From positions 1 through 64,000 of the forward strand of contig DAIDKV010000205.1 in NCBI GenBank assembly GCA_027449865.1: a stretch of DNA of 64,000 nt. Direction: 5' to 3'. Below, in pieces: positions 1 through 64,000 of the stretch. Below the pieces are notes generated by a model. It was not told the DNA's origin, made no database searches, and was given only the letters and a program-made list of their open reading frames with translations. Origin of the DNA: Planctomycetales bacterium. Lineage in GTDB: Bacteria > Planctomycetota > Planctomycetia > Isosphaerales > Isosphaeraceae. A program made the translations under genes and the position numbers. Position 1 is the first letter of the stretch, and each line of letters opens with the position of its first letter.

Positions 1-534
1 TACCGTTAGGTCTTTCGCCAGCTTGTCACACTCGCCTCGGATGAAGCCGCCTCGCGAGGCGGCCTGAGCGATACGCGTGGAGGGGTCGCGGACGTGGAAG
101 GCGAGCTTTCGGGCGTGCTGGGCGTCGGCGGCGGCGCGGGCCGCGGCGTCGGCCATTCTCCGGGCGGCCCTGGCGGCTCGATCATCCGCGCGGGCGCGGT
201 CGCCGCTCGCGGCGTCGAGGGCCTTCTCGGCCTCGGCGATCTTCGCTCGATCCGGTTCGGGGGCTGGAGGGGGCTTTGGCTCCTCAACCTTTTTGACCGG
301 GTCGGCCTCGGTATCGGTCTTGGGGGCGGCAACCGGTTCGGCCGGGACTCCGTGCGCCAGTTTTGGGCCCGGGGGCGCGGTGTCGCGCTCGCCGTGCTGG
401 GGAGCGAACTGGACGTACGCCGTGACAGCGACGATCGCCACCGCGACGCTCGCCAGCTCCAGGCAGGCGCGCCGACGGAAGCCGGGCCTGGGTGGCCGCG
501 GCATCGTCCTGGAATCGCCCGTTGGGTTCGTCAT
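1..534 (-). CDS. Membrane-anchored Ala/Arg-rich helical protein (3' end cut off)
   Basis: The frame runs 178 codons from an ATG at 534 and is still open at the window edge, so the C-terminus is missing. The start overlaps the stop of the upstream gene by four bases (ATGA), which indicates translational coupling. About 23 basic and proline-rich residues (with RPPRPGFRRR) precede one hydrophobic helix at about 24-41 (LELASVAVAIVAVTAYV). A Pro/Glu/Lys-rich linker (EEPKPPPAPEPD) follows, then an Ala/Arg/Asp-rich stretch that looks alpha-helical or coiled-coil. The layout is that of a type II single-pass inner-membrane protein with an extracytoplasmic helical domain. I recognise no family. The same helix-then-coiled-coil arrangement occurs in its upstream neighbour, so the two may work together (inference). 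Confidence 0.7.
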   Translation of the reverse strand, partial: MTNPTGDSRTMPRPPRPGFRRRACLELASVAVAIVAVTAYVQFAPQHGERDTAPPGPKLAHGVPAEPVAAPKTDTEADPVKKVEEPKPPPAPEPDRAKIAEAEKALDAASGDRARADDRAARAARRMADAAARAAADAQHARKLAFHVRDPSTRIAQAASRGGFIRGECDKLAKDLTV

Positions 535-3380
535 CGGTGGATCCTCTCGTCGAGCAGGTAGCCGGTCTGCGGGCCAGCGACCTGTACCGACATCGGCCAG
601 TCCAGATTGGTGAACGTGAGTTGTCTCCTGGCCTCCCAGAAAGTCGGTGAACCGCCCGCCTCGACCAGGAACTTTACCCTCGGCTTCGGTCGAATGAGCG
701 GGTCGACCTGTGCCCGACGTCGGACCATCGCCTTCAGCTCACGCTCAAGCAACGGACCGGCCGACTCGGTTTTAATGGCCCCGGCGCGGAGCGATTGCGA
801 GGTGATCCGGAATCCGCCGGGATGCAGCAGAAGGTCATTTCGCCGGCAGACCACCACGATGTCGAACGGGACATCAATGGCGTTCGGCTTGCGATGAACA
901 TCAATCGGCGGAGCGGCCAGGTCCTTCAACTCGTCCGGCTCTGAGTTCGGATCCGGCCGCGTGTCCAGGCTCGGCAGCGACATCCCGGACGGCATCGAGC
1001 TTGAAGACGACCCACCACCCGAGGCGCTACTCGACGAGGAGCTTCGGGACGAAGACGAGCCCGAGTTGTTCCCTGTCGAGCCGCCGCTCAGCGACGATGG
1101 CGAGCCCGTCGCCGAGGTGTCGGCCAGGTTGACCGGATCGCCGCCGGTCCCCCCGGTCGAGGGCATTCCGGTTGACGGCAGGTGCGGCGGTGCGATCCCA
1201 GCGTTCGCGAGCGCCTGCAAGAGCGGAGGCGGAAGTCCAGGATTCGATGCCGGTGCTCCCGCGGCCGTCCCCGATCCCGTCGGTGGCACACCTTCAAACA
1301 TTGTCCCCGAGGCCGACGAGTTCGATGCCGACGCCAGTCCGCCCGAACCGATGGCTGCGCTCGATGATGCTGTCGCATCCGAGGCGCCGGTGCCACCCCC
1401 GATGCCGTTCTGCTGCTGCGCAACATCGGAGGTTCCGCCACCTCCAGCACCGTCCTGTCCAGGTGCTGCGCCGGTGGGTGCCACTCCAGGGGGCAAGGAA
1501 CCATCGCCTGCCGTCGATGTTAGACCCTGTCCGCCGCGGGTCCCGGTCATCCCTTGCATGGACTCTCCGGCGAGAGAGCGAAATGGCTGGGCGATGTCGG
1601 CATTCGTCCCGGTCCCAGGTCCGGCCCCGGCCCCGGTCTCGTTGATGGCGGTCGCTGGCGACGATCGCTTCCAGGCACGGCCGGAACCGACCGCGCCAGG
1701 GCTACCCGGCGCGGGACGCTGACCACTCATCGACGGGCCGAAACCAACCGGACCGGACTGGACCGGCTCGAGCGGAGGCAGTTGGTCGCCGCTCCCCCCG
1801 CCGAGGCCCGAGCCAACGTCACCGATCGCACCCCTCGCCCTGCCGGGCGCTGAGAGATCGCCCCCCCCAGAGTGCCCGGCCCTCGCCAGCAATCGTTCGG
1901 AAGGACTTCCGGCGGAATCATTCCCCATCTCCGCCCCAGTTCCTCCGCCTGGAAATCCGCCCGGTAAAGCACCGCTGTTTCCCGATTCTCCACCGCCTTC
2001 CGGTCCTCCTCTGCTCCCTGGCGCTCGACCCCGCATCGAACCGGAGAATCCGCCGGAGGTTCCTGGGCCGACCCCTCGACGGGATAATTCACCGCCTGAA
2101 CCCGATGCACCTGGCCATGTGAACTCCTCGGGCCCCTCGCCGGCCGCGTTGCTGGGTTTGCTTCCGGTAGCACTGAGAGCTACCTCGGGTGGCTGGGGCC
2201 CAAGGCCGGGAGGAATCTCACCGCCGCCAATCCCACGATCGAGACCTTCGCCCTGGGCCAGAGCCGCCGATCGACCGGGCGAGCCCTCGCGTCCACCTGA
2301 CTCGCCAGAGGGCGGCCATGTGCCGCGCTGGGCCGATTCCCTGGGCCGGATTCGATCACTACCCGGCCAGATTGGCGGAGGTTCGTCGACGTTTCGACCT
2401 GGCGAATTCCCGGCGCTAGGCCAGTGTGCCGGCGGTTTCGACTCGGCGATCTCCAGCGGAACCGTCCCGTCCCAGGTCCGGACATCGTCAAGGTTTGGGA
2501 TGTCCACCAACAGGTTCTGTTCGATCAATTCGTAGCCAAAAGCAATCCCGAGCGGCTCCAGCCGTCCTCTCGCCTGGTAATAGGCGCGAATCCCATCAGG
2601 GCGGATCAGGAAAACGAGATAGGGAACCGCGGGGGCGCCATCTGGGGTCTCGGACTGCTGGATGTGGAGTAACTCTCGGGCGATCGCAAGGATGATCGGG
2701 CTCGCCTTCGGATGGATCAGCGGCGAGAGATCGACGAGCGAAAAGGTCTGTCCGTTGGGCTGAAGCTTCACCGTGTTTCCCGAACACTCCAGTACGATCG
2801 GCCGTTGCCAGGTTCCGTTCGGGCCCTTGTAGGGGAGAACGGCGTATCCCGATCGATGGGCGTCCTTCTCGAGGGCCGCCTTGAGGGCATCTCGCTCTCG
2901 GGCCAGGACATCGCGCTCGGAGTCGAGACTGGCGACTTCCTGTTCAAGCTTTTCGGCTTTCCTGTTGATCTCGGCGATCTGCTGCTGAACGAGCATCTCA
3001 CGACGCTTCCAGCCCTCCGACTCCTTGACCGAGGTTCGGGCCGCCGTTTCCATATCGGCGGCCTTGCGATCGGCCTCCTGAGCGGCGGCGGTCTCCCGGT
3101 CGATGGCCTTCTGAATTCGAGCCAGAATCGGCCCGGTGGGGTCTTCCGGGGAATTCGGTGAAGGCGGTGGCGGATCCGGTCGCCGGACGATCACCGCAGG
3201 CGCGGGTTTCGGCTCCAGGCCGATGCTCGGGCCGATTGGATCGGCCCGCTTCTCGGTCTTCGTGAGCGATCGGGAGCGATGATGGATCGCCAGGGCGAGA
3301 TAAAACGTCGCTCCCAGGCTGATCAGGATCAGGGCCAGGACCATGCGCTCGGTCCAGACCGCGCCCTTGCGGTGCGTCAT
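531..3380 (-). CDS. Single-pass membrane protein with coiled coil and long Gly/Ser/Pro-rich linker
   Basis: 949 residues from an ATG at 3380, preceded by a GAGAGGA ribosome binding site; an upstream in-frame start at 3464 would add 28 residues that look non-coding. A hydrophobic helix (about 13-33, MVLALILISLGATFYLALAI) is followed by a Pro-rich spacer and a coiled coil at about 80-170 rich in Glu, Lys, Ala and Arg. A small globular part (about 175-310) follows. Then about 500 residues of low complexity are dominated by Gly, Ser and Pro, including a serine-run near the end. A compact C-terminal domain (about 835-949) ends in LDERIHR. No known family is recognised. It lies 225 bp downstream of the giant protein gene and overlaps the next gene, so the three probably form one unit. 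A role as an envelope scaffold is inference. Confidence 0.75.
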   Translation of the reverse strand: MTHRKGAVWTERMVLALILISLGATFYLALAIHHRSRSLTKTEKRADPIGPSIGLEPKPAPAVIVRRPDPPPPSPNSPEDPTGPILARIQKAIDRETAAAQEADRKAADMETAARTSVKESEGWKRREMLVQQQIAEINRKAEKLEQEVASLDSERDVLARERDALKAALEKDAHRSGYAVLPYKGPNGTWQRPIVLECSGNTVKLQPNGQTFSLVDLSPLIHPKASPIILAIARELLHIQQSETPDGAPAVPYLVFLIRPDGIRAYYQARGRLEPLGIAFGYELIEQNLLVDIPNLDDVRTWDGTVPLEIAESKPPAHWPSAGNSPGRNVDEPPPIWPGSDRIRPRESAQRGTWPPSGESGGREGSPGRSAALAQGEGLDRGIGGGEIPPGLGPQPPEVALSATGSKPSNAAGEGPEEFTWPGASGSGGELSRRGVGPGTSGGFSGSMRGRAPGSRGGPEGGGESGNSGALPGGFPGGGTGAEMGNDSAGSPSERLLARAGHSGGGDLSAPGRARGAIGDVGSGLGGGSGDQLPPLEPVQSGPVGFGPSMSGQRPAPGSPGAVGSGRAWKRSSPATAINETGAGAGPGTGTNADIAQPFRSLAGESMQGMTGTRGGQGLTSTAGDGSLPPGVAPTGAAPGQDGAGGGGTSDVAQQQNGIGGGTGASDATASSSAAIGSGGLASASNSSASGTMFEGVPPTGSGTAAGAPASNPGLPPPLLQALANAGIAPPHLPSTGMPSTGGTGGDPVNLADTSATGSPSSLSGGSTGNNSGSSSSRSSSSSSASGGGSSSSSMPSGMSLPSLDTRPDPNSEPDELKDLAAPPIDVHRKPNAIDVPFDIVVVCRRNDLLLHPGGFRITSQSLRAGAIKTESAGPLLERELKAMVRRRAQVDPLIRPKPRVKFLVEAGGSPTFWEARRQLTFTNLDWPMSVQVAGPQTGYLLDERIHR

Positions 3381-3605
3381 CGGTCCCGATCCTCTCGTCC
3401 TCGGGTCGCGCGGGGGCCAGTCTGCCCGGCCGGCATCCTGATCCGGCCGTTGACCGCGCCACACCCGAAATCGGCAAACCGGGACGACATCCTATAACAA
3501 GACGCCGCCCACGGCGATGCAGATTCCGGGACGATTTCCTGGAGATCATCGGCCGATCCCGCTCACGACTTGAGGCTCCCTTGAGCTTTTTCTCAAACGG
3601 CACCG

Positions 3606-6600
3606 TCAAGGGCGGAAAATCGCGGCCCCAACGGCCAGGATAACACCTGCGCCCAGCGCGAGAATCCCGGCAACCACCCACGAGGCGGTGAGGATGGCCG
3701 ACAGGGCCACCACCGCGATTTTCGGCGATGGATGACCTCCGAGCCAGGCTCCCGCCAGAGTCAGAAGAAGGGCGACGCCGTAAAGTAGGTTATTCGCGGA
3801 AAGGAGATCGAGGCCCTTCCGGGTCTCGATCGAGAGAGCGGCTGGCTGGGGATCGTTCGGCGCGGGAAGCGAGCCGACGAAGGCGTACGGCTGGCCGAGA
3901 GCGCGGATGCGACTCGACGCGACCGGCTCGGGAAGCCCGCCGGCCGGTCGGTGGGACGAGTCGGACGCCAGGCCTAGGTAGTCGAGGGCGGCGTCGAGCT
4001 CGTCACCAAGTCCAGCGTTACGCACGGCCGCCGACACGGCCTGGTTCGCGACAGCGATGGAATCCGCGCGACTCAAACCGGGTGGGGGTGGGGGTTCGGG
4101 TTTTCGGCCGGTCCCACGATCAACGGCGCGCAGGGTTAGCTCCTGGTCAATCAGCAACGCGATGATTCCATCACGATCCCGGGCCGAACCGCGGTCGAGG
4201 AAGGCCAAAGACTCGGAAATCGAGCGGCCTAGCCATTCGGCCCGCCTCGTGTCGTATTGCAGGGCGGTCATGGCCTGGAGAGCAGGACCTTTCGAGCGAA
4301 CGACGAGGCGTTTTGGGGCCGCGATCCGAACGAACGCGGGGGTCGCCTCGACGCCGACGCTCGGCATCAAAAGGGACCTGCTGCCGGATGCGTTTGGAGG
4401 ATTTGGGGGGGACTGCCAGACGACGCAAACTCGTCCCGCCCGGCGGGGGTCGATAGGGATCGACCACGACCACGGACCAGCCCGCAACGGGACGACCGGG
4501 TCGGGCTCGAGAGAGGCCCAGAGGATCGAGGCGCCGGCTGGCAGGGCGACAGTCAGGAGCCGGCCGCCGCCAGGACGTATTTCATAGAGCCCGCGTCCGA
4601 TCGCCGATCCATCGGTGAGTACGGTCACTGCGAAAGCGGCCAATTCGGCTCGCGCCTCCCCGTCTGGATCGATCGGCTCAGCGTTCGCGCGGGGCCACTG
4701 AATCCGGAGTGCCCAGGGCTTTTTGACCCAGTACGCTCCACCAGGCGTCCCGCCGACTGGCTCGAATTCCCGGCCCCGGAATCGCCCCGTTCGCGCGATT
4801 GCCTGAAGACCGGTAGCCTCCTCGGTCAGCCCCGATTGGCCGGTCGCGTTGACGATCTCGAGGTAAGTATCGACCGAGCCGTGGCCCAGCGGGGCGACGT
4901 CGGGATAATTCCATTCGCGTGCAGAACCGATCGGCATCGAGGCTCGGAGGACCAGCCGGTGTGGCCCCCAGAATGAGGATCCCGATGTCGCGATCGACCA
5001 GAAGGCCGACGGCCCGATCACGTGCGGCAAGCCCGGGTTCTCCTCGCCCGGTACGGAGAGGCGCGCCTGAGCCGCCCACGACGCCGGAATCTTGAGGTTA
5101 ATCCGGTCGAGCCCCCCGCCGAGAACGTCATATCGGATTACGGCGACCCAGCGGGCCTGGTTGGTATCGACGGTCAATCGGCTCTCGACGACGACCGAGA
5201 CCTGGGGCGGCCGAGGGTCCCATGAGAGCTCTCCCAGGTGTTCGGCGTCCTCGACGAAGTACGAGAGCCGGGGTCTGGAGACGACCTCGGTCCGCGCGAG
5301 AGCCGTGGATGGGACCGATGGCAGGAGAGGCGAAGGCGCGAGGCCCGATCCGCCCCGGATCTCCGCGTTGGTCGGACCGAAGACCACCAGCGTCGCGGGG
5401 CCTACTTCCGCGCCTGGCCAGTCGATCCAGGGAGTCCGAACGGCAGGTCGACGAGGGGGAACGGCGAGCGGATCCTCATCGGTGGCAATCCAGCCGAGGA
5501 GATGGAGCGCCCTTCGCGACCGGGCTCCGCGACGGTGCCAGGTCAGGTTGATCTTTCGTTCTCCGGTGACGATCCAGTCGATCAGTCCGTCTCCCTGAAT
5601 CTGGGTAACATGCAGGCCGGGCGGCAGAACAGCCTCGAGCACAGGCGGTAATTCGGTCGCCTCAATCTCGGCATCCGCCGCGACGATCAACCGCCCCGCC
5701 TCAATCCGAACCTGTACGGCCGGCCGAACTGCGATCCGAGGTCGAGCCGGGCCAGTCTCCAGCAAGATCTCGCGGGAAGGGCCGATACGTTCGGTCCCGC
5801 AGAAGGTAAGCGGCTCGTCGGGGAGTGGCCCCCACGCCTTGACAAAAGCCTCATCGTCGATCGGCACCGTGTCTCGATCGGGCGTGAGCCGGCCGGTCCA
5901 GTCGCCCGGCCTTCGGACACCCAGCACTCCAGAGAGTCGCTCGCCGCCCACGGGGTGTATTTTTGGAAAAGACCGGGCTGACTCATGCCCTGGAGGCTCT
6001 CCGTCGTCAATATCCAGACTGGCGGCTGGCTTCCAGTATTCAACGACGATCGTTGCGGAGGGCGGCAGTGGGGGATCGAAGCTGACGACCCATTCGTCTT
6101 TTCCCGGTTCCAGCTCGCAGAGAACCCGAGAGACGCCGGCGACCCTCGCCGATCGAAGGATGACGCCTGGATCATGCGCGAGCCGAACCGAGGTGATATC
6201 GTCAGCCCGGTGGTAAGTCAGCCGGGCGCGGACACGGTCACCAGCCGGGGTGACGTCCCAGAGCATCAGCGCGCCAACCGCGCCAGGCTCGATCTCGGGC
6301 CGGACGGGCCTCGCGGGAGTCCATCGAACGATCAGCCGGTTGCAGGGACCTAGCCGGCCGTCGAGCGTTCCATTGGCGGTGGTACCCATCCGACCCCGTG
6401 TGACGGCAACTCCCTGGCCGATCGCGTCAGTGGGCGGGGCAACGACGAGGCGGGCGGTCGGGGTCGCGTTGATCGGCAGGCTGAGAACCTCGGCACCCGA
6501 TTCATCCAGCCGGGCCGCAGCCCATCGTCGCAGGCTGAGCAGGTAATTCCCCGGGCCGGGCAGGAGGATCCGAGCGTTCTCGCCGCCAGGCTCCACGGCG

Positions 6601-9600
6601 ATCGGCACGGTCTCGCCTCCGATCATCGCGGTCATCTCGCGGGCCGAGGCAACTGGGACCAGCCAGGCAAAAGGTCCTGGGCCGCCACGAGCCGCCAGTT
6701 CGATCTCGGTCTCCACAAGAACGTCGCCAGCTTCTTTCCGCGTGACTCGGTGCCCCGATGCGATAGCAACGACTTCGGTCTGCGCCTCTGCCACGGGCGA
6801 ACGGTGGGTCAGCCGCTGATAATCATCGAGACGGAGGACGACCCGGTCAGGTGCCTTCACGGGGTCGTAAGCCCCCTCGTAGGGGAAGATCGCGAGAATC
6901 GGCGGATCGTCGCGCGCCGATGCCGGTCGAGGAGCAAGGGCCGCGACCGCCAGCAAGGCGACCACGGAAGCTCCGGCCGCCGCCCGGATCATCGAGCTTT
7001 CCGCCCGGTTCGGAGCCGGAACGGCCACCGAGGACCGCCGACATCGTCTCGCAATCGTGACGATCAGGACGGTGAACGACCCGACCAGGGCTCCAGCCGT
7101 GATGGAGCTGAATCGCGAGGGAGTCGTCGGCTCAATCACCAGGGCGGCCCCGACGACCAGCGCCGGCGCCAGCAGGCCGCCCGATCTTGACCTGCGAGAC
7201 CAGGCCATCCCGGTGATCGCGACCAGCCCGGCCACCATCCAGCCGATCACTCTTCGCTGGCGAAGGTCGACGATCCGGACCGATGATCCGATCGCGGGCC
7301 ACCCAGGCGATGAGAACCGACCAGGGCAACGTCCCTCGGTAGACCAGAGGGCGGTCGAGTCCGTCTCCGAAGATGCGGAAACCCTCGGCGAGACCTCGCC
7401 TCGCCATCGTTCCACCGACTGAAACCGATCGGTCTGATCGGCGCCCCAGGCGACCGCCTCCGCAATTGAGCGAGCCCACGCCGATCGAGTCTCAAATCGT
7501 GGCCGCTCGGCCTTGGTGGTGATGAGAAGAATACCGTCGAACCGAATCGCCGCCAGGCCATGCGCGGCCAGCAGCGCCTCTGCCGAATCGCGATTCTCGG
7601 GCGGTAGGCGGCCCGGCAAGCATGGTGATCTCGGTCCGAGCCCGGCTGACCCCAGCGCCACCCGATCAAGAAGTATCGGCCAGGGCCCGGCGTCCCACCG
7701 GGCAAACCACTCGCTAAAGCTGAGCTCGTCGGCGGGCGGGCGACCGAGGCGGCCGTCGAGCAGCGCAAGACCATCCAGTGGCCCCGGAGTTCCTCGGCCA
7801 AGGGGAAGCGACCAGTCCCTCGGCCGAATTCCGAGTATCCCGGCAGGCCATGGTCCCAGGTCATCCGACTCGATCGCAGCCAGACCACCGACGGGATCGA
7901 CCAGCCTCCACCCGGACGGGACGGAGATCTCCCAGTCGAACGAAAGGCAGGGGCGGTCGACCTTCGGCGGATTGGGCCGGAGGATCGAGCCGTCTCCATC
8001 GGGTCCCGTCTCCATCACGTAGTCGAGGACGTACAGATTGGGTCGCGCTGCTCCGCCCCCTGCCGACGGAACGGGAAGGCCGAGCCGGCTACCCGATCGG
8101 ATCGGCAGGATGTCGCCCCCATCCCGCTGCACCCGGACGAGTTTCGAGTCCGGGGGCATCTCGATCGAGAGCTCGTCCGATCGGCCCGGCTGGACCAGCA
8201 TGCGCAGTCGATTAAGAGTCCGGCCGGGCCCGTCCCAGGTGGTCGTCATCCAGGCCTCACGGACGATTCCCGGCATCTGCCCCGGCTCCATCGGCTCGGC
8301 GGTCAACTTGAGTTGTGCGCCCGGCTCATCGTACGTGAAGGTACGGACAATCGGCCCGGCGTCAGGACCCGTGGGGAATGTCTCTCTCGTGGTTTCCGTG
8401 TGAAGCCGCCCCATTCTTTCCATTTCAAAGCGTGTCCGCATGGCGGCCGGAACCTCAACCCGGATCGTTGATGGCTCGATCGAGCCGGGCGCAATCCGGA
8501 GCAAGGGGATTGATCCCGGTGAGGACCACGCCAGGGTCGCCTGAAACGCTATCGACCGCCGCCCGTGGGGGAGCAAATCGACGGGGATCTCTCGCGCCGA
8601 GATATCGCGGCCAAAACCCAATCGGACACGATCGATCTCGCCGACCCGGCGGGGCCGCAGCACGGCGCTGTCTTCTCCGCGGAATTGCCAGGCGGCGAGC
8701 GGATCGCCGGACCCTTCGAGGCCGATTGGTATCGCGTCGAGCGGTGCTCCGCCGGCCTCGACGAACATCGTCCCGTCGATCGAGAGGCCGCGCCCATCGG
8801 GAGAGAGCCGGGCTCGAGCACGGATTGAGGCCCGGGCCGTGCGGTCGACTCGCTCGCGATCGATCCGAGCTTCGGGGTCGCCATCGGCCGCGGCGGTCCA
8901 TCTCCACCCCAGCGCGGGGAAGAGTCCAGGTGAGGGGGCGGGCGTTGCCAGTCCAGGAACATCGTCCGGTTCAATCCACGCCAGGCCACGCGCCCGGACG
9001 GGCCGGATCGTCGACGCGTCATCCGTCCAGGCGATCCAGGCTTCGTCGACGACCGATGTCCCAACCGGTTGCACCCTCGGCAGTTCCAGCGGTCCGCGGG
9101 ACAACGATCCGCCGGCGGTCGCCCCAATCGTCAGTGTCCATTTGCCCGAGGCCAGCACCGAGGCCGGAAGCATCGCTCGGAGCCGGATTCCTCCCGAAGG
9201 GGATGGCGACGAGTGCCAGGTCAGCGGGTCGTCCAGGCCCTGAATCCGGACCTGGTCCGGCGACCATCCCGGCGAGAGATCCACGACCAGTTCGGAGACC
9301 GACCCTCGTCGAAGCGCCCAGTCGAGCCGGGCCTCGAACCGTGCCGGCGTCCCACTCAGGTCGAGCTGGCCCCGGACGGTGCAGGCAAGACCTGGTCGGG
9401 GCTGGACCAGCACCAGTTCGGCGACTGACTTCGGCGCCCTTGACTCGAACGCGAGCCGGTCGTCGGGCCCGTCGTCCCCCCTTGCTGAGGGGACCAGTCG
9501 CCCGGCACGCTCGCGATACCCGCGCACCGCGTGCGACTCGTCGAGGAGAACCGTCGTTCTCCCTCCGGTCCAGATCGCGTCGACCGGATGAAACGCCGGA

Positions 9601-10661
9601 ATTCGCCAGGTTCCTTCCGTCGGAACGGTCGCGTGCGCCATCAGGCGGAGAGTCGTGGCGCGGACGCCCTCGGCGATGGAAATGACCACTCGAGTTGACT
9701 CGCCCGGTCGATCGATTCGATAGCCGCGGAGCGCGTTGCCGCGAACGTCGATTAGCTCCAGCCCCGGGTCGAGTTCAGCCTCCAGACGGGCCGCGTGCCG
9801 TGGATCCAGTTCCAGCCGGCATTCGGAGGTCCAGTTTGCCATCGAGGCCGATCGGCCGGGCCTCTGTCGGATGTCCACCTCAGTCGAGGCGCTCAACCAG
9901 GCACCCAAGTTGGCGCCCGACTTTCCGCGATCGGTGGCCTCGCTCAACTCGACGTCGAACCGTCCTCCCTCACCGTCAAGTTCCCAGAGACTCCAGCCCG
10001 GATCACCGGTCGGGATCGGCCCACGACGGACCCCACGCTGACTTGACGCCGACCACCCCTCGGGAAGCTCTAACTCCAGTACGGTCGTGTCGACCGCGGG
10101 CAGGCCGAGCGCGAATCCTCGACCTCGCGAGAGCGGCCTTGGTTGCTGCTCCCACTCAATCGGAATGGCCCGACCTCCCGGCGTCCCGGTGATCCGTAGG
10201 ACCGTGGTCCCGTTTTCGCTCGCCCCCACCGCCGGTGCCGCCCCGGCTCCTATCCCAACGCGAATCGCTGGTGTCCAGGGTTCCATCGGGAAGTTGAAAG
10301 GACCCGAGGGACCACCACCGACGACTAGCTCTGACCGCCCACGCAGTAGACCGCCCTCCAGGCGGGCTCGGTGGCGGGCCACGATCAGCCGGGCCGGCTC
10401 GACCGCTCTACGTCCCGCCGAATCCCTCGCCGCCCTCGAGACCGCCGCCTCGAATTGCTCCGGCGAAAGAATCCGAAGCTCCGTCCCGGGAGGAAAGTAC
10501 CTCGTCAGGTCCTTCGCTGGCACCCGAACCCGGACAACCTCCGGACCCGCGGCACCGCACATCGGCGGCGGCGTAAGAGCCGTCAGAAGAGCCAGCAACG
10601 ATACCATCCGCCCTCGACTCGGGCGATTGGCAGACTCGGAATGTGTCCGGCTTTCGCTCAC
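3606..10661 (-). CDS. Giant exported multi-domain membrane protein made of two fused halves
   Basis: 2351 residues from a GTG at 10661; an ATG at 10607 is an alternative that loses the basic n-region before the hydrophobic stretch MVSLLALLTALTPPPMCGAA. The first half (about 40-1130) is beta-rich with repeated short hydrophobic strands and ends in a three-helix cassette (about 1134-1208). Directly after this lies a second signal-peptide-like segment (about 1224-1249, ending PASA-RDD), then another beta-rich half and C-terminal membrane helices (about 2288-2351, with NLLYGVALLLTLAG). Most of the protein should lie outside the cytoplasm. The first half resembles the product of the gene at 21682-25119 in layout and in the helix cassette. 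I know no function for this planctomycete-type family. It is the first gene of a three-gene minus-strand cluster. Confidence 0.8.
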   Translation of the reverse strand: MSESRTHSESANRPSRGRMVSLLALLTALTPPPMCGAAGPEVVRVRVPAKDLTRYFPPGTELRILSPEQFEAAVSRAARDSAGRRAVEPARLIVARHRARLEGGLLRGRSELVVGGGPSGPFNFPMEPWTPAIRVGIGAGAAPAVGASENGTTVLRITGTPGGRAIPIEWEQQPRPLSRGRGFALGLPAVDTTVLELELPEGWSASSQRGVRRGPIPTGDPGWSLWELDGEGGRFDVELSEATDRGKSGANLGAWLSASTEVDIRQRPGRSASMANWTSECRLELDPRHAARLEAELDPGLELIDVRGNALRGYRIDRPGESTRVVISIAEGVRATTLRLMAHATVPTEGTWRIPAFHPVDAIWTGGRTTVLLDESHAVRGYRERAGRLVPSARGDDGPDDRLAFESRAPKSVAELVLVQPRPGLACTVRGQLDLSGTPARFEARLDWALRRGSVSELVVDLSPGWSPDQVRIQGLDDPLTWHSSPSPSGGIRLRAMLPASVLASGKWTLTIGATAGGSLSRGPLELPRVQPVGTSVVDEAWIAWTDDASTIRPVRARGLAWIEPDDVPGLATPAPSPGLFPALGWRWTAAADGDPEARIDRERVDRTARASIRARARLSPDGRGLSIDGTMFVEAGGAPLDAIPIGLEGSGDPLAAWQFRGEDSAVLRPRRVGEIDRVRLGFGRDISAREIPVDLLPHGRRSIAFQATLAWSSPGSIPLLRIAPGSIEPSTIRVEVPAAMRTRFEMERMGRLHTETTRETFPTGPDAGPIVRTFTYDEPGAQLKLTAEPMEPGQMPGIVREAWMTTTWDGPGRTLNRLRMLVQPGRSDELSIEMPPDSKLVRVQRDGGDILPIRSGSRLGLPVPSAGGGAARPNLYVLDYVMETGPDGDGSILRPNPPKVDRPCLSFDWEISVPSGWRLVDPVGGLAAIESDDLGPWPAGILGIRPRDWSLPLGRGTPGPLDGLALLDGRLGRPPADELSFSEWFARWDAGPWPILLDRVALGSAGLGPRSPCLPGRLPPENRDSAEALLAAHGLAAIRFDGILLITTKAERPRFETRSAWARSIAEAVAWGADQTDRFQSVERWRGEVSPRVSASSETDSTALWSTEGRCPGRFSSPGWPAIGSSVRIVDLRQRRVIGWMVAGLVAITGMAWSRRSRSGGLLAPALVVGAALVIEPTTPSRFSSITAGALVGSFTVLIVTIARRCRRSSVAVPAPNRAESSMIRAAAGASVVALLAVAALAPRPASARDDPPILAIFPYEGAYDPVKAPDRVVLRLDDYQRLTHRSPVAEAQTEVVAIASGHRVTRKEAGDVLVETEIELAARGGPGPFAWLVPVASAREMTAMIGGETVPIAVEPGGENARILLPGPGNYLLSLRRWAAARLDESGAEVLSLPINATPTARLVVAPPTDAIGQGVAVTRGRMGTTANGTLDGRLGPCNRLIVRWTPARPVRPEIEPGAVGALMLWDVTPAGDRVRARLTYHRADDITSVRLAHDPGVILRSARVAGVSRVLCELEPGKDEWVVSFDPPLPPSATIVVEYWKPAASLDIDDGEPPGHESARSFPKIHPVGGERLSGVLGVRRPGDWTGRLTPDRDTVPIDDEAFVKAWGPLPDEPLTFCGTERIGPSREILLETGPARPRIAVRPAVQVRIEAGRLIVAADAEIEATELPPVLEAVLPPGLHVTQIQGDGLIDWIVTGERKINLTWHRRGARSRRALHLLGWIATDEDPLAVPPRRPAVRTPWIDWPGAEVGPATLVVFGPTNAEIRGGSGLAPSPLLPSVPSTALARTEVVSRPRLSYFVEDAEHLGELSWDPRPPQVSVVVESRLTVDTNQARWVAVIRYDVLGGGLDRINLKIPASWAAQARLSVPGEENPGLPHVIGPSAFWSIATSGSSFWGPHRLVLRASMPIGSAREWNYPDVAPLGHGSVDTYLEIVNATGQSGLTEEATGLQAIARTGRFRGREFEPVGGTPGGAYWVKKPWALRIQWPRANAEPIDPDGEARAELAAFAVTVLTDGSAIGRGLYEIRPGGGRLLTVALPAGASILWASLEPDPVVPLRAGPWSWSIPIDPRRAGRVCVVWQSPPNPPNASGSRSLLMPSVGVEATPAFVRIAAPKRLVVRSKGPALQAMTALQYDTRRAEWLGRSISESLAFLDRGSARDRDGIIALLIDQELTLRAVDRGTGRKPEPPPPPGLSRADSIAVANQAVSAAVRNAGLGDELDAALDYLGLASDSSHRPAGGLPEPVASSRIRALGQPYAFVGSLPAPNDPQPAALSIETRKGLDLLSANNLLYGVALLLTLAGAWLGGHPSPKIAVVALSAILTASWVVAGILALGAGVILAVGAAIFRP
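6915..6992 (-). other. Internal signal-peptide-like segment with possible internal start
   Basis: Inside the giant gene an in-frame ATG at 6992 follows GGCGGAAAG, a Shine-Dalgarno-like sequence with suitable spacing. It would give MIRAAAGASVVALLAVAALA then PRPASA-RDD: a charged start, a hydrophobic core and an AxA-type cleavage site. The segment could be translated on its own, or be the fossil signal peptide of a once separate gene. Confidence 0.55.
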
Positions 10662-10847
10662 GTCCGTCTCGCCACGATCCCGGCCCTCGCAAGGTGCCTT
10701 CGACCACCATGAGCCTCGGTCTCGACCCTTCCACAAGAATATCACGTCCGCTCGTCCTTTTCCGAGATGGGGCCCACCAGGCCCCTTTCCTGACAAGGCT
10801 TCTCCGTGCCGGTCGCATGCCTCTTGAATCATGAATCAGGAATTCCC

Positions 10848-10876
10848 TTGCGCGGCGGCTAGCAGTGCCCTACAAT
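10848..10876 (+). promoter_or_regulatory. Candidate sigma-70 promoter for the DUF1559 gene at 11006
   Basis: TTGCGC (10848-10853), a 17-base spacer and TACAAT (10871-10876) lie in the divergent region between the giant gene and the DUF1559 gene. The -10 box matches five of six consensus positions. The implied 5' leader is about 125 bases. Assigned by eye only. Confidence 0.4.
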
Positions 10877-11005
10877 CCAGTAGATGAGATTGGCCGATGA
10901 TTGTGCGGTCGATCGGATGCCGGACGCCCGCGTTAACTCGACCGTCGTTGTTGATTGCCGAGCGCAAGGGATTCCTGGTCGATCGAGAGGGAGGCTTCGG
11001 GTCCA

Positions 11006-12091
11006 ATGACAAGGCGACGCACTGGTTTTACATTGATCGAGCTCCTGGTCGTGATCGCGATTATCGCGGTCCTGATTGCACTGCTCCTCCCCGCGGTCCA
11101 GGCGGCCCGTGAGGCAGCCCGGCGCATCCAGTGTACGAATAACCTCAAGCAGTTCGGTCTGGGCATCGCCAACTACGAGTCGTCGAATGGCTCCATCCCC
11201 ATCGGTGTGGTCTACGGAATCGGTGTTCCTCCCTGTAAAAGCCCGGGATTCGGCCGCGGTTGCCAGAACACACCCTGGTTCGTGCTGATGCTCCCTTACA
11301 TTGAGCAAGCCACCCTCTACAACGCTTTCAATGCCGCGATCGGTATTGAAGGTCCACCCGTCTTGCAGGGCTTTCTGATCAATAGCTCGGTCATCACGAC
11401 GAAAATGGCCACATATCAGTGCCCCAGTGACAACACCAATTCACTCTCGCTCGCCTCGCTCTCCGCGGCGGCTGGCGGAGCCATTCCTGCCCTTCCCTGG
11501 TCGCTCCCGAAGGGAAATTACGGCGCGAACTGGGGTAATACGGATTATGGACAGATTCCCTTCGGTTCCTACGGCTCCCTTTATCGACAATCTCCCTTCG
11601 GCGTGGCCTCCAGCGGGATGGGACCTCAACTGGTGCGATTCGCCTCGGTGACCGATGGCCTGAGTAATACCCACTTCGTCTCAGAATTGCTCCAGGGGGC
11701 GAGCGACGACATGAGGGGCACCATCTGGCTTCAGAATCCGGGAGCCGGCTCTTACATGACGCGTTTCACACCCAACGGCTTCCTCGACTATTTACACGGT
11801 CCGCTGGGGAACTACGACGTCCTGGCCTCCTTCGCATCGACCGGCCCTGGTACCAGTCCACCGAGCCCCGGCTCGCTTTGCGATAGCCAGCCTGCCCAGT
11901 TGCTTGGGTGTAATCAAACGACCAGCGAAGGGTCCGAGTACGTGGCCGCAAGGAGTCGGCACCCCGGCGGCGTCAACGCTCTCTTCGGCGATGGCTCGGT
12001 TCACTTCATCAAGAACTCCATCAGTTCGCCCATCTGGATCGCACTCGGTACGATTAACGTGGGCGAGGTCATTAGCTCCGATTCCTATTAA
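11006..12091 (+). CDS. DUF1559 protein with prepilin-type N-terminal leader
   Basis: 361 residues. The start at 11006 places the type IV prepilin leader at the N-terminus: a short basic stretch (MTRRRTG) and then [20 protein letters not shown], with expected cleavage between G and F and methylation of F by a prepilin peptidase. A GGAGG lies 12-13 bases upstream. The hydrophobic helix is followed by the usual family sequence QAAREAARR and CTNNLKQFG. The C-terminus carries the family H-x9-DG signature ([12 protein letters not shown] followed by SVHFIKNSI). DUF1559 proteins occur in very large numbers in planctomycetes and are pseudopilin-like exported proteins of unknown role. In-frame codons upstream to 10955 are not part of the gene, because the leader must be N-terminal. 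Confidence 0.93.
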
Positions 12092-12176
12092 GGATTGGGT
12101 CGATCTCGATTTCGGCCCACCCGGATTCTGGGGTCCGTTTGTAAGATTCTCCCGAGCGTGGAAAGACTCCCCGTTC

Positions 12177-12965
12177 ATGATTGAACGATGGTTCCCGATC
12201 CTCCGAATTCCGATGACCATGCGGCAGTTCCAGAAGCTCCCGCGTAACCCGGCTTATCGCTACGACTACTTCAAAGGAAAGGCCGTAATCTCGGGAAGGC
12301 CCCGGTGCTTCGGCGCCCGGCTAAAGTTGCGACGATCGGAGGACGGACCACCGTCCGAGGTCGAGGTCCATGGCGAGCGGGCAGTCTTCCGCCCTCTAGA
12401 CGACGACGACTGGCCAGGGCTCACGCAGGCATTCGCCTCCGGTTTTCGCCGGGTTCCGCCGTTTGCCAGCATGAGCGACCGCCGACGCCTCGAAGCGGCG
12501 CGTCTCAGCCTCCGATCGGCCCGCGAGGGCGAGGATGGCCCGATCATCCACGTCGCCTGCCACGTCGCTCGAATCGAGGGCAAGGAGCGGCCGGTCGGTG
12601 CTTGCCTGGTGACGCTCGTTCCACCGGTTGACCTCGAAGATGCCTGGTCGTTGCGATGGAAAGCACCGCCGCCCGCCGAAGCCGTCGAGCGGCGGCTTGG
12701 CCATCCCCATCTCACCTGGATTTTCGTCGCTCCCGCGCTCGCCGGCTTCGGTATTGGCTCCGCGTTGCTGGAGCACGCAACCAAGGGGCTGCTGGACCTC
12801 GGCTACTCCCAACTCGCCAGTTCATTCCTCGAAGGCAACGATTCCAGCACTCTCTGGCACTGGCGTAATGGATTCGAGCTGCTCCCCTACGTCGGCTCGA
12901 AGCGGCGATTTCGCGAGGTACTTCGACGGCTCGAATCCGAGCAATCCGATCCCGACGCGACTTGA
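12177..12965 (+). CDS. GNAT-family N-acetyltransferase
   Basis: 262 residues from an ATG at 12177; an in-frame extension to 11904 would overlap the DUF1559 gene and is rejected. After about 65 N-terminal residues the sequence VFRPLDDDDWPGLTQAFASG matches the first strand and helix of a GNAT fold. The acetyl-CoA-binding region is visible in HLTWIFVAPALAGFGIGSAL, equivalent to the GNAT V-x-P-x2-x-G-x-G/A signature with one Gly position changed. LGYSQLASSFLEGNDSS then LWHWRNGFELLPY corresponds to the last strands, where the residue after xxNxxx usually marks the same family. Substrate cannot be predicted. It sits between DUF1559 and a nucleotidyltransferase gene on the same strand, with gaps of about 85 and 110 bp. 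Confidence 0.8.
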   Translation: MIERWFPILRIPMTMRQFQKLPRNPAYRYDYFKGKAVISGRPRCFGARLKLRRSEDGPPSEVEVHGERAVFRPLDDDDWPGLTQAFASGFRRVPPFASMSDRRRLEAARLSLRSAREGEDGPIIHVACHVARIEGKERPVGACLVTLVPPVDLEDAWSLRWKAPPPAEAVERRLGHPHLTWIFVAPALAGFGIGSALLEHATKGLLDLGYSQLASSFLEGNDSSTLWHWRNGFELLPYVGSKRRFREVLRRLESEQSDPDAT

Positions 12966-13073
12966 CCTCGATCGACCGGCGCCTTATTCTTTCAATCGAC
13001 CACCCGCAATCGTGGGTCATCTTTCATCGCCCAGCGCCGCCTTGATGGGCTCCAAAACGGCGCACCTTTTCCC

Positions 13074-14180
13074 ATGGCTGACGAACGCCTCCGGCGGCAG
13101 ATCGCCTTCCTCGCCGCCCAGATGATGTACAGCCGGAGTGAGTCGGAGTATTTCACCGCCAAACGCAAGGCGGCCCGCCAGCTTGGCCTCGAATACCGGC
13201 ACCGTCCCGGCGATCTCCCGAGTAACCGGGAGATTCGCGATCAAATCCAGGCGATGGCCCGAATGCACGAGGGGCCGAAACGGCTTGAGCACCTGCTCGA
13301 CATGCGGCTCGATGCACTTCGCTTCATGAAACTACTGGCCCGGTTCCGCCCCCGGCTGATCGGAAGCGTACTGACAGGTCACGTCCGCAAGGGCTCGGAT
13401 GTCGATATCCACGTCTTCTCCGACAGCCTCTCGCTCGTCACTAACCTCCTCGACGAGCTCAACCTTCAGTACGACGTGGAGTTGAAACGGATCGTTAAGC
13501 ATGACGAGGAGCGCGTTTTCACCCATATTCATGTCTTCGATCGAAACAATTTCGAGTTGACGCTCTATCCCGAAGATAAAGCCCATTACGTCTTCAAAAG
13601 TTCGATCACCGGTAAGGCGATTGAGCGGGCGTCGATCGCCGAGCTGGAGGCCATTCTTGGCGAGGAATACCCGGACCTCGACCTCGAGACGGAGCTCGAG
13701 ACGCTCGAGGAAAAGATGGATCCGTATCTGCTCTATCGAATGCTGCTCGAGCCCCTCGAAGGAGTGAAGCAGAGCAAGAAGCATCATCCCGAAGGGGACG
13801 CGCTTTATCACAGTTTGCAGGTGTTTGAGCTGGCGCGCGACGAGAGGCCGTACGACGAGGAATTCCTGCTCGCCGCGCTGCTTCACGACGTCGGCAAGGC
13901 GATCGATCCGCACGATCATGTCTCGGCCGCGCTGGAGGCGCTGGAGGGCACACTCACCGATAGGACAGCCTGGCTGATCGAGCACCACATGGAGGCCCAC
14001 GCGCTCCGAACCGGCGAGCTAGGCGGGCGGGCGCGGTCGCGGCTCCAGCAGTCCGAGTTCTACAACGATCTGATGCTCCTTAACGAGCTCGACCGCCGCG
14101 GGCGCGTCCCTGGCGCGAGCGTGAGCGAGGTAGACGAGGCTCTCGAATACCTCCGCGGCCTGGCCGCTGGCGAGACGTAG
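13074..14180 (+). CDS. Nucleotidyltransferase-HD domain protein, CCA-adding-enzyme-like
   Basis: 368 residues. The middle carries a polymerase-beta-type nucleotidyltransferase motif, GSVLTGHVRKGSDVDIHVFS, with the two metal-binding Asp of SDVDIH; a third acidic position may be the Glu of NFELTLYPED. The C-terminal part is an HD domain: HHPEGDALYHSLQVF, LAALLHDVGKAIDPHDH and LIEHHMEAH supply the expected His and Asp ligands. An NTase followed by an HD domain with a HPEGD-like start is the layout of bacterial tRNA nucleotidyltransferases, which repair the 3' CCA end of tRNA. However, the N-terminal 90 residues are helical rather than the usual head domain, and the protein is shorter than that family. 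A phosphohydrolase with an NTase-like fold acting on another nucleotide or RNA is possible. Confidence 0.75.
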   Translation: MADERLRRQIAFLAAQMMYSRSESEYFTAKRKAARQLGLEYRHRPGDLPSNREIRDQIQAMARMHEGPKRLEHLLDMRLDALRFMKLLARFRPRLIGSVLTGHVRKGSDVDIHVFSDSLSLVTNLLDELNLQYDVELKRIVKHDEERVFTHIHVFDRNNFELTLYPEDKAHYVFKSSITGKAIERASIAELEAILGEEYPDLDLETELETLEEKMDPYLLYRMLLEPLEGVKQSKKHHPEGDALYHSLQVFELARDERPYDEEFLLAALLHDVGKAIDPHDHVSAALEALEGTLTDRTAWLIEHHMEAHALRTGELGGRARSRLQQSEFYNDLMLLNELDRRGRVPGASVSEVDEALEYLRGLAAGET

Positions 14181-14342
14181 TTCCTTGCCCGTTACGGCGG
14201 GATGAAAGGCATGGCGGATGGCCTCGAATTGTCGGTATGCTGGTCCCGTCTCTTCCTCCTCTCGTCGGGCCTGGACGGCCCGTTGGCTTGTATCGGGTGG
14301 TATGATGCCATGCAGTCGATCGGCAAGGGTTCCGAGAAGTTG

Positions 14343-14735
14343 GTGACGACCATCGTCCTGGCCGATGACGAGGCGGACCTGCGCTCGGTCCTGGCCGAGA
14401 CCCTGCGTCGCGAGGGTCATACGGTCTTCGAGGCGCGAGACGGGGGCGAGGCGGTAAAACTGGTTCGGTCGCATACGCCTGGACTCTTGTTGCTAGATAT
14501 CTGGATGCCAGTGATGGGAGGTCTGGAAGTCCTGGAGCACCTCGGTCGGTCGACGGAGGCGGTGGGGATGAAAGTCGTTGTCCTCTCCCAGCTCGGCGAC
14601 TCCGACACGCGTCTCGAGGGCTTCGCTCTGGGCGTCGATGATTACTGGACCAAGGATTTTTCGCTCGTCGAGTTTTGCATGCGGATTCAACGTCTGTTGC
14701 GTCTCGCCCCGATCCCGCCGATATCCCCCGGTTGA
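14343..14735 (+). CDS. Single-domain response regulator (CheY-like receiver)
   Basis: About 130 residues if started at the GTG at 14343, which gives the usual receiver start TTIVLADDEADLR and has GAGAAG just upstream; ATG at 14310 and 14202 are longer in-frame options. All receiver residues are present: acidic pocket D8/D9/E10, phosphoacceptor D52 in LLLLDIWMP, switch Ser82 in VVLSQ, and conserved Lys104 in YWTKDF. There is no DNA-binding or enzymatic output domain, so it signals through protein contacts or acts as a phosphate sink. No histidine kinase gene lies nearby, so its partner is encoded elsewhere. Confidence 0.85.
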   Translation: MTTIVLADDEADLRSVLAETLRREGHTVFEARDGGEAVKLVRSHTPGLLLLDIWMPVMGGLEVLEHLGRSTEAVGMKVVVLSQLGDSDTRLEGFALGVDDYWTKDFSLVEFCMRIQRLLRLAPIPPISPG

Positions 14736-14976
14736 GCCGGAGGGGAGCGGTCTCGGGCCGTCGGCGTGGTTGGGTGGGGCGAGTATCCACGCCCTCGGAG
14801 TGTCGGTTACCCGATCGCAGATCCTGGGCTGAGTATCTGTGAAAGAATCGATCAAAAACGAATCGACAATTGATGGAAAGATCTACAGGACAATGACCTG
14901 GGATTTTTCCGTCCTACAACCTGGATGATCCATCCGATTCCTTCACGTTCACTGAGGGGAGCGCGACTGCCTCGCC

Positions 14977-16371
14977 ATGCCGCCCGATTATCCGGATCGA
15001 CTCGAATACCTCTATGGCCGGCTGAATTACGAGTGGCTGGGGATGCCCCGCATTCCGACCGAGCTGAAGCTGGGCAGGATGCGCCGCCTTCTCCGAGCGC
15101 TCGGCGATCCTCATCTCGGACTGCCGATCGTCCACATCGCCGGAACCAAGGGGAAAGGTTCCACCGCCGTGATGATGGCCGCGGGGCTTTCAGCCTCGGG
15201 CGTGCGGACCGGTCTGTACACCTCGCCGCACTTGCACCGGTTGGAAGAGCGATTCGTTGTCGATGGCCGTCCCGCCGACCTGGCCGAGATCGTCACGCTG
15301 GTGGACGATGTCCGAGAGGCGGTCGACCGGGTCGAGGTGGAGGATATCCGCTGCCAGGAATGCCGGCTGACGTTTTTTGAGATCACCACGGCGATGGGCC
15401 TACTCCACTTTGCTCGTCAGAAGGTGGGGGCCGTCGTCCTGGAAGTTGGCATGGGGGGCCGGCTTGACTCGACGAATGTGGTTCATCCCCGTGTCTCGAT
15501 CATTACCAGTATTTCATTTGACCACACCCGGCAGCTTGGCAACACGCTCGGGGCGATCGCGGGTGAAAAGGCGGGAATCCTCAAGCGACGGCGCCCCGCC
15601 ATCAGCGGCGAGCGCACCGGCGAGGCCCGAGAGGCGATCCGCCGGATCGCCCTGCAGCGTCATTGTCCGCTCCTCGAACTGGGCGAGGCCTTCGATTACG
15701 AGGCGATCCCGCCCGATCGGCCGATTACTCGACCCACGCCGTTCAGGGTCGCGGTGAAGACCTGGCGGACCGACTGGGGCATGCTCGCTCTCCCTTTGCT
15801 TGGAGCGCACCAGGCGCATAACGCGGCCGTCACACTGGCCGGTTTCGATGCGCTGGCCGAGGCCGAGCCCCGTCTCTCCGTCGCCCCGGCGGATGCCGCC
15901 CGGGGATTCGCGGCTCTCGAGTGGCCGGCCCGGGTCGAGATCCTTGGCGCTCGGCCGTTGCTCGTGATCGACGGCGCACACAACGGCGCCTCAGCCGAGG
16001 CCCTGGCCGCCACCCTCCTCGAGTGCTTCCCCAACGTCCGTCGCACGCTCGTCTTCGGCACGACTCGCGACAAGGACCTGCGAGGTCAACTCCAGGCGCT
16101 CCTGCCGCTCTTTGACCAGGTGATCGCGACGCAATACGTCGAGAACCCACGCGCCCTCTCGCCCGAAACCGTGGTCTCCGCCGTCCTGATGCTCGCCGGG
16201 CGGACAGCGCACCTCGCTGTCGACCCAGCCGAGGCGCTCGACCTGGCCCGCGTCCTCACCGGACCGGAGGGCCTGATCTGCGTGACGGGCTCCCTCTTCC
16301 TCGCCGCCGAGGCCCGCGCGGCCGTCCTGAAACATCCGATTGCCCCTCTGCTCGGCGGGGTTGTCCGCTGA
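14977..16371 (+). CDS. folC: Folylpolyglutamate synthase / dihydrofolate synthase
   Basis: 464 residues, the usual FolC length. It adds glutamate to folates (and in bifunctional members to dihydropteroate) using ATP. Visible signatures are the ATP-binding loop VHIAGTKGKGSTAVMM, the Mur-ligase-type SISFDHTRQLGNTLGAIAGE with KAGI following, the acidic GGRLDSTNV, and the C-terminal-domain motif VIDGAHNGASAEAL. Mur ligase central and C-terminal domains are both complete. The start ATG at 14977 has a GAGGGGAGCG upstream. It is separated from the response regulator by about 240 bp, so it may have its own promoter, and is followed 41 bp later by a DUF423 gene. The other folate gene in this window, folP, lies 35 kb away. 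Confidence 0.95.
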   Translation: MPPDYPDRLEYLYGRLNYEWLGMPRIPTELKLGRMRRLLRALGDPHLGLPIVHIAGTKGKGSTAVMMAAGLSASGVRTGLYTSPHLHRLEERFVVDGRPADLAEIVTLVDDVREAVDRVEVEDIRCQECRLTFFEITTAMGLLHFARQKVGAVVLEVGMGGRLDSTNVVHPRVSIITSISFDHTRQLGNTLGAIAGEKAGILKRRRPAISGERTGEAREAIRRIALQRHCPLLELGEAFDYEAIPPDRPITRPTPFRVAVKTWRTDWGMLALPLLGAHQAHNAAVTLAGFDALAEAEPRLSVAPADAARGFAALEWPARVEILGARPLLVIDGAHNGASAEALAATLLECFPNVRRTLVFGTTRDKDLRGQLQALLPLFDQVIATQYVENPRALSPETVVSAVLMLAGRTAHLAVDPAEALDLARVLTGPEGLICVTGSLFLAAEARAAVLKHPIAPLLGGVVR

Positions 16372-16412
16372 ATCCAAATTTCGGCACCCTTTCTTCGGAG
16401 AATCCAGGAACC

Positions 16413-16844
16413 ATGGGCGCGACATTCTGGCTGAGGATCGGTGCGATCTGGGGTTTTCTATCCGTCGCGATGGGGGCGTTCGGCGCCCATGGCCTGCGAT
16501 CTCGGTTCGAGTCGATGGGGAGTGTCCCCGGCGCAATTCCGACGGCCCGACTCAACGAGACCTTCCATACAGGCTCGCAGTACCAGATGCATTGCGCCCT
16601 GGCGATCGTCGCGGTCGGCCTGATGGCGCAGGGGGGCCGGACTGGGATGGCGATCCAGGCAGCCGGCTGGCTCTTCCTGGCCGGCTCGATCCTGTTCTCG
16701 GGGAGCCTTTACGTTCTCTGTCTCACCGGCAAGGGGTGGTACGGCGCCATCACACCGATCGGCGGCCTACTGATGATGGCAGGCTGGGTGGCGATGGCGA
16801 TCGGAGCCTCGGGGAAGGCCCCGGGCAGGGAGATGCTGCCGTGA
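16413..16844 (+). CDS. DUF423 integral membrane protein
   Basis: 143 residues with four hydrophobic segments: IGAIWGFLSVAMGAFGAHGL at the N-terminus, MHCALAIVAVGLMAQ, AAGWLFLAGSILFSGSLYVL and ITPIGGLLMMAGWVAMAIGA. The AFGAHGL near the start, the Y-x3-H in the second segment (QYQMHCA) and GSLYVL followed by PIGG are characteristic of the DUF423 (YgdD/YwdK) family of small inner-membrane proteins of unknown function. The gene follows folC closely on the same strand and converges on the ABC transporter ATPase gene, with only four bases between the two stop codons. Confidence 0.9.
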   Translation: MGATFWLRIGAIWGFLSVAMGAFGAHGLRSRFESMGSVPGAIPTARLNETFHTGSQYQMHCALAIVAVGLMAQGGRTGMAIQAAGWLFLAGSILFSGSLYVLCLTGKGWYGAITPIGGLLMMAGWVAMAIGASGKAPGREMLP

Positions 16845-16848
16845 TTGG

Positions 16849-17601
16849 TCACGCTGCCTCGACGCTCGATAGCAGTATCCGCGTGGCCTCCTCTCTTGGA
16901 TCGTCGAAGATCCGATCGGGCGGTCCCGATTCAATGACGCGACCCTCGCCAAAAACATGAACCTTGTGAGCCACCCGCCGGGCGAAGTGCATCGCGTGGG
17001 TGACCGCGATCATCGTCATGCCTTCGCTGGCGAGGTCCGACATCACCGCCAGTACCTCGGCGGTCATACGTGGGTCGAGCGCACTGGTAGGTTCGTCGAA
17101 CAGGATCGCGCGGGGCTCCATCGCCAGAGCGCGCGCGATCGCGACCCTTTGCTGCTGCCCTCCCGAAAGCTCGGATGGCATTGAGTGCAGTCGGTCCGAC
17201 ATCCCGACGCGATCCAGAAGCCGGCGCGCCCGATGATCGGCGGCGTCTCGATGGAGGCCCAGCACGTAGATTGGACCCTCCATTACGTTTTCAATCGCTG
17301 TCCGGTGCGGGAACAGGTTGAAGCCCTGAAAGACCATCCCCACCCGCAGGCAAACCTCGCGATGCAGTCGCCCCCAATCCGAGGCCGCGACCTCCGACCG
17401 GCCGCGAAGGACCAAGCCGTCGATCTCGACCTGTCCAGCGTCAAATCGCTCCAGCCCATTCAGGCAGCGCAGGAATGTACTCTTGCCGCTTCCCGATGGA
17501 CCAATGATCGCCGCTACCTCGCCCCGGTCAACCGAGAGTGTCACGCCCCGCAAAACGTCGGCTTCCCCAAACCGCTTTCGCAGTCCATCGACCTCGATCA
17601 T
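16849..17601 (-). CDS. Polar amino-acid ABC transporter, ATP-binding protein
   Basis: 250 residues from ATG 17601, which overlaps the stop of the upstream permease gene as ATGA. All ABC ATPase motifs are present: Walker A IIGPSGSGKSTFLRCLNGLE, Q-loop VFQGFNLFPHRTAIENV, signature LSGGQQQRVAIARALAM, Walker B ILFDEPTSALDP and H-loop VTHAMHFA. The FNLFPH and RCLNGLE sequences are typical of the GlnQ/HisP branch that energises import of polar amino acids. Together with the fused permease/binding protein encoded upstream it makes a complete importer. Substrate cannot be read from the sequence. The longer start at 17664 is rejected because it would run into the upstream gene. Confidence 0.94.
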   Translation of the reverse strand: MIEVDGLRKRFGEADVLRGVTLSVDRGEVAAIIGPSGSGKSTFLRCLNGLERFDAGQVEIDGLVLRGRSEVAASDWGRLHREVCLRVGMVFQGFNLFPHRTAIENVMEGPIYVLGLHRDAADHRARRLLDRVGMSDRLHSMPSELSGGQQQRVAIARALAMEPRAILFDEPTSALDPRMTAEVLAVMSDLASEGMTMIAVTHAMHFARRVAHKVHVFGEGRVIESGPPDRIFDDPREEATRILLSSVEAA

Positions 17602-19235
17602 TCGGGGGACCCTCCCTTCACGCTGGCGTTCGCCAGGCGAGCCTCGGACCATCGGGAGAACCACGAGAGCGGGACGCTCATCATCAGGTAGAGCACCGCG
17701 GCGGCCAGGGCGAATTCGATCGTCCCCCCAGTGCTCAACGCCAGAATCTTGTACTGCTTGGTAAGCTCAACCAGCGTGATGACCGAACAGACCGAGGTAT
17801 CCTTGAAGAGAGCGATGAAGTCGTTGGTCACCGGTGGAATCACGATCCGGACTGCCTGTGGGAGGATCACTCGCCGGAGCGCCAAACGCTTCGACATTCC
17901 CAGGGCCAGAGCGGCCTCCATCTGTCCGGCGGGAATCGCCTGTAATCCGGCCCGGTAGATCTCGGCCTCGTACGCCGAGTAATTGATCGCTAGCCCAGCG
18001 ATCCCGGCGACCCAGGGCGAGAGCTTCAACAGGTAAAACAGCACAAATAGTTGCAACATCAACGGCGTGCCGCGGAGGATCTCGACGTATCCGGTCAGCA
18101 GCCAATTCAGGAGACGCGGGCCGTAAAGCCGTCCGATCGCGACCATCAGGCCGATCGCCATCGCGATGGGCATGGATCCGACCGAGAGGACCACCGTCAC
18201 GAAAGCGGCCTGGAGTAGTGGGCCGGCATACTCCGTCAAGAGCCCCAGGCCGCGGCGTCCCGATTTCCCCGACGCGATCGGGAGCGGTCCATCAAAACCG
18301 GAAAGTTCCTCCTGCGCCTCGTTCCAGATGCCGAATCGATCATAAAGCTGTCGGAGCTCGCCCGAGGCGATCAGCTTCCCAATGCCTCGGTCGAGGACAT
18401 CGCGGAGGGATCGTTCGCTCTCGCGGGTGAAGATCACGTAATAGCCGCGTCCCTCGGGCGGTCCAACCAGTTCCAGTCCTGGATATCGGCCCGCGTAAAA
18501 TCGGGCGGCCGGCATGTCCTGGAGCGTTGCGTCATACTGACCGTTCTGAACGGCGAGCATCGCGTCCGTCGCACCGTCGAAACGGACCACCTGGATGTGG
18601 TTCCCCCCCTGCTCCGCCGCGAAGTGGTCGCCGGCCGAGCTTGCCAGGACGCCAATCCTCCACGGGCCGCCACCGGGTCGGGGCTCATTCAGGTCGGACC
18701 ACCGCCGGATCCGGCTCCCTCGCTGGACCATCAACTGTAACTGATACACGTAATATGGTCGCGTCGCGAGGTACTCGCGTGCCCTGCGCTCGCTCCACTC
18801 GTAGCCATTGATGACGGCGTCGACTCGGCCGATCTTGAGGATTTCGAGCAACTCGTCCCACTGTCCCTGCGAGAGCTCGGCGCGCACACCGATCTCGGAG
18901 GTAAGCCGTCGCATCAGCTCGACCTCGAACCCGGCCACGCCGTCGGTCGCTGACGGGTCGGGATAAGCATAGGGCGCGCCGCCCTCCATGTCGCTTCCGT
19001 AGACCAGCCGCCCCGTGCGCCGGATTCGATCCAGGGAGTCTTCGGCGCGGACGATCGTCGGTGCGCTCATCACAGAGAGAGCCATCAAAATCGAGAGTCC
19101 GATACGAACGGCGGGGTGAGAAGCGGTCCGTGGTCGACTCGCCGAGTGGAACCGCGAATTCCGGGCAGGGGAAGGCCCGAGAGATGAGGCAGATCGGTCA
19201 GCATCGGATTCCGATGCGTCGGGCTCTTCTTCCAT
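17598..19235 (-). CDS. Amino-acid ABC transporter: substrate-binding protein fused to permease
   Basis: 545 residues from ATG 19235, with AAAGGGG about nine bases upstream. A hydrophilic leader of some 45 residues precedes a signal-anchor-like stretch (IGLSILMALSVMSAPTIVRA). Residues about 65-300 are a family 3 solute-binding domain, with GRLVYGSDMEGGAPYAY, VAGFEVELMRRL and GRVDAVINGYEWS. The C-terminal part (about 320-535) is a His/Glu/Gln-type permease: VEILRGTPLMLQLFVLFYLL, YSAYEAEIYRAGLQ and the EAA loop EAALALGMSKRLALRRVILP. With the ATPase gene downstream a full transporter is encoded by two genes instead of three or more. Fusions of this kind are known in amino-acid importers. The long N-terminal leader before the hydrophobic segment is odd for an exported binding domain. 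Confidence 0.92.
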   Translation of the reverse strand: MEEEPDASESDADRSASSLGPSPARNSRFHSASRPRTASHPAVRIGLSILMALSVMSAPTIVRAEDSLDRIRRTGRLVYGSDMEGGAPYAYPDPSATDGVAGFEVELMRRLTSEIGVRAELSQGQWDELLEILKIGRVDAVINGYEWSERRAREYLATRPYYVYQLQLMVQRGSRIRRWSDLNEPRPGGGPWRIGVLASSAGDHFAAEQGGNHIQVVRFDGATDAMLAVQNGQYDATLQDMPAARFYAGRYPGLELVGPPEGRGYYVIFTRESERSLRDVLDRGIGKLIASGELRQLYDRFGIWNEAQEELSGFDGPLPIASGKSGRRGLGLLTEYAGPLLQAAFVTVVLSVGSMPIAMAIGLMVAIGRLYGPRLLNWLLTGYVEILRGTPLMLQLFVLFYLLKLSPWVAGIAGLAINYSAYEAEIYRAGLQAIPAGQMEAALALGMSKRLALRRVILPQAVRIVIPPVTNDFIALFKDTSVCSVITLVELTKQYKILALSTGGTIEFALAAAVLYLMMSVPLSWFSRWSEARLANASVKGGSPE

Positions 19236-19444
19236 CAAAAGACCCCTTTCGCATGGGTAGATCTGGGTTCAGACCCACTTCTTACTCGATGGCCAGACCC
19301 TCTGGCCGCTCCTAGTCCCATGGTGGGCTGCGATGCCCGAGCTCGGGCTTCCGGTCCTCGGCCGACTCGTCGACGATTCGATATCATCGCTCTCGAATGG
19401 AATCCCCCGACTCGGCCCCTGCGATGTCCGGTCCACTCTCCCGA

Positions 19445-20737
19445 TCACTCCTTTGGAGAGGTCGAATCCATGGTCGGATTGGGAGCGGTTCGGCGATGGT
19501 CGTCGGCCGGGTTCGAGGAGGACGGCATCTCGCCAATCTCGTGCTGATGACGGAGCTGCCGAAGACGACGGACGCGTTTTCGAACACTCCGGGGCACACG
19601 GGCCTCGCGGAGCCTCGTCATCCGGCCGACCAGGAACCGGTGGCCGCGCCACCAGACTCGTCTGTTGAAGATCGCATCGAACCAGACCGAGAGCAGTAAG
19701 ATATCCTTGATCGGGCTGAATACCAGGTGTCGTAGTTTCGGATACGATCCTCGAAGCCATCGTGATTGCACGGCGTCGCGAAACATTCCAAGTCCGACCA
19801 GCAGCAGAAGCCCGCTCCAGGCGATTCCGGACTCGGCCGAGAACGCCCAGATCAGTCCGACCGTCGGCAGGTTGGCCAGCGGTTCGGCGACGAACGCCGG
19901 CAGGGCCATCTGGCGGCGGATTTTGTACCACCGCGAGTGTCGGTTGAGGAACCATCGAAAACTGCGTCGGGCGTTGATGTTATCGATGACATGGTGACTT
20001 AGCCGGATCGAATAGCCCGCCTGCCGCATCCGGACGCCAACCGCCTGGTCCTCAGCGAGCAGGTTTCGAACCGCAGCGAACCCGCCAATGGCCTCGAGCG
20101 CCGCCACAGGCATCATCATCGACTTGCCTACCACGCAGGTCACCTGCATCACAGAGGCAGCCGCCACGCCCCCAGCGATGAAGCCGTTGAGTTGCAGGTT
20201 CTCCATCACCGCGGCGGCATGAGACTCGCCGACTCCCGCGAAAATGTTGCTCACCAGACCGACACCCGGTTCGGACAGATAGCAGGCCGTCTCTCGCAGA
20301 TAGCCTGGTCGCACCCGGACGTTCGAATCGCTGATCAGGAGAACGTCATACTTGCGATGCCGGTCCATCGCCGCCAGATTCTCGACCTTCGGATTGAGCC
20401 CAAAAGATGGATTCCCGACAACAAGCTTGGCATCATGATCGGGGAATTCGGCCAGGAGTTTCTGCACGACGGCAATCGATGGGTCATTTTCCTCGGCGAC
20501 GCCGAAGATCAACTGGTATTTCGGATAGTCCAGTCGGAAAAAGCTGCGAAGGTTCTCCTCGATCCCCTCGTCCATCCCCTTGAGTGGCTTCAGGATGGTG
20601 ACCGGCGGCGTATGATCGACGATGGCCTTCGGTCTCCGAGTCGCCCAGAGGAGGCAGCCCATCGACCAGAGGGTCGTGACGACCGCCACGACTGCGGCCA
20701 CCCCGAGCAACACATTGGCGCCATCGACGGTGAGCAT
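19445..20737 (-). CDS. GT21-like (ceramide glucosyltransferase / HpnI-type) glycosyltransferase
   Basis: 430 residues from ATG 20737, which has a strong GGAGGAG upstream; the in-frame extension to 20965 is rejected because it would overlap the next gene. An N-terminal membrane helix (VLLGVAAVVAVVTTLWSMGC) is followed by PVTILKPLKGMDEGIEENLR, the D1 start of the GT2/GT21 fold. The DxD-like YDVLLISDSNVRV, the acceptor Asp of LLAEDQAVG and the Q/RxxRW-type RHSRWYKIRR are all in place. C-terminal hydrophobic segments (LIWAFSAESGIAWSGLLLLV) complete the pattern. Such enzymes glycosylate lipids at the membrane: ceramide, or in the HpnI branch phosphatidylethanolamine on the way to hopanoid head groups. 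No other hopanoid gene is visible here, so the acceptor is undecided. Confidence 0.88.
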   Translation of the reverse strand: MLTVDGANVLLGVAAVVAVVTTLWSMGCLLWATRRPKAIVDHTPPVTILKPLKGMDEGIEENLRSFFRLDYPKYQLIFGVAEENDPSIAVVQKLLAEFPDHDAKLVVGNPSFGLNPKVENLAAMDRHRKYDVLLISDSNVRVRPGYLRETACYLSEPGVGLVSNIFAGVGESHAAAVMENLQLNGFIAGGVAAASVMQVTCVVGKSMMMPVAALEAIGGFAAVRNLLAEDQAVGVRMRQAGYSIRLSHHVIDNINARRSFRWFLNRHSRWYKIRRQMALPAFVAEPLANLPTVGLIWAFSAESGIAWSGLLLLVGLGMFRDAVQSRWLRGSYPKLRHLVFSPIKDILLLSVWFDAIFNRRVWWRGHRFLVGRMTRLREARVPRSVRKRVRRLRQLRHQHEIGEMPSSSNPADDHRRTAPNPTMDSTSPKE

Positions 20738-20871
20738 GAGAGGTCTCCTCCTGGGGCAATCCTGGCCCCTGCACCGGCGTGAGGGGGTTGAAGAGTCCGA
20801 CTCGAGAAAACCCGGCGGGTCAGACAGTTTCCTACCGGTCTCAACCCGCCAGAACAGTCTGGCTTCGACAA

Positions 20872-21399
20872 TCAGCGACGATCGGGACGCATTTGAAGGA
20901 TCATGGGCCCCTGGCAGCACGGACAGATCTGGGGAGCCCGGACCGAAATCGAGCAGACCTCGCAAAAGTATTCCGGGATCTGGAGTTGCCCGTCGTGCTC
21001 GACCCGGAGAGAGGTCACCTTCAAATAGGGAACGCCCGGATAGTGTCGGCCGTGCAACTCGGCCCGGAGATTGCGGAGTCGCCCGTCCTCGAAGAGAGCG
21101 CGAGTGATCTCGTCGCGGAAGAGCGGCGTTATTGAACGATCCTCACCGAGCAGAACGACTTGCTTCGAGGCCGAGCCAGGATCGAGCTTCAACTCCAGGT
21201 CAAGCGATCGGAGGGCGGAATCCAGAGTCAGGATCCGACCGCGAACGGTCACCACGGTCGGTCCCGGCGACGCGACAGGCGGGGCGGCACCGAGAAGAAC
21301 CAGTACGCCAGCCACAACGCCCGTCGCGAGACCCATCGATCGGTCGACTCCGGATCGTCTGGAGAAGTTGCGTTGAATTTCCTTCAGAAACCCCGTCAT
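20872..21399 (-). CDS. Exported or anchored protein with C-terminal CxxC pair
   Basis: About 175 residues from ATG 21399; ATG 21336 (GGAG eleven bases upstream) and 21417 are alternatives. A hydrophobic segment, MGLATGVVAGVLVLLGAAP, serves as signal peptide or anchor. A short domain follows with VVTVRGRILTLDSALRSLDL and AELHGRHYPGVPYLKVTSLR. The end has two cysteine pairs, CEVC and CPCC, twelve residues apart, as in a rubredoxin-like zinc ribbon. Family not recognised. It precedes the glycosyltransferase gene by 134 bp on the same strand and diverges from the large gene at 21682. Confidence 0.7.
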   Translation of the reverse strand: MTGFLKEIQRNFSRRSGVDRSMGLATGVVAGVLVLLGAAPPVASPGPTVVTVRGRILTLDSALRSLDLELKLDPGSASKQVVLLGEDRSITPLFRDEITRALFEDGRLRNLRAELHGRHYPGVPYLKVTSLRVEHDGQLQIPEYFCEVCSISVRAPQICPCCQGPMILQMRPDRR

Positions 21400-21681
21400 C
21401 CCTGGGAATTGTATCACAGTACCAGATCAGGACGTCCGGACCAAGGGGAATCGTCCCAATCGACCCGGTGAATCGTGGAGGATAGGACGTCTCCGTGGTA
21501 TATTGGAAACAGGTTCGCTCGTGGGGCACCCTGAGAGGCCGGCGTTACCGCAACGGCCCTTGTCTGGCCCGTTCTACGGACGACGGGCCGGGGGTGTTCG
21601 GGCCGATCCGATTCCGGAAAGGTCCGGCCGGGTCCGAGCTCACGAGCAGGTCCGGAATTGCCAACCGGGAAGGTGCGGGGC

Positions 21682-24600
21682 TTGGTCATCCTCCGTCATT
21701 TCGGCTGGATACTGGCGTGTCTGATTGCGGCCGCGGTCGTCTCGGGCACAAGGGCGGCGGCCCTCGAGGAGGCGACTTCGCCCATCCAGGCGGAAGCTCC
21801 CTCGTATTTTGTGATCCTGGATCAGCCGGCCGACCTTGGCGCGCTGCTCCAAAAGATCCGACGTCCGGACGTGGAGGTGCGACGGGCCGTGCCCGGTCGT
21901 CCAGACGCTTCGAACTCGACAAGTCCCGCTGAGTCTTCGACATCCACGCCCTGGGTGGTTGAGTCCGTCCGGATCCGGGGAAATGTACGTGGCGATTCGG
22001 CCACAATCACCGTCGAATTCGCCATCCTGACGTCCGGCGACGGCCCAACCTGGGTGCCGATCCGGCTTGACGGTCAGCGTTTGATCGACGCTCGCGAGGG
22101 CGATCGTGTCCTTGACCTTCGGAGGATGCCAGACACTCGATGGCAGATCGAACTGATCGGCCGCGGCCGGCATCAAGTCTCGGTGCCGTTCCGATGCCCA
22201 CTCACCACCGATCCGGCCCGAGAATCGCTCGTTATGGAGGTTCCTGAGACGCTCTCAACGGCGCTGGAGCTGGATTTTCAACGCCGGGAGCCCGACCTGA
22301 TCGTCGGCGAGAACGAGGTCTACGGCCAGTCGGATCTTCTCAACGGTCAGGGTGCCCGCCTTACGGCCAGGCTCTCGCCGCGGTCGAGGGTCGTGGTGAG
22401 CTGGGCCGTTGACTCCGAGTCGGGTCGTCGGAATCCGCCAATTCTCGTTGCCCAGGGGGATATCGCGCTCGACGTCGATCCCGAGCAGATGCGAACCCGT
22501 TCGACCTGGGTGATCCGTTGTGTTCGAGGGATGACCCGAACGTTGCAAGTGCGTGTTCCGGACCGCGACGAAGTGACGGAGGTGAGGCTTGATGACCAGC
22601 AGGTAACCCCCGACACGACAGGCGCCCGGCATCCCGGCCTTTTGACAATTCCACTGAGTGAGCCGCTTCGGCCCGGCGGCGAACGACGGTTCGTGATGAC
22701 CACAAGGCGTCCGCATGTTCGGGGCGAGGGGAATCGGATCGACTTTCGCGGCTTCCCGATCGTCCATGCGCGCGAGCAGACCGGCGCTATTGGTGTCACC
22801 CAGAGTCCCGATTTGTGGATTGCTCCGACCGCCGCGCAAGGGCTCCGCCGGATCGTCCCGACCTATCTCCCTCGTGACCTCGCCGAGCGGCCTGGGACCA
22901 GCCTGGCTTTTGAGTTCCTCGATCAGCCCTTTGCCCTGGCGCTTGGAGTCGAGTCATCTCCGCCTGTGGTGCGAGCACGAACTCGTTCGTCGATCCGAGT
23001 TGGGGCAGAGAGGGCCCGATCGGAGACGGCGATCGATCTTCGATGGGTTCGCGGTCGGCCGTTTGAGGTCCGGTTAAAGCTGGGGCCTGGACTGGAGCTG
23101 ACCTCGGTCGGACCGGCCTCCATGGTCGAGGCATGGAATCTTGATGGTGACGGCGCCGTCGACCGTCCTCGCGCATTGACTGTTCGATTGTCGCCCAGCG
23201 TGCGAGACCAGCCTCGGGTGACACTCCAGGTCGAAGGCGTGCAGCGGCTCCCAACGCAAGGTCCGATCCAGCTGGGCCTTTGCGCGCCGGAAGCCTCGGC
23301 TGCAGTCTCCGTCTTGCTTGGGATCGCGGCCGATCGAGGTGTCTCCGTCGAGTTGGACGAAGAGGCCTCTCGTCCGGCATCGGGCGACCGGCCAACATTC
23401 CGTGTCGCCGAGGCTCCGACCGCCCCCACGACCGCCGAGGCTCTCGAGGCAACGCCCCATGCCCTGAGTCTCGAAGCCACCGGAGGGCCCGATCTCCTAC
23501 CACTTCGAATCACCCGGCTCCCCATCGCACTCCGAGAGGAGACGACGCTCCAGGCCAGGGTCTCCCGCCAGTCGGTCGAGCTGGTTCAGCGGACAACCGT
23601 GAGCGTCCGCCATGGGGCCGCGGAATGGCTTTCACTCCAAGTCCCAGCTTCGGCGGCGCGTTGGGAGCTTCGCGATCATGAGATCCTCGAGCGGAAACCG
23701 GTCTCAGACGGTCCCGACCATTCGCGGATCGAGCGAATTCGCCTCGATCGTCCTATTCTTGATCGAGCTGTCCTGGAATTCCGATGGCAGGTTCCGATCG
23801 ACCCACCGCTGTCGTCGTCGGCGGCTAGGGAGCTAAGCCTCGATCGGATCACGTTCCCAGGCGTTGAGGAGGCACCGTCGCGTGTCGAGCTTTCGGTGAG
23901 GGCCGGAGTAACCACCCGGGCGATCGACCCGGCCTGGGTCCGCACGACCGATTTCGTTTCCTCGGAGTCGACCCTGCCCGCTTATGTCGAAGGCGCCGGC
24001 GGGACCGGCCGATCTTTACGGATCGAGGTCGAGGCACACGACTCCGTCGTGATGCCGGTTCCGCTGGTTCCTCGTCTCCTGATTCAGACGACCATCGGCC
24101 TCGACGAGACGGTGCAGCATCGGGCGTCGTTTCGGGTTGAGTCGCATGGACCGGCCTTCCCCTTCGAGCTTCCGGAGGTAGCTCGCATCATCGCGGCCCG
24201 GGTTGACGGCCGCCCGGCCGAGAGGGTCGATCTGGAGGGCGGAAGCGAAGGAGCCAGACGATACCGGCTCCCTCTCCCTCCAGCATCGGCTGCGCGGCCG
24301 GTGCTGGTCGAGCTGGAGTACCAGCTTTCTGACGGTCCGACGACAGCTCCGTGGCCCGCACCCCGGCTACCTGAGGGCGGCCTGGTGCTCCGGACGCTCT
24401 GGGAGGTTCAGCTTCCCTGGGATCGGGCTCTGCTTGGCGTCCCAACCGGTTGGTCGGACGAAAATTCCTGGGGATGGGATGGACTTATATGGGGCCGACG
24501 GCCAGATCTCGATCCCGAAGCCCTGGAGGGATGGCTGGTCGGTGAGGCCGCTCCGTCCGCGATCGTCGGCCCGCCCGACCGTTCGGTCGACGCATCCCAG

Positions 24601-25119
24601 CGACTTCTCTTTGGTCAAACTTCGGTTGGAACAGCGAGTGGAACCCACACGCCCTCGATGGCTGTCCGGGTGGTCAGCCGGGCCGCGCTGATCGCGGTCT
24701 GCTCGGGCTCGACGCTCCTGATCGGCTTTCTGGCCCTCTTCACCCGGATCCGGTTCCGAACCGCATGGCTCATTGTAGCGGCGATAGGGCTCCTTGGCGC
24801 CTTCTCACTAGAGCCGGACACGGCCATCCAGCTCGCGCAGTCCTCACTTCTTGGAGCTGCATTGACGGTGGTCGGAATCCTGATCGAGGAGGTCGTCCAG
24901 CACCGACGAGCCCGGTCGCTCCCGGTCCGCGACCCTGTGGCCCCGATTGGCCTGGTGCGCGGCGACTCGTCGGTTGTCGGGGCGCCGCTGGTCGGATCCG
25001 ACGATCCGACCGCGATTCGCGTTCGCACCCCCTCCACGATGGATTTCGTGCCCAGTCCCCTGACTCGAGCACCTCTCGATCCCGAGGAATCACGTGGCTC
25101 GCCTCTCGGCCGCGCCTGA
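21682..25119 (+). CDS. Large exported beta-rich protein with C-terminal three-helix cassette (relative of the giant protein)
   Basis: About 1145 residues if started at the TTG at 21682, which has GGGAAGG at ideal eight-base spacing; TTG 21658 and GTG 21673 are in-frame alternatives. The N-terminus is a signal sequence (GWILACLIAAAVVSGTRAAA). About 950 residues of beta-rich sequence follow. At about 998-1080 lies a three-helix cassette: LIAVCSGSTLLIGFLALFT, a short RIRFR loop, AWLIVAAIGLLGAFSLEP, then LLGAALTVVGILIEE and an Arg-rich end. The first half of the giant protein at 3606-10661 ends in the same order, helix, basic loop, helix ending in EP, helix, RR. Preceding stretches also correspond, such as LWEVQLPW with GVPTGW here against FDWEISVPSGWRLVDP there. 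Function unknown. It is followed by the kinase gene. Confidence 0.8.
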   Translation: MVILRHFGWILACLIAAAVVSGTRAAALEEATSPIQAEAPSYFVILDQPADLGALLQKIRRPDVEVRRAVPGRPDASNSTSPAESSTSTPWVVESVRIRGNVRGDSATITVEFAILTSGDGPTWVPIRLDGQRLIDAREGDRVLDLRRMPDTRWQIELIGRGRHQVSVPFRCPLTTDPARESLVMEVPETLSTALELDFQRREPDLIVGENEVYGQSDLLNGQGARLTARLSPRSRVVVSWAVDSESGRRNPPILVAQGDIALDVDPEQMRTRSTWVIRCVRGMTRTLQVRVPDRDEVTEVRLDDQQVTPDTTGARHPGLLTIPLSEPLRPGGERRFVMTTRRPHVRGEGNRIDFRGFPIVHAREQTGAIGVTQSPDLWIAPTAAQGLRRIVPTYLPRDLAERPGTSLAFEFLDQPFALALGVESSPPVVRARTRSSIRVGAERARSETAIDLRWVRGRPFEVRLKLGPGLELTSVGPASMVEAWNLDGDGAVDRPRALTVRLSPSVRDQPRVTLQVEGVQRLPTQGPIQLGLCAPEASAAVSVLLGIAADRGVSVELDEEASRPASGDRPTFRVAEAPTAPTTAEALEATPHALSLEATGGPDLLPLRITRLPIALREETTLQARVSRQSVELVQRTTVSVRHGAAEWLSLQVPASAARWELRDHEILERKPVSDGPDHSRIERIRLDRPILDRAVLEFRWQVPIDPPLSSSAARELSLDRITFPGVEEAPSRVELSVRAGVTTRAIDPAWVRTTDFVSSESTLPAYVEGAGGTGRSLRIEVEAHDSVVMPVPLVPRLLIQTTIGLDETVQHRASFRVESHGPAFPFELPEVARIIAARVDGRPAERVDLEGGSEGARRYRLPLPPASAARPVLVELEYQLSDGPTTAPWPAPRLPEGGLVLRTLWEVQLPWDRALLGVPTGWSDENSWGWDGLIWGRRPDLDPEALEGWLVGEAAPSAIVGPPDRSVDASQRLLFGQTSVGTASGTHTPSMAVRVVSRAALIAVCSGSTLLIGFLALFTRIRFRTAWLIVAAIGLLGAFSLEPDTAIQLAQSSLLGAALTVVGILIEEVVQHRRARSLPVRDPVAPIGLVRGDSSVVGAPLVGSDDPTAIRVRTPSTMDFVPSPLTRAPLDPEESRGSPLGRA

Positions 25120-25296
25120 TCGGCCCTGGCATTCCATTCGGTGTTGCCCAGGGTTACGATGGGCCGATGCGTCAAAGAACGGCTGGCGTGGGACGCGACC
25201 GATCCGGACCTCGGCGCGGAATTTTGGGCGGGGGTGGTGGAGCAGTCGCAAGGCTGCATGAATCTGGATTGGGTCGATGTGCGAGGCATCCGGTCG

Positions 25297-28200
25297 ATGG
25301 GCTCAAGCACGGAGACGACAACATCGTGTTCGCCGGCCGAGGAATTCGCCCGACTCTGGCGTCCGGGTGGGCCGTTACCGGATGTATTCGAATATCTGGC
25401 GGCCAGGCCGGGGCTGACCGTTGCCGAGCGGCTGATTGTCCTTCAGGTTGACCAGGCTCAGCGTTGGCGGATCGGCCAGCCGCTTCCACTTCGTGTCTAC
25501 CTCGCGACCTCGCCGGAAATCGCCGAGTGCGGCGAGATGATCCGGGTGCTGGTCGACGGCGAGCGCGAGCATCGCCGACACTCGGCCCAGCGGCTTAACC
25601 AGACAGCACCCCGGACCGGAACCCTGGTCGACCCCTCGCAGTGGCCCACCGATACGATCGCGCCACCTGTCCCGCGCGATCTCGATTCCGAGGGAAATGA
25701 TCCGGCCGTAGACGAGGAGTTGCCGACCACGGCAATCCCAGAGCCCGCCGCTCTCCTGATCCTGACCCGAACGCCGGACGATGGTCCGCCGACTGGACCA
25801 AGGAAGGATCTGGGCTACTCGCTCGACGAGGCCCACCACCTTCGGGCTGAGGCTGAGGCCCTCCGCGCCATGCTCGATACCGTCCGGTTCACGCTTGTCC
25901 GCCGCATCGGGGCCGGCGGCATGGGAGTTGTTTACGAGGCATACGACCGCAAACGCGGCGAACTCGTTGCACTCAAAACCATGCGACGCGCCGACCCCAG
26001 TACCCTGGCCCGGTTCAAGCAGGAATTTCGGGCACTCGCCGACATCGCCCACTTCAACCTCGTCAACCTTTACGAAATGATCGCGGTCGAGGACCGATGG
26101 GTCTTCACGATGGAGTTGGTCGAGGGAACGGACTTCGTCAGCGATACGAGAATCCTCTCGCTCGGTCCACCGACTGAGTCCGACGGGTCGTCGTCTCCGC
26201 CCCCGTTCAACGAACAGAGGCTACGCGAGACTCTCCGACAGCTTGCAGAAGGAATCGTGGCGTTGCACGCCTCAGGGAAACTCCACCGGGACATCAAACC
26301 AACGAATGTCCTGGTGACGCCCGAGGGACGGGTCGTTCTGCTCGACTTTGGCCTGACCGCCGACATGGAGAGCACGGGACAGTTCCGTACCGCGGATCGC
26401 CAGATCGTCGGCACGGTGGCGCACATGTCGCCCGAACAGGCGGCCGGTCATCCGATCACAACGGCGAGCGACTGGTACAGTGTCGGCGTGATGCTCTACG
26501 AGGCGATGACCGGCCGCCTTCCGTTCGTCGGGCCCCCGCACGAGGTGATTCTCCTGAAACGCACCAGCGAGCCACTCCGGGCTTCGGCCATCGTGCCCGG
26601 ACTCCCGGAGGATCTTGTCGACCTCTGCACCCGGCTCCTCGATCGCGACCCCGACCGTCGCCCTACCGGCCGTGAGGTCATCGCCGCGCTCACCGGCTCC
26701 GAGCCTGAGCCGGTGGACCCCATTGGGCCAGGGCGAACCCTCCCCCTGATCGGCAGAGACCGGCACCTTCAAGTACTGGACGCAGCCTTCACCGGCCTGG
26801 TCCGGCGCAGGACACAATCCATCTTCGTCTTCGGCCGGACCGGAACCGGCAAGACGACGCTGATCCGTTCCTTCCTCGAGGGCCTGGCTCGTGGCGACGA
26901 CGCCATCGTTCTCTCAGGGCGATGCTACGAACGCGAGTCAGTTCCATACAAGGCGCTGGATAGCCTGATTGATGCCCTGGCGCGGTACCTCAAGGGACTG
27001 CCAGCCCGATCGCTTGCGTCGCTCATGCCCCCCGATGTCGCTTACCTCGCCCGCCTCTTCCCAGTCCTTGACGGTGTTCCGATCATCGCCGCCGCCCGCG
27101 CTGAGGCGCTCGATCTGCCCGACCCGCAGGAGGCCCGACGCCGTGCCATCAAGGCCCTCCGCGTCCTGCTCCGCCGGATGGGCGAGAAGGCTCCGCTCGT
27201 CCTCGCCATCGATGATCTGCAGTGGGGCGACTCGGAAAGTGTGCTCCTTCTGGCCGACCTGCTCGGCTCTCCCCGGGCGCCGGTCCTCCTGCTTCTGGGT
27301 TGCTTCCGCGTTGAAGACCGAGAGGATGGCCCTCTCCTCGTCCAGCTTCGGCAAGCCCTCGAAGGGCGACCATCTCCACCCGAGCACCGCGAACTGGCCG
27401 TTGAAGCGCTCACACAGTCTGAGGCCCGAGAGTTGACCCTGGCCCTCCTGGGTCGCGACGACCCCGTGGCACGAGCCCAGGCGCATTTGGTCGCGCGCGA
27501 ATCCGGCGGCAATCCCCTTTTCGTCGACCAACTTGTCCGGCATCTCCGCGGTTTCGGTCCGGTCGAGAAGTGGGAGGCGATCGGCCGTCTGGACCTTGAT
27601 GAGGTTCTAAGGGACCGTATCCGCAAACTCCCCGACGAGGCCCAGCGCCTGCTGGAGACGGTCGCTCTCGCCGGTCGGCCGATTGACCAGTCTCTGGCCT
27701 TCCGCGCTGCCGGGCTGGGAGCGGGGGGGCGGGCCGCGGTCGCCGCACTCCGGACCGCTCGCCTGATCCGCCAGGCTGGACTGATCCCGGACGAAATCGA
27801 GATCTATCACGACCGAATCCGCGTCTCGATCGTCGAGCAATGGCCGCCCGATCAGCTCCGACAGCACCACCATCGACTGGCGGAGGTCCTCGCGACTTCC
27901 GGGCCGACGGACCCAGAGGTTCTCGCCGGCCATTTCCTCAATGCCGGCGACCTAAGACGAGCCCGCGCGTACTACGAGCGAGGTGCCGACCAGGCAGCCT
28001 CCGCACTGGCGTTCGAACACGCCGCGCGGCTCTACCGTAAGGCGATCGAGCTGGCTCCCGCCGACTCCACGATCACTCCCTCACTGCGGAAGCGGCTTGG
28101 TGATGCCCTGTCAAACGCCGGACGAGGATGCGAGGCGGCCCGCGTCTATCTCGAAGCGGCCTCGGCCAGCGAGCCGGCCGCGACGCTCGAACTGAAACGG

Positions 28201-29580
28201 CTCGCCTCGGCCCAGCTCCTCATCAGCGGTCACATCGACGAGGGCCTTGCCCTGCTCCGCGACCTTCTGATCCCAATGGGGATCGGCATGCCCGAGACTT
28301 CACGCTCCGCTCTGGCATCCCTGCTCTGGCACCGCGCGATTCTTCGGGCGCGTGGCCTCGAATTCATCCCGAAGCCCGCCGATCTGGTGCCTCCAATCGA
28401 CCTGAAACGGATCGACCTCTACTGGTCGGCCGTCGCCGGACTGAGCATGGTCGAGCCAATCCGTGGGGCCGACTTCCAGGCACGTGGCCTGCTCCTGGCC
28501 CTTCGCGTCGGAGAGCCGTTCCGGATCGTGAGAGCGGTCGCGATGGAAGCGGCACACGAGGCCGTTGCCGGCCCCTCGGCCATTGTTCGGGTGGAGGCGA
28601 TGCTCGCCCGCGCCGCCGCCCTGGCCGATCCGTTGGACTCGCCCCAGGCCCATGGAATGGTCGACCTTGTCCGCGGCCTGAGCTCGATCCTTTTCGGGCG
28701 GTGGCAGATCGGAGTCGAGTCCCTCGCCCGTGCAGAGGAGCTCTTCAGGGACCGATGCACTGGCGTGGCCTGGGAGCGCGCTACCGGCCATAATTTCGCA
28801 CTCTGGGGACTGTACAAGCTGGGCGAGATCACCGATCTCCGCCGCCGATGGATCTCGCTCTCCCGAGAGGCCAGGGAACGCGGCGATCTCTACGCCACTC
28901 GCTACCTCAACGCCTTCTACCAGACCATCCTCGCCCTAGCCGCCGATGATCGCCCGACGAACGAGACCGAACTGGAAGCCATGCTGCGCGAGACCCGGGG
29001 CCGGACACTGAGTCTCCAGCAGACGCCCGCCTTCGACGCCCTGATGCATATCGACCTCTACCGGGGCGACGAGGCTCGTGCCTGGACCCGACTCCGCTCG
29101 TACTGGCCCGAGTTCGCCCGCTCGCTCCTGTTCCGCGTCCAGATGATCCGCGTTCAGATGTTCGAGTTGCGTGCCAGAACGGCCGTCGCCCTGGCCGACC
29201 GATCGTCCCAGCCCGGCCGCTTGCTCTCCCAGGCGCTCCGCGACGCAAGAGCCCTGGAACGCGAGGGCGTCGACTGGGCTCGGGCGCACGCCCACCACAT
29301 TCGCGCCGCTGTCGCCGCTTGCCAAAAAAACGCCCCCCGCTCCATCGCCGAATTGACCCTCGCCATCGAGCTCTACGACCGCGCCGAGATGCCCCTTCTG
29401 GCTGAAACCCTCCGCTATCGGCTCGCCGGTATCGACCCCAGCGATGCCGCCGCTCCCCTCCGAGAGCAAATCGCCAGGCGAATAACCGCGCGGGGCATCG
29501 TCAACGTCGATCGATGGGCCACAATGTGCGCCCCCGGATTTGGACGGGTCAGTAGCGAGACATCCGATACCAGCGGCTGA
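25297..29580 (+). CDS. Ser/Thr protein kinase fused to AAA ATPase and TPR-like regulatory region
   Basis: About 1427 residues if started at ATG 25297 (GAGG ten bases upstream); starts at 25258 or 25141 are possible. A helical pre-kinase region contains LIVLQVDQAQRWRIGQPLPL, common in planctomycete kinases. The Hanks kinase domain (about 200-470) has the glycine loop IGAGGMGVVYEA, Lys227 in VALK, catalytic HRDIKPTN (330-337), DFG (350-352) and MSPEQAAGH. After it comes an AAA_16-type ATPase with LIGRDRHLQVLDAAF, Walker A FGRTGTGKTTLI (about 513-520) and Walker B VLAIDDLQWGD (about 638-643). The rest is alpha-helical repeat sequence with many Ala and Leu. Kinase plus predicted ATPase is the layout of PknK-type regulators that sense and integrate signals, usually without a DNA-binding domain here. 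No membrane helix is seen, so it is likely cytoplasmic. Confidence 0.92.
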   Translation: MGSSTETTTSCSPAEEFARLWRPGGPLPDVFEYLAARPGLTVAERLIVLQVDQAQRWRIGQPLPLRVYLATSPEIAECGEMIRVLVDGEREHRRHSAQRLNQTAPRTGTLVDPSQWPTDTIAPPVPRDLDSEGNDPAVDEELPTTAIPEPAALLILTRTPDDGPPTGPRKDLGYSLDEAHHLRAEAEALRAMLDTVRFTLVRRIGAGGMGVVYEAYDRKRGELVALKTMRRADPSTLARFKQEFRALADIAHFNLVNLYEMIAVEDRWVFTMELVEGTDFVSDTRILSLGPPTESDGSSSPPPFNEQRLRETLRQLAEGIVALHASGKLHRDIKPTNVLVTPEGRVVLLDFGLTADMESTGQFRTADRQIVGTVAHMSPEQAAGHPITTASDWYSVGVMLYEAMTGRLPFVGPPHEVILLKRTSEPLRASAIVPGLPEDLVDLCTRLLDRDPDRRPTGREVIAALTGSEPEPVDPIGPGRTLPLIGRDRHLQVLDAAFTGLVRRRTQSIFVFGRTGTGKTTLIRSFLEGLARGDDAIVLSGRCYERESVPYKALDSLIDALARYLKGLPARSLASLMPPDVAYLARLFPVLDGVPIIAAARAEALDLPDPQEARRRAIKALRVLLRRMGEKAPLVLAIDDLQWGDSESVLLLADLLGSPRAPVLLLLGCFRVEDREDGPLLVQLRQALEGRPSPPEHRELAVEALTQSEARELTLALLGRDDPVARAQAHLVARESGGNPLFVDQLVRHLRGFGPVEKWEAIGRLDLDEVLRDRIRKLPDEAQRLLETVALAGRPIDQSLAFRAAGLGAGGRAAVAALRTARLIRQAGLIPDEIEIYHDRIRVSIVEQWPPDQLRQHHHRLAEVLATSGPTDPEVLAGHFLNAGDLRRARAYYERGADQAASALAFEHAARLYRKAIELAPADSTITPSLRKRLGDALSNAGRGCEAARVYLEAASASEPAATLELKRLASAQLLISGHIDEGLALLRDLLIPMGIGMPETSRSALASLLWHRAILRARGLEFIPKPADLVPPIDLKRIDLYWSAVAGLSMVEPIRGADFQARGLLLALRVGEPFRIVRAVAMEAAHEAVAGPSAIVRVEAMLARAAALADPLDSPQAHGMVDLVRGLSSILFGRWQIGVESLARAEELFRDRCTGVAWERATGHNFALWGLYKLGEITDLRRRWISLSREARERGDLYATRYLNAFYQTILALAADDRPTNETELEAMLRETRGRTLSLQQTPAFDALMHIDLYRGDEARAWTRLRSYWPEFARSLLFRVQMIRVQMFELRARTAVALADRSSQPGRLLSQALRDARALEREGVDWARAHAHHIRAAVAACQKNAPRSIAELTLAIELYDRAEMPLLAETLRYRLAGIDPSDAAAPLREQIARRITARGIVNVDRWATMCAPGFGRVSSETSDTSG

Positions 29581-29588
29581 GCCGCTGG
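29570..29588 (+). terminator. Short hairpin centred on the stop codon of the kinase/AAA gene
   Basis: CCAGCGGC (29570-29577) and GCCGCTGG (29581-29588) are perfectly complementary, with the TGA stop codon as the three-base loop. No T-tract follows, so intrinsic termination is uncertain. Confidence 0.25.
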
Positions 29589-30072
29589 AAGTGGGCCCGC
29601 GAGAACAGGAATCCCACACGCGAGCCGACTCACCCCTCAAACCGATTCATACTCCCTTGTGGTATTAAGGATTCGGCAGCCTAACAATAAAAAGATCGTG
29701 CCGACGAATGACAACCAGACGACCACGTCGTTTCGACCCGGAAGTCTGAATGGAATCATCTCGAAGGAGATCGTGCTGTCTATCACTTCGCCATCCGTGT
29801 CCAGGAGGCCGATCGACCTGCCATGACAGGAGGCAGTATGCTCACCTCCGTTCGTAGCCTCTCTAGCTGAGATCAAATCGTTTTACCTCCGCATGTCCCC
29901 GATAAAAAGTATGAGATCCAGACTCGCCCGTTGATTGCGCAGAATCCATGGCGATTCAAGAAACGGACCGTCCCGTCTGATTTGTGTAAGTTTCCCCGGG
30001 ACGTATGCCGTATCTAAGTGAGAAGCACATTTAGAACGGCGATCCAGCCGAACCGGCAGGAGCGCAGCAACC
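29589..30072. other. Non-coding gap upstream of the membrane kinase gene
   Basis: About 480 bases without a convincing gene. From about 29640 to 30050 the sequence is visibly richer in A and T than its surroundings. A 79-codon minus-strand frame (29637-29876) ends in a hydrophobic stretch, VVVWLSFVGTIFLLLGC, but uses codons such as AGA, TTA and AGG that the genes here avoid. A GGCAGGAGCG ribosome binding site just before 30073 serves the kinase. The promoter of the kinase gene probably lies in this gap, but I cannot place it. Confidence 0.4.
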
Positions 30073-33000
30073 ATGAGATTCTGCCTTGAAGACGCGGATC
30101 TTCTCCGATTCCTTGCCGGAGAGATGGATGCAGTTGCTGAGGCCCGCATTGTGTTGCATGTCGAGCAGTGCAACCATTGCCAGGAACGCCTTGAGCGTCT
30201 GACATTCGCCCGGCCCTGGCAAATCCCAGGGTCTTTGAGCGGAGAAGGCTCAAGTGCGGACAGGCAAGACAGTACGAGCGGCGGAATGCGGTCTGTTGCG
30301 CACTCCTTGTGCTCGAAAGAATCAAGTGGCGACCGGTCTTTCGAGTCCGGGAACACGGCGCTCGTGAAGGTCGGAAATGGGCGAGCTTTCACAACGATCG
30401 AGTGGCCCGGCGACAGCATGTCACGGGAACCCGACGAGGATGGCGGAAGGGTCGCTCTGACCGACCGACATCCCACGCAAGACACCGAACGTTCGCGTCT
30501 CCGGCGCGAGCCAGTTCGATCCACGTCCATCGATCAACTGGGGAACGAGCCTTTACCGTGGCCGACTTTCCCCGGATACGAGGTATGTCAGCGCCTAGGT
30601 GAAGGGGGCATGGCCGTGGTCTACAAGGCCCGGCAGCATCGGCTGAATCGATGGGTGGCCCTGAAAATGGTCCACGGTGGGGGTCGAGCCTGTCCGGATC
30701 ATCTTATCCGATTCCAGGTGGAGGCCGAAGCGGTCGCGCAGCTGGATCATCCTCATATTATCCAAATATACGAAATTGGAGAGGCCGAAAAGGTCCCATT
30801 TCTCGCGATGGAACTGCTGGAGGGCCCGAGCCTGGAGGATCGGCTAGCAGAGGGCCCGTATCCAGCCCGGGCCGCTGCCGAGCTGGTGGCAAGCCTGGCC
30901 TGTGCGATCCAGGTCGCCCACGATGCCGGAATCATCCACCGTGACCTGAAGCCCTCCAATATACTGTACAACAGCGAGGGCGTACCCAAGGTTGCCGACT
31001 TCGGTCTCGCCAAGCGAATCGACTCTGACGACGGCCCGACTCAGAGCGGTCAGATCATGGGCTCGCCGAGTTACATGGCGCCCGAGCAGGCGCGGGGCGA
31101 TTCGCGACACGTCGGTCCGGAAGCCGATGTCTATGCCCTGGGTGCGATGCTCTATGTGATGCTGACAGGTCGCCCACCGTTCAAGGGTGATAACCCGATG
31201 GAGACGGTGCGCCAGGTCGTTGAGGAAGATGTGGTGCCGCCGTCCCGGTTGTCGCCTCGGCTTGCACGCGATCTGGAAACCATCTGCCTGAAGTGCCTTC
31301 AGAAGTCGCCGAGCCGGCGCTACCGATCCGCGAGCGAGTTGGCGGATGACCTGGGACGATTCCTCGCCGGCGAACCGATCGCGGCCCGTCGGACTTCGCC
31401 CTGGGTGCGACTGGTCCGCCTGGCGAGACGCCGGCCAGCGACCGCTCTGACTGGAGCGTTGACGGTGCTGCTCCTGGTCGGGGCAATCGCCGGCCTGTTC
31501 GCCATCCATTGCCAGTCCTTGAGAAGGGGCCAGTTGATCGCGGCCTCGGTGGACGAAGCGAGCCGGCTGGCATGGGAGGTCGACTCTGCCCGGTCTTCCG
31601 CCGAGCTCGAGGAGGCCCGGATCCGGATTGCCGGTCTCCTGCACCGGCTGGAAGCGTTCGCGGACGATCCGCGAATCGAGGAACTCTCCGACCACCTCGC
31701 GAGGAAGCAGCAGAGACTGGGCTCCCAGTTGGCGACCCTCCGGTCGGAGCAGGCCGAGCGCGACCGTCTCGCCGAGGAGGTCCGTCGATTCCAGGCATTC
31801 CGCCAGTTGCTCAACGAGGCCATGTTTCACGAGACCCGGTTCACGGGTCTCGATCTCCCTGGCGACGAGACCGAGGCCCGACGCGCGGCAACGGCCGCCC
31901 TCGGTCTCTATGCTTCCTCGGCTCCCGGCGACTCGTGGAACCTCGGGCCGATACCTTCGAGCCTGAGCACGCGGGATCAGGCCGAGATCGTCGAGGGATG
32001 CTATCTGCTGCTCATGTTGCTCTCCGGATCCGAACCGATCCCCCGGCAAGGACTCCGGCGACTGGAGGAAGCATCGCGACTCCATCCGGCTCCCACGCGG
32101 GCCTTCCTGCTCCGGCTCGCTTCCTGCCTGGAGCGGGTGGGCGATCGTCCGCGGGCCGAGCGAGAACGCCGAGTCGCCGAAACGATCGTGCCGTCCACGG
32201 CCTCCGATTACTATCTCCTCGGACTGGAGCAATTCGAGCTTCGGGATTGGATCGCCGCGGTCCGGAACTTCGAGCAGGCCATGCGAGAACAGCCGGACCA
32301 CTTCTGGGCCCAGTGCCTCTGGGCGATCTGCTCGCTGGAGCTCGGGCGACCCGAAATAGCGAGGGCAGGCTTTAACGCTTGCCTAAATCGCGAACGCGAG
32401 TTCGCCTGGCTCTACATCCTTCGCGGAGTCGCCTCGGGCATCACCTCGCCGGGGGCGAGTCCCGAAGACGTGCGGATTCGAATCCAGGCCGCTGAGGCCG
32501 ATTACCATCGGGCGCTCGCCTTGCTCGAACGGAATCAGAATAAAGGGCTCTACTACGTGGCCCTGGTGAATCGGGGCTTGCTACGTGCGCAGGGCGGCGA
32601 TCGTCGGGCCGCGGAGGCCGATCTCCGTCAGGCGATCGAGCTGGGAGACGCCAGGACGCTGGCTTCCTCAGGGCTGGCGGGAGTTCTGGCGGCCGAGGGC
32701 CGCTTCGACGAGGCCCTCGCGCTTTATGCAGCGGCGATTGGACGGCGGCCCGACTGGTCGGCCCTCTATCGAGGCCGTGCCGAGGTGATCCTCGCGATGA
32801 AGAAAGCCGGCCCGTCCCTTCGATCGCAGGCCCTCACTGACCTGGACCGCGCGATCCGCCTGGAGGGACCGAACCGCCGTATCGTGGCCCGCGACCAGAC
32901 GAATCGCGGCCGGCTGCTCGCGGCCGAGGGGAACGACACCGAGGCCCTCGCGGCGTGCGAGGCTGCGATCGAGCAGGCGGGCGACTACGAAGACGCGCAT

Positions 33001-33744
33001 CGGCTCCGACTCGACCTGCTCCGCCGGATGAAACGCCCCGAGGAAGTCATCCGTTCCTGCGATCCCCTGATCAAGCGGCATACGACGAGCCCCATGATCT
33101 ACGAGCAGCGCGGACTGGCACGCGTCGACCTCAGGGACTTCGCCGGGGCCATCGGGGATTTCACCCGGGCCATCGAACTGGGTGGCGATCGTCCGAAACT
33201 CCTGAGGCGACGAGCCTGGGCATACCTCCTCGCCGATGCCCCGAGGTTGGCATGGAACGACTTCGACGAGGCGATCCGCCTGGACCCTTCCGTCGCCGAT
33301 ACCTACAACGGCCGAGCGCTCACCCTGGTGCGCCTTGGCGAACATCGCCGGGCCCTGACCGATGCTGAGGCCGCTGTCTCCCTCCGCGAGCCTACGCCGG
33401 AAGTCCTTTACAAGTCCGCCCGCTCCTATTGCCTCGCCGCAACCGCCGTTTCAACTCACGGGCGGACCATGGGCGGAGGCTTACCGATCGATGTGATCCG
33501 ATACCAGGACCGAGCTTTCGACCTGCTGTGCGAGGCTGTCCGCAGAGTCCCGATCGAACAACGCGCGAGATTCCTCAAGGATGTCCTGCTCTCCGATCCA
33601 GGGCTGCGTCCACTCAGGCGCCGGATCGCTTCGATGGATCTGAAGCGAAGACCATCCGCCGGAGAGAAAATCCGTGTCTCAACGGTCCTCCGTGACCATT
33701 ATGTCCGTCCCATCGTGGATCCTCCACCGAGGAGTATCCGATGA
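30073..33744 (+). CDS. Membrane Ser/Thr kinase with anti-sigma-type zinc motif and TPR domain
   Basis: 1223 residues. The first 45 residues resemble a zinc-binding anti-sigma domain: LLRFLAGEMDAVAEARIVLH then VEQCNHCQERL, giving the H-x3-C-x2-C motif. A Ser/Gly/Asp-rich linker leads to a Hanks kinase domain (about 166-435) with RLGEGGMAVVYKA, VALKMV, HRDLKPSN (289-296), DFG (309-311) and GSPSYMAPEQARG. A single transmembrane helix (about 457-480, TGALTVLLLVGAIAGLFAI) follows, then a long C-terminal region rich in TPR-like repeats (for example AEADLRQAIELGD and AIGDFTRAIELGG). TPRs therefore lie outside the cytoplasm. The stop overlaps the next start (ATGA), and an ECF sigma factor gene follows 1.4 kb downstream. 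Kinases of this kind are genomically linked to ECF sigma factors in planctomycetes. Confidence 0.93.
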   Translation: MRFCLEDADLLRFLAGEMDAVAEARIVLHVEQCNHCQERLERLTFARPWQIPGSLSGEGSSADRQDSTSGGMRSVAHSLCSKESSGDRSFESGNTALVKVGNGRAFTTIEWPGDSMSREPDEDGGRVALTDRHPTQDTERSRLRREPVRSTSIDQLGNEPLPWPTFPGYEVCQRLGEGGMAVVYKARQHRLNRWVALKMVHGGGRACPDHLIRFQVEAEAVAQLDHPHIIQIYEIGEAEKVPFLAMELLEGPSLEDRLAEGPYPARAAAELVASLACAIQVAHDAGIIHRDLKPSNILYNSEGVPKVADFGLAKRIDSDDGPTQSGQIMGSPSYMAPEQARGDSRHVGPEADVYALGAMLYVMLTGRPPFKGDNPMETVRQVVEEDVVPPSRLSPRLARDLETICLKCLQKSPSRRYRSASELADDLGRFLAGEPIAARRTSPWVRLVRLARRRPATALTGALTVLLLVGAIAGLFAIHCQSLRRGQLIAASVDEASRLAWEVDSARSSAELEEARIRIAGLLHRLEAFADDPRIEELSDHLARKQQRLGSQLATLRSEQAERDRLAEEVRRFQAFRQLLNEAMFHETRFTGLDLPGDETEARRAATAALGLYASSAPGDSWNLGPIPSSLSTRDQAEIVEGCYLLLMLLSGSEPIPRQGLRRLEEASRLHPAPTRAFLLRLASCLERVGDRPRAERERRVAETIVPSTASDYYLLGLEQFELRDWIAAVRNFEQAMREQPDHFWAQCLWAICSLELGRPEIARAGFNACLNREREFAWLYILRGVASGITSPGASPEDVRIRIQAAEADYHRALALLERNQNKGLYYVALVNRGLLRAQGGDRRAAEADLRQAIELGDARTLASSGLAGVLAAEGRFDEALALYAAAIGRRPDWSALYRGRAEVILAMKKAGPSLRSQALTDLDRAIRLEGPNRRIVARDQTNRGRLLAAEGNDTEALAACEAAIEQAGDYEDAHRLRLDLLRRMKRPEEVIRSCDPLIKRHTTSPMIYEQRGLARVDLRDFAGAIGDFTRAIELGGDRPKLLRRRAWAYLLADAPRLAWNDFDEAIRLDPSVADTYNGRALTLVRLGEHRRALTDAEAAVSLREPTPEVLYKSARSYCLAATAVSTHGRTMGGGLPIDVIRYQDRAFDLLCEAVRRVPIEQRARFLKDVLLSDPGLRPLRRRIASMDLKRRPSAGEKIRVSTVLRDHYVRPIVDPPPRSIR

Positions 33745-35048
33745 AAGTCCTCAAACGACACAGGAGCCCGGCGACCTCGTGCGGCAAGATACATGGGCTT
33801 CGACCCCGAGTGGAACTCGTAGAGCCGAGGGCGCTCAGAGCAGCCCTATCCTCTGGGATGTTTGAGCCCCTCGCGGTACTAGGACTCTCTCCCGGCAGTG
33901 GGCCGACCGTGGTTCAGGTCAATGATCTCCCGGCCCCGGAAACTCCGATCGGCGCCTCTCCTCAACGATCGGATAATGCCAGCCCATCTTCCGTTCTCGT
34001 CGTTGATCTCAACGGCGACGGTACCCCGGATCTACTCTCAGTCGACGCCGCCGGCAATCTCCTCTATCACCAGGGGGTGGCAGGACAATCCGGCGGTTTC
34101 GAGCCAGCCATCGCAATTGATCTGCGATCCCCTCCAACCGCCATCCTCTCTGGGCTCAGGTCGAGTCTTCCCCAGATGTTCTCCCGTGCCTCTCGGGCCA
34201 GCCCAGGCTTCTCAATCACGAAGGCGACCGAGTTTCAGCGACCGAGGTCAATGCCGATGGCCCATCCCGGTCCTGACGTCGAGGAGCTTCTGGCCCTCGG
34301 TCGCGGCGAGGAGGAGGCGGTCGCTGTACTGGGCGATTCGGCGGGAGTGGAAGTCTTTGGGGTTGGGGGACTGTCAAAGGCCACCGACTCATACCGGGTG
34401 AGCCGAAGTTCCAGCGAGGATTCGTACCCAGCCGTCCCGAAAAGCGAGGGCGACAATCTCGCGGGGCTCATCGTGGCGGGCATACTGGGCCCGTATGAGA
34501 CGATACCGGATCAGGGCGAGCAGTCTCCGCCATCATGCGTACCCTGGCAACTCGTGGTCCTGGAAGAGGCCTCTCTGCCGATGGTGATGACCTCACTCCC
34601 CATCGAGATCTCCCCACCGGGCGAAGGGGAAGAGGCCGCACAGCTACCGATCAACAATGGTTCCCTTGCGGCTCCGCCCTCGATGCTGAATCCATGGGAA
34701 CGCTACCTGATGAGCCTGGACCTGGCCCTGGAAGATCTCGATCGCAATGTAGCGGACAGCGACGAAGACTCGACCGGCAGGAGGGAGCCATCCAGGCTAT
34801 TCAGTTCGATCGAAGCGGACCCTGGCCGGACTCATACCGATCGGGAGGAAGTCGACCTCAGCAAGCTCGATCGGCAGGCATCTCGGTTTGCCCGGGATTC
34901 GACCGGCCCTGCGATGACGACTCTGGCCGTCGGGGCCTGGATTCTCCGAACGAAACTCCATCAGCGTGTTCGAACCAAGAGTCCGCATGATCGATCACCA
35001 ATTGGATTGCTCATCTTGCGGAGGGGCACTGGATCATCCACGGGTTGA
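33741..35048 (+). CDS. FG-GAP/VCBS-type surface protein, apparently shrunken
   Basis: 435 residues, start overlapping the kinase stop as ATGA. The N-terminus has a basic stretch and RPRVELVEPRALRAALS, similar to the LEPR/LEDR-x-LLS sequence that opens many planctomycete exported proteins. One clear FG-GAP repeat with calcium-loop residues follows: VLVVDLNGDGTPDLLSVDAA. Further on, HPGPDVEELLALGRGEEEAV looks like a decayed copy lacking the DxDGxxD residues. The C-terminal part (WQLVVLEEASLPMVMTSLPI and NPWERYLMSLDLALED) resembles, from memory, the end of much longer FG-GAP proteins in this group. The likely history is loss of most repeats between intact ends (inference). Location would be the cell surface or periplasm. 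It may be the extracytoplasmic partner of the upstream kinase. Confidence 0.65.
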   Translation: MKVLKRHRSPATSCGKIHGLRPRVELVEPRALRAALSSGMFEPLAVLGLSPGSGPTVVQVNDLPAPETPIGASPQRSDNASPSSVLVVDLNGDGTPDLLSVDAAGNLLYHQGVAGQSGGFEPAIAIDLRSPPTAILSGLRSSLPQMFSRASRASPGFSITKATEFQRPRSMPMAHPGPDVEELLALGRGEEEAVAVLGDSAGVEVFGVGGLSKATDSYRVSRSSSEDSYPAVPKSEGDNLAGLIVAGILGPYETIPDQGEQSPPSCVPWQLVVLEEASLPMVMTSLPIEISPPGEGEEAAQLPINNGSLAAPPSMLNPWERYLMSLDLALEDLDRNVADSDEDSTGRREPSRLFSSIEADPGRTHTDREEVDLSKLDRQASRFARDSTGPAMTTLAVGAWILRTKLHQRVRTKSPHDRSPIGLLILRRGTGSSTG

Positions 35049-35132
35049 CCATGAGGGGCCGAATTTCATCGGCGTTCAAGGTCTGGGCTGCGATCCAGAG
35101 CTTCAGGCGGGTAACGGGCGAGGGATCTTCCG

Positions 35133-35744
35133 ATGACCGTACCTCGTAATAAGGATGAAGACACCTCGCTGTCGCTGCTCGAATCCATCCGACTCGAACC
35201 GCAGAATCCGCAAGCCTGGCAAGCTTTCGTGGAGCGATACGAGCCGAGGATCCGAAGCTGGTGTCGTCGCTGGCGTTTGCAATCCACCGACGCCGATGAC
35301 GTCTTGCAAGACGTGCTCATTCGATTGTTCGCGTCACTCCGAGGGTTCCAGTACGACCCGGCCAGAAGTTTCCGAAGGTGGCTTCGGGCCGTGACCCAGC
35401 ACGCATGGAGCGACCTCGTGGCTGCCAGACGCAGGGAACTCGGTCTGGTAGGGACCGCGATGACTCAGAGGATCCGGTCTAACCCAGCGACTCAGCAACA
35501 GGTGGTGCCTCAAACGGACGAGGGACTGGAGCTTGAGTTGCTCGACACTGCCTCGCGACGGGTGCGGGGACGGGTCAAGCCGTCTACCTGGGAGGCGTTC
35601 CGCCTAACAGCGATCGAAGGACTTACCGGTGTGGAGGCGGCTCGCCGGATGGGGATTCGCGTGGCCCACGTGTTTGTGGCCAAGCATCGGGTTTTGAAGA
35701 TGCTTCAGGAAGAGATCCGCCTCCTTGAGGACGGGTCTCTCTGA
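35133..35744 (+). CDS. ECF RNA polymerase sigma factor
   Basis: 203 residues from ATG 35133, with GAGGG about ten bases upstream. Region 2 is clear: WQAFVERYEPRIRSWCRRW, then DADDVLQDVLIRLFASLRGF and YDPARSFRRWLRAVTQHAWS, the part that binds the -10 element and core polymerase. Region 4 is FRLTAIEGLTGVEAARRMGI followed by RVAHVFVAKHRVLKML, a helix-turn-helix for the -35 element. The two are joined by a linker of about 60 residues with QQQVVPQTDEG. The gene follows the zinc-motif kinase and FG-GAP genes on the same strand, which suggests the kinase controls it (inference from context). A small hairpin and a convergent permease gene lie downstream. Confidence 0.93.
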   Translation: MTVPRNKDEDTSLSLLESIRLEPQNPQAWQAFVERYEPRIRSWCRRWRLQSTDADDVLQDVLIRLFASLRGFQYDPARSFRRWLRAVTQHAWSDLVAARRRELGLVGTAMTQRIRSNPATQQQVVPQTDEGLELELLDTASRRVRGRVKPSTWEAFRLTAIEGLTGVEAARRMGIRVAHVFVAKHRVLKMLQEEIRLLEDGSL

Positions 35745-35757
35745 GTACCAACACGGC

Positions 35758-35772
35758 AACGCCCTCGGCGTT
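35758..35772 (+). terminator. Small GC hairpin after the ECF sigma factor gene
   Basis: AACGCC (35758-35763), loop CTC, GGCGTT (35767-35772) lies between the convergent sigma factor and permease genes. The following TCTCCC is a weak tail. A terminator is possible but unproven. Confidence 0.3.
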
Positions 35773-35799
35773 CTCCCAGACGAGGATCGACGGCTCCGC

Positions 35800-37281
35800 T
35801 CAGTTCACCCTTGCCGACCGGCGAAAGAACGCATAAGCCGGCACACCTGCTGCTACGATCCCCAGGCCGACCAGCGAGGGTACTCGGCTGAACGGGTCGG
35901 CGAGCATGCTGCCGAGTAGCAGTAATTCCGCTCCCACGAACATCATCGGTGTGACGGGATAGCCGAGTGTCCGATACGGCCGGGGCAGGTCTGGTCGCCG
36001 GGCGCGGAGGACAAAAACGCTTGCGATCGCGAGCATGTAGAAGATGTGGGCACCGAAGATGACATAGGTGTAAAGAACGTCATAAAGCGGGGTTCGGTTC
36101 AGCGTCCGCCAGGCGACGACGATCGGGCCGGGCAACGTCTTCTCCCACCCGGCCGGTGAAACCAGGATGAGCGCCGTCCCGGCAACGATCAGCCCAATCG
36201 CCAGGATTCCCTGGGAAAGGATGGCGTTGGCTGGCGTCTGGAACCGCGGATGGATCCGGCAGAGGGCCGAGGGGAAGAGTCCGTCGCGGGCCATCGCGAA
36301 GTAAGCTCGGGGGCCCGACATGGCATTTCCGTTGAGCGCGATGAAGGTCGAGCCCATCACCAGGATCGAGACTCCCAGCACCCCCCACCACCCGACCAGA
36401 CGGTCGCAGTAGATCGCCGCGACGGCCTGCTCGAAGTGCTCGGCGTCCTGGGGAGCCGTTCGGACTTGCTCCATCGGAATCACATAATGATAAGCGAGAG
36501 TCATGGTCAGGTAGACCGCGACCAGGACGATCATTCCCGAGACCATGGCCAGTGGGATGTTCCGGCCGGGGTCGCGAATCTCCTCGGCGAGCGGTGTGAC
36601 ATTCGTCCAGCCGTCGTACGCCCAGAGCACGCTCACCATGGCCGCCATCACCCCCGCGAAGAGCGCCGAGGGCGAGGTCTCGCCGGGCCAGACCGGTTCC
36701 AGATTCGTGGTGGATCCTCCGCCGACCACAATCGGCAAGGCGATCAGTACGACCAGTCCGCCCACCTTAAGCGCCGTCCCCACGACCTGCAACCCGCCGC
36801 CACGTCGGCTCCCCAGTACATTGACGGTGGTGACAACCGCGATCGCGGCCACCGCCGCCCCCGCCTGCCAGACCTCACCCGAGATCGATCCCGGCGGCTT
36901 GACCACGTGGGAAAAGTACCGGGCAAAGGCGGCGGCGAGTGTCGCCATGGACCCGCTCCGGACCACCAGGAACTCGACCCATCCGAAGAGGAAAGCCGGC
37001 AACGCCCCGTACGCTGCTCTGAGGAAGACGTACAATCCGCCGGCCTGGGGGAGCATCGCGCCCAGTTCGGCCAGAGTCAGTGCGCCCGCCGCGGTGAAGA
37101 GCCCGCCGATGACCCAGACAGTGACGATCCCTCCCAGAAATGGGACATCATGCGCCACCTTCGCCGGCACGAGGAAGATCCCCGAGCCAATCACCGACCC
37201 CACCACGGCCGCGAACGCCACGGGCGCCCCGAGCACTCTAGGCAGCTGGGACGCCTCCCGGTCGGGATCGTTGGGGTTCAT
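35800..37281 (-). CDS. APC-superfamily amino-acid permease
   Basis: 493 residues from ATG 37281; the frame continues upstream to 37608 but those codons lie inside the peptidase gene region and lack permease character. About twelve hydrophobic helices are visible. The first carries the APC substrate-binding signature GSVIGSGIFLVPAKVA; helix 3 has ALTLAELGAMLPQAGGLYVF and helix 6 VLWAYDGWTNVTPLAEEI, all diagnostic of the APC (LAT-like) family. It moves amino acids across the cytoplasmic membrane, by exchange or proton symport. Substrate is not predictable. It converges on the ECF sigma gene and lies 67 bp downstream of the M28 peptidase gene on the same strand; peptide breakdown outside and amino-acid uptake would fit together (inference). 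Confidence 0.93.
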   Translation of the reverse strand: MNPNDPDREASQLPRVLGAPVAFAAVVGSVIGSGIFLVPAKVAHDVPFLGGIVTVWVIGGLFTAAGALTLAELGAMLPQAGGLYVFLRAAYGALPAFLFGWVEFLVVRSGSMATLAAAFARYFSHVVKPPGSISGEVWQAGAAVAAIAVVTTVNVLGSRRGGGLQVVGTALKVGGLVVLIALPIVVGGGSTTNLEPVWPGETSPSALFAGVMAAMVSVLWAYDGWTNVTPLAEEIRDPGRNIPLAMVSGMIVLVAVYLTMTLAYHYVIPMEQVRTAPQDAEHFEQAVAAIYCDRLVGWWGVLGVSILVMGSTFIALNGNAMSGPRAYFAMARDGLFPSALCRIHPRFQTPANAILSQGILAIGLIVAGTALILVSPAGWEKTLPGPIVVAWRTLNRTPLYDVLYTYVIFGAHIFYMLAIASVFVLRARRPDLPRPYRTLGYPVTPMMFVGAELLLLGSMLADPFSRVPSLVGLGIVAAGVPAYAFFRRSARVN

Positions 37282-37348
37282 CGAGTCCGGATTCCTGCGG
37301 GTTGTGTGGATTACATCCAGGGAAGATGGAGCATCGAATCTTCCCGAT

Positions 37349-39703
37349 TTACTGGTTACCCACAGCACGGCCGGCCCGTGTGGCGGTGTCGAGGGCCCCG
37401 GCGGCTTTCCGTATCTGGGTGCAAGCCGCGGCGACGGCTTTTGCCAGCGCCTCGGGCTTGCCGTCCTCGATGGCCTGTCGGACGGCCGGAAGCGGCCAGG
37501 ACGCATATCCGGTGGTGAGTCCGGGGGCATAGATGGCGTGCCGGAACCAGGGACGGCCGGGAAGGCCCTCGCCGAGCAGGAACGAACGTTCGACCGCCGT
37601 GATTGCATCGTTCAGGGTCGCCAGTCGGTCGCGGTTGGGATGATCGTGGGTCGCGGCCTCGTGAGTGATCGTGTCGAGCTGGTGCGCCCTCTCCTCGAAG
37701 TGCTTGACCGCGGCGATCAGGTCGCGGACGCCCTCGAATTCGGTACCTGGCTGGAGGATTCTGTTGTCTGATTTTCGTTTCTTTCGGACGGCGATCAGAC
37801 GGAGTTCGTCGACGTGGCCGCGAAGCGCCTCGGCGTAGGGCTGGAACCGCATCGGGACAACCTCGGCCGCCGCCGCTCGCATCAGAATCGCGGTATAAAG
37901 CTTGGCGGCGGTCGCGTGGTTGAGAAACTCGGGATCGCCGAACTTCTCCATCCATCGGAAGTTGTCGTAGATCGAGTGGTAGACACCGTACCCGCCGTGC
38001 AGGCCGATGTCGAGCGCAGGGATGCCGAGGTGGTCGACGAAGACGGTGTAATCCGAACCCGATCCGAGTGGGTTCATGTGTGGACCTCGGGTCAGGGGAA
38101 CCCTGGGCTCCTTGGGAATCCGGACTCGCTGATCGCCCCAGGCCGGATCGTCGAGGATCAGCGACGACTGGGCCGCCCACGCCTCCCGACGAGACGCGAC
38201 CCAGGAATCGCGGAGGTTCTTGCCTGTCCGGACGTCGACCACTGCGGCCGCGGCCTCCATCGTGAAATCGCGGAGCGAGGGGATGCCGCTGAATCCGACC
38301 TCCGGGCCGGTCACGGCGACGTCGACGTTGAGCATCAGGACGGCCTTCGTCTTCAGCTCGTCGGCGTGGGCCTCGGCCCATTCGGTCGAGCCGACGAGCC
38401 CGTATTCCTCGGCGTCCCAGCTTGCGTAGACGAGTGTCCGGCGGGGCTTCCAGCCGTGCTTGACCGCCTCGCCGAGAGCCCGGCAGGTCTCCATCGTCGC
38501 AGCGGTGCCACTACCCGGGTCGACCGCGCCGTAGACCCAGGCGTCACGATGATTCCCGATCATCACCCAGCGATCGGGCTCGCCGGCGCCGGGGAGGGTC
38601 GCGATCACGTTCCAGATCGGGCGGAGCTGGTAGTCCATCGAAACGGACATCGCGACCTCGGCCGGCCCCGGGCCGACGTGGTACGGCATCGGCAGCCCGC
38701 CCTGCCATCCGGTTGGGACGTTCGGGCCGGCGACGAGCTTGAGGATCTCGCGGGCCGTCCCGTAGCTGATCGGCAAGGAGGGGATCGTTGCGAAATACTC
38801 GTCGCGCTTCAGGCCGGTTGTCTTCTCCCAGTGTTCTACGGAGTTGTACTCTCCAACATTCGACCTTGCGAGGATGTTGAAGCCGTAGATGGGATTGAAC
38901 GGAAGCCGTTTCGCTCCCTCGACCGAGGGCCCGAACGGCGTGGAGGGGTCGCCGGGACCGTGCGAGAGGAACTGGACGCTCCCGCGCTGAATGGCCGACT
39001 CGGGGCGGAATCGGCCGTCGGGGTAGGTCTCGCCCTTCGCGTAACCGTCGTCGGCCGGGTCGGAGAAGATCAGGATGCCAGCGGCTTCCCGCTTCTGGGC
39101 GTTGTAGACCTTCAGCCCGCGGAAGACCTCGCCGTATCGGACCAGGACGACCTTCCCCTTGACGTCGATCCCCATCTTTTCGAGGGCGGCGAAGTCATCC
39201 GGGCGGCCGTAGTTTGCGTACACGACCTGGCCGTAGGCCTGGCCGGAGGTTCCGTACCCATTGAAGGCCCCGAAGGCGTCGCTGCTGGCCGAATCCTTGT
39301 CGACCGCGAGCGGAGCCTCGTTCAAAGGCAAATTTATGAGATGGGGCCGCCGGACCTGGAGCGACGGCTCCCCTTGCGGGTAGTTCAGCAGGACCTTCAT
39401 CTCGACGAGGTCGGCCTTCCAACCCCACTCTCGGAGTTTATCCCGAACAAACTCGGCGGTCTTGCGATCGGCGGGCGTTCCGGCGACGTGCGGCTCGGCC
39501 GTGAGCACGCGAAGCCACTTCCGTGCATTCTCGGGCGTCGGCACGGCGAGAGCTCGGGCCTCGGCGGTCTGTTCCTTCTCGACCGATCGGGGCGCGAATC
39601 CCAGGATCTCCGGTGGGCCGGCGGTCGCCGTCGAGGTGGTCGCGATCAGGAGGAGGGCCAGGGACAACGATGCGGATTCCCGGAGGATTCGAGATCGGCT
39701 CAT
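37349..39703 (-). CDS. Exported M28B-type zinc aminopeptidase/carboxypeptidase (glutamate carboxypeptidase II-like)
   Basis: 784 residues with a signal peptide (ASLSLALLLIATTSTATA). The layout is that of the PSMA/transferrin-receptor group: a PA domain insert (GKVVLVRYGEVFRGLKVYNA), the M28 catalytic domain and a C-terminal helical dimerisation region. All five metal ligands and the catalytic base are present: H385 in NHRDAW, D395 in AVDPGSGTA, E432/E433 in WDAEEYG, D461 in LNVDVA and H576 in YHSIYDN. Active enzyme is therefore expected, removing residues from peptides (or glutamate from N-acetyl-aspartyl-glutamate-like or polyglutamate substrates) in the periplasm. The gene for an amino-acid permease lies just downstream. 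Confidence 0.94.
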   Translation of the reverse strand: MSRSRILRESASLSLALLLIATTSTATAGPPEILGFAPRSVEKEQTAEARALAVPTPENARKWLRVLTAEPHVAGTPADRKTAEFVRDKLREWGWKADLVEMKVLLNYPQGEPSLQVRRPHLINLPLNEAPLAVDKDSASSDAFGAFNGYGTSGQAYGQVVYANYGRPDDFAALEKMGIDVKGKVVLVRYGEVFRGLKVYNAQKREAAGILIFSDPADDGYAKGETYPDGRFRPESAIQRGSVQFLSHGPGDPSTPFGPSVEGAKRLPFNPIYGFNILARSNVGEYNSVEHWEKTTGLKRDEYFATIPSLPISYGTAREILKLVAGPNVPTGWQGGLPMPYHVGPGPAEVAMSVSMDYQLRPIWNVIATLPGAGEPDRWVMIGNHRDAWVYGAVDPGSGTAATMETCRALGEAVKHGWKPRRTLVYASWDAEEYGLVGSTEWAEAHADELKTKAVLMLNVDVAVTGPEVGFSGIPSLRDFTMEAAAAVVDVRTGKNLRDSWVASRREAWAAQSSLILDDPAWGDQRVRIPKEPRVPLTRGPHMNPLGSGSDYTVFVDHLGIPALDIGLHGGYGVYHSIYDNFRWMEKFGDPEFLNHATAAKLYTAILMRAAAAEVVPMRFQPYAEALRGHVDELRLIAVRKKRKSDNRILQPGTEFEGVRDLIAAVKHFEERAHQLDTITHEAATHDHPNRDRLATLNDAITAVERSFLLGEGLPGRPWFRHAIYAPGLTTGYASWPLPAVRQAIEDGKPEALAKAVAAACTQIRKAAGALDTATRAGRAVGNQ

Positions 39704-39996
39704 CGTGGATTTCTCGAAGAAAACTGGGCGCTTGACAGTGGGACCGCGCGGGGACAGACTAACGCTTTCAGAGAGAAAAGCAGCCGGCCTGGCTTGATCG
39801 ATCGATGGAGCCTGACCGTGGTCTCGACGGTCGGACGGCTGACGTCCTCAAGCTTGCCGGGCCGCTGCGGTCGCGAAACGGAACCAGAATACGCCCGTCT
39901 CGCCGCGGTGGATAGGGAGATCTCCCCGGCTTCACCGGTCGCCCGAATTCGCCATTCTGCCCGCGTGCCAAGAGCCTTCGTTGCGAGGGACCCATC
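39704..39996. other. Divergent intergenic region
   Basis: 293 bases between the divergent M28 peptidase gene and the gene at 39997. It contains an isolated TTGACA (39732-39737) on the plus strand but no good -10 box at 16-18 bases. No gene or repeat is seen. Promoters for both genes should lie here. Confidence 0.4.
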
Positions 39997-40530
39997 ATGG
40001 CCGTTTCATTCACCGTCGGTGGTGCCAGGGGAACGTTCGCGGAGAGATTCGCTGAGGAGGTCGTGGGCGTACTCGACAACGCCTTCGGCGCCGAGGGTGA
40101 ATGGGACGGTCCCACGGCCCTGCACTTCGGTGAGATGGCCGACACAGGGTGGTCGGAGTTGCTCCGGCGGGCCGTTGAGGAGCTGGGATTCGACGCTGTT
40201 CCGAACCTGATGGCTCTCGGCGACGACGGCCGAGGCGTCTACCTGCCGGCCCACGTGCAAACGGCCTCATTACCGCTCTCCGCCGGAGGCGCGCTCCGAT
40301 GTGCCAGCCTGCCGGGCCTGCGAAACGAGCTTGGCGCACTGGCCGATCGGTGGGAGCTTCCACTCGACGACCAGGGCCTCGACGAACTGCTCTGCGTGGC
40401 CCACGACCCGGACGATGGCTACGTGGCCGAGGCGCCCGAAATCCTCACGTTCGCCCGACTGGCCCTGGCCGCGAATGAGGCCGTCCGCCGTGATTGCCCC
40501 CTTTGGCTAGTCGGGTCGATCGCCGAGTGA
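39997..40530 (+). CDS. Hypothetical acidic cytoplasmic protein
   Basis: 177 residues from ATG 39997, with GAGGGA about seven bases upstream. The protein is acidic, with no signal peptide and no membrane helix. Visible stretches include ERFAEEVVGVLDNAFG, LHFGEMADTGWSELLRRAVE, ELLCVAHDPDDGYVAEAPEI and LTFARLALAANEAVRRDCPL. The codon use matches the neighbours, and the length and composition make it a convincing gene. I do not recognise the family and assign no function. It stands alone, divergent from the peptidase gene and convergent with the DUF1501 gene about 400 bp away. Confidence 0.75.
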   Translation: MAVSFTVGGARGTFAERFAEEVVGVLDNAFGAEGEWDGPTALHFGEMADTGWSELLRRAVEELGFDAVPNLMALGDDGRGVYLPAHVQTASLPLSAGGALRCASLPGLRNELGALADRWELPLDDQGLDELLCVAHDPDDGYVAEAPEILTFARLALAANEAVRRDCPLWLVGSIAE

Positions 40531-40852
40531 AACCATGGCCCGGGGGCGAGCCTTGCTGAGCTTCGCTCCGAGTGGGGAGGCCGTACGCCATCCCCTGGTC
40601 TCGATGGACCGGTTAAGGCGGCTGTCTCGGATGAAGATCCAGCTTTCAGAGCCCGGAGGACTTCCGGGGCGTGGTTGGCGCCGTTGTGCCAGAGGACCCT
40701 CGCCTAGAATAGGTCTCGCTCGAGTCGGGCACAGTAAGCGGGATCTGGAAGCAGACTGAAGCTCGGACTGTCGAGACGTGGGCCGACATCCACCTGCTTG
40801 CTGGTCTCATCTCGGAGCGCCACGTCGTCCTATCTTATCTTCCCAGAAACCG
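40531..40852. other. Non-coding convergent region
   Basis: About 320 bases between the end of the hypothetical gene and a strong hairpin. A 74-codon plus-strand frame (40535-40759) has no ribosome binding site or recognisable content and is not called. I see no repeat or RNA gene. Confidence 0.4.
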
Positions 40853-40900
40853 CACGCCAGAGAACCTCCGATCCGATCGAGTCGGAGGCTCTCTGGCGTG
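40853..40900. terminator. Bidirectional hairpin between convergent genes
   Basis: A 19-base left arm starting CACGCCAGAGA (40853-40871) and a 19-base right arm ending TCTCTGGCGTG (40882-40900) pair at 18 of 19 positions, with a ten-base loop. It lies downstream of both the plus-strand gene ending at 40530 and the minus-strand DUF1501 gene ending at 40929, so it can act on transcripts from both sides. No T-run follows; function as terminator or 3' stabiliser is inference. Confidence 0.6.
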
Positions 40901-40928
40901 AATCGCCGACATCTCACTGAGGAGCCGC

Positions 40929-42215
40929 TCAGCCAAAAAGCTCCTGGATTGGCTTCCCGCCGTCGACGATCTTCATCGGTCGGCCTCGGGGCGTCGTGTA
41001 CTGGGTGTCGAGGTTCATCCCCATCGACTTTGTGAGCGTGGCGACCAGGTCCATGACACCGACCGGCTTGTCAACGATGTCGACTCCATCCTTGTCAGTG
41101 GCACCGATGGCCTGCCCGTTCTTCATTCCGCCGCCGCCGACGACCACCGACCAGCTCCTCGGCCAGTGATCGCGGCCGGCGTTCTGGTTGATCCGGGGTG
41201 TCCGGCCGAATTCGCCCATCCAGACAATCGTTGTTGTTTCGAGGAGGTGCCGCGACGCCAGATCGGCGACCAGCGACGACATCCCCTTGTCCAGCTCGGG
41301 GAGGAGCCGCTTCGAGAGTGTGTCGAAGTTATTCGCGTGCGTGTCCCAGCCGTCGAGCGCGACCTCAACGTAGGTCACCCCCTGCTCCACCAGCCGGCGT
41401 GCCATCAAACAACCCGAGCCGAACGAACCGCGACCATAGGCGTCGCGCACGGCTGCCGACTCCTTTTCGAGGTTGAACGCATCCTGGTATCGGGAGTTCA
41501 TCATGCGCAGGGTCTTCGCGTAGACCGCCTTGTGGTCGAGTGCGGCCTGGGCCTTCCTTTGCGCGATGAACTGGTTCTCGACCTGTCCGAGCATCCGAAG
41601 CCGGCGGTCCATCCGCCACGCCTCGACGTCCTTCGGCGGCTTCAAATTGGCGATCGGAGCGTTCGGATTCTGCACGACGAACGGCGCGTAAGACATCCCC
41701 AGGAATCCGGCCGCGGAGCCCGGCGTGTTGATCGAAATGCAGTGCGGCAAGTCAAAGTTCGAGAGCTTCTCGCCAAGCTCGAGCGCGCAGTACGAGCCGA
41801 AGCCGGGATGGGTCACGGTTGGGTTCGGGGCGTACCCCGTGTGCATCAGATAATTACCCCGTTCGTGGTTCCCTTCCTTTGAGTCGAGTGAGCGAATAAT
41901 CGAGAGATGATGCATTTGCTTGGCGGTTTTCGGCATGTGCTCGGAGATCAGCACGCCGGACGCCGAGGTCTGGATCGGCTTGAACGGGCCGCCGTTCTTC
42001 TCGCTCTCGGGCTTGAGATCCCAGATATCGAGGTGGCTGGGGCCGCCGCCCATCCAGAGGACGATCAGGCTCCGATTGGTCTTGCGCAGGGTCTGAGCAT
42101 TGGCCTGCATGGCCGAGAACAACTGCATCGCCGGGACACCCAGTGCGGTGGAGGCCAGGTGGCCGAGCCAGTGCCGCCGGGTCATCCCGCCGAGGGGTCG
42201 GATCGCGTCGGACAT
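40929..42215 (-). CDS. DUF1501 protein, Tat-exported
   Basis: 428 residues from ATG 42215, with GGGAGG upstream; the in-frame extension to 42287 lacks a ribosome binding site. A Tat-type leader is visible: MTRRHWLGHLASTALGVPAM. The DUF1501 core follows, with LIVLWMGGGPSHLDIWDLKP, IIRSLDSKEGNHERGNYLMH, VALDGWDTHANNFDTLSKRL and IVWMGEFGRTPRINQNAGRD then HWP. The conserved Asp, His and Gly-Glu-Phe-Gly-Arg-Thr-Pro residues are those of the alkaline-phosphatase/sulfatase-like fold to which DUF1501 belongs, but no substrate is established. The DUF1549/DUF1553 gene directly upstream is its standard partner in planctomycetes, often linked with sulfatases and breakdown of polysaccharides, though no sulfatase is seen here. 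Confidence 0.95.
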   Translation of the reverse strand: MSDAIRPLGGMTRRHWLGHLASTALGVPAMQLFSAMQANAQTLRKTNRSLIVLWMGGGPSHLDIWDLKPESEKNGGPFKPIQTSASGVLISEHMPKTAKQMHHLSIIRSLDSKEGNHERGNYLMHTGYAPNPTVTHPGFGSYCALELGEKLSNFDLPHCISINTPGSAAGFLGMSYAPFVVQNPNAPIANLKPPKDVEAWRMDRRLRMLGQVENQFIAQRKAQAALDHKAVYAKTLRMMNSRYQDAFNLEKESAAVRDAYGRGSFGSGCLMARRLVEQGVTYVEVALDGWDTHANNFDTLSKRLLPELDKGMSSLVADLASRHLLETTTIVWMGEFGRTPRINQNAGRDHWPRSWSVVVGGGGMKNGQAIGATDKDGVDIVDKPVGVMDLVATLTKSMGMNLDTQYTTPRGRPMKIVDGGKPIQELFG

Positions 42216-42333
42216 CGGACGAACCTCCCGCCGCGAAACCAGGCCGCTTGATCGATGAACGCGCCCGTCAACGTGGCGGGAACGCATACGATCGCTCGGC
42301 GTGGGCCAACTCGCGGCGCGCCTGAGTGAGGGG

Positions 42334-44007
42334 TCAATGGATCAGGATGAACTCGTTGGAATTGAGGAGAGACCAGAAGAGATCTTGCAACACCTGCATT
42401 CCGTCGGGATAGTTTTGAAAGTACGAACTGGCCTGGTGAAGTTCTCGAGTGGTTGGACGTCGGCTCAGAGCGGCCAGGTATATCGACTCAACCATGCGTG
42501 CCTCGGCCGACCTTCCCCCGCGGGCCGCCTGGGCGCACAGTTCGCCCACGAAGCTCCCCGGCTTGCCCGAGAGGGCTTGCTCCATCAACTCGCCGTTCAT
42601 CATCATCAGGGCCTGGGGGATCGTCCCCTGGAAGCTTGTGGATTCTTCGGCCTCGTCGTTGGCGAAGGCAAAGATGAATTGCCGGAGCCAGGCGTCACGG
42701 CGGCGGTTGCCGTCGTCGGGGGCTCCTGCCTTGTGCGCGGAGGTTGCCGTCAGGAGCGAGTCGAAGAGCTGCTCGGGGGTCATCGGCCTCAGGGGCATCG
42801 AGGCGAAAAGTCCCTCGTCCTTCTCGCTTCCCTTACCCCGAACACTGCTAAGCTGGTAGGCCCGGCTCGCCGTGATCCACCGGCAAAGCTTCTTCACATC
42901 GTAGCCTGACTCCTGAAAGTCCTTCGCTAGCTTCTCCAGAACCTCGGGGTGGCTAGGAGCGTTGTGCGGGCCGAAGTCGTCGACCGGATTCACGAAGCCG
43001 CGGCCAAGGAAGTGAGCCCAGGTCCGATTCACGAACGCTTGTGCCGTCGCCTCGTTGGTGGGGTCGGAAATCAGCTTCGCCAGTTCGGATCGGCGGTTGA
43101 TGTCGGTACCCTGACTGATCTTCCGGCCATCGATGAACCGGGGGAAGGCGATTCCGACCATCCCGTTCCGTTTGTCGTAGCTAACGTAGGCGTCCGTCGG
43201 GTTGTCGGTCAGGAGCGTATGGTCGTAGGCCTCGCCTCCGGTCTCGTTCGCCTTCATCACATCCTCGGTCTTCACCCCCTTGAAGAAGGCGTTGATCCCC
43301 CAGAAATCCGCCTGTTTCCAGTCATTCGAGGGGTGATCGTGGCACTGAGTACACTGAATCTGCTTGCCGAGGAAGAGCCGGGTGGTCTTCGAGGTCAGCG
43401 GGACGGCTCCGAACTCCAGGTGCGCCAGGACGTAGTTCGCGGCCCCGTTTTCCTTGTTCGACCCGGTCGCGCCGACCAGGTCTCGCACAATCTCGTTCCA
43501 CGGGCGATTCGCGCCGAACTGCTTCCGCAGCCAGTTGTTGAGCGAGTTGCGGTCAACCTGACGACCCTGGTTGCCCCGGCCGATCAGAAGGACCGACCAC
43601 TGCGTCGCGAAGTTCTTCGCGAAATCCGGATCGTTGAGCAGATATTCGACCAGCTTTCCTCGTTTGTCGGATTCCCGTGTATTCAAGAAGGCCCGGGCCT
43701 CTCGAAGGCTGGGAACCCGCCCAACCAGATCGAGGTAGACCCTGCGCAGGAATTCCTCATCGGTCGCCATCTTCGCCGGCTTGATCCCAGCCACGTCCCA
43801 GGCCGCCGCGATTCCCTCGTCAATCGCCGCGACCTGTGGAAACGCCGAGGTCGTCGTCTTCGAGGGCGTCCCTTGTTTTGAGGGCACATCCCCCGCTTTT
43901 GCCTGGGCCAGCAAGGTTCCGACCATCGCCATCACTGTGGCCAGCACCATAAGTGCTGACGCCCGACGGAACCGACTCAGCGCGCGCTCCATCCAATTTA
44001 TTCTCAT
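42334..44007 (-). CDS. DUF1549/DUF1553 domain protein
   Basis: 557 residues from ATG 44007, with a GGGGTGAGAAG ribosome binding site. A signal peptide (ASALMVLATVMAMVGTLLAQ) is followed by DUF1549, with FLRRVYLDLVGRVPSLREAR, LVEYLLNDPDFAKNFATQWS, and the CTQCHDHPSNDWKQADFW motif, which contains a haem-like CxxCH without other cytochrome c features. DUF1553 occupies the C-terminal half: RSELAKLISDPTNEATAQAF, VNRTWAHFLGRGFVNPVDDF and LAALSRRPTTRELHQASSYF. This is a compact version of a family that often exceeds 700 residues. It is followed by the DUF1501 gene after about 118 bp. The pair is characteristic of planctomycetes and verrucomicrobia; a redox role is suspected but unproven. Confidence 0.95.
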   Translation of the reverse strand: MRINWMERALSRFRRASALMVLATVMAMVGTLLAQAKAGDVPSKQGTPSKTTTSAFPQVAAIDEGIAAAWDVAGIKPAKMATDEEFLRRVYLDLVGRVPSLREARAFLNTRESDKRGKLVEYLLNDPDFAKNFATQWSVLLIGRGNQGRQVDRNSLNNWLRKQFGANRPWNEIVRDLVGATGSNKENGAANYVLAHLEFGAVPLTSKTTRLFLGKQIQCTQCHDHPSNDWKQADFWGINAFFKGVKTEDVMKANETGGEAYDHTLLTDNPTDAYVSYDKRNGMVGIAFPRFIDGRKISQGTDINRRSELAKLISDPTNEATAQAFVNRTWAHFLGRGFVNPVDDFGPHNAPSHPEVLEKLAKDFQESGYDVKKLCRWITASRAYQLSSVRGKGSEKDEGLFASMPLRPMTPEQLFDSLLTATSAHKAGAPDDGNRRRDAWLRQFIFAFANDEAEESTSFQGTIPQALMMMNGELMEQALSGKPGSFVGELCAQAARGGRSAEARMVESIYLAALSRRPTTRELHQASSYFQNYPDGMQVLQDLFWSLLNSNEFILIH

Positions 44008-44620
44008 GGCTTCTCACCCCGGGTCCTGGGACGTATTCTCCCCGTCGATCAATGCCGTGCGCTCGGACGAAACACTCCTCAGAATTCGCCCCGCCGCGTC
44101 CGGCCGGTCCCCGAATTCAAGGAATGGGCGATGTCTTTATTAGCCGTGGGATGGATGCAATCCGACTTTCTATATTCTACGCCGGCCTCTTCCGCACGTG
44201 ACAAGATCCGATCCCAAATATCCGGTGTTTTTTGATCGATCATTGCCAGGGCGCACGACTGGTTGATTGCTTGAGTCTACTTGATCGAGGAAAATGACAG
44301 GGGCGAGCTTGGAGCCCCCTTGAAGCTTCTCCTGTAAGTATGCTAACTCTTTTCTGACGGTAGATGCTGAGGCCGTGATGCAGCCGGTGGACTCCTGTGT
44401 GTCAGAGCCGACGGTTGGCCGCGCACTCGCGAGGTCCGCTCACAGGTCTGATGGTCTCTCCCTCCCCCCACCCATGAACCGACCGTTTTGGCGGGCCTGG
44501 CAACGGCCCCGGTTCGAGGGTTCCCGTCCGCGCGGGATGAATCCGCCTACAAACGCACCGCCCGATGCGTTGGTGGCCTGCCTAGAAACGCCGGGCATCC
44601 CCGAATCCGGAGTTCTTGCG
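44008..44620. other. Long divergent intergenic region upstream of DUF1559
   Basis: 613 bases between two divergent exported-protein genes. The part at about 44190-44360 is richer in A and T than the surroundings and holds a short GGGGC/GCCCC inverted repeat (44300-44304 and 44314-44318). An open plus-strand frame from 44375 runs into the DUF1559 gene but would place the prepilin leader 82 residues from the N-terminus, so it is not coding. Promoters for both genes are expected here; none could be assigned confidently. Confidence 0.4.
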
Positions 44621-45601
44621 ATGTGGAATCGTCGTGGCTTTACGCTGATCGAGCTACTGGTGGTGATCGCGATCATTGCCGTACTGATTGCGTTACTCCT
44701 GCCCGCCGTTCAGTCGGCGCGCGAGGCCGCGCGTCGGGCGCAGTGCACCAACAATCTCAAGCAGATGGGTCTGGCCTTCCATAACTATCACTCGTCAAAC
44801 AACGCGTTCCCGCCCGCGAAGATTTACTCGGGGAGTTGCATGAAGCCCAACGGTGGTGTTGGCTTCGTGCTCAACACGACCTGCTTCACGATGATTCTGG
44901 GCTACATGGAGCAGACGACGCTCTACAACGCCTATAATTTCAGCCAGGCATCGAGCAACTCGGCGTGGAACGGGGGCAATACGAAGCTGATGGGGAGCGA
45001 GGTGGTCAACTCGACCGTCGTTGGGACATTGGTCTCAGTCTATATCTGTCCGTCGGACCCCTCGGTGCCCCAGCCGGAGAACCAGACCGGAACCAGCGGC
45101 TACGCCCGGATGAACGCGATGCGGAGCAACTATCTGGCCGTCGCCGGCCAGTACACCGAGTACAACTGCCCTGCCTCGACGGCCTTCAACCGGGCGCTCC
45201 AGGGAACGTTCAACTGCGACATCTCCATCGGCATTAACGCGATGACCGACGGGACGAGCAACACGATGATCGTCGGCGAGTCGAAGCAAGAGCACACGCC
45301 CGACACCTTCTTCGGCCCCTGGTGGGGCGCCGGCGCCCATACCTCGACCCAGATGCAACTCGTCAGCCCGGCTCTCTATCTCAACCAGGCACTCTGGCTG
45401 ATGCCCAACTCGACCTACCACCCCTCGACCCAGGGTGGGACGCAGTACGCCTGGGGCGCGGGGAGCTGGCATCCGGGCGGGATCAACATCCTGATGGGCG
45501 ACGGGAGCTGTCACTTCATCAAGAACTCGATCAGCCCCTACACCTGGTTCTCCCTGGCAACCTTCGGTGCCGGCGAGTTGATCGACAGCTCTTCTTACTG
45601 A
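44621..45601 (+). CDS. DUF1559 protein with prepilin-type N-terminal leader
   Basis: 326 residues from ATG 44621, with GGAG nine bases upstream. The short leader MWNRRG is followed by [20 protein letters not shown], so cleavage is expected between G and F. The family sequence [19 protein letters not shown] follows. At the C-terminus the H-x9-DG signature is [17 protein letters not shown]. It is the first gene of a same-strand series: DUF1559, small lipoprotein, ECF sigma factor, anti-sigma/VWA protein. DUF1559 followed by a carboxypeptidase-regulatory-like lipoprotein is a recurring planctomycete pair. Role unknown; a pseudopilin-like envelope protein is the best guess. Confidence 0.94.
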
Positions 45602-45659
45602 TCCCGAACGTCGGACCGCACCGTCTGTCCGGGGCGGTCCTTCGAAGGAGTCGAATCCC

Positions 45660-46172
45660 ATGCGGTGTCTGTTACTCGCGGCCCCGATCGCGTTCGTGTG
45701 TTCGGTCGCCGGCTGCGGTGGTCCGGTTCTCTACAGTGTCTCTGGCAAGGTGACGAAGGGTGGTCAGCCGCTCGCCGGAGTCTCGATCGCGTTCGTCCCC
45801 GACCCTGGCAACGCGATCCAGACGCCGGGCGCGGCCACCACCGACGATTCCGGGTCCTATACGGCCGTCGGCGGCGAGGGAGGCGGCCTGGCGCCCGGCA
45901 AATATCTGGTCGGTGTGACCAAATGGAAGGGGACGCTGGAGTCGGCCGCGAAGCCCTCCGAAGTGCCGACGGCCGACCCCTATCAGGCTTCCCTCGCCAG
46001 TGGGGCTCTGTCGGGTCCGTCGCCTGGATCGAGGCGTAAGGCGAAGGATGCTAGCCAACCGCCTGCACCGGTGGAGGCCCGCTTCCCCGTCGAGATCACC
46101 CCAGAGAATCATCAGTTCGACTTCGACATCGACAAGGCCACGTCGCCCGACGGCAAGCCCGCTCCAAAGTGA
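45660..46172 (+). CDS. Small lipoprotein with carboxypeptidase-regulatory-like (transthyretin-like) fold
   Basis: 170 residues from ATG 45660 with GAAGGAG ten bases upstream. The leader MRCLLLAAPIAFVCSVAGC ends in a lipobox (SVAGC), so the mature protein starts at a lipidated Cys. YSVSGKVTKGGQPLAGVSIA then FVPD, and TTDDSGSYTA with LAPGKYLVGVTKW, form the strand pattern of a carboxypeptidase-regulatory-like or transthyretin-like beta sandwich. The C-terminal third is Pro/Ser/Lys-rich. In planctomycetes such lipoproteins routinely follow DUF1559 genes, as here with a 58 bp gap, suggesting a shared but unknown role at the envelope. Confidence 0.9.
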   Translation: MRCLLLAAPIAFVCSVAGCGGPVLYSVSGKVTKGGQPLAGVSIAFVPDPGNAIQTPGAATTDDSGSYTAVGGEGGGLAPGKYLVGVTKWKGTLESAAKPSEVPTADPYQASLASGALSGPSPGSRRKAKDASQPPAPVEARFPVEITPENHQFDFDIDKATSPDGKPAPK

Positions 46173-46318
46173 ACCTGGTTGTACGCATTGGAAGCGGTTG
46201 CATGCAAGCCGCCTCCTGGTGGACCCGATTCCGGCGATGTGGCCGGTCGGGTCCTAAGAAAAGTCGCGGTCGAGCGTCTAAGGGGTCGGATACGACGCGG
46301 TCCCCTGTGGGCGAGGCA

Positions 46319-46855
46319 ATGTCCAGACGACCGATCGACGGGCATGACAACTGGGTGCAGGCGGCGGTGGGCCAGTTTGAGGGCTCCTTGCTGCTCTACG
46401 CCTCTCGGTTGCTCCGCAACCCGGAATCGGCGCGGGACGTCGTTCAGGAGACTTTCCTGAAGCTTTGCAAGGCGGATCGGGTTTCGGTCCAGGATCACCT
46501 GGCTGAGTGGTTGTTCACCGTCTGCCGGAACCGGGCGCTGGACGTCTTGCGGAAGGAGCAGCGCATGATCCCGTTACGTGAGGAGCAGGTCCGCCGATGC
46601 CTCAGCACCGATCCCAGCCCGATCGACCTCGCCGAGCGTCGAGAGCTGGGAAACCGGGTGCTGGAGCTGATGGAGTCGCTGCCGGCCGGGCAGCGCGAGG
46701 TTCTGCGGCTGAGGTTTCAAAACGGTTTCTCCTACGCGGAGATTAGCCGGATTACCGGCCACAGCATTTCTAACGTGGGCTACTTGATTCACGCCGGGAT
46801 CAAGACGCTCCGGGGCAATCTGTTCGAAGGCCAGGCGGCCGAGGCCCACGCCTGA
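46319..46855 (+). CDS. ECF RNA polymerase sigma factor
   Basis: 178 residues from ATG 46319, with GGGCGAGG just upstream; a GTG at 46169 that overlaps the lipoprotein stop is an alternative. Region 2: QAAVGQFEGSLLLYASRLLR, SARDVVQETFLKLCKADR and LAEWLFTVCRNRALDVLRKE. Region 4: LMESLPAGQREVLRLRFQNG followed by FSYAEISRITGHSISNVGYL, a clear helix-turn-helix. It lies 12 bp upstream of the gene for a membrane protein whose N-terminus resembles an anti-sigma factor, the usual sigma/anti-sigma gene order. Likely autoregulated together with that gene (inference). Confidence 0.94.
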   Translation: MSRRPIDGHDNWVQAAVGQFEGSLLLYASRLLRNPESARDVVQETFLKLCKADRVSVQDHLAEWLFTVCRNRALDVLRKEQRMIPLREEQVRRCLSTDPSPIDLAERRELGNRVLELMESLPAGQREVLRLRFQNGFSYAEISRITGHSISNVGYLIHAGIKTLRGNLFEGQAAEAHA

Positions 46856-46867
46856 GGAGACCCACAC

Positions 46868-49177
46868 ATGACCTTCGATCCCGATGACCCCCGTCTCACC
46901 GCCTTCGTTCTCGGCGAGCTGGACCCCTCCGAGCGCCCCGAGTTCGAGGCGATCCTCGAATCCTCGCCCGAGGCGAGGCAGGCCGCCGACGAGATCCGAC
47001 AAACGATCGGCTGGCTGACAGACCACCTCCGCGACGAGCAGGCCGCGCACACTCAGGCCGCTCGTCCGACAACCGACCCGGCCTCTGTGTCCCCCCGTCG
47101 CCGATGGAGCCGGCCGATCTGGATTGGCCTGGCGGCGTCGATCCTGATTGTGGGCTCGACCATTGCCCTGCTGATGCCCGTCCAGTACGCCACTCCTCGG
47201 GCGGCCGTGCCGGAGCAGAGCCTTGCGGTAAGTCCGAAGTCCGCCGTGCCCGCTTCGGCTCCAGGGGTGGGAGGAACAGCGGTGGTCTTGCGCTCCGTGA
47301 GAAATTCCCCGGCTGGACCCATGGTCCGATGGCAAGGCGCTGGAGAAGCCGAAAGGAATGGCCCGTCGAGAGACGATGCGAGCCAGACGCGGTCCACGGA
47401 ATTGGCGCTCGCCAATGGGCCAACCAACATGGGTCGTATGATGGGCGGCATGGGCGGAGGCATGGGCGGCATGGGCGGACAGAAGCCGGGTCAGCTACCT
47501 GCCCCCCAATCTCGGCCAGCGGCTCAGGCGGGAATGATGCAGAGGATGTCTGGTTACAGGATGAACCCCGCACAAGGGCAAGGGCAAGCGATTGATTCGA
47601 ATTCTATGTACGTGCGTCAGGCGAGACCTGCGCCTCATCAAGCGAATTCCGAGCAGGCCGCTTCCCCTTCCGAAAAGACAGACACGGGTGTTGCACTCCG
47701 GGTACCGAACGAGCCGCCCGCCCTCTCGAAATCCGCCGATACGCCCTCGGACCGGGCCCATAAGCAAAAGGAGGCCATCCAGGCCCTCGCCGCTGTCGAA
47801 CAAATCCAACCTCAGGGCGAGGTCTTCCTGCCGATCGTCGACAACCCGTTCATCGAGACGAAGGACGACCGTCAATCGACCTTCTCGATCGATGTGGACA
47901 CGGCGGGATACGCCAATGTCCGCCGATACCTGACCGCCGGCTCGCTCCCGCCGCCCGACGCCGTCCGTATCGAGGAACTCCTCAATTATTTCCCCTACGA
48001 CGACGCTCCTCCGCCCGCCGACGCCCGCGACCCTTTCGCGGTCCACGTCGAGATCGGCGGATGTCCCTGGAGCGCGGGGCACCGGCTGGCACGGGTCGGA
48101 ATCCAGGCCCGTCAGATCGACCAGTCGCGTCGGCCGCCGAGCAACCTGGTCTTTCTGATCGATGTCTCGGGCTCGATGGATGAAGAGTTGCCGATGATCC
48201 AGTGGGGTCTCTCGCGACTTGTCGAGCAGCTCAACGAGAACGACCGAGTGGCGATTGTGGTCTACGCAGGTGCATCGGGGCTGGTTCTGCCGTCGAAGTC
48301 GTGCCTGCACAGGGCCGAGATCCTTTCGACTCTGGAAAGCCTTCGCGCTGGTGGCTCAACCAACGGCGGCGCCGGCATCCAGCTTGCCTACCAGGTCGCC
48401 GCTCAGAACTTCATCAAGAACGGCACCAACCGCGTGATCTGGGCGACCGACGGCGACCTGAACGTCGGAGTCACCAGCCAGGCGGACCTCGTCAACCTGA
48501 TCCAGGCGAAGGCGAAGAGCGGCGTCTTTCTCTCGGTGCTCGGCTGCGGGACGGGCAACATCAAGGATGGCCCGCTCGAGCAGATCGCCGACAAGGGGAA
48601 CGGCCACTACGCCTACATCGACTCGCCGCGAGAAGCGTACCGTGTCCTGGTCGAGCAGATGGGCTCGACGCTCGTCACGGTCGCGAAGGACGTCAAGATC
48701 CAGGTCGACTTCGACCCGGCGACGGTCGCGAAGTTCCGCCTGATCGGCTACGAGAACCGGGTGATGAATCACCAGGACTTTGCTGATGACACGAAGGACG
48801 CCGGTGAGATCGGTGCCGGCCACCACGTCACCGCGCTTTACGAGATCGTCCCGACGACGGCCCCGCCCATGGAGCGATCACCGATGACGGTGAAGCTCCG
48901 CTACAAGAAGCCGAGCGAGGACGTCAGCCTGTTCCTCGAATTCCCGGTGCAAGACAGGGGGACCGACTTCGGCCACGCCTCGGACGACCTGAAGTTTGCC
49001 TCGGCGGTCGCCGGCTTCGGGATGATGCTCCGGAACTCGCCGTATAGGGGGACGCTGACCTACGGCGGCGTCCTGGAGATCGCCCAGCCGACCCTCGTCC
49101 GCGACCGGTCCGGCTACCGCAAGGAGTTCGTCGAACTGGTTCGAAGGGCCCAGGCTCTCTCGGGCCAGACGCGATAA
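46868..49177 (+). CDS. Membrane VWA-domain protein with anti-sigma-like N-terminus
   Basis: 769 residues from ATG 46868, with GAGGAG upstream. Residues 1-60 (DPRLTAFVLGELDPSERPEF) have the pattern of planctomycete anti-sigma regions, without zinc ligands. One membrane helix (about 84-105, IWIGLAASILIVGSTIALLM) follows, then about 200 low-complexity residues with a Met/Gly repeat. The extracytoplasmic part has the YfbK-type VWA N-terminal region (FSIDVDTAGYANVRRYLTAG), a VWA domain with an intact MIDAS start DVSGS (432-436) and ATDGDLNVG, and a DUF3520-like C-terminus (VAGFGMMLRNSPYRGTLTYG). The cytoplasmic N-terminus could hold the sigma factor encoded just upstream, while the VWA domain binds an external ligand through a metal ion (inference). 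Confidence 0.92.
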   Translation: MTFDPDDPRLTAFVLGELDPSERPEFEAILESSPEARQAADEIRQTIGWLTDHLRDEQAAHTQAARPTTDPASVSPRRRWSRPIWIGLAASILIVGSTIALLMPVQYATPRAAVPEQSLAVSPKSAVPASAPGVGGTAVVLRSVRNSPAGPMVRWQGAGEAERNGPSRDDASQTRSTELALANGPTNMGRMMGGMGGGMGGMGGQKPGQLPAPQSRPAAQAGMMQRMSGYRMNPAQGQGQAIDSNSMYVRQARPAPHQANSEQAASPSEKTDTGVALRVPNEPPALSKSADTPSDRAHKQKEAIQALAAVEQIQPQGEVFLPIVDNPFIETKDDRQSTFSIDVDTAGYANVRRYLTAGSLPPPDAVRIEELLNYFPYDDAPPPADARDPFAVHVEIGGCPWSAGHRLARVGIQARQIDQSRRPPSNLVFLIDVSGSMDEELPMIQWGLSRLVEQLNENDRVAIVVYAGASGLVLPSKSCLHRAEILSTLESLRAGGSTNGGAGIQLAYQVAAQNFIKNGTNRVIWATDGDLNVGVTSQADLVNLIQAKAKSGVFLSVLGCGTGNIKDGPLEQIADKGNGHYAYIDSPREAYRVLVEQMGSTLVTVAKDVKIQVDFDPATVAKFRLIGYENRVMNHQDFADDTKDAGEIGAGHHVTALYEIVPTTAPPMERSPMTVKLRYKKPSEDVSLFLEFPVQDRGTDFGHASDDLKFASAVAGFGMMLRNSPYRGTLTYGGVLEIAQPTLVRDRSGYRKEFVELVRRAQALSGQTR
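47441..47479 (+). repeat. In-frame ATGGGCGGM repeat encoding Met-Gly-Gly
   Basis: Four copies of a nine-base unit, ATGGGCGGC or ATGGGCGGA (47441-47449, 47450-47458, 47462-47470, 47471-47479), interrupted by one GGC. They encode MGG repeats in the linker of the VWA protein, just outside the membrane helix. Prone to slippage without loss of frame. Confidence 0.85.
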
Positions 49178-49217
49178 TCCCGGCCGGGATCGGCCCCGGC
49201 GTGCAAATGGTGAGAAG

Positions 49218-49265
49218 GTTTCACGCAGAGACGCAGATTTTCCCCTCTGCGTCTCTGCGTGAAAC
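49218..49265. repeat. Perfect 20-bp inverted repeat between convergent genes
   Basis: GTTTCACGCAGAGACGCAGA (49218-49237) and its exact reverse complement (49246-49265) flank an eight-base loop TTTTCCCC. It lies between the ends of the VWA gene and proA. Within the arm CGCAGAGACGCAGA the core is itself repetitive. The sequence matches a palindrome I remember from intergenic regions of many planctomycetes and other phyla. It could serve as bidirectional terminator or be a dispersed REP-like element. Confidence 0.8.
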
Positions 49266-49273
49266 TCCGGCAA

Positions 49274-50554
49274 TTACTCCCGAATTTGCCCATCGCCGAA
49301 GACGATCCACTTGGTGCTGGTCAGCTCGCGGAGCCCGCACGGTCCTCGGGCGTGATACTTGTCGGTGCTGATACCGATCTCGGCGCCGAGGCCGAGTTGG
49401 CCGCCGTCGTTGAACCGGGTGCTGGCGTTGACCATCACCGCCGAGCTATCCACCTCGGCCACGAACCGACGCGCCGAGGCCAGGTCTCGAGTGACGATGG
49501 CCTCGGTATGCCCCGAGCCATGCCTCGCGATGTGATCCATCGCCGCGTCGATCGTGTCGACCACCGCAACGGCGAGGATCTTTTCGAGATACTCGGTATC
49601 CCAGTCGTCCGGCCCGGCTTCCTTCATCGCCGGGACGACCGCCCGCGCTGACGGATCTCCACGCAGCTCGACCCCGGCACCGAAGAGCGCATCCGCCGCG
49701 GGCAAGAGGAAGGCTTCCGCGATCGATCGATGAACGAGCAGCGTCTCGGCGGCGTTGCAGACCCCCGGGCGCTGAGCCTTGGCGTTCAGGATGATCCGGA
49801 CGCCCATCTCAATATCGGCATTCGCATCAATGTAGACGTGACAGTTCCCCTGATAATGCTTCAGCACGGGCATCCGCGCCTCGGCGACGACCCGACGAAT
49901 CAGCCCCTCGCCCCCGCGCGGGATGGCCAGATCGATAAATTCGGGAAGGGCCAGTAGCACACCGACCGCCGCGCGATCGACCGTCGGAACAAGCTGCACG
50001 GCGTCGGCCGGTAATCCGCTCGGGGCCAGCTCGTCGGCCAGGATGCGGTGCAAGGCGAGGTTGGTGGCGATCGCCTCCTTGCCGCCGCGGAGGATCGCGG
50101 CGTTCCCGCTCTTGACGCAGAGCGCGGCGGCATCGACCGTCACGTTTGGCCGGCTCTCGTAGATCATGAAGACAACGCCAAGCGGGACACGCACCTGCCG
50201 GACGTCGAGCCCGTTCGGACGTCGGCTCGATGCGATCGTCTCGCCGATCGGATCGGGCAGCGCGGCCACCTCGCGGAGCGCCTTCGCCATCTCTCCGACC
50301 CGCTTCGGATCCAGCCGAAGCCGGTCGATCGCCGCGGACGAGAGTCCGCGTCCTGGCGCTTCTTCCACGTCGATTGCGTTCGCTGTAAGGATCTCGTCGC
50401 AGCGGTCGACGATTGCCGTTGCCGACCGGATCAGCCAGCCGTCCTTCGCCGCGCCGCTCGCGACGGCCAGCCGACGCGAGGCCGCCTTCGCCCGACGGGC
50501 CATCTCGTGGCAAAGCTCCCGCATTTCGACCGCGACGTCCGCACCCGCGCTCAT
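49274..50554 (-). CDS. proA: Gamma-glutamyl phosphate reductase (glutamate-5-semialdehyde dehydrogenase)
   Basis: 426 residues, the normal ProA length, from ATG 50554, which overlaps the folP stop as ATGA. It reduces gamma-glutamyl phosphate to glutamate-5-semialdehyde with NADPH in proline synthesis. Visible features are [47 protein letters not shown] and the catalytic cysteine in [16 protein letters not shown], all typical of ProA. The C-terminus has [20 protein letters not shown] and [10 protein letters not shown]. The proB partner is not present in the window. Coupling to folP is unusual for a proline gene; a shared promoter upstream of folP is likely. Confidence 0.97.
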
Positions 50555-51408
50555 GGCGTCTCGCTCCTGTCCCATCCCCGGACGTCGCCCCAGATTCTTA
50601 TGGCGTCCACGGTCTCTCCGACATCGTGAACCCGAACGACCCGCGCCCCGTCGGCCGCCGCCAGCAGCGCCGAGACCGCCGACGCCGTCGCCCGCTCCGC
50701 GACCGGCCGGCCCGTGATCTTCCCAAGGAAGCCCTTGCGCGACGTGCCGACGAGGAGGGTACATCCCAGGGTGGCAAATCGCCCGAGGTTCCGCAAGAGA
50801 AGCAGATTGTGCGTCATCGACTTACCGAACCCAATACCCGGGTCGATCGCGATCCGATCGGGTGGGATTCCAGCAGAGCCCGCCCACTCCACCCGACGCG
50901 CAAGGAACTCATAAACCTCGGCGACCACGTCGTCGTAATGAGGCGCGTCCTGCATCGTCCGCGGGATGCCTTGCATGTGCATCAGGACCACGCCCGCACC
51001 CGAATCGGCGACGATCCGGACCATTTCGGGATCGCTGGACATCGCCGTGATGTCATTGACGATCGCCGCCCCGGCCGCGATCACCCTCCGCGCGACTTCG
51101 GCTTTCGTGGTGTCAACGGAGAGGAAGGCGCCGGCCCCGACAAGGCCCTCGACCACCGGGAGAATCCGCCGCAGTTCCTCGTCGAGCCCGATCGGCTCCG
51201 ACCCTGGCCGGCTCGATTCGCCGCCGATATCGAGCAGGCTCGCGCCCTCGGCGATCAGCCGGCGCCCGTGCTCGACGGCATCGCTCACGCTGAGATAACG
51301 GCCCCCGTCCGAGAAGCTATCAGGCGTCGCGTTGACGATCCCCATCACTTTGGGCTCGGGATCGTCGGCCGTGACCATCGTCTGGCCCAGGGCCTTCCAT
51401 CGCGTCAT
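50551..51408 (-). CDS. folP: Dihydropteroate synthase
   Basis: 285 residues from ATG 51408. It condenses 6-hydroxymethyl-dihydropterin diphosphate with p-aminobenzoate in folate synthesis, and is the sulfonamide target. The family signatures are complete: [67 protein letters not shown] and [11 protein letters not shown]. The C-terminal [18 protein letters not shown] is also typical. The stop overlaps the proA start. The lptE gene lies about 55 bp upstream on the same strand, so this pair may be read through from the recO-bamD-lptE unit. Confidence 0.97.
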
Positions 51409-51463
51409 GACCGCCCCCGGTGTTGGCGCCCCGGGCCCGACGCGAAGCCGCGCCCGGCGACCG

Positions 51464-52078
51464 TCACTGGAGGTCTTCCTCGTCGAACCAGGGCTTCTCC
51501 ATCATATCGACGATCTGCTTGGCGATGTTCTCCGTCACCTGTACGAAGCTGCTCAGCGTCGTCTGTCCAATCTCAGGAACGAACGGAAGCGTCTCGATGA
51601 TGATGGTCGGCTGGAGTTGCTTCTCCGAATCACGCGGCGGGTTGTGCCGGAAGTAAATCCAGACGTTCATGGTCGTGCTAAGCTGACGTGGCAGGTTGGT
51701 CGGCGCCTCGACAATCATGTTCTTGCTATCGACGATGATGTTCCCTTCGAGGATGAAAGCCGCTTCTTCAGGAGTGCCGACCGTCCGGTAGGGCGTTCGC
51801 ATGTTGATCTCCTTCGTGACCGCCTCCATGAGCATCAGTTGCAGGTCGCGGCGGAACCGCTGCGACTTGAACTGAACGAACACGGTGTTGCCTTCGGTCG
51901 TGTCGAAGGGGGCCTGCATGTGCCAGCCGAAGAAGCCGCCCTCGGGATCCGGCTCGCGGACGAATGGGCCCGAGGGAAGCATCGAGCAACCGGTCGAAAG
52001 CATCGCCTGACTGAGGATCGCCGTCGCGATCGCCCATCGGGCCGCCCTCGCGATCATAACGGATCGGGAAGCGTTCAT
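51464..52078 (-). CDS. lptE: LptE-like outer-membrane lipoprotein
   Basis: 204 residues from ATG 52078, whose A is the last base of the bamD stop (TGATG). The leader AIATAILSQAMLSTGC ends in a lipobox (LSTGC). The mature part shows the LptE pattern: an extended start, FVQFKSQRFRRDLQLMLMEA followed by VTKEINMRTPYRT, AAFILEGNIIVDSKNMIVEA and NVWIYFRHNPP. In diderm bacteria LptE plugs the LptD barrel and helps insert lipopolysaccharide. Similarity is by pattern only, and LptD is not in the window, so the call is tentative. The neighbours, bamD and recO, overlap it and each other, which supports an envelope role. Confidence 0.65.
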   Translation of the reverse strand: MNASRSVMIARAARWAIATAILSQAMLSTGCSMLPSGPFVREPDPEGGFFGWHMQAPFDTTEGNTVFVQFKSQRFRRDLQLMLMEAVTKEINMRTPYRTVGTPEEAAFILEGNIIVDSKNMIVEAPTNLPRQLSTTMNVWIYFRHNPPRDSEKQLQPTIIIETLPFVPEIGQTTLSSFVQVTENIAKQIVDMMEKPWFDEEDLQ

Positions 52079-53397
52079 CACATCATCCCTCCGGGCATAC
52101 CCATGCCCATCCCGGGCATCCCCATCATTCCGCCCATCATTCCGCCCATCATTCCGCCGCCCATCATGCTGTTCGTGCCTGGCGGGATGATGATCTTGCT
52201 CGGCTTCGATGGCTTGCGAGGAAGCTTCGCGAGCGCCGCCAGTTCGACCTTGGCCTTGGCGGCCCAGGGGCTCCGGGGCCATCGCTGGGGAATCCAGCCG
52301 AAGTAGTATTCGGCCGACGCCACCTTGCCGGCCCGCTTGTAGTAGCTTCCAATATTGAAAGCCTTCTCGGCCTCCGCCTCGTTGATGTGGTCGAGGGTAG
52401 TAATGAGCTTGGGGTTGCCGGCCTGGCTCTCGGGGTACGTCGCATAGACCCGGCGCACCAGTTCGCGTGCCTTTTCCAGGCCGGAGGCATCGTACTCGGG
52501 TCCAAGGTAGCCCTTCATCCGCGAGTCGATCGCGGTGAGGTAAGCGTATTGAAGGAAATCGCTCTTCTTGCTGGAGAACTCGTCGATGAACTGCTCGTAA
52601 TAGACGGACGCCGTCTCGTAATCCTGGTGCTTGTAGTAGAAGTCGGCCAGGTCAATGGCCGCCTGCTCGGCGAGCGGGCCTGTCGGGTCGTTGAACCGAA
52701 CGTGTTCCAGCTCCTTGATCCCTGAGCCCTGCGTGTCGATGAGCGGGAGTCGGCCGTCGAAGTGCGCCAGCAACGGCAGTTTCTTCTCGGCGGGCAACTT
52801 AGGATCCGACTGCGAGAGCCAGATCTGCGCCAGCTCATACTCGCGGCGGACGAGCTTCTCCTTGTAATTGGTGGCCGGATATTCGTTATAGAGCTTCATG
52901 TAGCTATCGGAAGCCTTGGTGTAGGCTTTCCGCTGAAACTGGCTCTCGGCGAGGTACCATGAGGCGTTCTCGCCCCAGGTCGAGCCCTTTCGATCCTTGG
53001 CGATCTTGGCGAACTGTTTCTCGGCCTCTTCGAAGACTCCCTTCTGGAAGAGGCTGATGGCGGCGTCGAGCTCCGCATCGGCCTGAGGGTCGGGAGCCGG
53101 CTTGGCGAGCGGTCTCCAGCCGTCGGAGCCAAGGACCAGCGTCGAGGCCGGCGGCCCGGCCGCAGTCGACTTCGGTAGCGGTCGAGGAGTCAGCCAGCGC
53201 TGGAGAAAGCTCCCCGGATCGGTGGACTTGCTCTCCCCTCGCTCCTCGGGCGTCATCCGCTTGAAGAGGCTTCCGTCGTAGGCGGCGCGCCACTTGCTAA
53301 TCGGGCTGACGTAGGTCGCACAGCCGGCGGCCGGTAGCGCGGTCATCGTCAGCAGAACCGCGGCGATCCGTCGGACGTTCGTTTTCAGGCGGATCAT
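52078..53397 (-). CDS. bamD: BamD-like TPR lipoprotein with Met/Gly-rich tail
   Basis: 439 residues from ATG 53397, overlapping the recO stop as ATGA. A leader with lipobox-like ALPAAGC is followed by a Pro-rich spacer and TPR repeats: ELDAAISLFQKGVFEEAEKQ, WYLAESQFQRKAYTKASDSY, AIDLADFYYKHQDYETASVY and KAFNIGSYYKRAGKVASAEY then YFGWIPQRWP. This is the outer-membrane assembly lipoprotein BamD type, longer than the roughly 245 residues of E. coli BamD. The last 30 residues are Met, Gly and Pro only, encoded in part by a 12-bp tandem repeat; this tail is odd. BamD works with BamA in folding outer-membrane barrels; BamA is not seen in this window. Confidence 0.8.
   Translation of the reverse strand: MIRLKTNVRRIAAVLLTMTALPAAGCATYVSPISKWRAAYDGSLFKRMTPEERGESKSTDPGSFLQRWLTPRPLPKSTAAGPPASTLVLGSDGWRPLAKPAPDPQADAELDAAISLFQKGVFEEAEKQFAKIAKDRKGSTWGENASWYLAESQFQRKAYTKASDSYMKLYNEYPATNYKEKLVRREYELAQIWLSQSDPKLPAEKKLPLLAHFDGRLPLIDTQGSGIKELEHVRFNDPTGPLAEQAAIDLADFYYKHQDYETASVYYEQFIDEFSSKKSDFLQYAYLTAIDSRMKGYLGPEYDASGLEKARELVRRVYATYPESQAGNPKLITTLDHINEAEAEKAFNIGSYYKRAGKVASAEYYFGWIPQRWPRSPWAAKAKVELAALAKLPRKPSKPSKIIIPPGTNSMMGGGMMGGMMGGMMGMPGMGMGMPGGMM
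52121..52156 (-). repeat. Three perfect copies of a 12-bp in-frame repeat in bamD
   Basis: CCCATCATTCCG occurs three times without change (52121-52132, 52133-52144, 52145-52156). Read on the minus strand it encodes Gly-Met-Met-Gly units in the BamD-like C-terminal tail. Partial copies flank it. A unit of four codons lets copy number change without a frameshift. Confidence 0.9.
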
Positions 53398-54149
53398 TCC
53401 GTTGAAACTCCCAACAGGGGACGGAGTCGCGGGCGGTGCCCGAGGACGTGGCTGATGACCGCGCCAACCGTCTCACGCGCCCGGGCCAGTCCCGTCGACG
53501 TCGGATCCAGCCTGCGCCAGGCGTCGCCCGGACTGGCGAGGGCACGGATCGCCTCCAGCTCGCCGGACGTGATCGCAACCACATGCGGCGGGCCAGTTCG
53601 GCAGGCCTCACAGAGGATCCCACCGGTCGCCAGGCCGAACCAGATCGTTCCCCCCCTCGGCTCGACCGGCGCCCCGCAATGGGCACACGACTCGAGCGCT
53701 GGCATCAACCCCAGCTCGCGCAGGCACGCCAGCTCGAACCGGAGTACCCTCCGCGACCGCAACTCGGGCTCGCCCAGATGCCGCAGCGTGATCCGCGCCG
53801 CGTCGAAGAGCTTCGGATGCGGATCGTGGAGGTCGGTCAGCTCGTTCAACAGCTCGGCAACGTAATAGCCGGCATACAGGGACGCCAGATCGCGGCGCAG
53901 AGGTGCAAAGCGCTCGACAGGAGCCGCCTCGGTCAGGAGGTCGAGCGCCTCGGACGCCTTGGGGATCAGCACGATATCCGAAAGCCCGAGCAGGTCAAGC
54001 CCACCCTGCATCGACGACTTCGGCCGCCGCGCCCCCTTCGCCAGCACGCCGACCTTCCCCAGTTCCCGGGTGAAGAGCGTTGCCACCAGGCTGGTCTCGA
54101 AGACCTCGATGGTCCGGATCACGATCGCGAGGGTCCGGCTTGTCGGCAC
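53394..54149 (-). CDS. recO: DNA repair protein RecO
   Basis: 251 residues, the usual RecO length, from ATG 54149. The N-terminal OB-fold is visible in AIVIRTIEVFETSLVATLFT and ELGKVGVLAKGARRPKSSMQ. A helical domain follows with DLASLYAGYYVAELLNEL. The C-terminal zinc element has CAHCGAP and CEACR pairs. RecO loads RecA together with RecR at single-strand gaps in the RecF pathway. The stop overlaps the bamD start (ATGA), so recO is the head of an operon with envelope genes bamD and lptE, and may be read on to folP and proA. Confidence 0.95.
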   Translation of the reverse strand: MPTSRTLAIVIRTIEVFETSLVATLFTRELGKVGVLAKGARRPKSSMQGGLDLLGLSDIVLIPKASEALDLLTEAAPVERFAPLRRDLASLYAGYYVAELLNELTDLHDPHPKLFDAARITLRHLGEPELRSRRVLRFELACLRELGLMPALESCAHCGAPVEPRGGTIWFGLATGGILCEACRTGPPHVVAITSGELEAIRALASPGDAWRRLDPTSTGLARARETVGAVISHVLGHRPRLRPLLGVSTE

Positions 54150-54188
54150 ACTCCCGCTCCCCGGCCTTGACGGCCGATCGATCCCATT

Positions 54189-55511
54189 CTAACCCAATCC
54201 CTTGCCGACCAAGCCCGCCGCGATCTCGCCCGCGAGATAGCCGGTGCTCCAGGCGGCCTGAAAATTGTATCCGCCGATCAGGCCGTCGAGGTCCAGAACC
54301 TCGCCAGCAAAGTGCAGGCCGGGAACGATCCGGCTCTCCATCGTCCTTGGATCGACTTCCTTGAGGGCGACACCCCCGCTGGTCACCTCCGCCTTCTCAA
54401 AGCCGAGCGTGCCGACGATCGGCAAGGGAAGTCCCTTGAGCGCGTCGACCAGCCGGTGCCGCTCGTCGCGTGAAAGATCGGGCCCCATTCGCGCCAGAGA
54501 GACGCCCGCGGCCGGAACGATGCATTCGGCCAGCCGCCTCGGAACCGTGTCGGGCAGGATCGCCGCGATCGGTCGACGCCCGCGCCGGCTCTCGCCCTGA
54601 AGAGCCCGATCGAGATCCTCACGCGAGTCGCCCGGCAGTAGATCGAGCCGGAGCGACAGCCGACGGGGATCGTCCGATCGAGCCACCGCCCGGCTCACGT
54701 CGAGAATTGCCGGACCGGTCAGCCCAAAATGGGCGAACAACACCGCCTCACGCCGCGATTGCAGCGATTCCCCGTCGCGGTCGTGAACCGAGGCGACCGC
54801 ATCGGCGAGCGTGATCCCCTTCAAGTCGGCGACCCATCCGGGTTCGACCCGCAGCGGCACCAGCGCCGGCCGTGTCTCAACAATCGAATGGCCGAGCCGG
54901 CGGGCCAGCTCGAATCCGTCGCCGGTGGTTCCGCAACCAGGGTAGGACAGTCCGCCGACGGTCAAGATCACCCGACGCGCCGCGATCGCCGCGTCGGCCG
55001 TACGAATGAGAAAACCCTCGGAGGTCGGCTGAATCTCCTTCACCGCGGAATGCGGACGGAACTCAGCCCCCGAGCGTTCCAGCCGTCGCACCAGGGCTTC
55101 CAGAACATCAACCGCCCGGTCGGATGCCGGAAAGACCTTGCCGTTGGACTCGACCTTCAACCGGACGCCGGCTTCCTCAAACAGGCGGACGGTCGCGTCG
55201 ACGTCGAACTTCCGGAGAGCGGGTCCGAGGAACGCCCCATTCTCGCCGAACGCCTGCTGAATCGCCCGTGCACCTCGGCAAAGCCCAGCGTCGAACGCCG
55301 GTGCGACCGGCCCGCCCACGCTCTCGATCCGACGAAGTCCCCGCGCATTGGTGACGTTGCACCGCGTCCCGCCGGAAATCAGAATCTTGACGCCTGCCCG
55401 GCGGTTTTTTTCCAGCAAAACGACTCGTGCGCCGCATTCCGAGGCGCGTGTTGCGGCCATCAGCCCGGCAGCGCCAGCCCCCAGCACGGCAAGGTCGTGA
55501 ACGTCACTCAT
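54189..55511 (-). CDS. HI0933/YhiN-type flavoprotein (NAD(P)/FAD-dependent oxidoreductase)
   Basis: 440 residues from ATG 55511. The N-terminus has the FAD-binding Rossmann motif LAVLGAGAAGLMAATRASE followed by RVVLLEKNRRAGVKILISGG, the signature of the HI0933/BaiN group. The second nucleotide segment is visible in RVILTVGGLSYPGCGTTGDG, and the C-terminal FAD contact in GLHFAGEVLDLDGLIGGYNF with QAAWSTGYLAG following. These proteins are flavin-dependent oxidoreductases of uncertain substrate; the BaiN name for bile-acid work does not apply here without evidence. Located 39 bp upstream of recO on the same strand. Confidence 0.93.
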   Translation of the reverse strand: MSDVHDLAVLGAGAAGLMAATRASECGARVVLLEKNRRAGVKILISGGTRCNVTNARGLRRIESVGGPVAPAFDAGLCRGARAIQQAFGENGAFLGPALRKFDVDATVRLFEEAGVRLKVESNGKVFPASDRAVDVLEALVRRLERSGAEFRPHSAVKEIQPTSEGFLIRTADAAIAARRVILTVGGLSYPGCGTTGDGFELARRLGHSIVETRPALVPLRVEPGWVADLKGITLADAVASVHDRDGESLQSRREAVLFAHFGLTGPAILDVSRAVARSDDPRRLSLRLDLLPGDSREDLDRALQGESRRGRRPIAAILPDTVPRRLAECIVPAAGVSLARMGPDLSRDERHRLVDALKGLPLPIVGTLGFEKAEVTSGGVALKEVDPRTMESRIVPGLHFAGEVLDLDGLIGGYNFQAAWSTGYLAGEIAAGLVGKGLG

Positions 55512-55604
55512 GGTGTGGGGCTGGGTCATGCCGGGCAAGGTGTTTGAATCAAGATGGAATCTGCAATCGAAAATCCTGGACAGACTCCGCGCCTCTGACT
55601 TCGC

Positions 55605-57800
55605 TTATCCGACCGTCGGGGTCACCAATGGGGCCGCGGCGTGGCCGATCGGGCTGGTCTCGCAGGCTTCGATCGCCATGTTCTGAAACTCCACCTGCGA
55701 GCGAATGGCCGGCTCATGGGGTCCAGGCGGGGAAACACGGCGATAGGTTCCGTCGGCTTGAAGCTCGCGCGCCTTGACGTTGTCAGCCAGCAGGACGCCG
55801 AGGATGCCGTCGACCATGCGCCGGCGCAAGGGAGGGGCCTCGATCGGGAACATCAGTTCGACGCGGCGGCGGAAATTTCGGGGCATCCAGTCGGCTGAGG
55901 CGCAGAAGACCTCGGGCTCGTCGCCATTCTGGAAGTAGGCGATCCGGGAGTGTTCGAGGTATTTATCCACGATGCTAATCACGCGGATACGGTCGGAAAC
56001 TCCGGGAAGTCCTGGGCGCAGGCAGCAGATCCCGCGGACAATCAGGTCGATGCGAACGCCGGCCTGAGAAGCTCGATAGAGGGCCTCGATGATCTCCGGG
56101 TCAACCAAGGAGTTGACCTTGGCGATGATCCGGGCGGGACGACCCTGCTCGGCGTGGGCCCGCTCGCGCTCGATCAGGACCAGAAGCCGAGCGCCCAGGT
56201 GTTTCGGCGCCATGATCAGTCGATTCCATTCGTTTCCCTGGGAATAGCCGGTCAGGACGTTGAACAGCGCGCTGGCGTCCTCGCCAAACTCAGCCCGGCA
56301 AGTGAAGAAACTGAGGTCGGTGTAAAGCCTCGCGGTCATCGGGTTGTAGTTCCCGGTCCCGAGGTGGACGTACCGTTTGATCCCGTCGTGCTCGCGGCGG
56401 ACGACCAGCGCGGCCTTGCAGTGTGTCTTTAGCCCGACGATTCCATAGACGACATGGACGCCGGCCTTCTGAAGCATCCGGGCCTTGTCGATGTTGTTCT
56501 CTTCGTCGAGTCTGGCCTGAAGCTCGACCAGCGCCGTGACTTGCTTGCCGTTCTCGGCCGCTCGGGCGAGCGCGTTGATGATCGGGTTGGCCTCGGCGGT
56601 CCGGTAGAGCGTCATCTTGATCGCGAGAACTCCCGGATCCTCGGAAGCTTGCTCGATGAACTGTACAACAGTGCCGAACGACTCATACGGATGATGCACC
56701 AGCAGGTCATGGTCGCGGATCGCGCCGAAGATGCTCTTCCTCCGTGCCAGGACGGGCGGCATCTGCGGCTCAAAGGGCGGCTCGCGGAGGTCCCGAAAGC
56801 CTTCCAGCTTCCAGAGCCCGCTGAGTACGGTCAGGTCGACCGGCCCGGTGACCTTGTAGACATCGCGCTCCTCCAGCTCGAGTGCCGAGGACGAGAGCAA
56901 CTGGGCAAGGAATCCCTCGTCGGCCCCTTCGGAAATCTCGAGCCGGACTGCGGCGCCCCATTTCCGCTGGCGAAGAGTTTCCTCGATGGTCGACAGCAGG
57001 CTACTGCGGACCTCGCTCTCCTGGATGGTGAGGTCGCTATTCCGGGTCACGCGGAAGGCGACCCGTTCGGTGACGCGATAGCCTCCAAAGAGGACGTCGA
57101 GTCGCGGACCAATCACGTCCTCCAGCAGGACGAACCGGCGCTGGCCGTCGGCCTCGTCGGGTAGTGGAACGAGCCGGTTCAGCACCGAGGGAACCTGAAG
57201 CACGGCATAGAGCGGCCTTGCGTGCGACTTGTCCGGCTCAATTCGCAGCAGGAGGTTCAGGCTCTTATTGTGGACGTGCGGAAACGGATGTGCCGGGTCG
57301 ATCGCCAGTGGTGTGAGCACCGGGTACACCTGGCTATCGAAGTAGGCGTCGAGGTGGGCGTTTTGCGAATCGCTTAGCTCGGCTGGCGAGCAGACCCGAA
57401 TACCGTGCTTCAAGATCATCGGCCGGAGTTCGGCATACCAGGTCTCGTACATCCGGCCGACGAAGTCGTGCGCCCGCCTGGAGATCTCCACAAGTTGTGC
57501 CAGCGAGCCCATGCCATCGGGCGGCGGGTCCTGCGGCTCAAGATTCTCGTAGACCTGCGCCTGGAGCCCGGCGACGCGGACCTCGAAGAACTCATCGAGA
57601 TTTGAGGCGCAGATGGCGAGGAATTTGACCCGATCGAGGAGCGGGTTGGAGGCCTCGCGCGCTTCTTCCAGCACACGCTCGTTGAAGTCGAGCCAGCTTA
57701 GCTCGCGGTTGATGAACCAGCCTGGGTCGGGGACAGAAACCGGCGGCACGTTTGAGGGCGCCACGAGGGCCGCCGGCCCGTTGAGTTGTTCGATTGACAT
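55605..57800 (-). CDS. ppk: Polyphosphate kinase 1
   Basis: 731 residues from ATG 57800, in the usual Ppk1 range. It makes polyphosphate reversibly from ATP. The N-terminal domain opens with FINRELSWLDFNERVLEEA. Later come HPYESFGTVVQFIEQASEDP, VLAIKMTLYRTA, the phosphorylated-His motif RYVHLGTGNYNPMTARLYTD, GIVGLKTHCKAALVVRRE, and a second His in KYLEHSRIAYFQNG, which matches the other conserved active-site His of the family. All are PLD-fold Ppk1 features, so active enzyme is expected. The nfo gene lies about 65 bp upstream on the same strand and the flavoprotein gene lies about 95 bp downstream. Confidence 0.97.
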   Translation of the reverse strand: MSIEQLNGPAALVAPSNVPPVSVPDPGWFINRELSWLDFNERVLEEAREASNPLLDRVKFLAICASNLDEFFEVRVAGLQAQVYENLEPQDPPPDGMGSLAQLVEISRRAHDFVGRMYETWYAELRPMILKHGIRVCSPAELSDSQNAHLDAYFDSQVYPVLTPLAIDPAHPFPHVHNKSLNLLLRIEPDKSHARPLYAVLQVPSVLNRLVPLPDEADGQRRFVLLEDVIGPRLDVLFGGYRVTERVAFRVTRNSDLTIQESEVRSSLLSTIEETLRQRKWGAAVRLEISEGADEGFLAQLLSSSALELEERDVYKVTGPVDLTVLSGLWKLEGFRDLREPPFEPQMPPVLARRKSIFGAIRDHDLLVHHPYESFGTVVQFIEQASEDPGVLAIKMTLYRTAEANPIINALARAAENGKQVTALVELQARLDEENNIDKARMLQKAGVHVVYGIVGLKTHCKAALVVRREHDGIKRYVHLGTGNYNPMTARLYTDLSFFTCRAEFGEDASALFNVLTGYSQGNEWNRLIMAPKHLGARLLVLIERERAHAEQGRPARIIAKVNSLVDPEIIEALYRASQAGVRIDLIVRGICCLRPGLPGVSDRIRVISIVDKYLEHSRIAYFQNGDEPEVFCASADWMPRNFRRRVELMFPIEAPPLRRRMVDGILGVLLADNVKARELQADGTYRRVSPPGPHEPAIRSQVEFQNMAIEACETSPIGHAAAPLVTPTVG

Positions 57801-57865
57801 GATAATGGACGCCTCGCCGCGGTCGATCTCCACGACCGGGCCGGCTCGTCTTGCCCCGGGGGTGA

Positions 57866-58783
57866 TCAGCGCCGGCGCGGGCCCCGCGACCGCCGATCGG
57901 GCTGAACGAGCTGATGCAGCACCCGGGCGTTGCGGACGTCGAGATCCTCGCCGTCCGTATTTCCCTTGGGCGTCTCGAGGATCATCGGCAGGTCGCGGAA
58001 CCGCGGATCATTCACCAGGTTACGGAATGGCTCCAGTCCCATCTCACCGACGCCAATTCCCGCGTGCCGGTCGACGCGACTCCCCAGGCCCCGACAACTA
58101 TCGTTGAGGTGCCAGAGTCGCAATCGTCCGAGGCTCACGGAATGATCGAGTCGGTCGATTGTTTCATGGTACTCCTCCGGTGTGCCCATCGGATAGCCCG
58201 CCGCGAAAATATGGCAAGTATCCGCGCAAACTCCAAACCGCTCGGGCCGCTCCACCTGATCCAGAATCGCCCCCAGGTGCTCGAATCGGTGCCCGAGGCA
58301 GGTCCCCTGCCCGGCCGTCGTCTCCAGGTCAATCCGAACGCCGACCCCCGCTGTCCGACGAACGACCTCGTTCAGCCCCCGCGCCACGCGATCGATCCCC
58401 GCGGCTTCTCCCTGGCCCATGTGAGCGCCCGGATGCATCACCAGGTCCTCGATTCCCAGCGTCGCGCTACGTTCCACCTCGTCGACCATCGCCCCGATTG
58501 AACGTTCCCAGAGAACGTCGTCCGGACTGGCCAGGTTGATCAGGTACGACGTGTGGGCGACCGGTTCGACCACCCCCGTCTCGTCGAGTGCCGCGCGGAA
58601 GGCGCGGGCATGCTCGTCGGTGAGCGGAATGCCGGTCCATCGGTTGTTGTTTTTGGTGAAAAGCTGGACGGTCCGAAAGGGCACGGCGTGCGCTGCGTGA
58701 ACGGCCCGATCACACCCTCCGGCAATCGACATGTGTGCCCCGAATTTCCGCCCTGTCGCTTCGCGATCGGGTTCCTTCCGCAT
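57866..58783 (-). CDS. nfo: Deoxyribonuclease IV (apurinic/apyrimidinic endonuclease)
   Basis: About 305 residues from ATG 58783, which has GGAGAA six bases upstream; ATG 58795 is the other choice. It cuts DNA 5' of abasic sites in base excision repair. The TIM-barrel trinuclear-zinc family signatures are present: FGAHMSIAGG, VAHTSYLINLASPDD, LVMHPGAHMGQGE, LETTAGQGTCLGHRFEHL, VCADTCHIFAAGY, WHLNDS and DRHAGIGVGEMGLEPFRNLV, ending in ILETPKGN. All metal-binding His, Asp and Glu positions appear intact. It is divergent from the small membrane protein gene at 58920. Confidence 0.96.
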   Translation of the reverse strand: MRKEPDREATGRKFGAHMSIAGGCDRAVHAAHAVPFRTVQLFTKNNNRWTGIPLTDEHARAFRAALDETGVVEPVAHTSYLINLASPDDVLWERSIGAMVDEVERSATLGIEDLVMHPGAHMGQGEAAGIDRVARGLNEVVRRTAGVGVRIDLETTAGQGTCLGHRFEHLGAILDQVERPERFGVCADTCHIFAAGYPMGTPEEYHETIDRLDHSVSLGRLRLWHLNDSCRGLGSRVDRHAGIGVGEMGLEPFRNLVNDPRFRDLPMILETPKGNTDGEDLDVRNARVLHQLVQPDRRSRGPRRR

Positions 58784-58842
58784 GGATTTCTCCATCGATC
58801 GACTTCATCCCTGGGGAACCGGGTCCTGACGAAATCCGTCCC

Positions 58843-58872
58843 TTGCAGACAGCGACCCGTCGATCCTACAAT
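58843..58872 (+). promoter_or_regulatory. Candidate sigma-70 promoter for the gene at 58920
   Basis: TTGCAG (58843-58848), an 18-base spacer and TACAAT (58867-58872) give a leader of about 40 bases before the ATG at 58920. The boxes match the style of the candidate at 10848-10876. Assigned by eye. Confidence 0.4.
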
Positions 58873-58919
58873 GATTTTCAGCGTCGCCACGTCCAGGGAA
58901 GAATGCCGGGGGTTTGACC

Positions 58920-59390
58920 ATGGGAGTCCTGATCTGGGCTGGCATCCTCTCGGTCTGTGTCCTGGCCGCGAGCTGGTTCTTCCTCCGCCGTCCTCTCCGC
59001 CAGATTTTTGAGGACGTGCACGTGGACCACGCCCGAGAGCTCTTCCACCAGCAGCGAGAATGGCTGGAGGCTCGGTTCATCACGGCGCTGACTCGCGTCG
59101 ATTACGCCGAGGGCCAGCGCTGGGAATCGGCACAGTGGGATGACGAGGTCCTCTGGGCTCGCGACCGCCAGACGAGGCATTTACTGGCCCTGGTCTGCGT
59201 CCACTTCGACCCGGCACCATTTGACCTGATGGCGATCTCACGCCATGCCACGGCTCTCTTTGAATACCGGAAAGGCCGGTGGCACGTCGAGGGAAAACGG
59301 CTGGATGAGGTCCGGCCGGATGAGGCCGTCGGCCGGAACCAGCGGTTCGAGGCCGTCGCCATCTCGCCGCCGCCGCGCCGAATGGTCTAG
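58920..59390 (+). CDS. Small membrane-anchored hypothetical protein
   Basis: 156 residues from ATG 58920, with GGGGG about eight bases upstream. One N-terminal membrane helix (VLIWAGILSVCVLAASWFFL) is followed by basic residues (RRPLRQ) and a soluble domain with VHVDHARELFHQQREWLEAR, HLLALVCVHFDPAPFDLMAI and ATALFEYRKGRWHVEGKRLD. By the positive-inside rule the domain would be cytoplasmic. The content is typical of a real, conserved small protein but I do not recognise the family. It converges on the RraA-like gene with a 30 bp gap. Confidence 0.75.
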   Translation: MGVLIWAGILSVCVLAASWFFLRRPLRQIFEDVHVDHARELFHQQREWLEARFITALTRVDYAEGQRWESAQWDDEVLWARDRQTRHLLALVCVHFDPAPFDLMAISRHATALFEYRKGRWHVEGKRLDEVRPDEAVGRNQRFEAVAISPPPRRMV

Positions 59391-59420
59391 ACCAGACGCG
59401 GCGGCTCTGGCTCGGTCGAT

Positions 59421-60140
59421 TTATTCGCGGATCCTGGTGTGCGCGACCTGCCGGAGTCGAATGTATTCCTCCAGGTCGAAATCGTCCTCGGCGCAGCATT
59501 CCAGCAGCGGGCGTTCGCGGCGTTCGACTTCGGCGCATGCCTCGGCGAGTTGGTGGGCGACGGAGTGGGGGACCAGGCAAACGCCGTGCTTATCGGCGTG
59601 GATCAGGTCGCCACAGTGGATCTCCACTCCGCCGAGGGTGACCGGAGTGTCGAATTCGACGAGCCGGACATACGCGTGGCTGACGCACGGATTCAGCCCG
59701 AAGAGCTGGAAGCCGAGCGCTCGAACCTCGTCGAGGTCACGGGGGCATCCGCTGGTGATATGCCCGATGCAGCCGAGCTTCTGATGGATCGTCGCGGTGA
59801 CCTCGCCGAACTGCGCCCCAAGGCCGGGCGGGTCGTCGAGGTCCTGGGCCACGGCGATTTTCGGGCCGGGCTGGCTGGCGACGTACCGGAAGTAGTCGCC
59901 GAGCAGGTCGGGTTGCTGGGGCTCGTCGGGGCCCGGCGGCGCGGCCTTGGTCTTGGAGGTCACCGCGTAGCCGACGATCGGGCCGAGGTCCGGCAGCAGG
60001 CACCGGATGTAATGCGGGAGAAATCCAGTGTGCCTCGGACGGACGTTGAACAACTCGATCGCGTTGGCGATCGTCGGCGTGTTGTACCGCCGCAGGGCCC
60101 GCAGTTCGTTGGGGGTCAGTCGCGATCCGGCTTCGGACAT
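59421..60140 (-). CDS. RraA-family protein (HMG aldolase-like / RNase E regulator-like)
   Basis: 239 residues from ATG 60140. The fold signature of the RraA/4-hydroxy-4-methyl-2-oxoglutarate aldolase family is visible: YNTPTIANAIELFNVRPRHT, LGPIVGYAVTSKTKA, FGEVTATIHQKLGCIGHITS and GCPRDLDEVRALGFQLFGLN. The G-x-x-R-D-x-x-x-x-R segment binds the metal-pyruvate part in HMG aldolases. The C-terminal VEIHCGDLIHADKHGVCLVP is also diagnostic. Without a catabolic neighbour I cannot tell an aldolase from an RNase E regulator. Confidence 0.9.
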   Translation of the reverse strand: MSEAGSRLTPNELRALRRYNTPTIANAIELFNVRPRHTGFLPHYIRCLLPDLGPIVGYAVTSKTKAAPPGPDEPQQPDLLGDYFRYVASQPGPKIAVAQDLDDPPGLGAQFGEVTATIHQKLGCIGHITSGCPRDLDEVRALGFQLFGLNPCVSHAYVRLVEFDTPVTLGGVEIHCGDLIHADKHGVCLVPHSVAHQLAEACAEVERRERPLLECCAEDDFDLEEYIRLRQVAHTRIRE

Positions 60141-60170
60141 GCGTCTTGCTCCGCTGGGGACTGGTTGGGC

Positions 60171-60518
60171 TCAAAAGAAAGACGGGCGCGGGTCCTCAAA
60201 TTCCCGGTTCACGAGCAAATGGCGATTGCGACCCTTCAGTTCACTCGGAGCCAGGATAAGCAGCAGGAGAATATCCTCTCTGGTACGCTTGTCCAGCCTA
60301 TCGATGACTTCGAAGACCAGGTCCTCGCGCTCAGGGACAGGCATTTTCTCGAATCTCGGGTCGATTACGCGAACGCGGATCGAGGCCGAATTGTAGCGGT
60401 AGGCGTCTACTTGCTGAAAACCAGCCTGTCGGAATCGTTCTTCGATGACCCGAGTCTCGTCCGTCTTCTTGTTTTCCCAGAGCGGGACTTCCGGCTGGGT
60501 CGATGTTCTCTTCGCCAT
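60171..60518 (-). CDS. Small protein, distantly BolA-like
   Basis: 115 residues from ATG 60518, two bases after the HEPN gene stop. The N-terminus is polar (KRTSTQPEVPLWENKKTDET). The core, VIEERFRQAGFQQVDAYRYN then SASIRVRVIDPRFEKMPVPE, EDLVFEVIDRLDKRTREDIL and LLLILAPSELK, has the helix-strand-strand-helix-helix pattern of BolA-like proteins, with the conserved-looking RVRVIDPRF as the second strand. The similarity is by eye and weak. The tight linkage to the HEPN gene suggests the two proteins work as a pair. Confidence 0.65.
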   Translation of the reverse strand: MAKRTSTQPEVPLWENKKTDETRVIEERFRQAGFQQVDAYRYNSASIRVRVIDPRFEKMPVPEREDLVFEVIDRLDKRTREDILLLLILAPSELKGRNRHLLVNREFEDPRPSFF

Positions 60519-60520
60519 CG

Positions 60521-60979
60521 CTAGCTCCTCTCGGCCCACTCATAGACGGCGTTGACTCGCTTCAGAAAGTCTTCGGTCTCTCGGAAGGAAATCAAGGCTC
60601 CCTTGTATCGCAGGTCCGTTCGCCATTCTCTGTTCAGAACGACGAGCGCTTCTCTGATTTCTTTGGGAGGAGAGCATCCCTTGGCTCTCAGTATACGGAC
60701 GAGAAAATCCAGGTTGTGGCCCTGCGCCCCGGAAGTCAATTCGTCGAGTATTACGCGGCGTTGGGGCGGGAGTGTCCTCTTCAGGATCAGCGCCTTCAGA
60801 GCACACTCCACGGCGTAGCCAGCTAGATAGACAGAATCGAGATATCGGCCGGGCTCCATGGACCTGAGCAAGAATACCGCCGTATCACGACGTTGTGTTG
60901 CTGCTCTCCAGAACGACCTTGTCGCGTCCCCAGGGAGGGGGGCTCCTGCGAGATCCCTGAGTCGGTGTTCTCCCGGCAT
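60521..60979 (-). CDS. HEPN-domain protein
   Basis: 152 residues from ATG 60979, with GGGAG just upstream; a TTG at 61006 is a longer option. The core FWRAATQRRDTAVFLL, RYLDSVYLAGYAVECALKAL and GAQGHNLDFLVRIL has the four-helix HEPN pattern, with the familiar GYAVECALKAL in helix 2. I see no canonical R-x4-6-H ribonuclease motif; in its place the C-terminal helix has LNREWRTDLRYKG. It may therefore bind nucleotide or protein rather than cut RNA. HEPN proteins commonly pair with a small partner encoded next to them; here that partner is the BolA-like protein downstream rather than a nucleotidyltransferase. Confidence 0.82.
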   Translation of the reverse strand: MPGEHRLRDLAGAPLPGDATRSFWRAATQRRDTAVFLLRSMEPGRYLDSVYLAGYAVECALKALILKRTLPPQRRVILDELTSGAQGHNLDFLVRILRAKGCSPPKEIREALVVLNREWRTDLRYKGALISFRETEDFLKRVNAVYEWAERS

Positions 60980-61221
60980 GATTCTCCCGGCTTCTACATT
61001 GGCCAATCCTCAGCATTGCGCCTACCGGAAAGGGAGTATACCAGTGACTTTGCGAGGCGGCTACGCTAGCTCCGGGATAGTAAGACCGGAACACGAGTCG
61101 AATGAGGTGGAACTTGGCCCCCCGGGCATGAAACGTTAGTGTGGTGGGATCCGAATCGCCCGGGCTGGACCCGCGCGTCCGGAGGGATCCCCGCACCGAT
61201 CGATCGTTGGGAAGCGACGCC

Positions 61222-62658
61222 ATGTCCGAATCGAACGAGCAGTCGAGCTTGCACAAGCCCCCCACACCCGCCGGCCCCGCCGGGCCGAGGCCGGAGCCGC
61301 CGCCCGAGCGGACCAGCACCGACGATGCGATCGACGACGCCCTCTCGAAGGCGACCGGACGCACCGCCGGCGAGCCCCGGTCCGCCGACGTCTCGCTCAA
61401 GCGGCAGTGGGACGCCGACCTCGAGGCCGAGCTCGAGGCCGCTCTCTCCGGCTTCGACCCCAAGAACTTCGAGCCCCAGGGCGGCCGTCGCCCCCGCTCC
61501 GAGCGCGTCCCCAATCCCGCCGATCAGCGCGGGCAGGAAGGCAAGCCCGGTCAGCGGACCGGGAAGGTCATCGGCGTTCGCGGCAAGTCGATCTTCGTTG
61601 ACCTCGGCGGCAAGAGCGAGGGCGTCCTGCCCGTCGAGCAGCTCGAAGGTGCTGAGATCCCCGCGCCCGGCTCCTCGATCGACGTCATCGTCGATCGGTT
61701 CGATCCTGACGAGGGCGTTCAGATCCTCCGACTCAAGGGCGCCGCGATCGAGGCCAACTGGGAGACCGTCCGTCGCGGCGTCGTCGTCGAGGCCCGCGCC
61801 ACCAAGGTCGTCAAGGGCGGCCTTGAGGTCGATGTCGACGGCATCCGCGGCTTCATGCCGATCAGCCAGATCGACCTCGGCCGCGTTGAGGACGCCTCGG
61901 CCTACCTCAACCAGAAGTTCAAGGCCATCGTCACCGAGGCCAATCAGCGCGAACGCAACCTCGTCATCTCCCGCCGCGACCTCCTCGAACAGGAGCGTGC
62001 TGAGCTTCGCGAGAAAACCTGGGCGACGCTCGAAGAAGGCCAGGAGCGTGAGGGGGTCGTCCGGTCGGTCAAGGACTTCGGCGCCTTCGTCGACCTCGGC
62101 GGCGTCGACGGCCTGCTCCCGATCGGCGAGATGAGCTGGGCGCGGGTCCAGAAGGTCGAGGACCTCATCCGGATCGGCGACAAGGTGAAGGTCAAGATTC
62201 TCAAGATCGATCCAAACGCCCGGAAGCTGACACTCGGCCTCAAGCAACTCACCCCGAGTCCCTGGGAAAACGCCCCGGACAAATATCTCCGCGGGACCAT
62301 GGTCAAGGGGAAGATCACGCGCACCTCCGAGTTCGGTGCTTTCGTCGAGCTGGAGCCGGGTGTCGAGGGGCTGATCCACGTCTCCGAGCTCTCGCCGACG
62401 CGCGTCCGGCGGATCTCCGATATCGTCCAGCTTGGCCAGGAAGTCGAGGTTCGGATTCTCAAGGTTGAGCCCGAATCGAGGCGGATCTCGCTCTCGCTTC
62501 TGCCCGATCCCCGCAAGGCGGGCCTTGAGGCCGAGCCCGAGCCCGATGGCGACGACGAAACGCCGCCGGCCCCTAAGCCCGAGCGCAAGGTTCCCCTTCG
62601 CGGCGGGCTGGGCGACCGCGACCGAAACCCGGATCGCTCCTCGAAGATTAGCGACTGA
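61222..62658 (+). CDS. Four-repeat S1 RNA-binding protein (ribosomal protein S1-like)
   Basis: 478 residues from ATG 61222, with GGGAAGCG upstream; in-frame codons back to 61141 lack a ribosome binding site. After a Pro/Glu-rich N-terminal tail there are four S1 domains: about 111-180 (GKVIGVRGKSIFVDLGGKSE), 190-258 (VVKGGLEVDVDGIRGFMPIS), 274-345 (REGVVRSVKDFGAFVDLGGV) and 356-430 (GKITRTSEFGAFVELEPGVE). The last two have the classic V-x-x-x-x-x-F-G-A-F-V core. A charged tail ends the protein. This is the reduced S1 found in several phyla; it binds mRNA at the ribosome or in RNA turnover. The stop region overlaps the end of the convergent metalloprotease-like gene by 11 bp. Confidence 0.92.
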   Translation: MSESNEQSSLHKPPTPAGPAGPRPEPPPERTSTDDAIDDALSKATGRTAGEPRSADVSLKRQWDADLEAELEAALSGFDPKNFEPQGGRRPRSERVPNPADQRGQEGKPGQRTGKVIGVRGKSIFVDLGGKSEGVLPVEQLEGAEIPAPGSSIDVIVDRFDPDEGVQILRLKGAAIEANWETVRRGVVVEARATKVVKGGLEVDVDGIRGFMPISQIDLGRVEDASAYLNQKFKAIVTEANQRERNLVISRRDLLEQERAELREKTWATLEEGQEREGVVRSVKDFGAFVDLGGVDGLLPIGEMSWARVQKVEDLIRIGDKVKVKILKIDPNARKLTLGLKQLTPSPWENAPDKYLRGTMVKGKITRTSEFGAFVELEPGVEGLIHVSELSPTRVRRISDIVQLGQEVEVRILKVEPESRRISLSLLPDPRKAGLEAEPEPDGDDETPPAPKPERKVPLRGGLGDRDRNPDRSSKISD

Positions 62659-63589
62659 TCCACAATCCTATCCGATGGAAGAGGCTCCGGATCGTCCGCC
62701 GATGCGGCGATTCGGGGCCATCCTGCATCCGGACCGGTCCAACCTCTGTCGCGAGAGCGGTCGCCGGCTTTTCGGCCGGGACACCGGGATTCCGCAGGCC
62801 GTCGAGGTAGGCAATCAGTGCTCGCTCATCGATTCGAGCCGCCGCCAACCTGGGCGTGATCCGGGCGCCCGCGCGCTCCGGTTCGCCGAGGTACTCCATC
62901 AGGATCGTTCGCCCTTCCTCCGGCCCTCGGAGCATCATCCGGACCCACGACCAGGCCTCCCGATACTCGCGCTGGGTCATCTGCTTGATGTCGGCCATCG
63001 CCTCTAGCCGGGCCAGGTCGGGCTTCCACCCATGGGCCAGGTCATCGGCGATCAACTCCAGCCGCTTCCGCTCTGCGTTGGGGTCGGATCGATCGGTCTC
63101 GAAGTATTCGGCCAGCCCCTCATCGAGCCAGAGTGGCAGCTCGCCGAAGGCGCCGTGGAGCATCGCGTGGGTTGCCTCGTGCCGGAGGTCCTCGTCAAGC
63201 CTCGGACTCGCATAGGTGTAGACCAGCCGCTGCGACCCCATCGCGATGAAGAACGCCCTGCGCGTCGGGAGCTCTGGGTAATAGAACCGCAGGAAGTGTT
63301 CGAAATCCTCGCGACTGTCCAGAACGTAAATCTCGACCGGCGACTGGTCGGCCGACGGTCGGAACCCCAGCTCGCGCCCGGCGTCACGCTCGAGAGCCTC
63401 CAGGCAGCGGATCGCCGGCGCTTCGCCAGTGGCGCCGGCGTTCGAGTAGATGACGAACGGCCCGGTCCGCGCGCTCGGCTTGCTCGGCACGAGCGACTTC
63501 CCGCGATCGAAGGTCGCGCAGCCGGCCCATCCCGCGAGCATCCAGAGCACCAGGGCGACCGCCGGCCGTCGTCGACTCTCGATTCGCAC
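62648..63589 (-). CDS. Putative zinc metalloprotease lipoprotein (DUF1570 / peptidase MA-like)
   Basis: 313 residues from ATG 63589. The leader ALVLWMLAGWAGC has a lipobox (GWAGC), so a lipidated envelope protein is expected. GPFVIYSNAGATGEAPAIRC and QSPVEIYVLDSREDFEHFLR resemble the N-terminal part of peptidase MA-like/DUF1570 proteins. The gluzincin motif is complete: DLRHEATHAML carries HExxH (HEATH) and LWLDEGLAEYFE supplies the downstream Glu ligand. Active zinc protease is plausible, substrate unknown. It lies 13 bp downstream of the kinase-like gene at the right edge and overlaps the convergent S1 gene end. Confidence 0.85.
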   Translation of the reverse strand: MRIESRRRPAVALVLWMLAGWAGCATFDRGKSLVPSKPSARTGPFVIYSNAGATGEAPAIRCLEALERDAGRELGFRPSADQSPVEIYVLDSREDFEHFLRFYYPELPTRRAFFIAMGSQRLVYTYASPRLDEDLRHEATHAMLHGAFGELPLWLDEGLAEYFETDRSDPNAERKRLELIADDLAHGWKPDLARLEAMADIKQMTQREYREAWSWVRMMLRGPEEGRTILMEYLGEPERAGARITPRLAAARIDERALIAYLDGLRNPGVPAEKPATALATEVGPVRMQDGPESPHRRTIRSLFHRIGLWISR

Positions 63590-63602
63590 GCTTCGTCTCC
63601 CG

Positions 63603-64000
63603 TCAGGACAGCGGGCGGCCGCGCCGATGATTTCGTGACCGCTTGGCGCTCATCACTCGCTCGATCGAACGCCAGAACGACTTCCAGTCGCTCAGCGGCG
63701 AAAGGCCCCAGGGCAGATACAGCCGGAGGAACCGCAGCGCGTCGGTCCGGGTTGCGCCCGGGACCGATCCCAGGCTGATCGCCAGCCGCGCCAGGTTCTG
63801 CACCCGACGTCCCCTCGGCAGTGGATGGCGGAGCCGAACCCCTACCAGGTCGATCAGACTCAATTCGTCTGAGTCCTCAATCCTGTCCGTTCGAATCAAG
63901 ATATTCGCGCACTTCAAGTCGCGATGCGAGAGCGATCGGTCGTGCAAGGATCGGATCAAACCCGCCAGCGACGTCGTCAGCCGTCGAATCCGCGCCCGAC
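63603..64000 (-). CDS. Lipopolysaccharide kinase (WaaP/InaA-like), 5' end cut off
   Basis: The frame is open to the right window edge, so the N-terminus is missing; 131 codons are visible. LSHRDLKCANILI is the catalytic loop of the protein-kinase fold, and LSLIDLVGVRLRHPLPRGRR takes the place of the metal-binding DFG segment, in the form seen in the WaaP/InaA (Kdo kinase-like) family. RVQNLARLAISLG and TRDALRFLRLYLPWG-type sequence (ATRTDALRFLRLYLPWG) continue the family pattern. These enzymes phosphorylate sugar parts of lipopolysaccharide in Gram-negatives, which would fit the LptE and BamD genes of this window. Read by pattern only. Confidence 0.8.
   Translation of the reverse strand, partial: RARIRRLTTSLAGLIRSLHDRSLSHRDLKCANILIRTDRIEDSDELSLIDLVGVRLRHPLPRGRRVQNLARLAISLGSVPGATRTDALRFLRLYLPWGLSPLSDWKSFWRSIERVMSAKRSRNHRRGRPLS

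Follow-up and report, generated by a model that had tools for sequence, protein, structure and literature searches.

Duplicated exported modules fused long ago in a planctomycete giant gene, with an internal signal peptide that is probably cleaved

What is a signal peptide doing in the middle of a very long membrane protein, and how did it come to be there? The question is raised by a gene of a planctomycete of the family Isosphaeraceae, carried by a stretch of 64,000 nucleotides that was analysed as a whole and is named here the window. Its frame runs on the minus strand from a GTG at 10661, or from an alternative ATG at 10832 that would extend the product to 2408 residues, down to a stop codon at 3606-3608. 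A first-pass annotation had seen in the middle of this frame three membrane helices followed by a segment shaped as a signal peptide, and both sequence and hydropathy confirm this order: peaks at 7200-7250, 7134-7184 and 7053-7103 are succeeded by a basic loop, then by a signal-peptide-like segment, MIRAAAGASVVALLAVAALAPRPASA|RDD, with its h-region at 6933-6983 and a site for signal peptidase I predicted at ASA|RDD, between 6915 and 6914. In what follows residues 1-1249 of the product are termed module 2 and residues 1250-2351 module 3; features are collected in Table 1.

The reading that we favour is that of an ancient fusion of tandem duplicates, in which the internal signal peptide would form a fourth membrane crossing and would be cut by signal peptidase I, so that two products would come from one chain. 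To this combined statement we assign a probability of about 0.62 only, because cleavage is inferred, as the best reading of a pattern of conservation. The part of it that concerns history, namely that exported modules were duplicated and long ago fused, is in our view close to certain.

Table 1. Features of the giant gene and of its stand-alone paralogue in the window
Feature	Positions	Strand	Basis
Giant gene, 2351 aa	3606..10661	-	Open frame; orthologous single frame in Isosphaeraceae spanning the junction
Module 2 N-terminal signal peptide	10548..10661	-	Sequence and hydropathy; end approximate, residue 38
Module 2 closing helices, three transmembrane	7053..7250	-	Hydropathy; same place in orthologues
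Internal signal peptide, residues 1224-1249	6915..6992	-	Tripartite structure in 31/31 orthologues; cleavage-motif statistics
In-frame ATG, proposed as internal start (unsupported)	6990..6992	-	Window and L088 only; weak SD
Module 3: beta-sandwich domains with a helical hairpin and three helices at the C-terminus	3609..6914	-	AlphaFold2 model; module 2 homology
Module 3 C-terminal transmembrane helices, three	3615..3788	-	Hydropathy and model helices
Module 1, stand-alone paralogue, 1153 aa	21658..25119	+	Profile A4, E 2e-300; architecture; module tree

Homologous modules in a shared frame

The relationship between the two halves of the protein is visible to profiles only: BLASTP gave no significant match between them, and a profile-profile alignment of module 2 with module 3 extends over 808 aligned columns, with an E value of 2e-22. 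Both halves are also homologous to a third, stand-alone gene, module 1, which in most relatives lies immediately upstream of the giant gene on the same strand and which is displaced in the window. Module 1 has a signal peptide, a beta domain and three helices near its C-terminus, and each of the modules is built on this plan of a signal peptide, beta domains and about three helices. In a tree of the module cores the sequences sort by position (1, 2 or 3), with 13 changes as compared with 33.9 when labels are shuffled; because the cores group in this way, it is likely that the duplications are older than the phylum as sampled, although the deep branches of the tree are long and the support for some of them is weak.

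The neighbourhood displays some variation of its own. Where most relatives have module 1, co-directional with the giant gene, the window has a DUF1559-like prepilin-type gene (10955-12091, plus strand), divergent from the giant gene. The displaced module 1 is directly followed by a gene (25141-29580, plus strand) in which a protein kinase is joined to an ATPase-like region; relatives have no homologue of it near their modules. The product of the gene downstream of the giant gene (531-3464, minus strand) combines a helix at the N-terminus with a coiled stretch and a long part rich in Gly/Ser/Pro; the loci searched yielded this gene in congeners only. One family outside the class seems to have the locus in tandem duplicate (L202:1382-16721 and L156, with module 1, fused 2-3 and module 1 again). 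No plasmid copy was found.

How widespread is the fused frame? In a search of 45 Isosphaeraceae genomes with each half separately, the N and C halves shared one long frame, of about 2170-2500 residues or a longer stop-to-stop span, in every genome with a contig that crosses the junction. Paludisphaera soli and Aquisphaera insulae are two of the named relatives. With profile A1, made from the N half, and profile A2, made from the C half, the search was carried to the class and beyond, and the frame was again uninterrupted in 13 genomes examined in the other families of this class and in 33 genomes sampled beyond it; near-complete genomes on few contigs are among the carriers. The frame survey and the module profiles together show a single reading frame to encode both exported units. 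A shorter version, of about 1520-1750 residues, with the middle helices kept and a short second domain, is present in another family of the class (L116-L122).

This distribution bears directly on the explanation first offered for the arrangement, two exported-protein genes fused by loss of a stop codon. The two units are well founded, the halves being homologous, module 1 a separate gene with its signal peptide, and a split version existing in L154, and the second unit has indeed kept its signal peptide; it is the recent loss of a stop that is contradicted. A join restricted to the window genome, whether through such a loss or through an assembly error, would have in its favour L159 (genome G408, outside the class), where the halves lie in the same frame with a single TAG between them, at L159:10778-10780 in the membrane region, so that a single base can separate both states; this TAG may mark a real split, a sequencing error or a site of readthrough. 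Yet the same layout is met across the family, the class and most of the sampled genomes of the phylum, near-complete ones included, and a recent event or an artefact is therefore excluded, leaving that explanation a negligible likelihood.

The check that had been proposed, whether the halves exist elsewhere as separate adjacent genes, was run, and the answer is that they do, rarely. There is one clean case, L154 (genome G456), in which modules 1, 2 and 3 are three consecutive separate genes: the second ends after its helices, and a stop and a short gap are followed, in another frame, by a third gene that opens with MNRVIVRVCVLAACLAVVLRSAVRA|EESSP, a signal peptide of its own at the N-terminus, and that groups with module 3 in the module tree. 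Separate single-module genes are also found in L160, L164 and L190 (genomes G409, G492 and G522), where module correspondence and order are uncertain, and these were not counted as clean splits; L156 (G415), considered as a three-gene split, was dropped, the module tree and the membrane pattern identifying it as a fused copy truncated by the contig, accompanied by a second copy. In an rpoB tree, in which G539 and G618 are wrong and deep forks stay open, the split genomes fall in at least three places among the fused ones. Because of this scatter we favour a fused ancestral state with occasional fission, a direction of change that is not proven.

The internal segment, between helix and signal peptide

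A hydrophobic segment preceded by a basic n-region is present at the same place in all 31 of the Isosphaeraceae orthologues scored at the junction (31/31), the stretch before the hydrophobic core being net-positive in each, from +1 to +6; in a 32nd orthologue, L087, the chain crosses twice there rather than four times. The mean net charge of the loops is +3.3 between helices 1 and 2, +0.1 between helices 2 and 3, and +6.0 between helix 3 and the segment, values that agree with the positive-inside rule for a chain predicted to cross four times, with loops that are in turn cytoplasmic, periplasmic and cytoplasmic. With the loops so placed, module 3 would reach the outside only if the internal segment itself crosses the membrane. 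The number of crossings in the middle region is kept even: four in most proteins, two in L087 and eight in L168 and L200 (L168:4313-13066 and L200:6058-14814, each with eight hydrophobic segments in the middle membrane region).

Such a segment had been expected either to be cut or to act as another helix, an alternative that proves well posed, since even crossings are needed and a cleavage motif is conserved. In the relatives the n, h and c regions and the -3/-1 signal-peptidase motif are retained at the junction while the sequence of the segment diverges. The motif was scored on the 53 fused proteins in which the middle segments number exactly four, and whose sequences are related and hence not independent; the matrix used is a simple one, hand-set on general knowledge and distinct from SignalP. 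The median score after the fourth segment is 5.9, against 3.3 after each of helices 1-3 (n=53); the excess over the three helices gives p values of 2.5e-8, 2.5e-6 and 1.1e-8, and that over shuffles of the segment's own residues a p value of 9e-6 (n=53 in each case). It repeats in the 29 proteins from outside the Isosphaeraceae taken alone (paired p 1e-5 to 6e-5), and many of these diverged orthologues have textbook endings, such as SAGAARA|AD, SPAQA|QG, GTPAHA|QG and STAMA|QE. A plain count of AxA is less telling. It is moderately enriched at the Isosphaeraceae junctions (20/31, as compared with 13.7 by shuffling, p 0.0065), and it is a weak test because the true N-terminal signal peptides of the same family are not singled out by it either (11/30, with 11.9 expected).

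We may weigh here the main competing view, which accepts the ancient fusion and takes the internal segment to be, at present, nothing other than a fourth transmembrane helix, in an uncleaved polytopic chain displaying two periplasmic domains. The even number of crossings is what this view would predict, the uncharged run of the segment (median 19) is as long as in a membrane helix, and the cleavage motif is poor in several orthologues. On the -3/-1 matrix, about 45% of the 53 proteins score below 5. The uncleaved chain accounts less well for a motif kept at the fourth segment and not at helices 1-3, or for endings as canonical as ARA|AD, AQA|QG, AHA|QG and AMA|QE in many diverged orthologues. 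We consider this view a serious contender, nonetheless doubtful, and the cleaved signal peptide the better reading.

The first-pass annotation had also proposed that the second half might still be made on its own, from an in-frame ATG at 6992 (residue 1224). The bases before it, GGGCGGAAAGCTCG, form a purine-rich stretch, a candidate ribosome-binding site, that is common to the window and to the congener L088, and synonymous changes are few nearby, at 0.08-0.18 per codon as against 0.29 overall. Minima as low are found elsewhere in the giant gene, the anti-SD pairing (-5.8 kcal/mol) is equalled or bettered at 15% of gene positions, the ATG itself is present only in the window genome and that one congener, and at least nine orthologues have no ATG, GTG or TTG in the region. 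Among the orthologues, then, no conserved in-frame start with a ribosome-binding site was found, the proposed site is weak, and additional synthesis of module 3 by internal initiation is improbable.

Module homology, the fused frame, the conserved signal-peptide features and the split version are all read from the sequences themselves, and a scenario may be built upon them. The ancestral unit would have had a cleavable signal peptide, beta-sandwich domains located outside the inner membrane and amounting to some 1000 residues, and at its C-terminus about three helices. Tandem duplication would then have produced a three-module locus, with modules 2 and 3 in one frame and module 1 as a separate gene. 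In the fused chain, the module 2 domain would face the periplasm and its three helices would return the chain to the cytoplasmic side, where the basic loop comes next; the internal signal peptide, making the fourth crossing, would take module 3 outside again. After this peptide, at ASA|RDD, signal peptidase I probably cuts, in which case the module-2 product would end in its helices and a signal-peptide stub, the module-3 product would be membrane-anchored and made in an amount equal to that of its partner, and both would likely belong to a shared complex.

Fold, neighbours and precedents

Planctomycete envelope biology is unusual and poorly understood, and family searches gave little guidance here. 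No Pfam or NCBIfam model matches the giant protein, and its relatives gave sub-threshold or unrelated hits; for cytochrome families in particular, these two collections yielded nothing for the giant protein at E<=1 and only sub-threshold hits for relatives. A sequence search of the PDB returned weak 14-3-3 matches that fall on the helical hairpin, and nothing usable. An AlphaFold2 model of module 3, built from nine sequences (mean pLDDT 64, pTM 0.36), predicts beta sandwiches arranged in a string, together with a helical hairpin and, at the C-terminus, three helices. With Foldseek, this string of domains resembles those of Ribophorin I / OST1, integrin alpha and the beta domains of M1-aminopeptidase, with TM-scores of 0.15 or less on the query and identity of about 10%; module 3 is without an enzyme domain, and the likeness is one of fold only.

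A homologous gene accompanies the modules at 15 loci, mainly outside the class, mostly directly upstream and on the same strand; VWA and YfbK_C domains were recognized in the three that were examined, and zf-HC2 in two of those. Such a VWA / YfbK_C gene is located directly upstream of the modules, outside the class, at L191:13325-16632, and also in L162, L172, L187, L193, L195 and L198; in L191 it is itself preceded by an ECF sigma factor gene. It is possible that the VWA / YfbK_C gene and the modules make up a regulated operon, and a plausible guess that the modules form an envelope-associated complex. Tentatively, we may be looking at an undescribed, phylum-wide planctomycete envelope system of three homologous giant modules, two of them delivered in a fixed ratio as a polyprotein cut by signal peptidase; upstream, several lineages outside the class have the gene for the von Willebrand-type (VWA) protein and one of those examined has the ECF sigma factor gene as well.

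Internal cleavable signal peptides have, to our knowledge, rarely been reported in bacteria. FbcH of Bradyrhizobium, the precursor of cytochrome b and cytochrome c1, has one, and yields two products from one chain. As in the giant gene, a polytopic protein is fused in-frame to an exported one through an internal signal peptide; the differences are that FbcH and the giant gene belong to unrelated protein families, and that the halves of the giant gene are homologous duplicates whose cleavage is predicted only. The other near precedent is LtaS, the lipoteichoic acid synthase of Staphylococcus aureus, a polytopic protein likewise processed by a signal peptidase, SpsB, which frees the extracellular domain after the membrane region (PMC10865820). 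LtaS has no fused second gene led by a signal peptide, and the enzyme released from it is soluble, in contrast to module 3, which retains C-terminal helices of its own. By size and phylum the gene belongs with the planctomycetal 'giant genes' of more than 5 kb, mostly unannotated, and the portions of those accounts consulted do not describe the module family or its internal signal peptide (PMC5352709, PMC5177795).

The finding gives a name to a large and widespread planctomycete protein family that has neither a Pfam nor an NCBIfam model. The same junction is found in diverged orthologues across the phylum, and the version made of separate genes is a natural control, so that routine processing of a polyprotein by a bacterial signal peptidase becomes directly testable.
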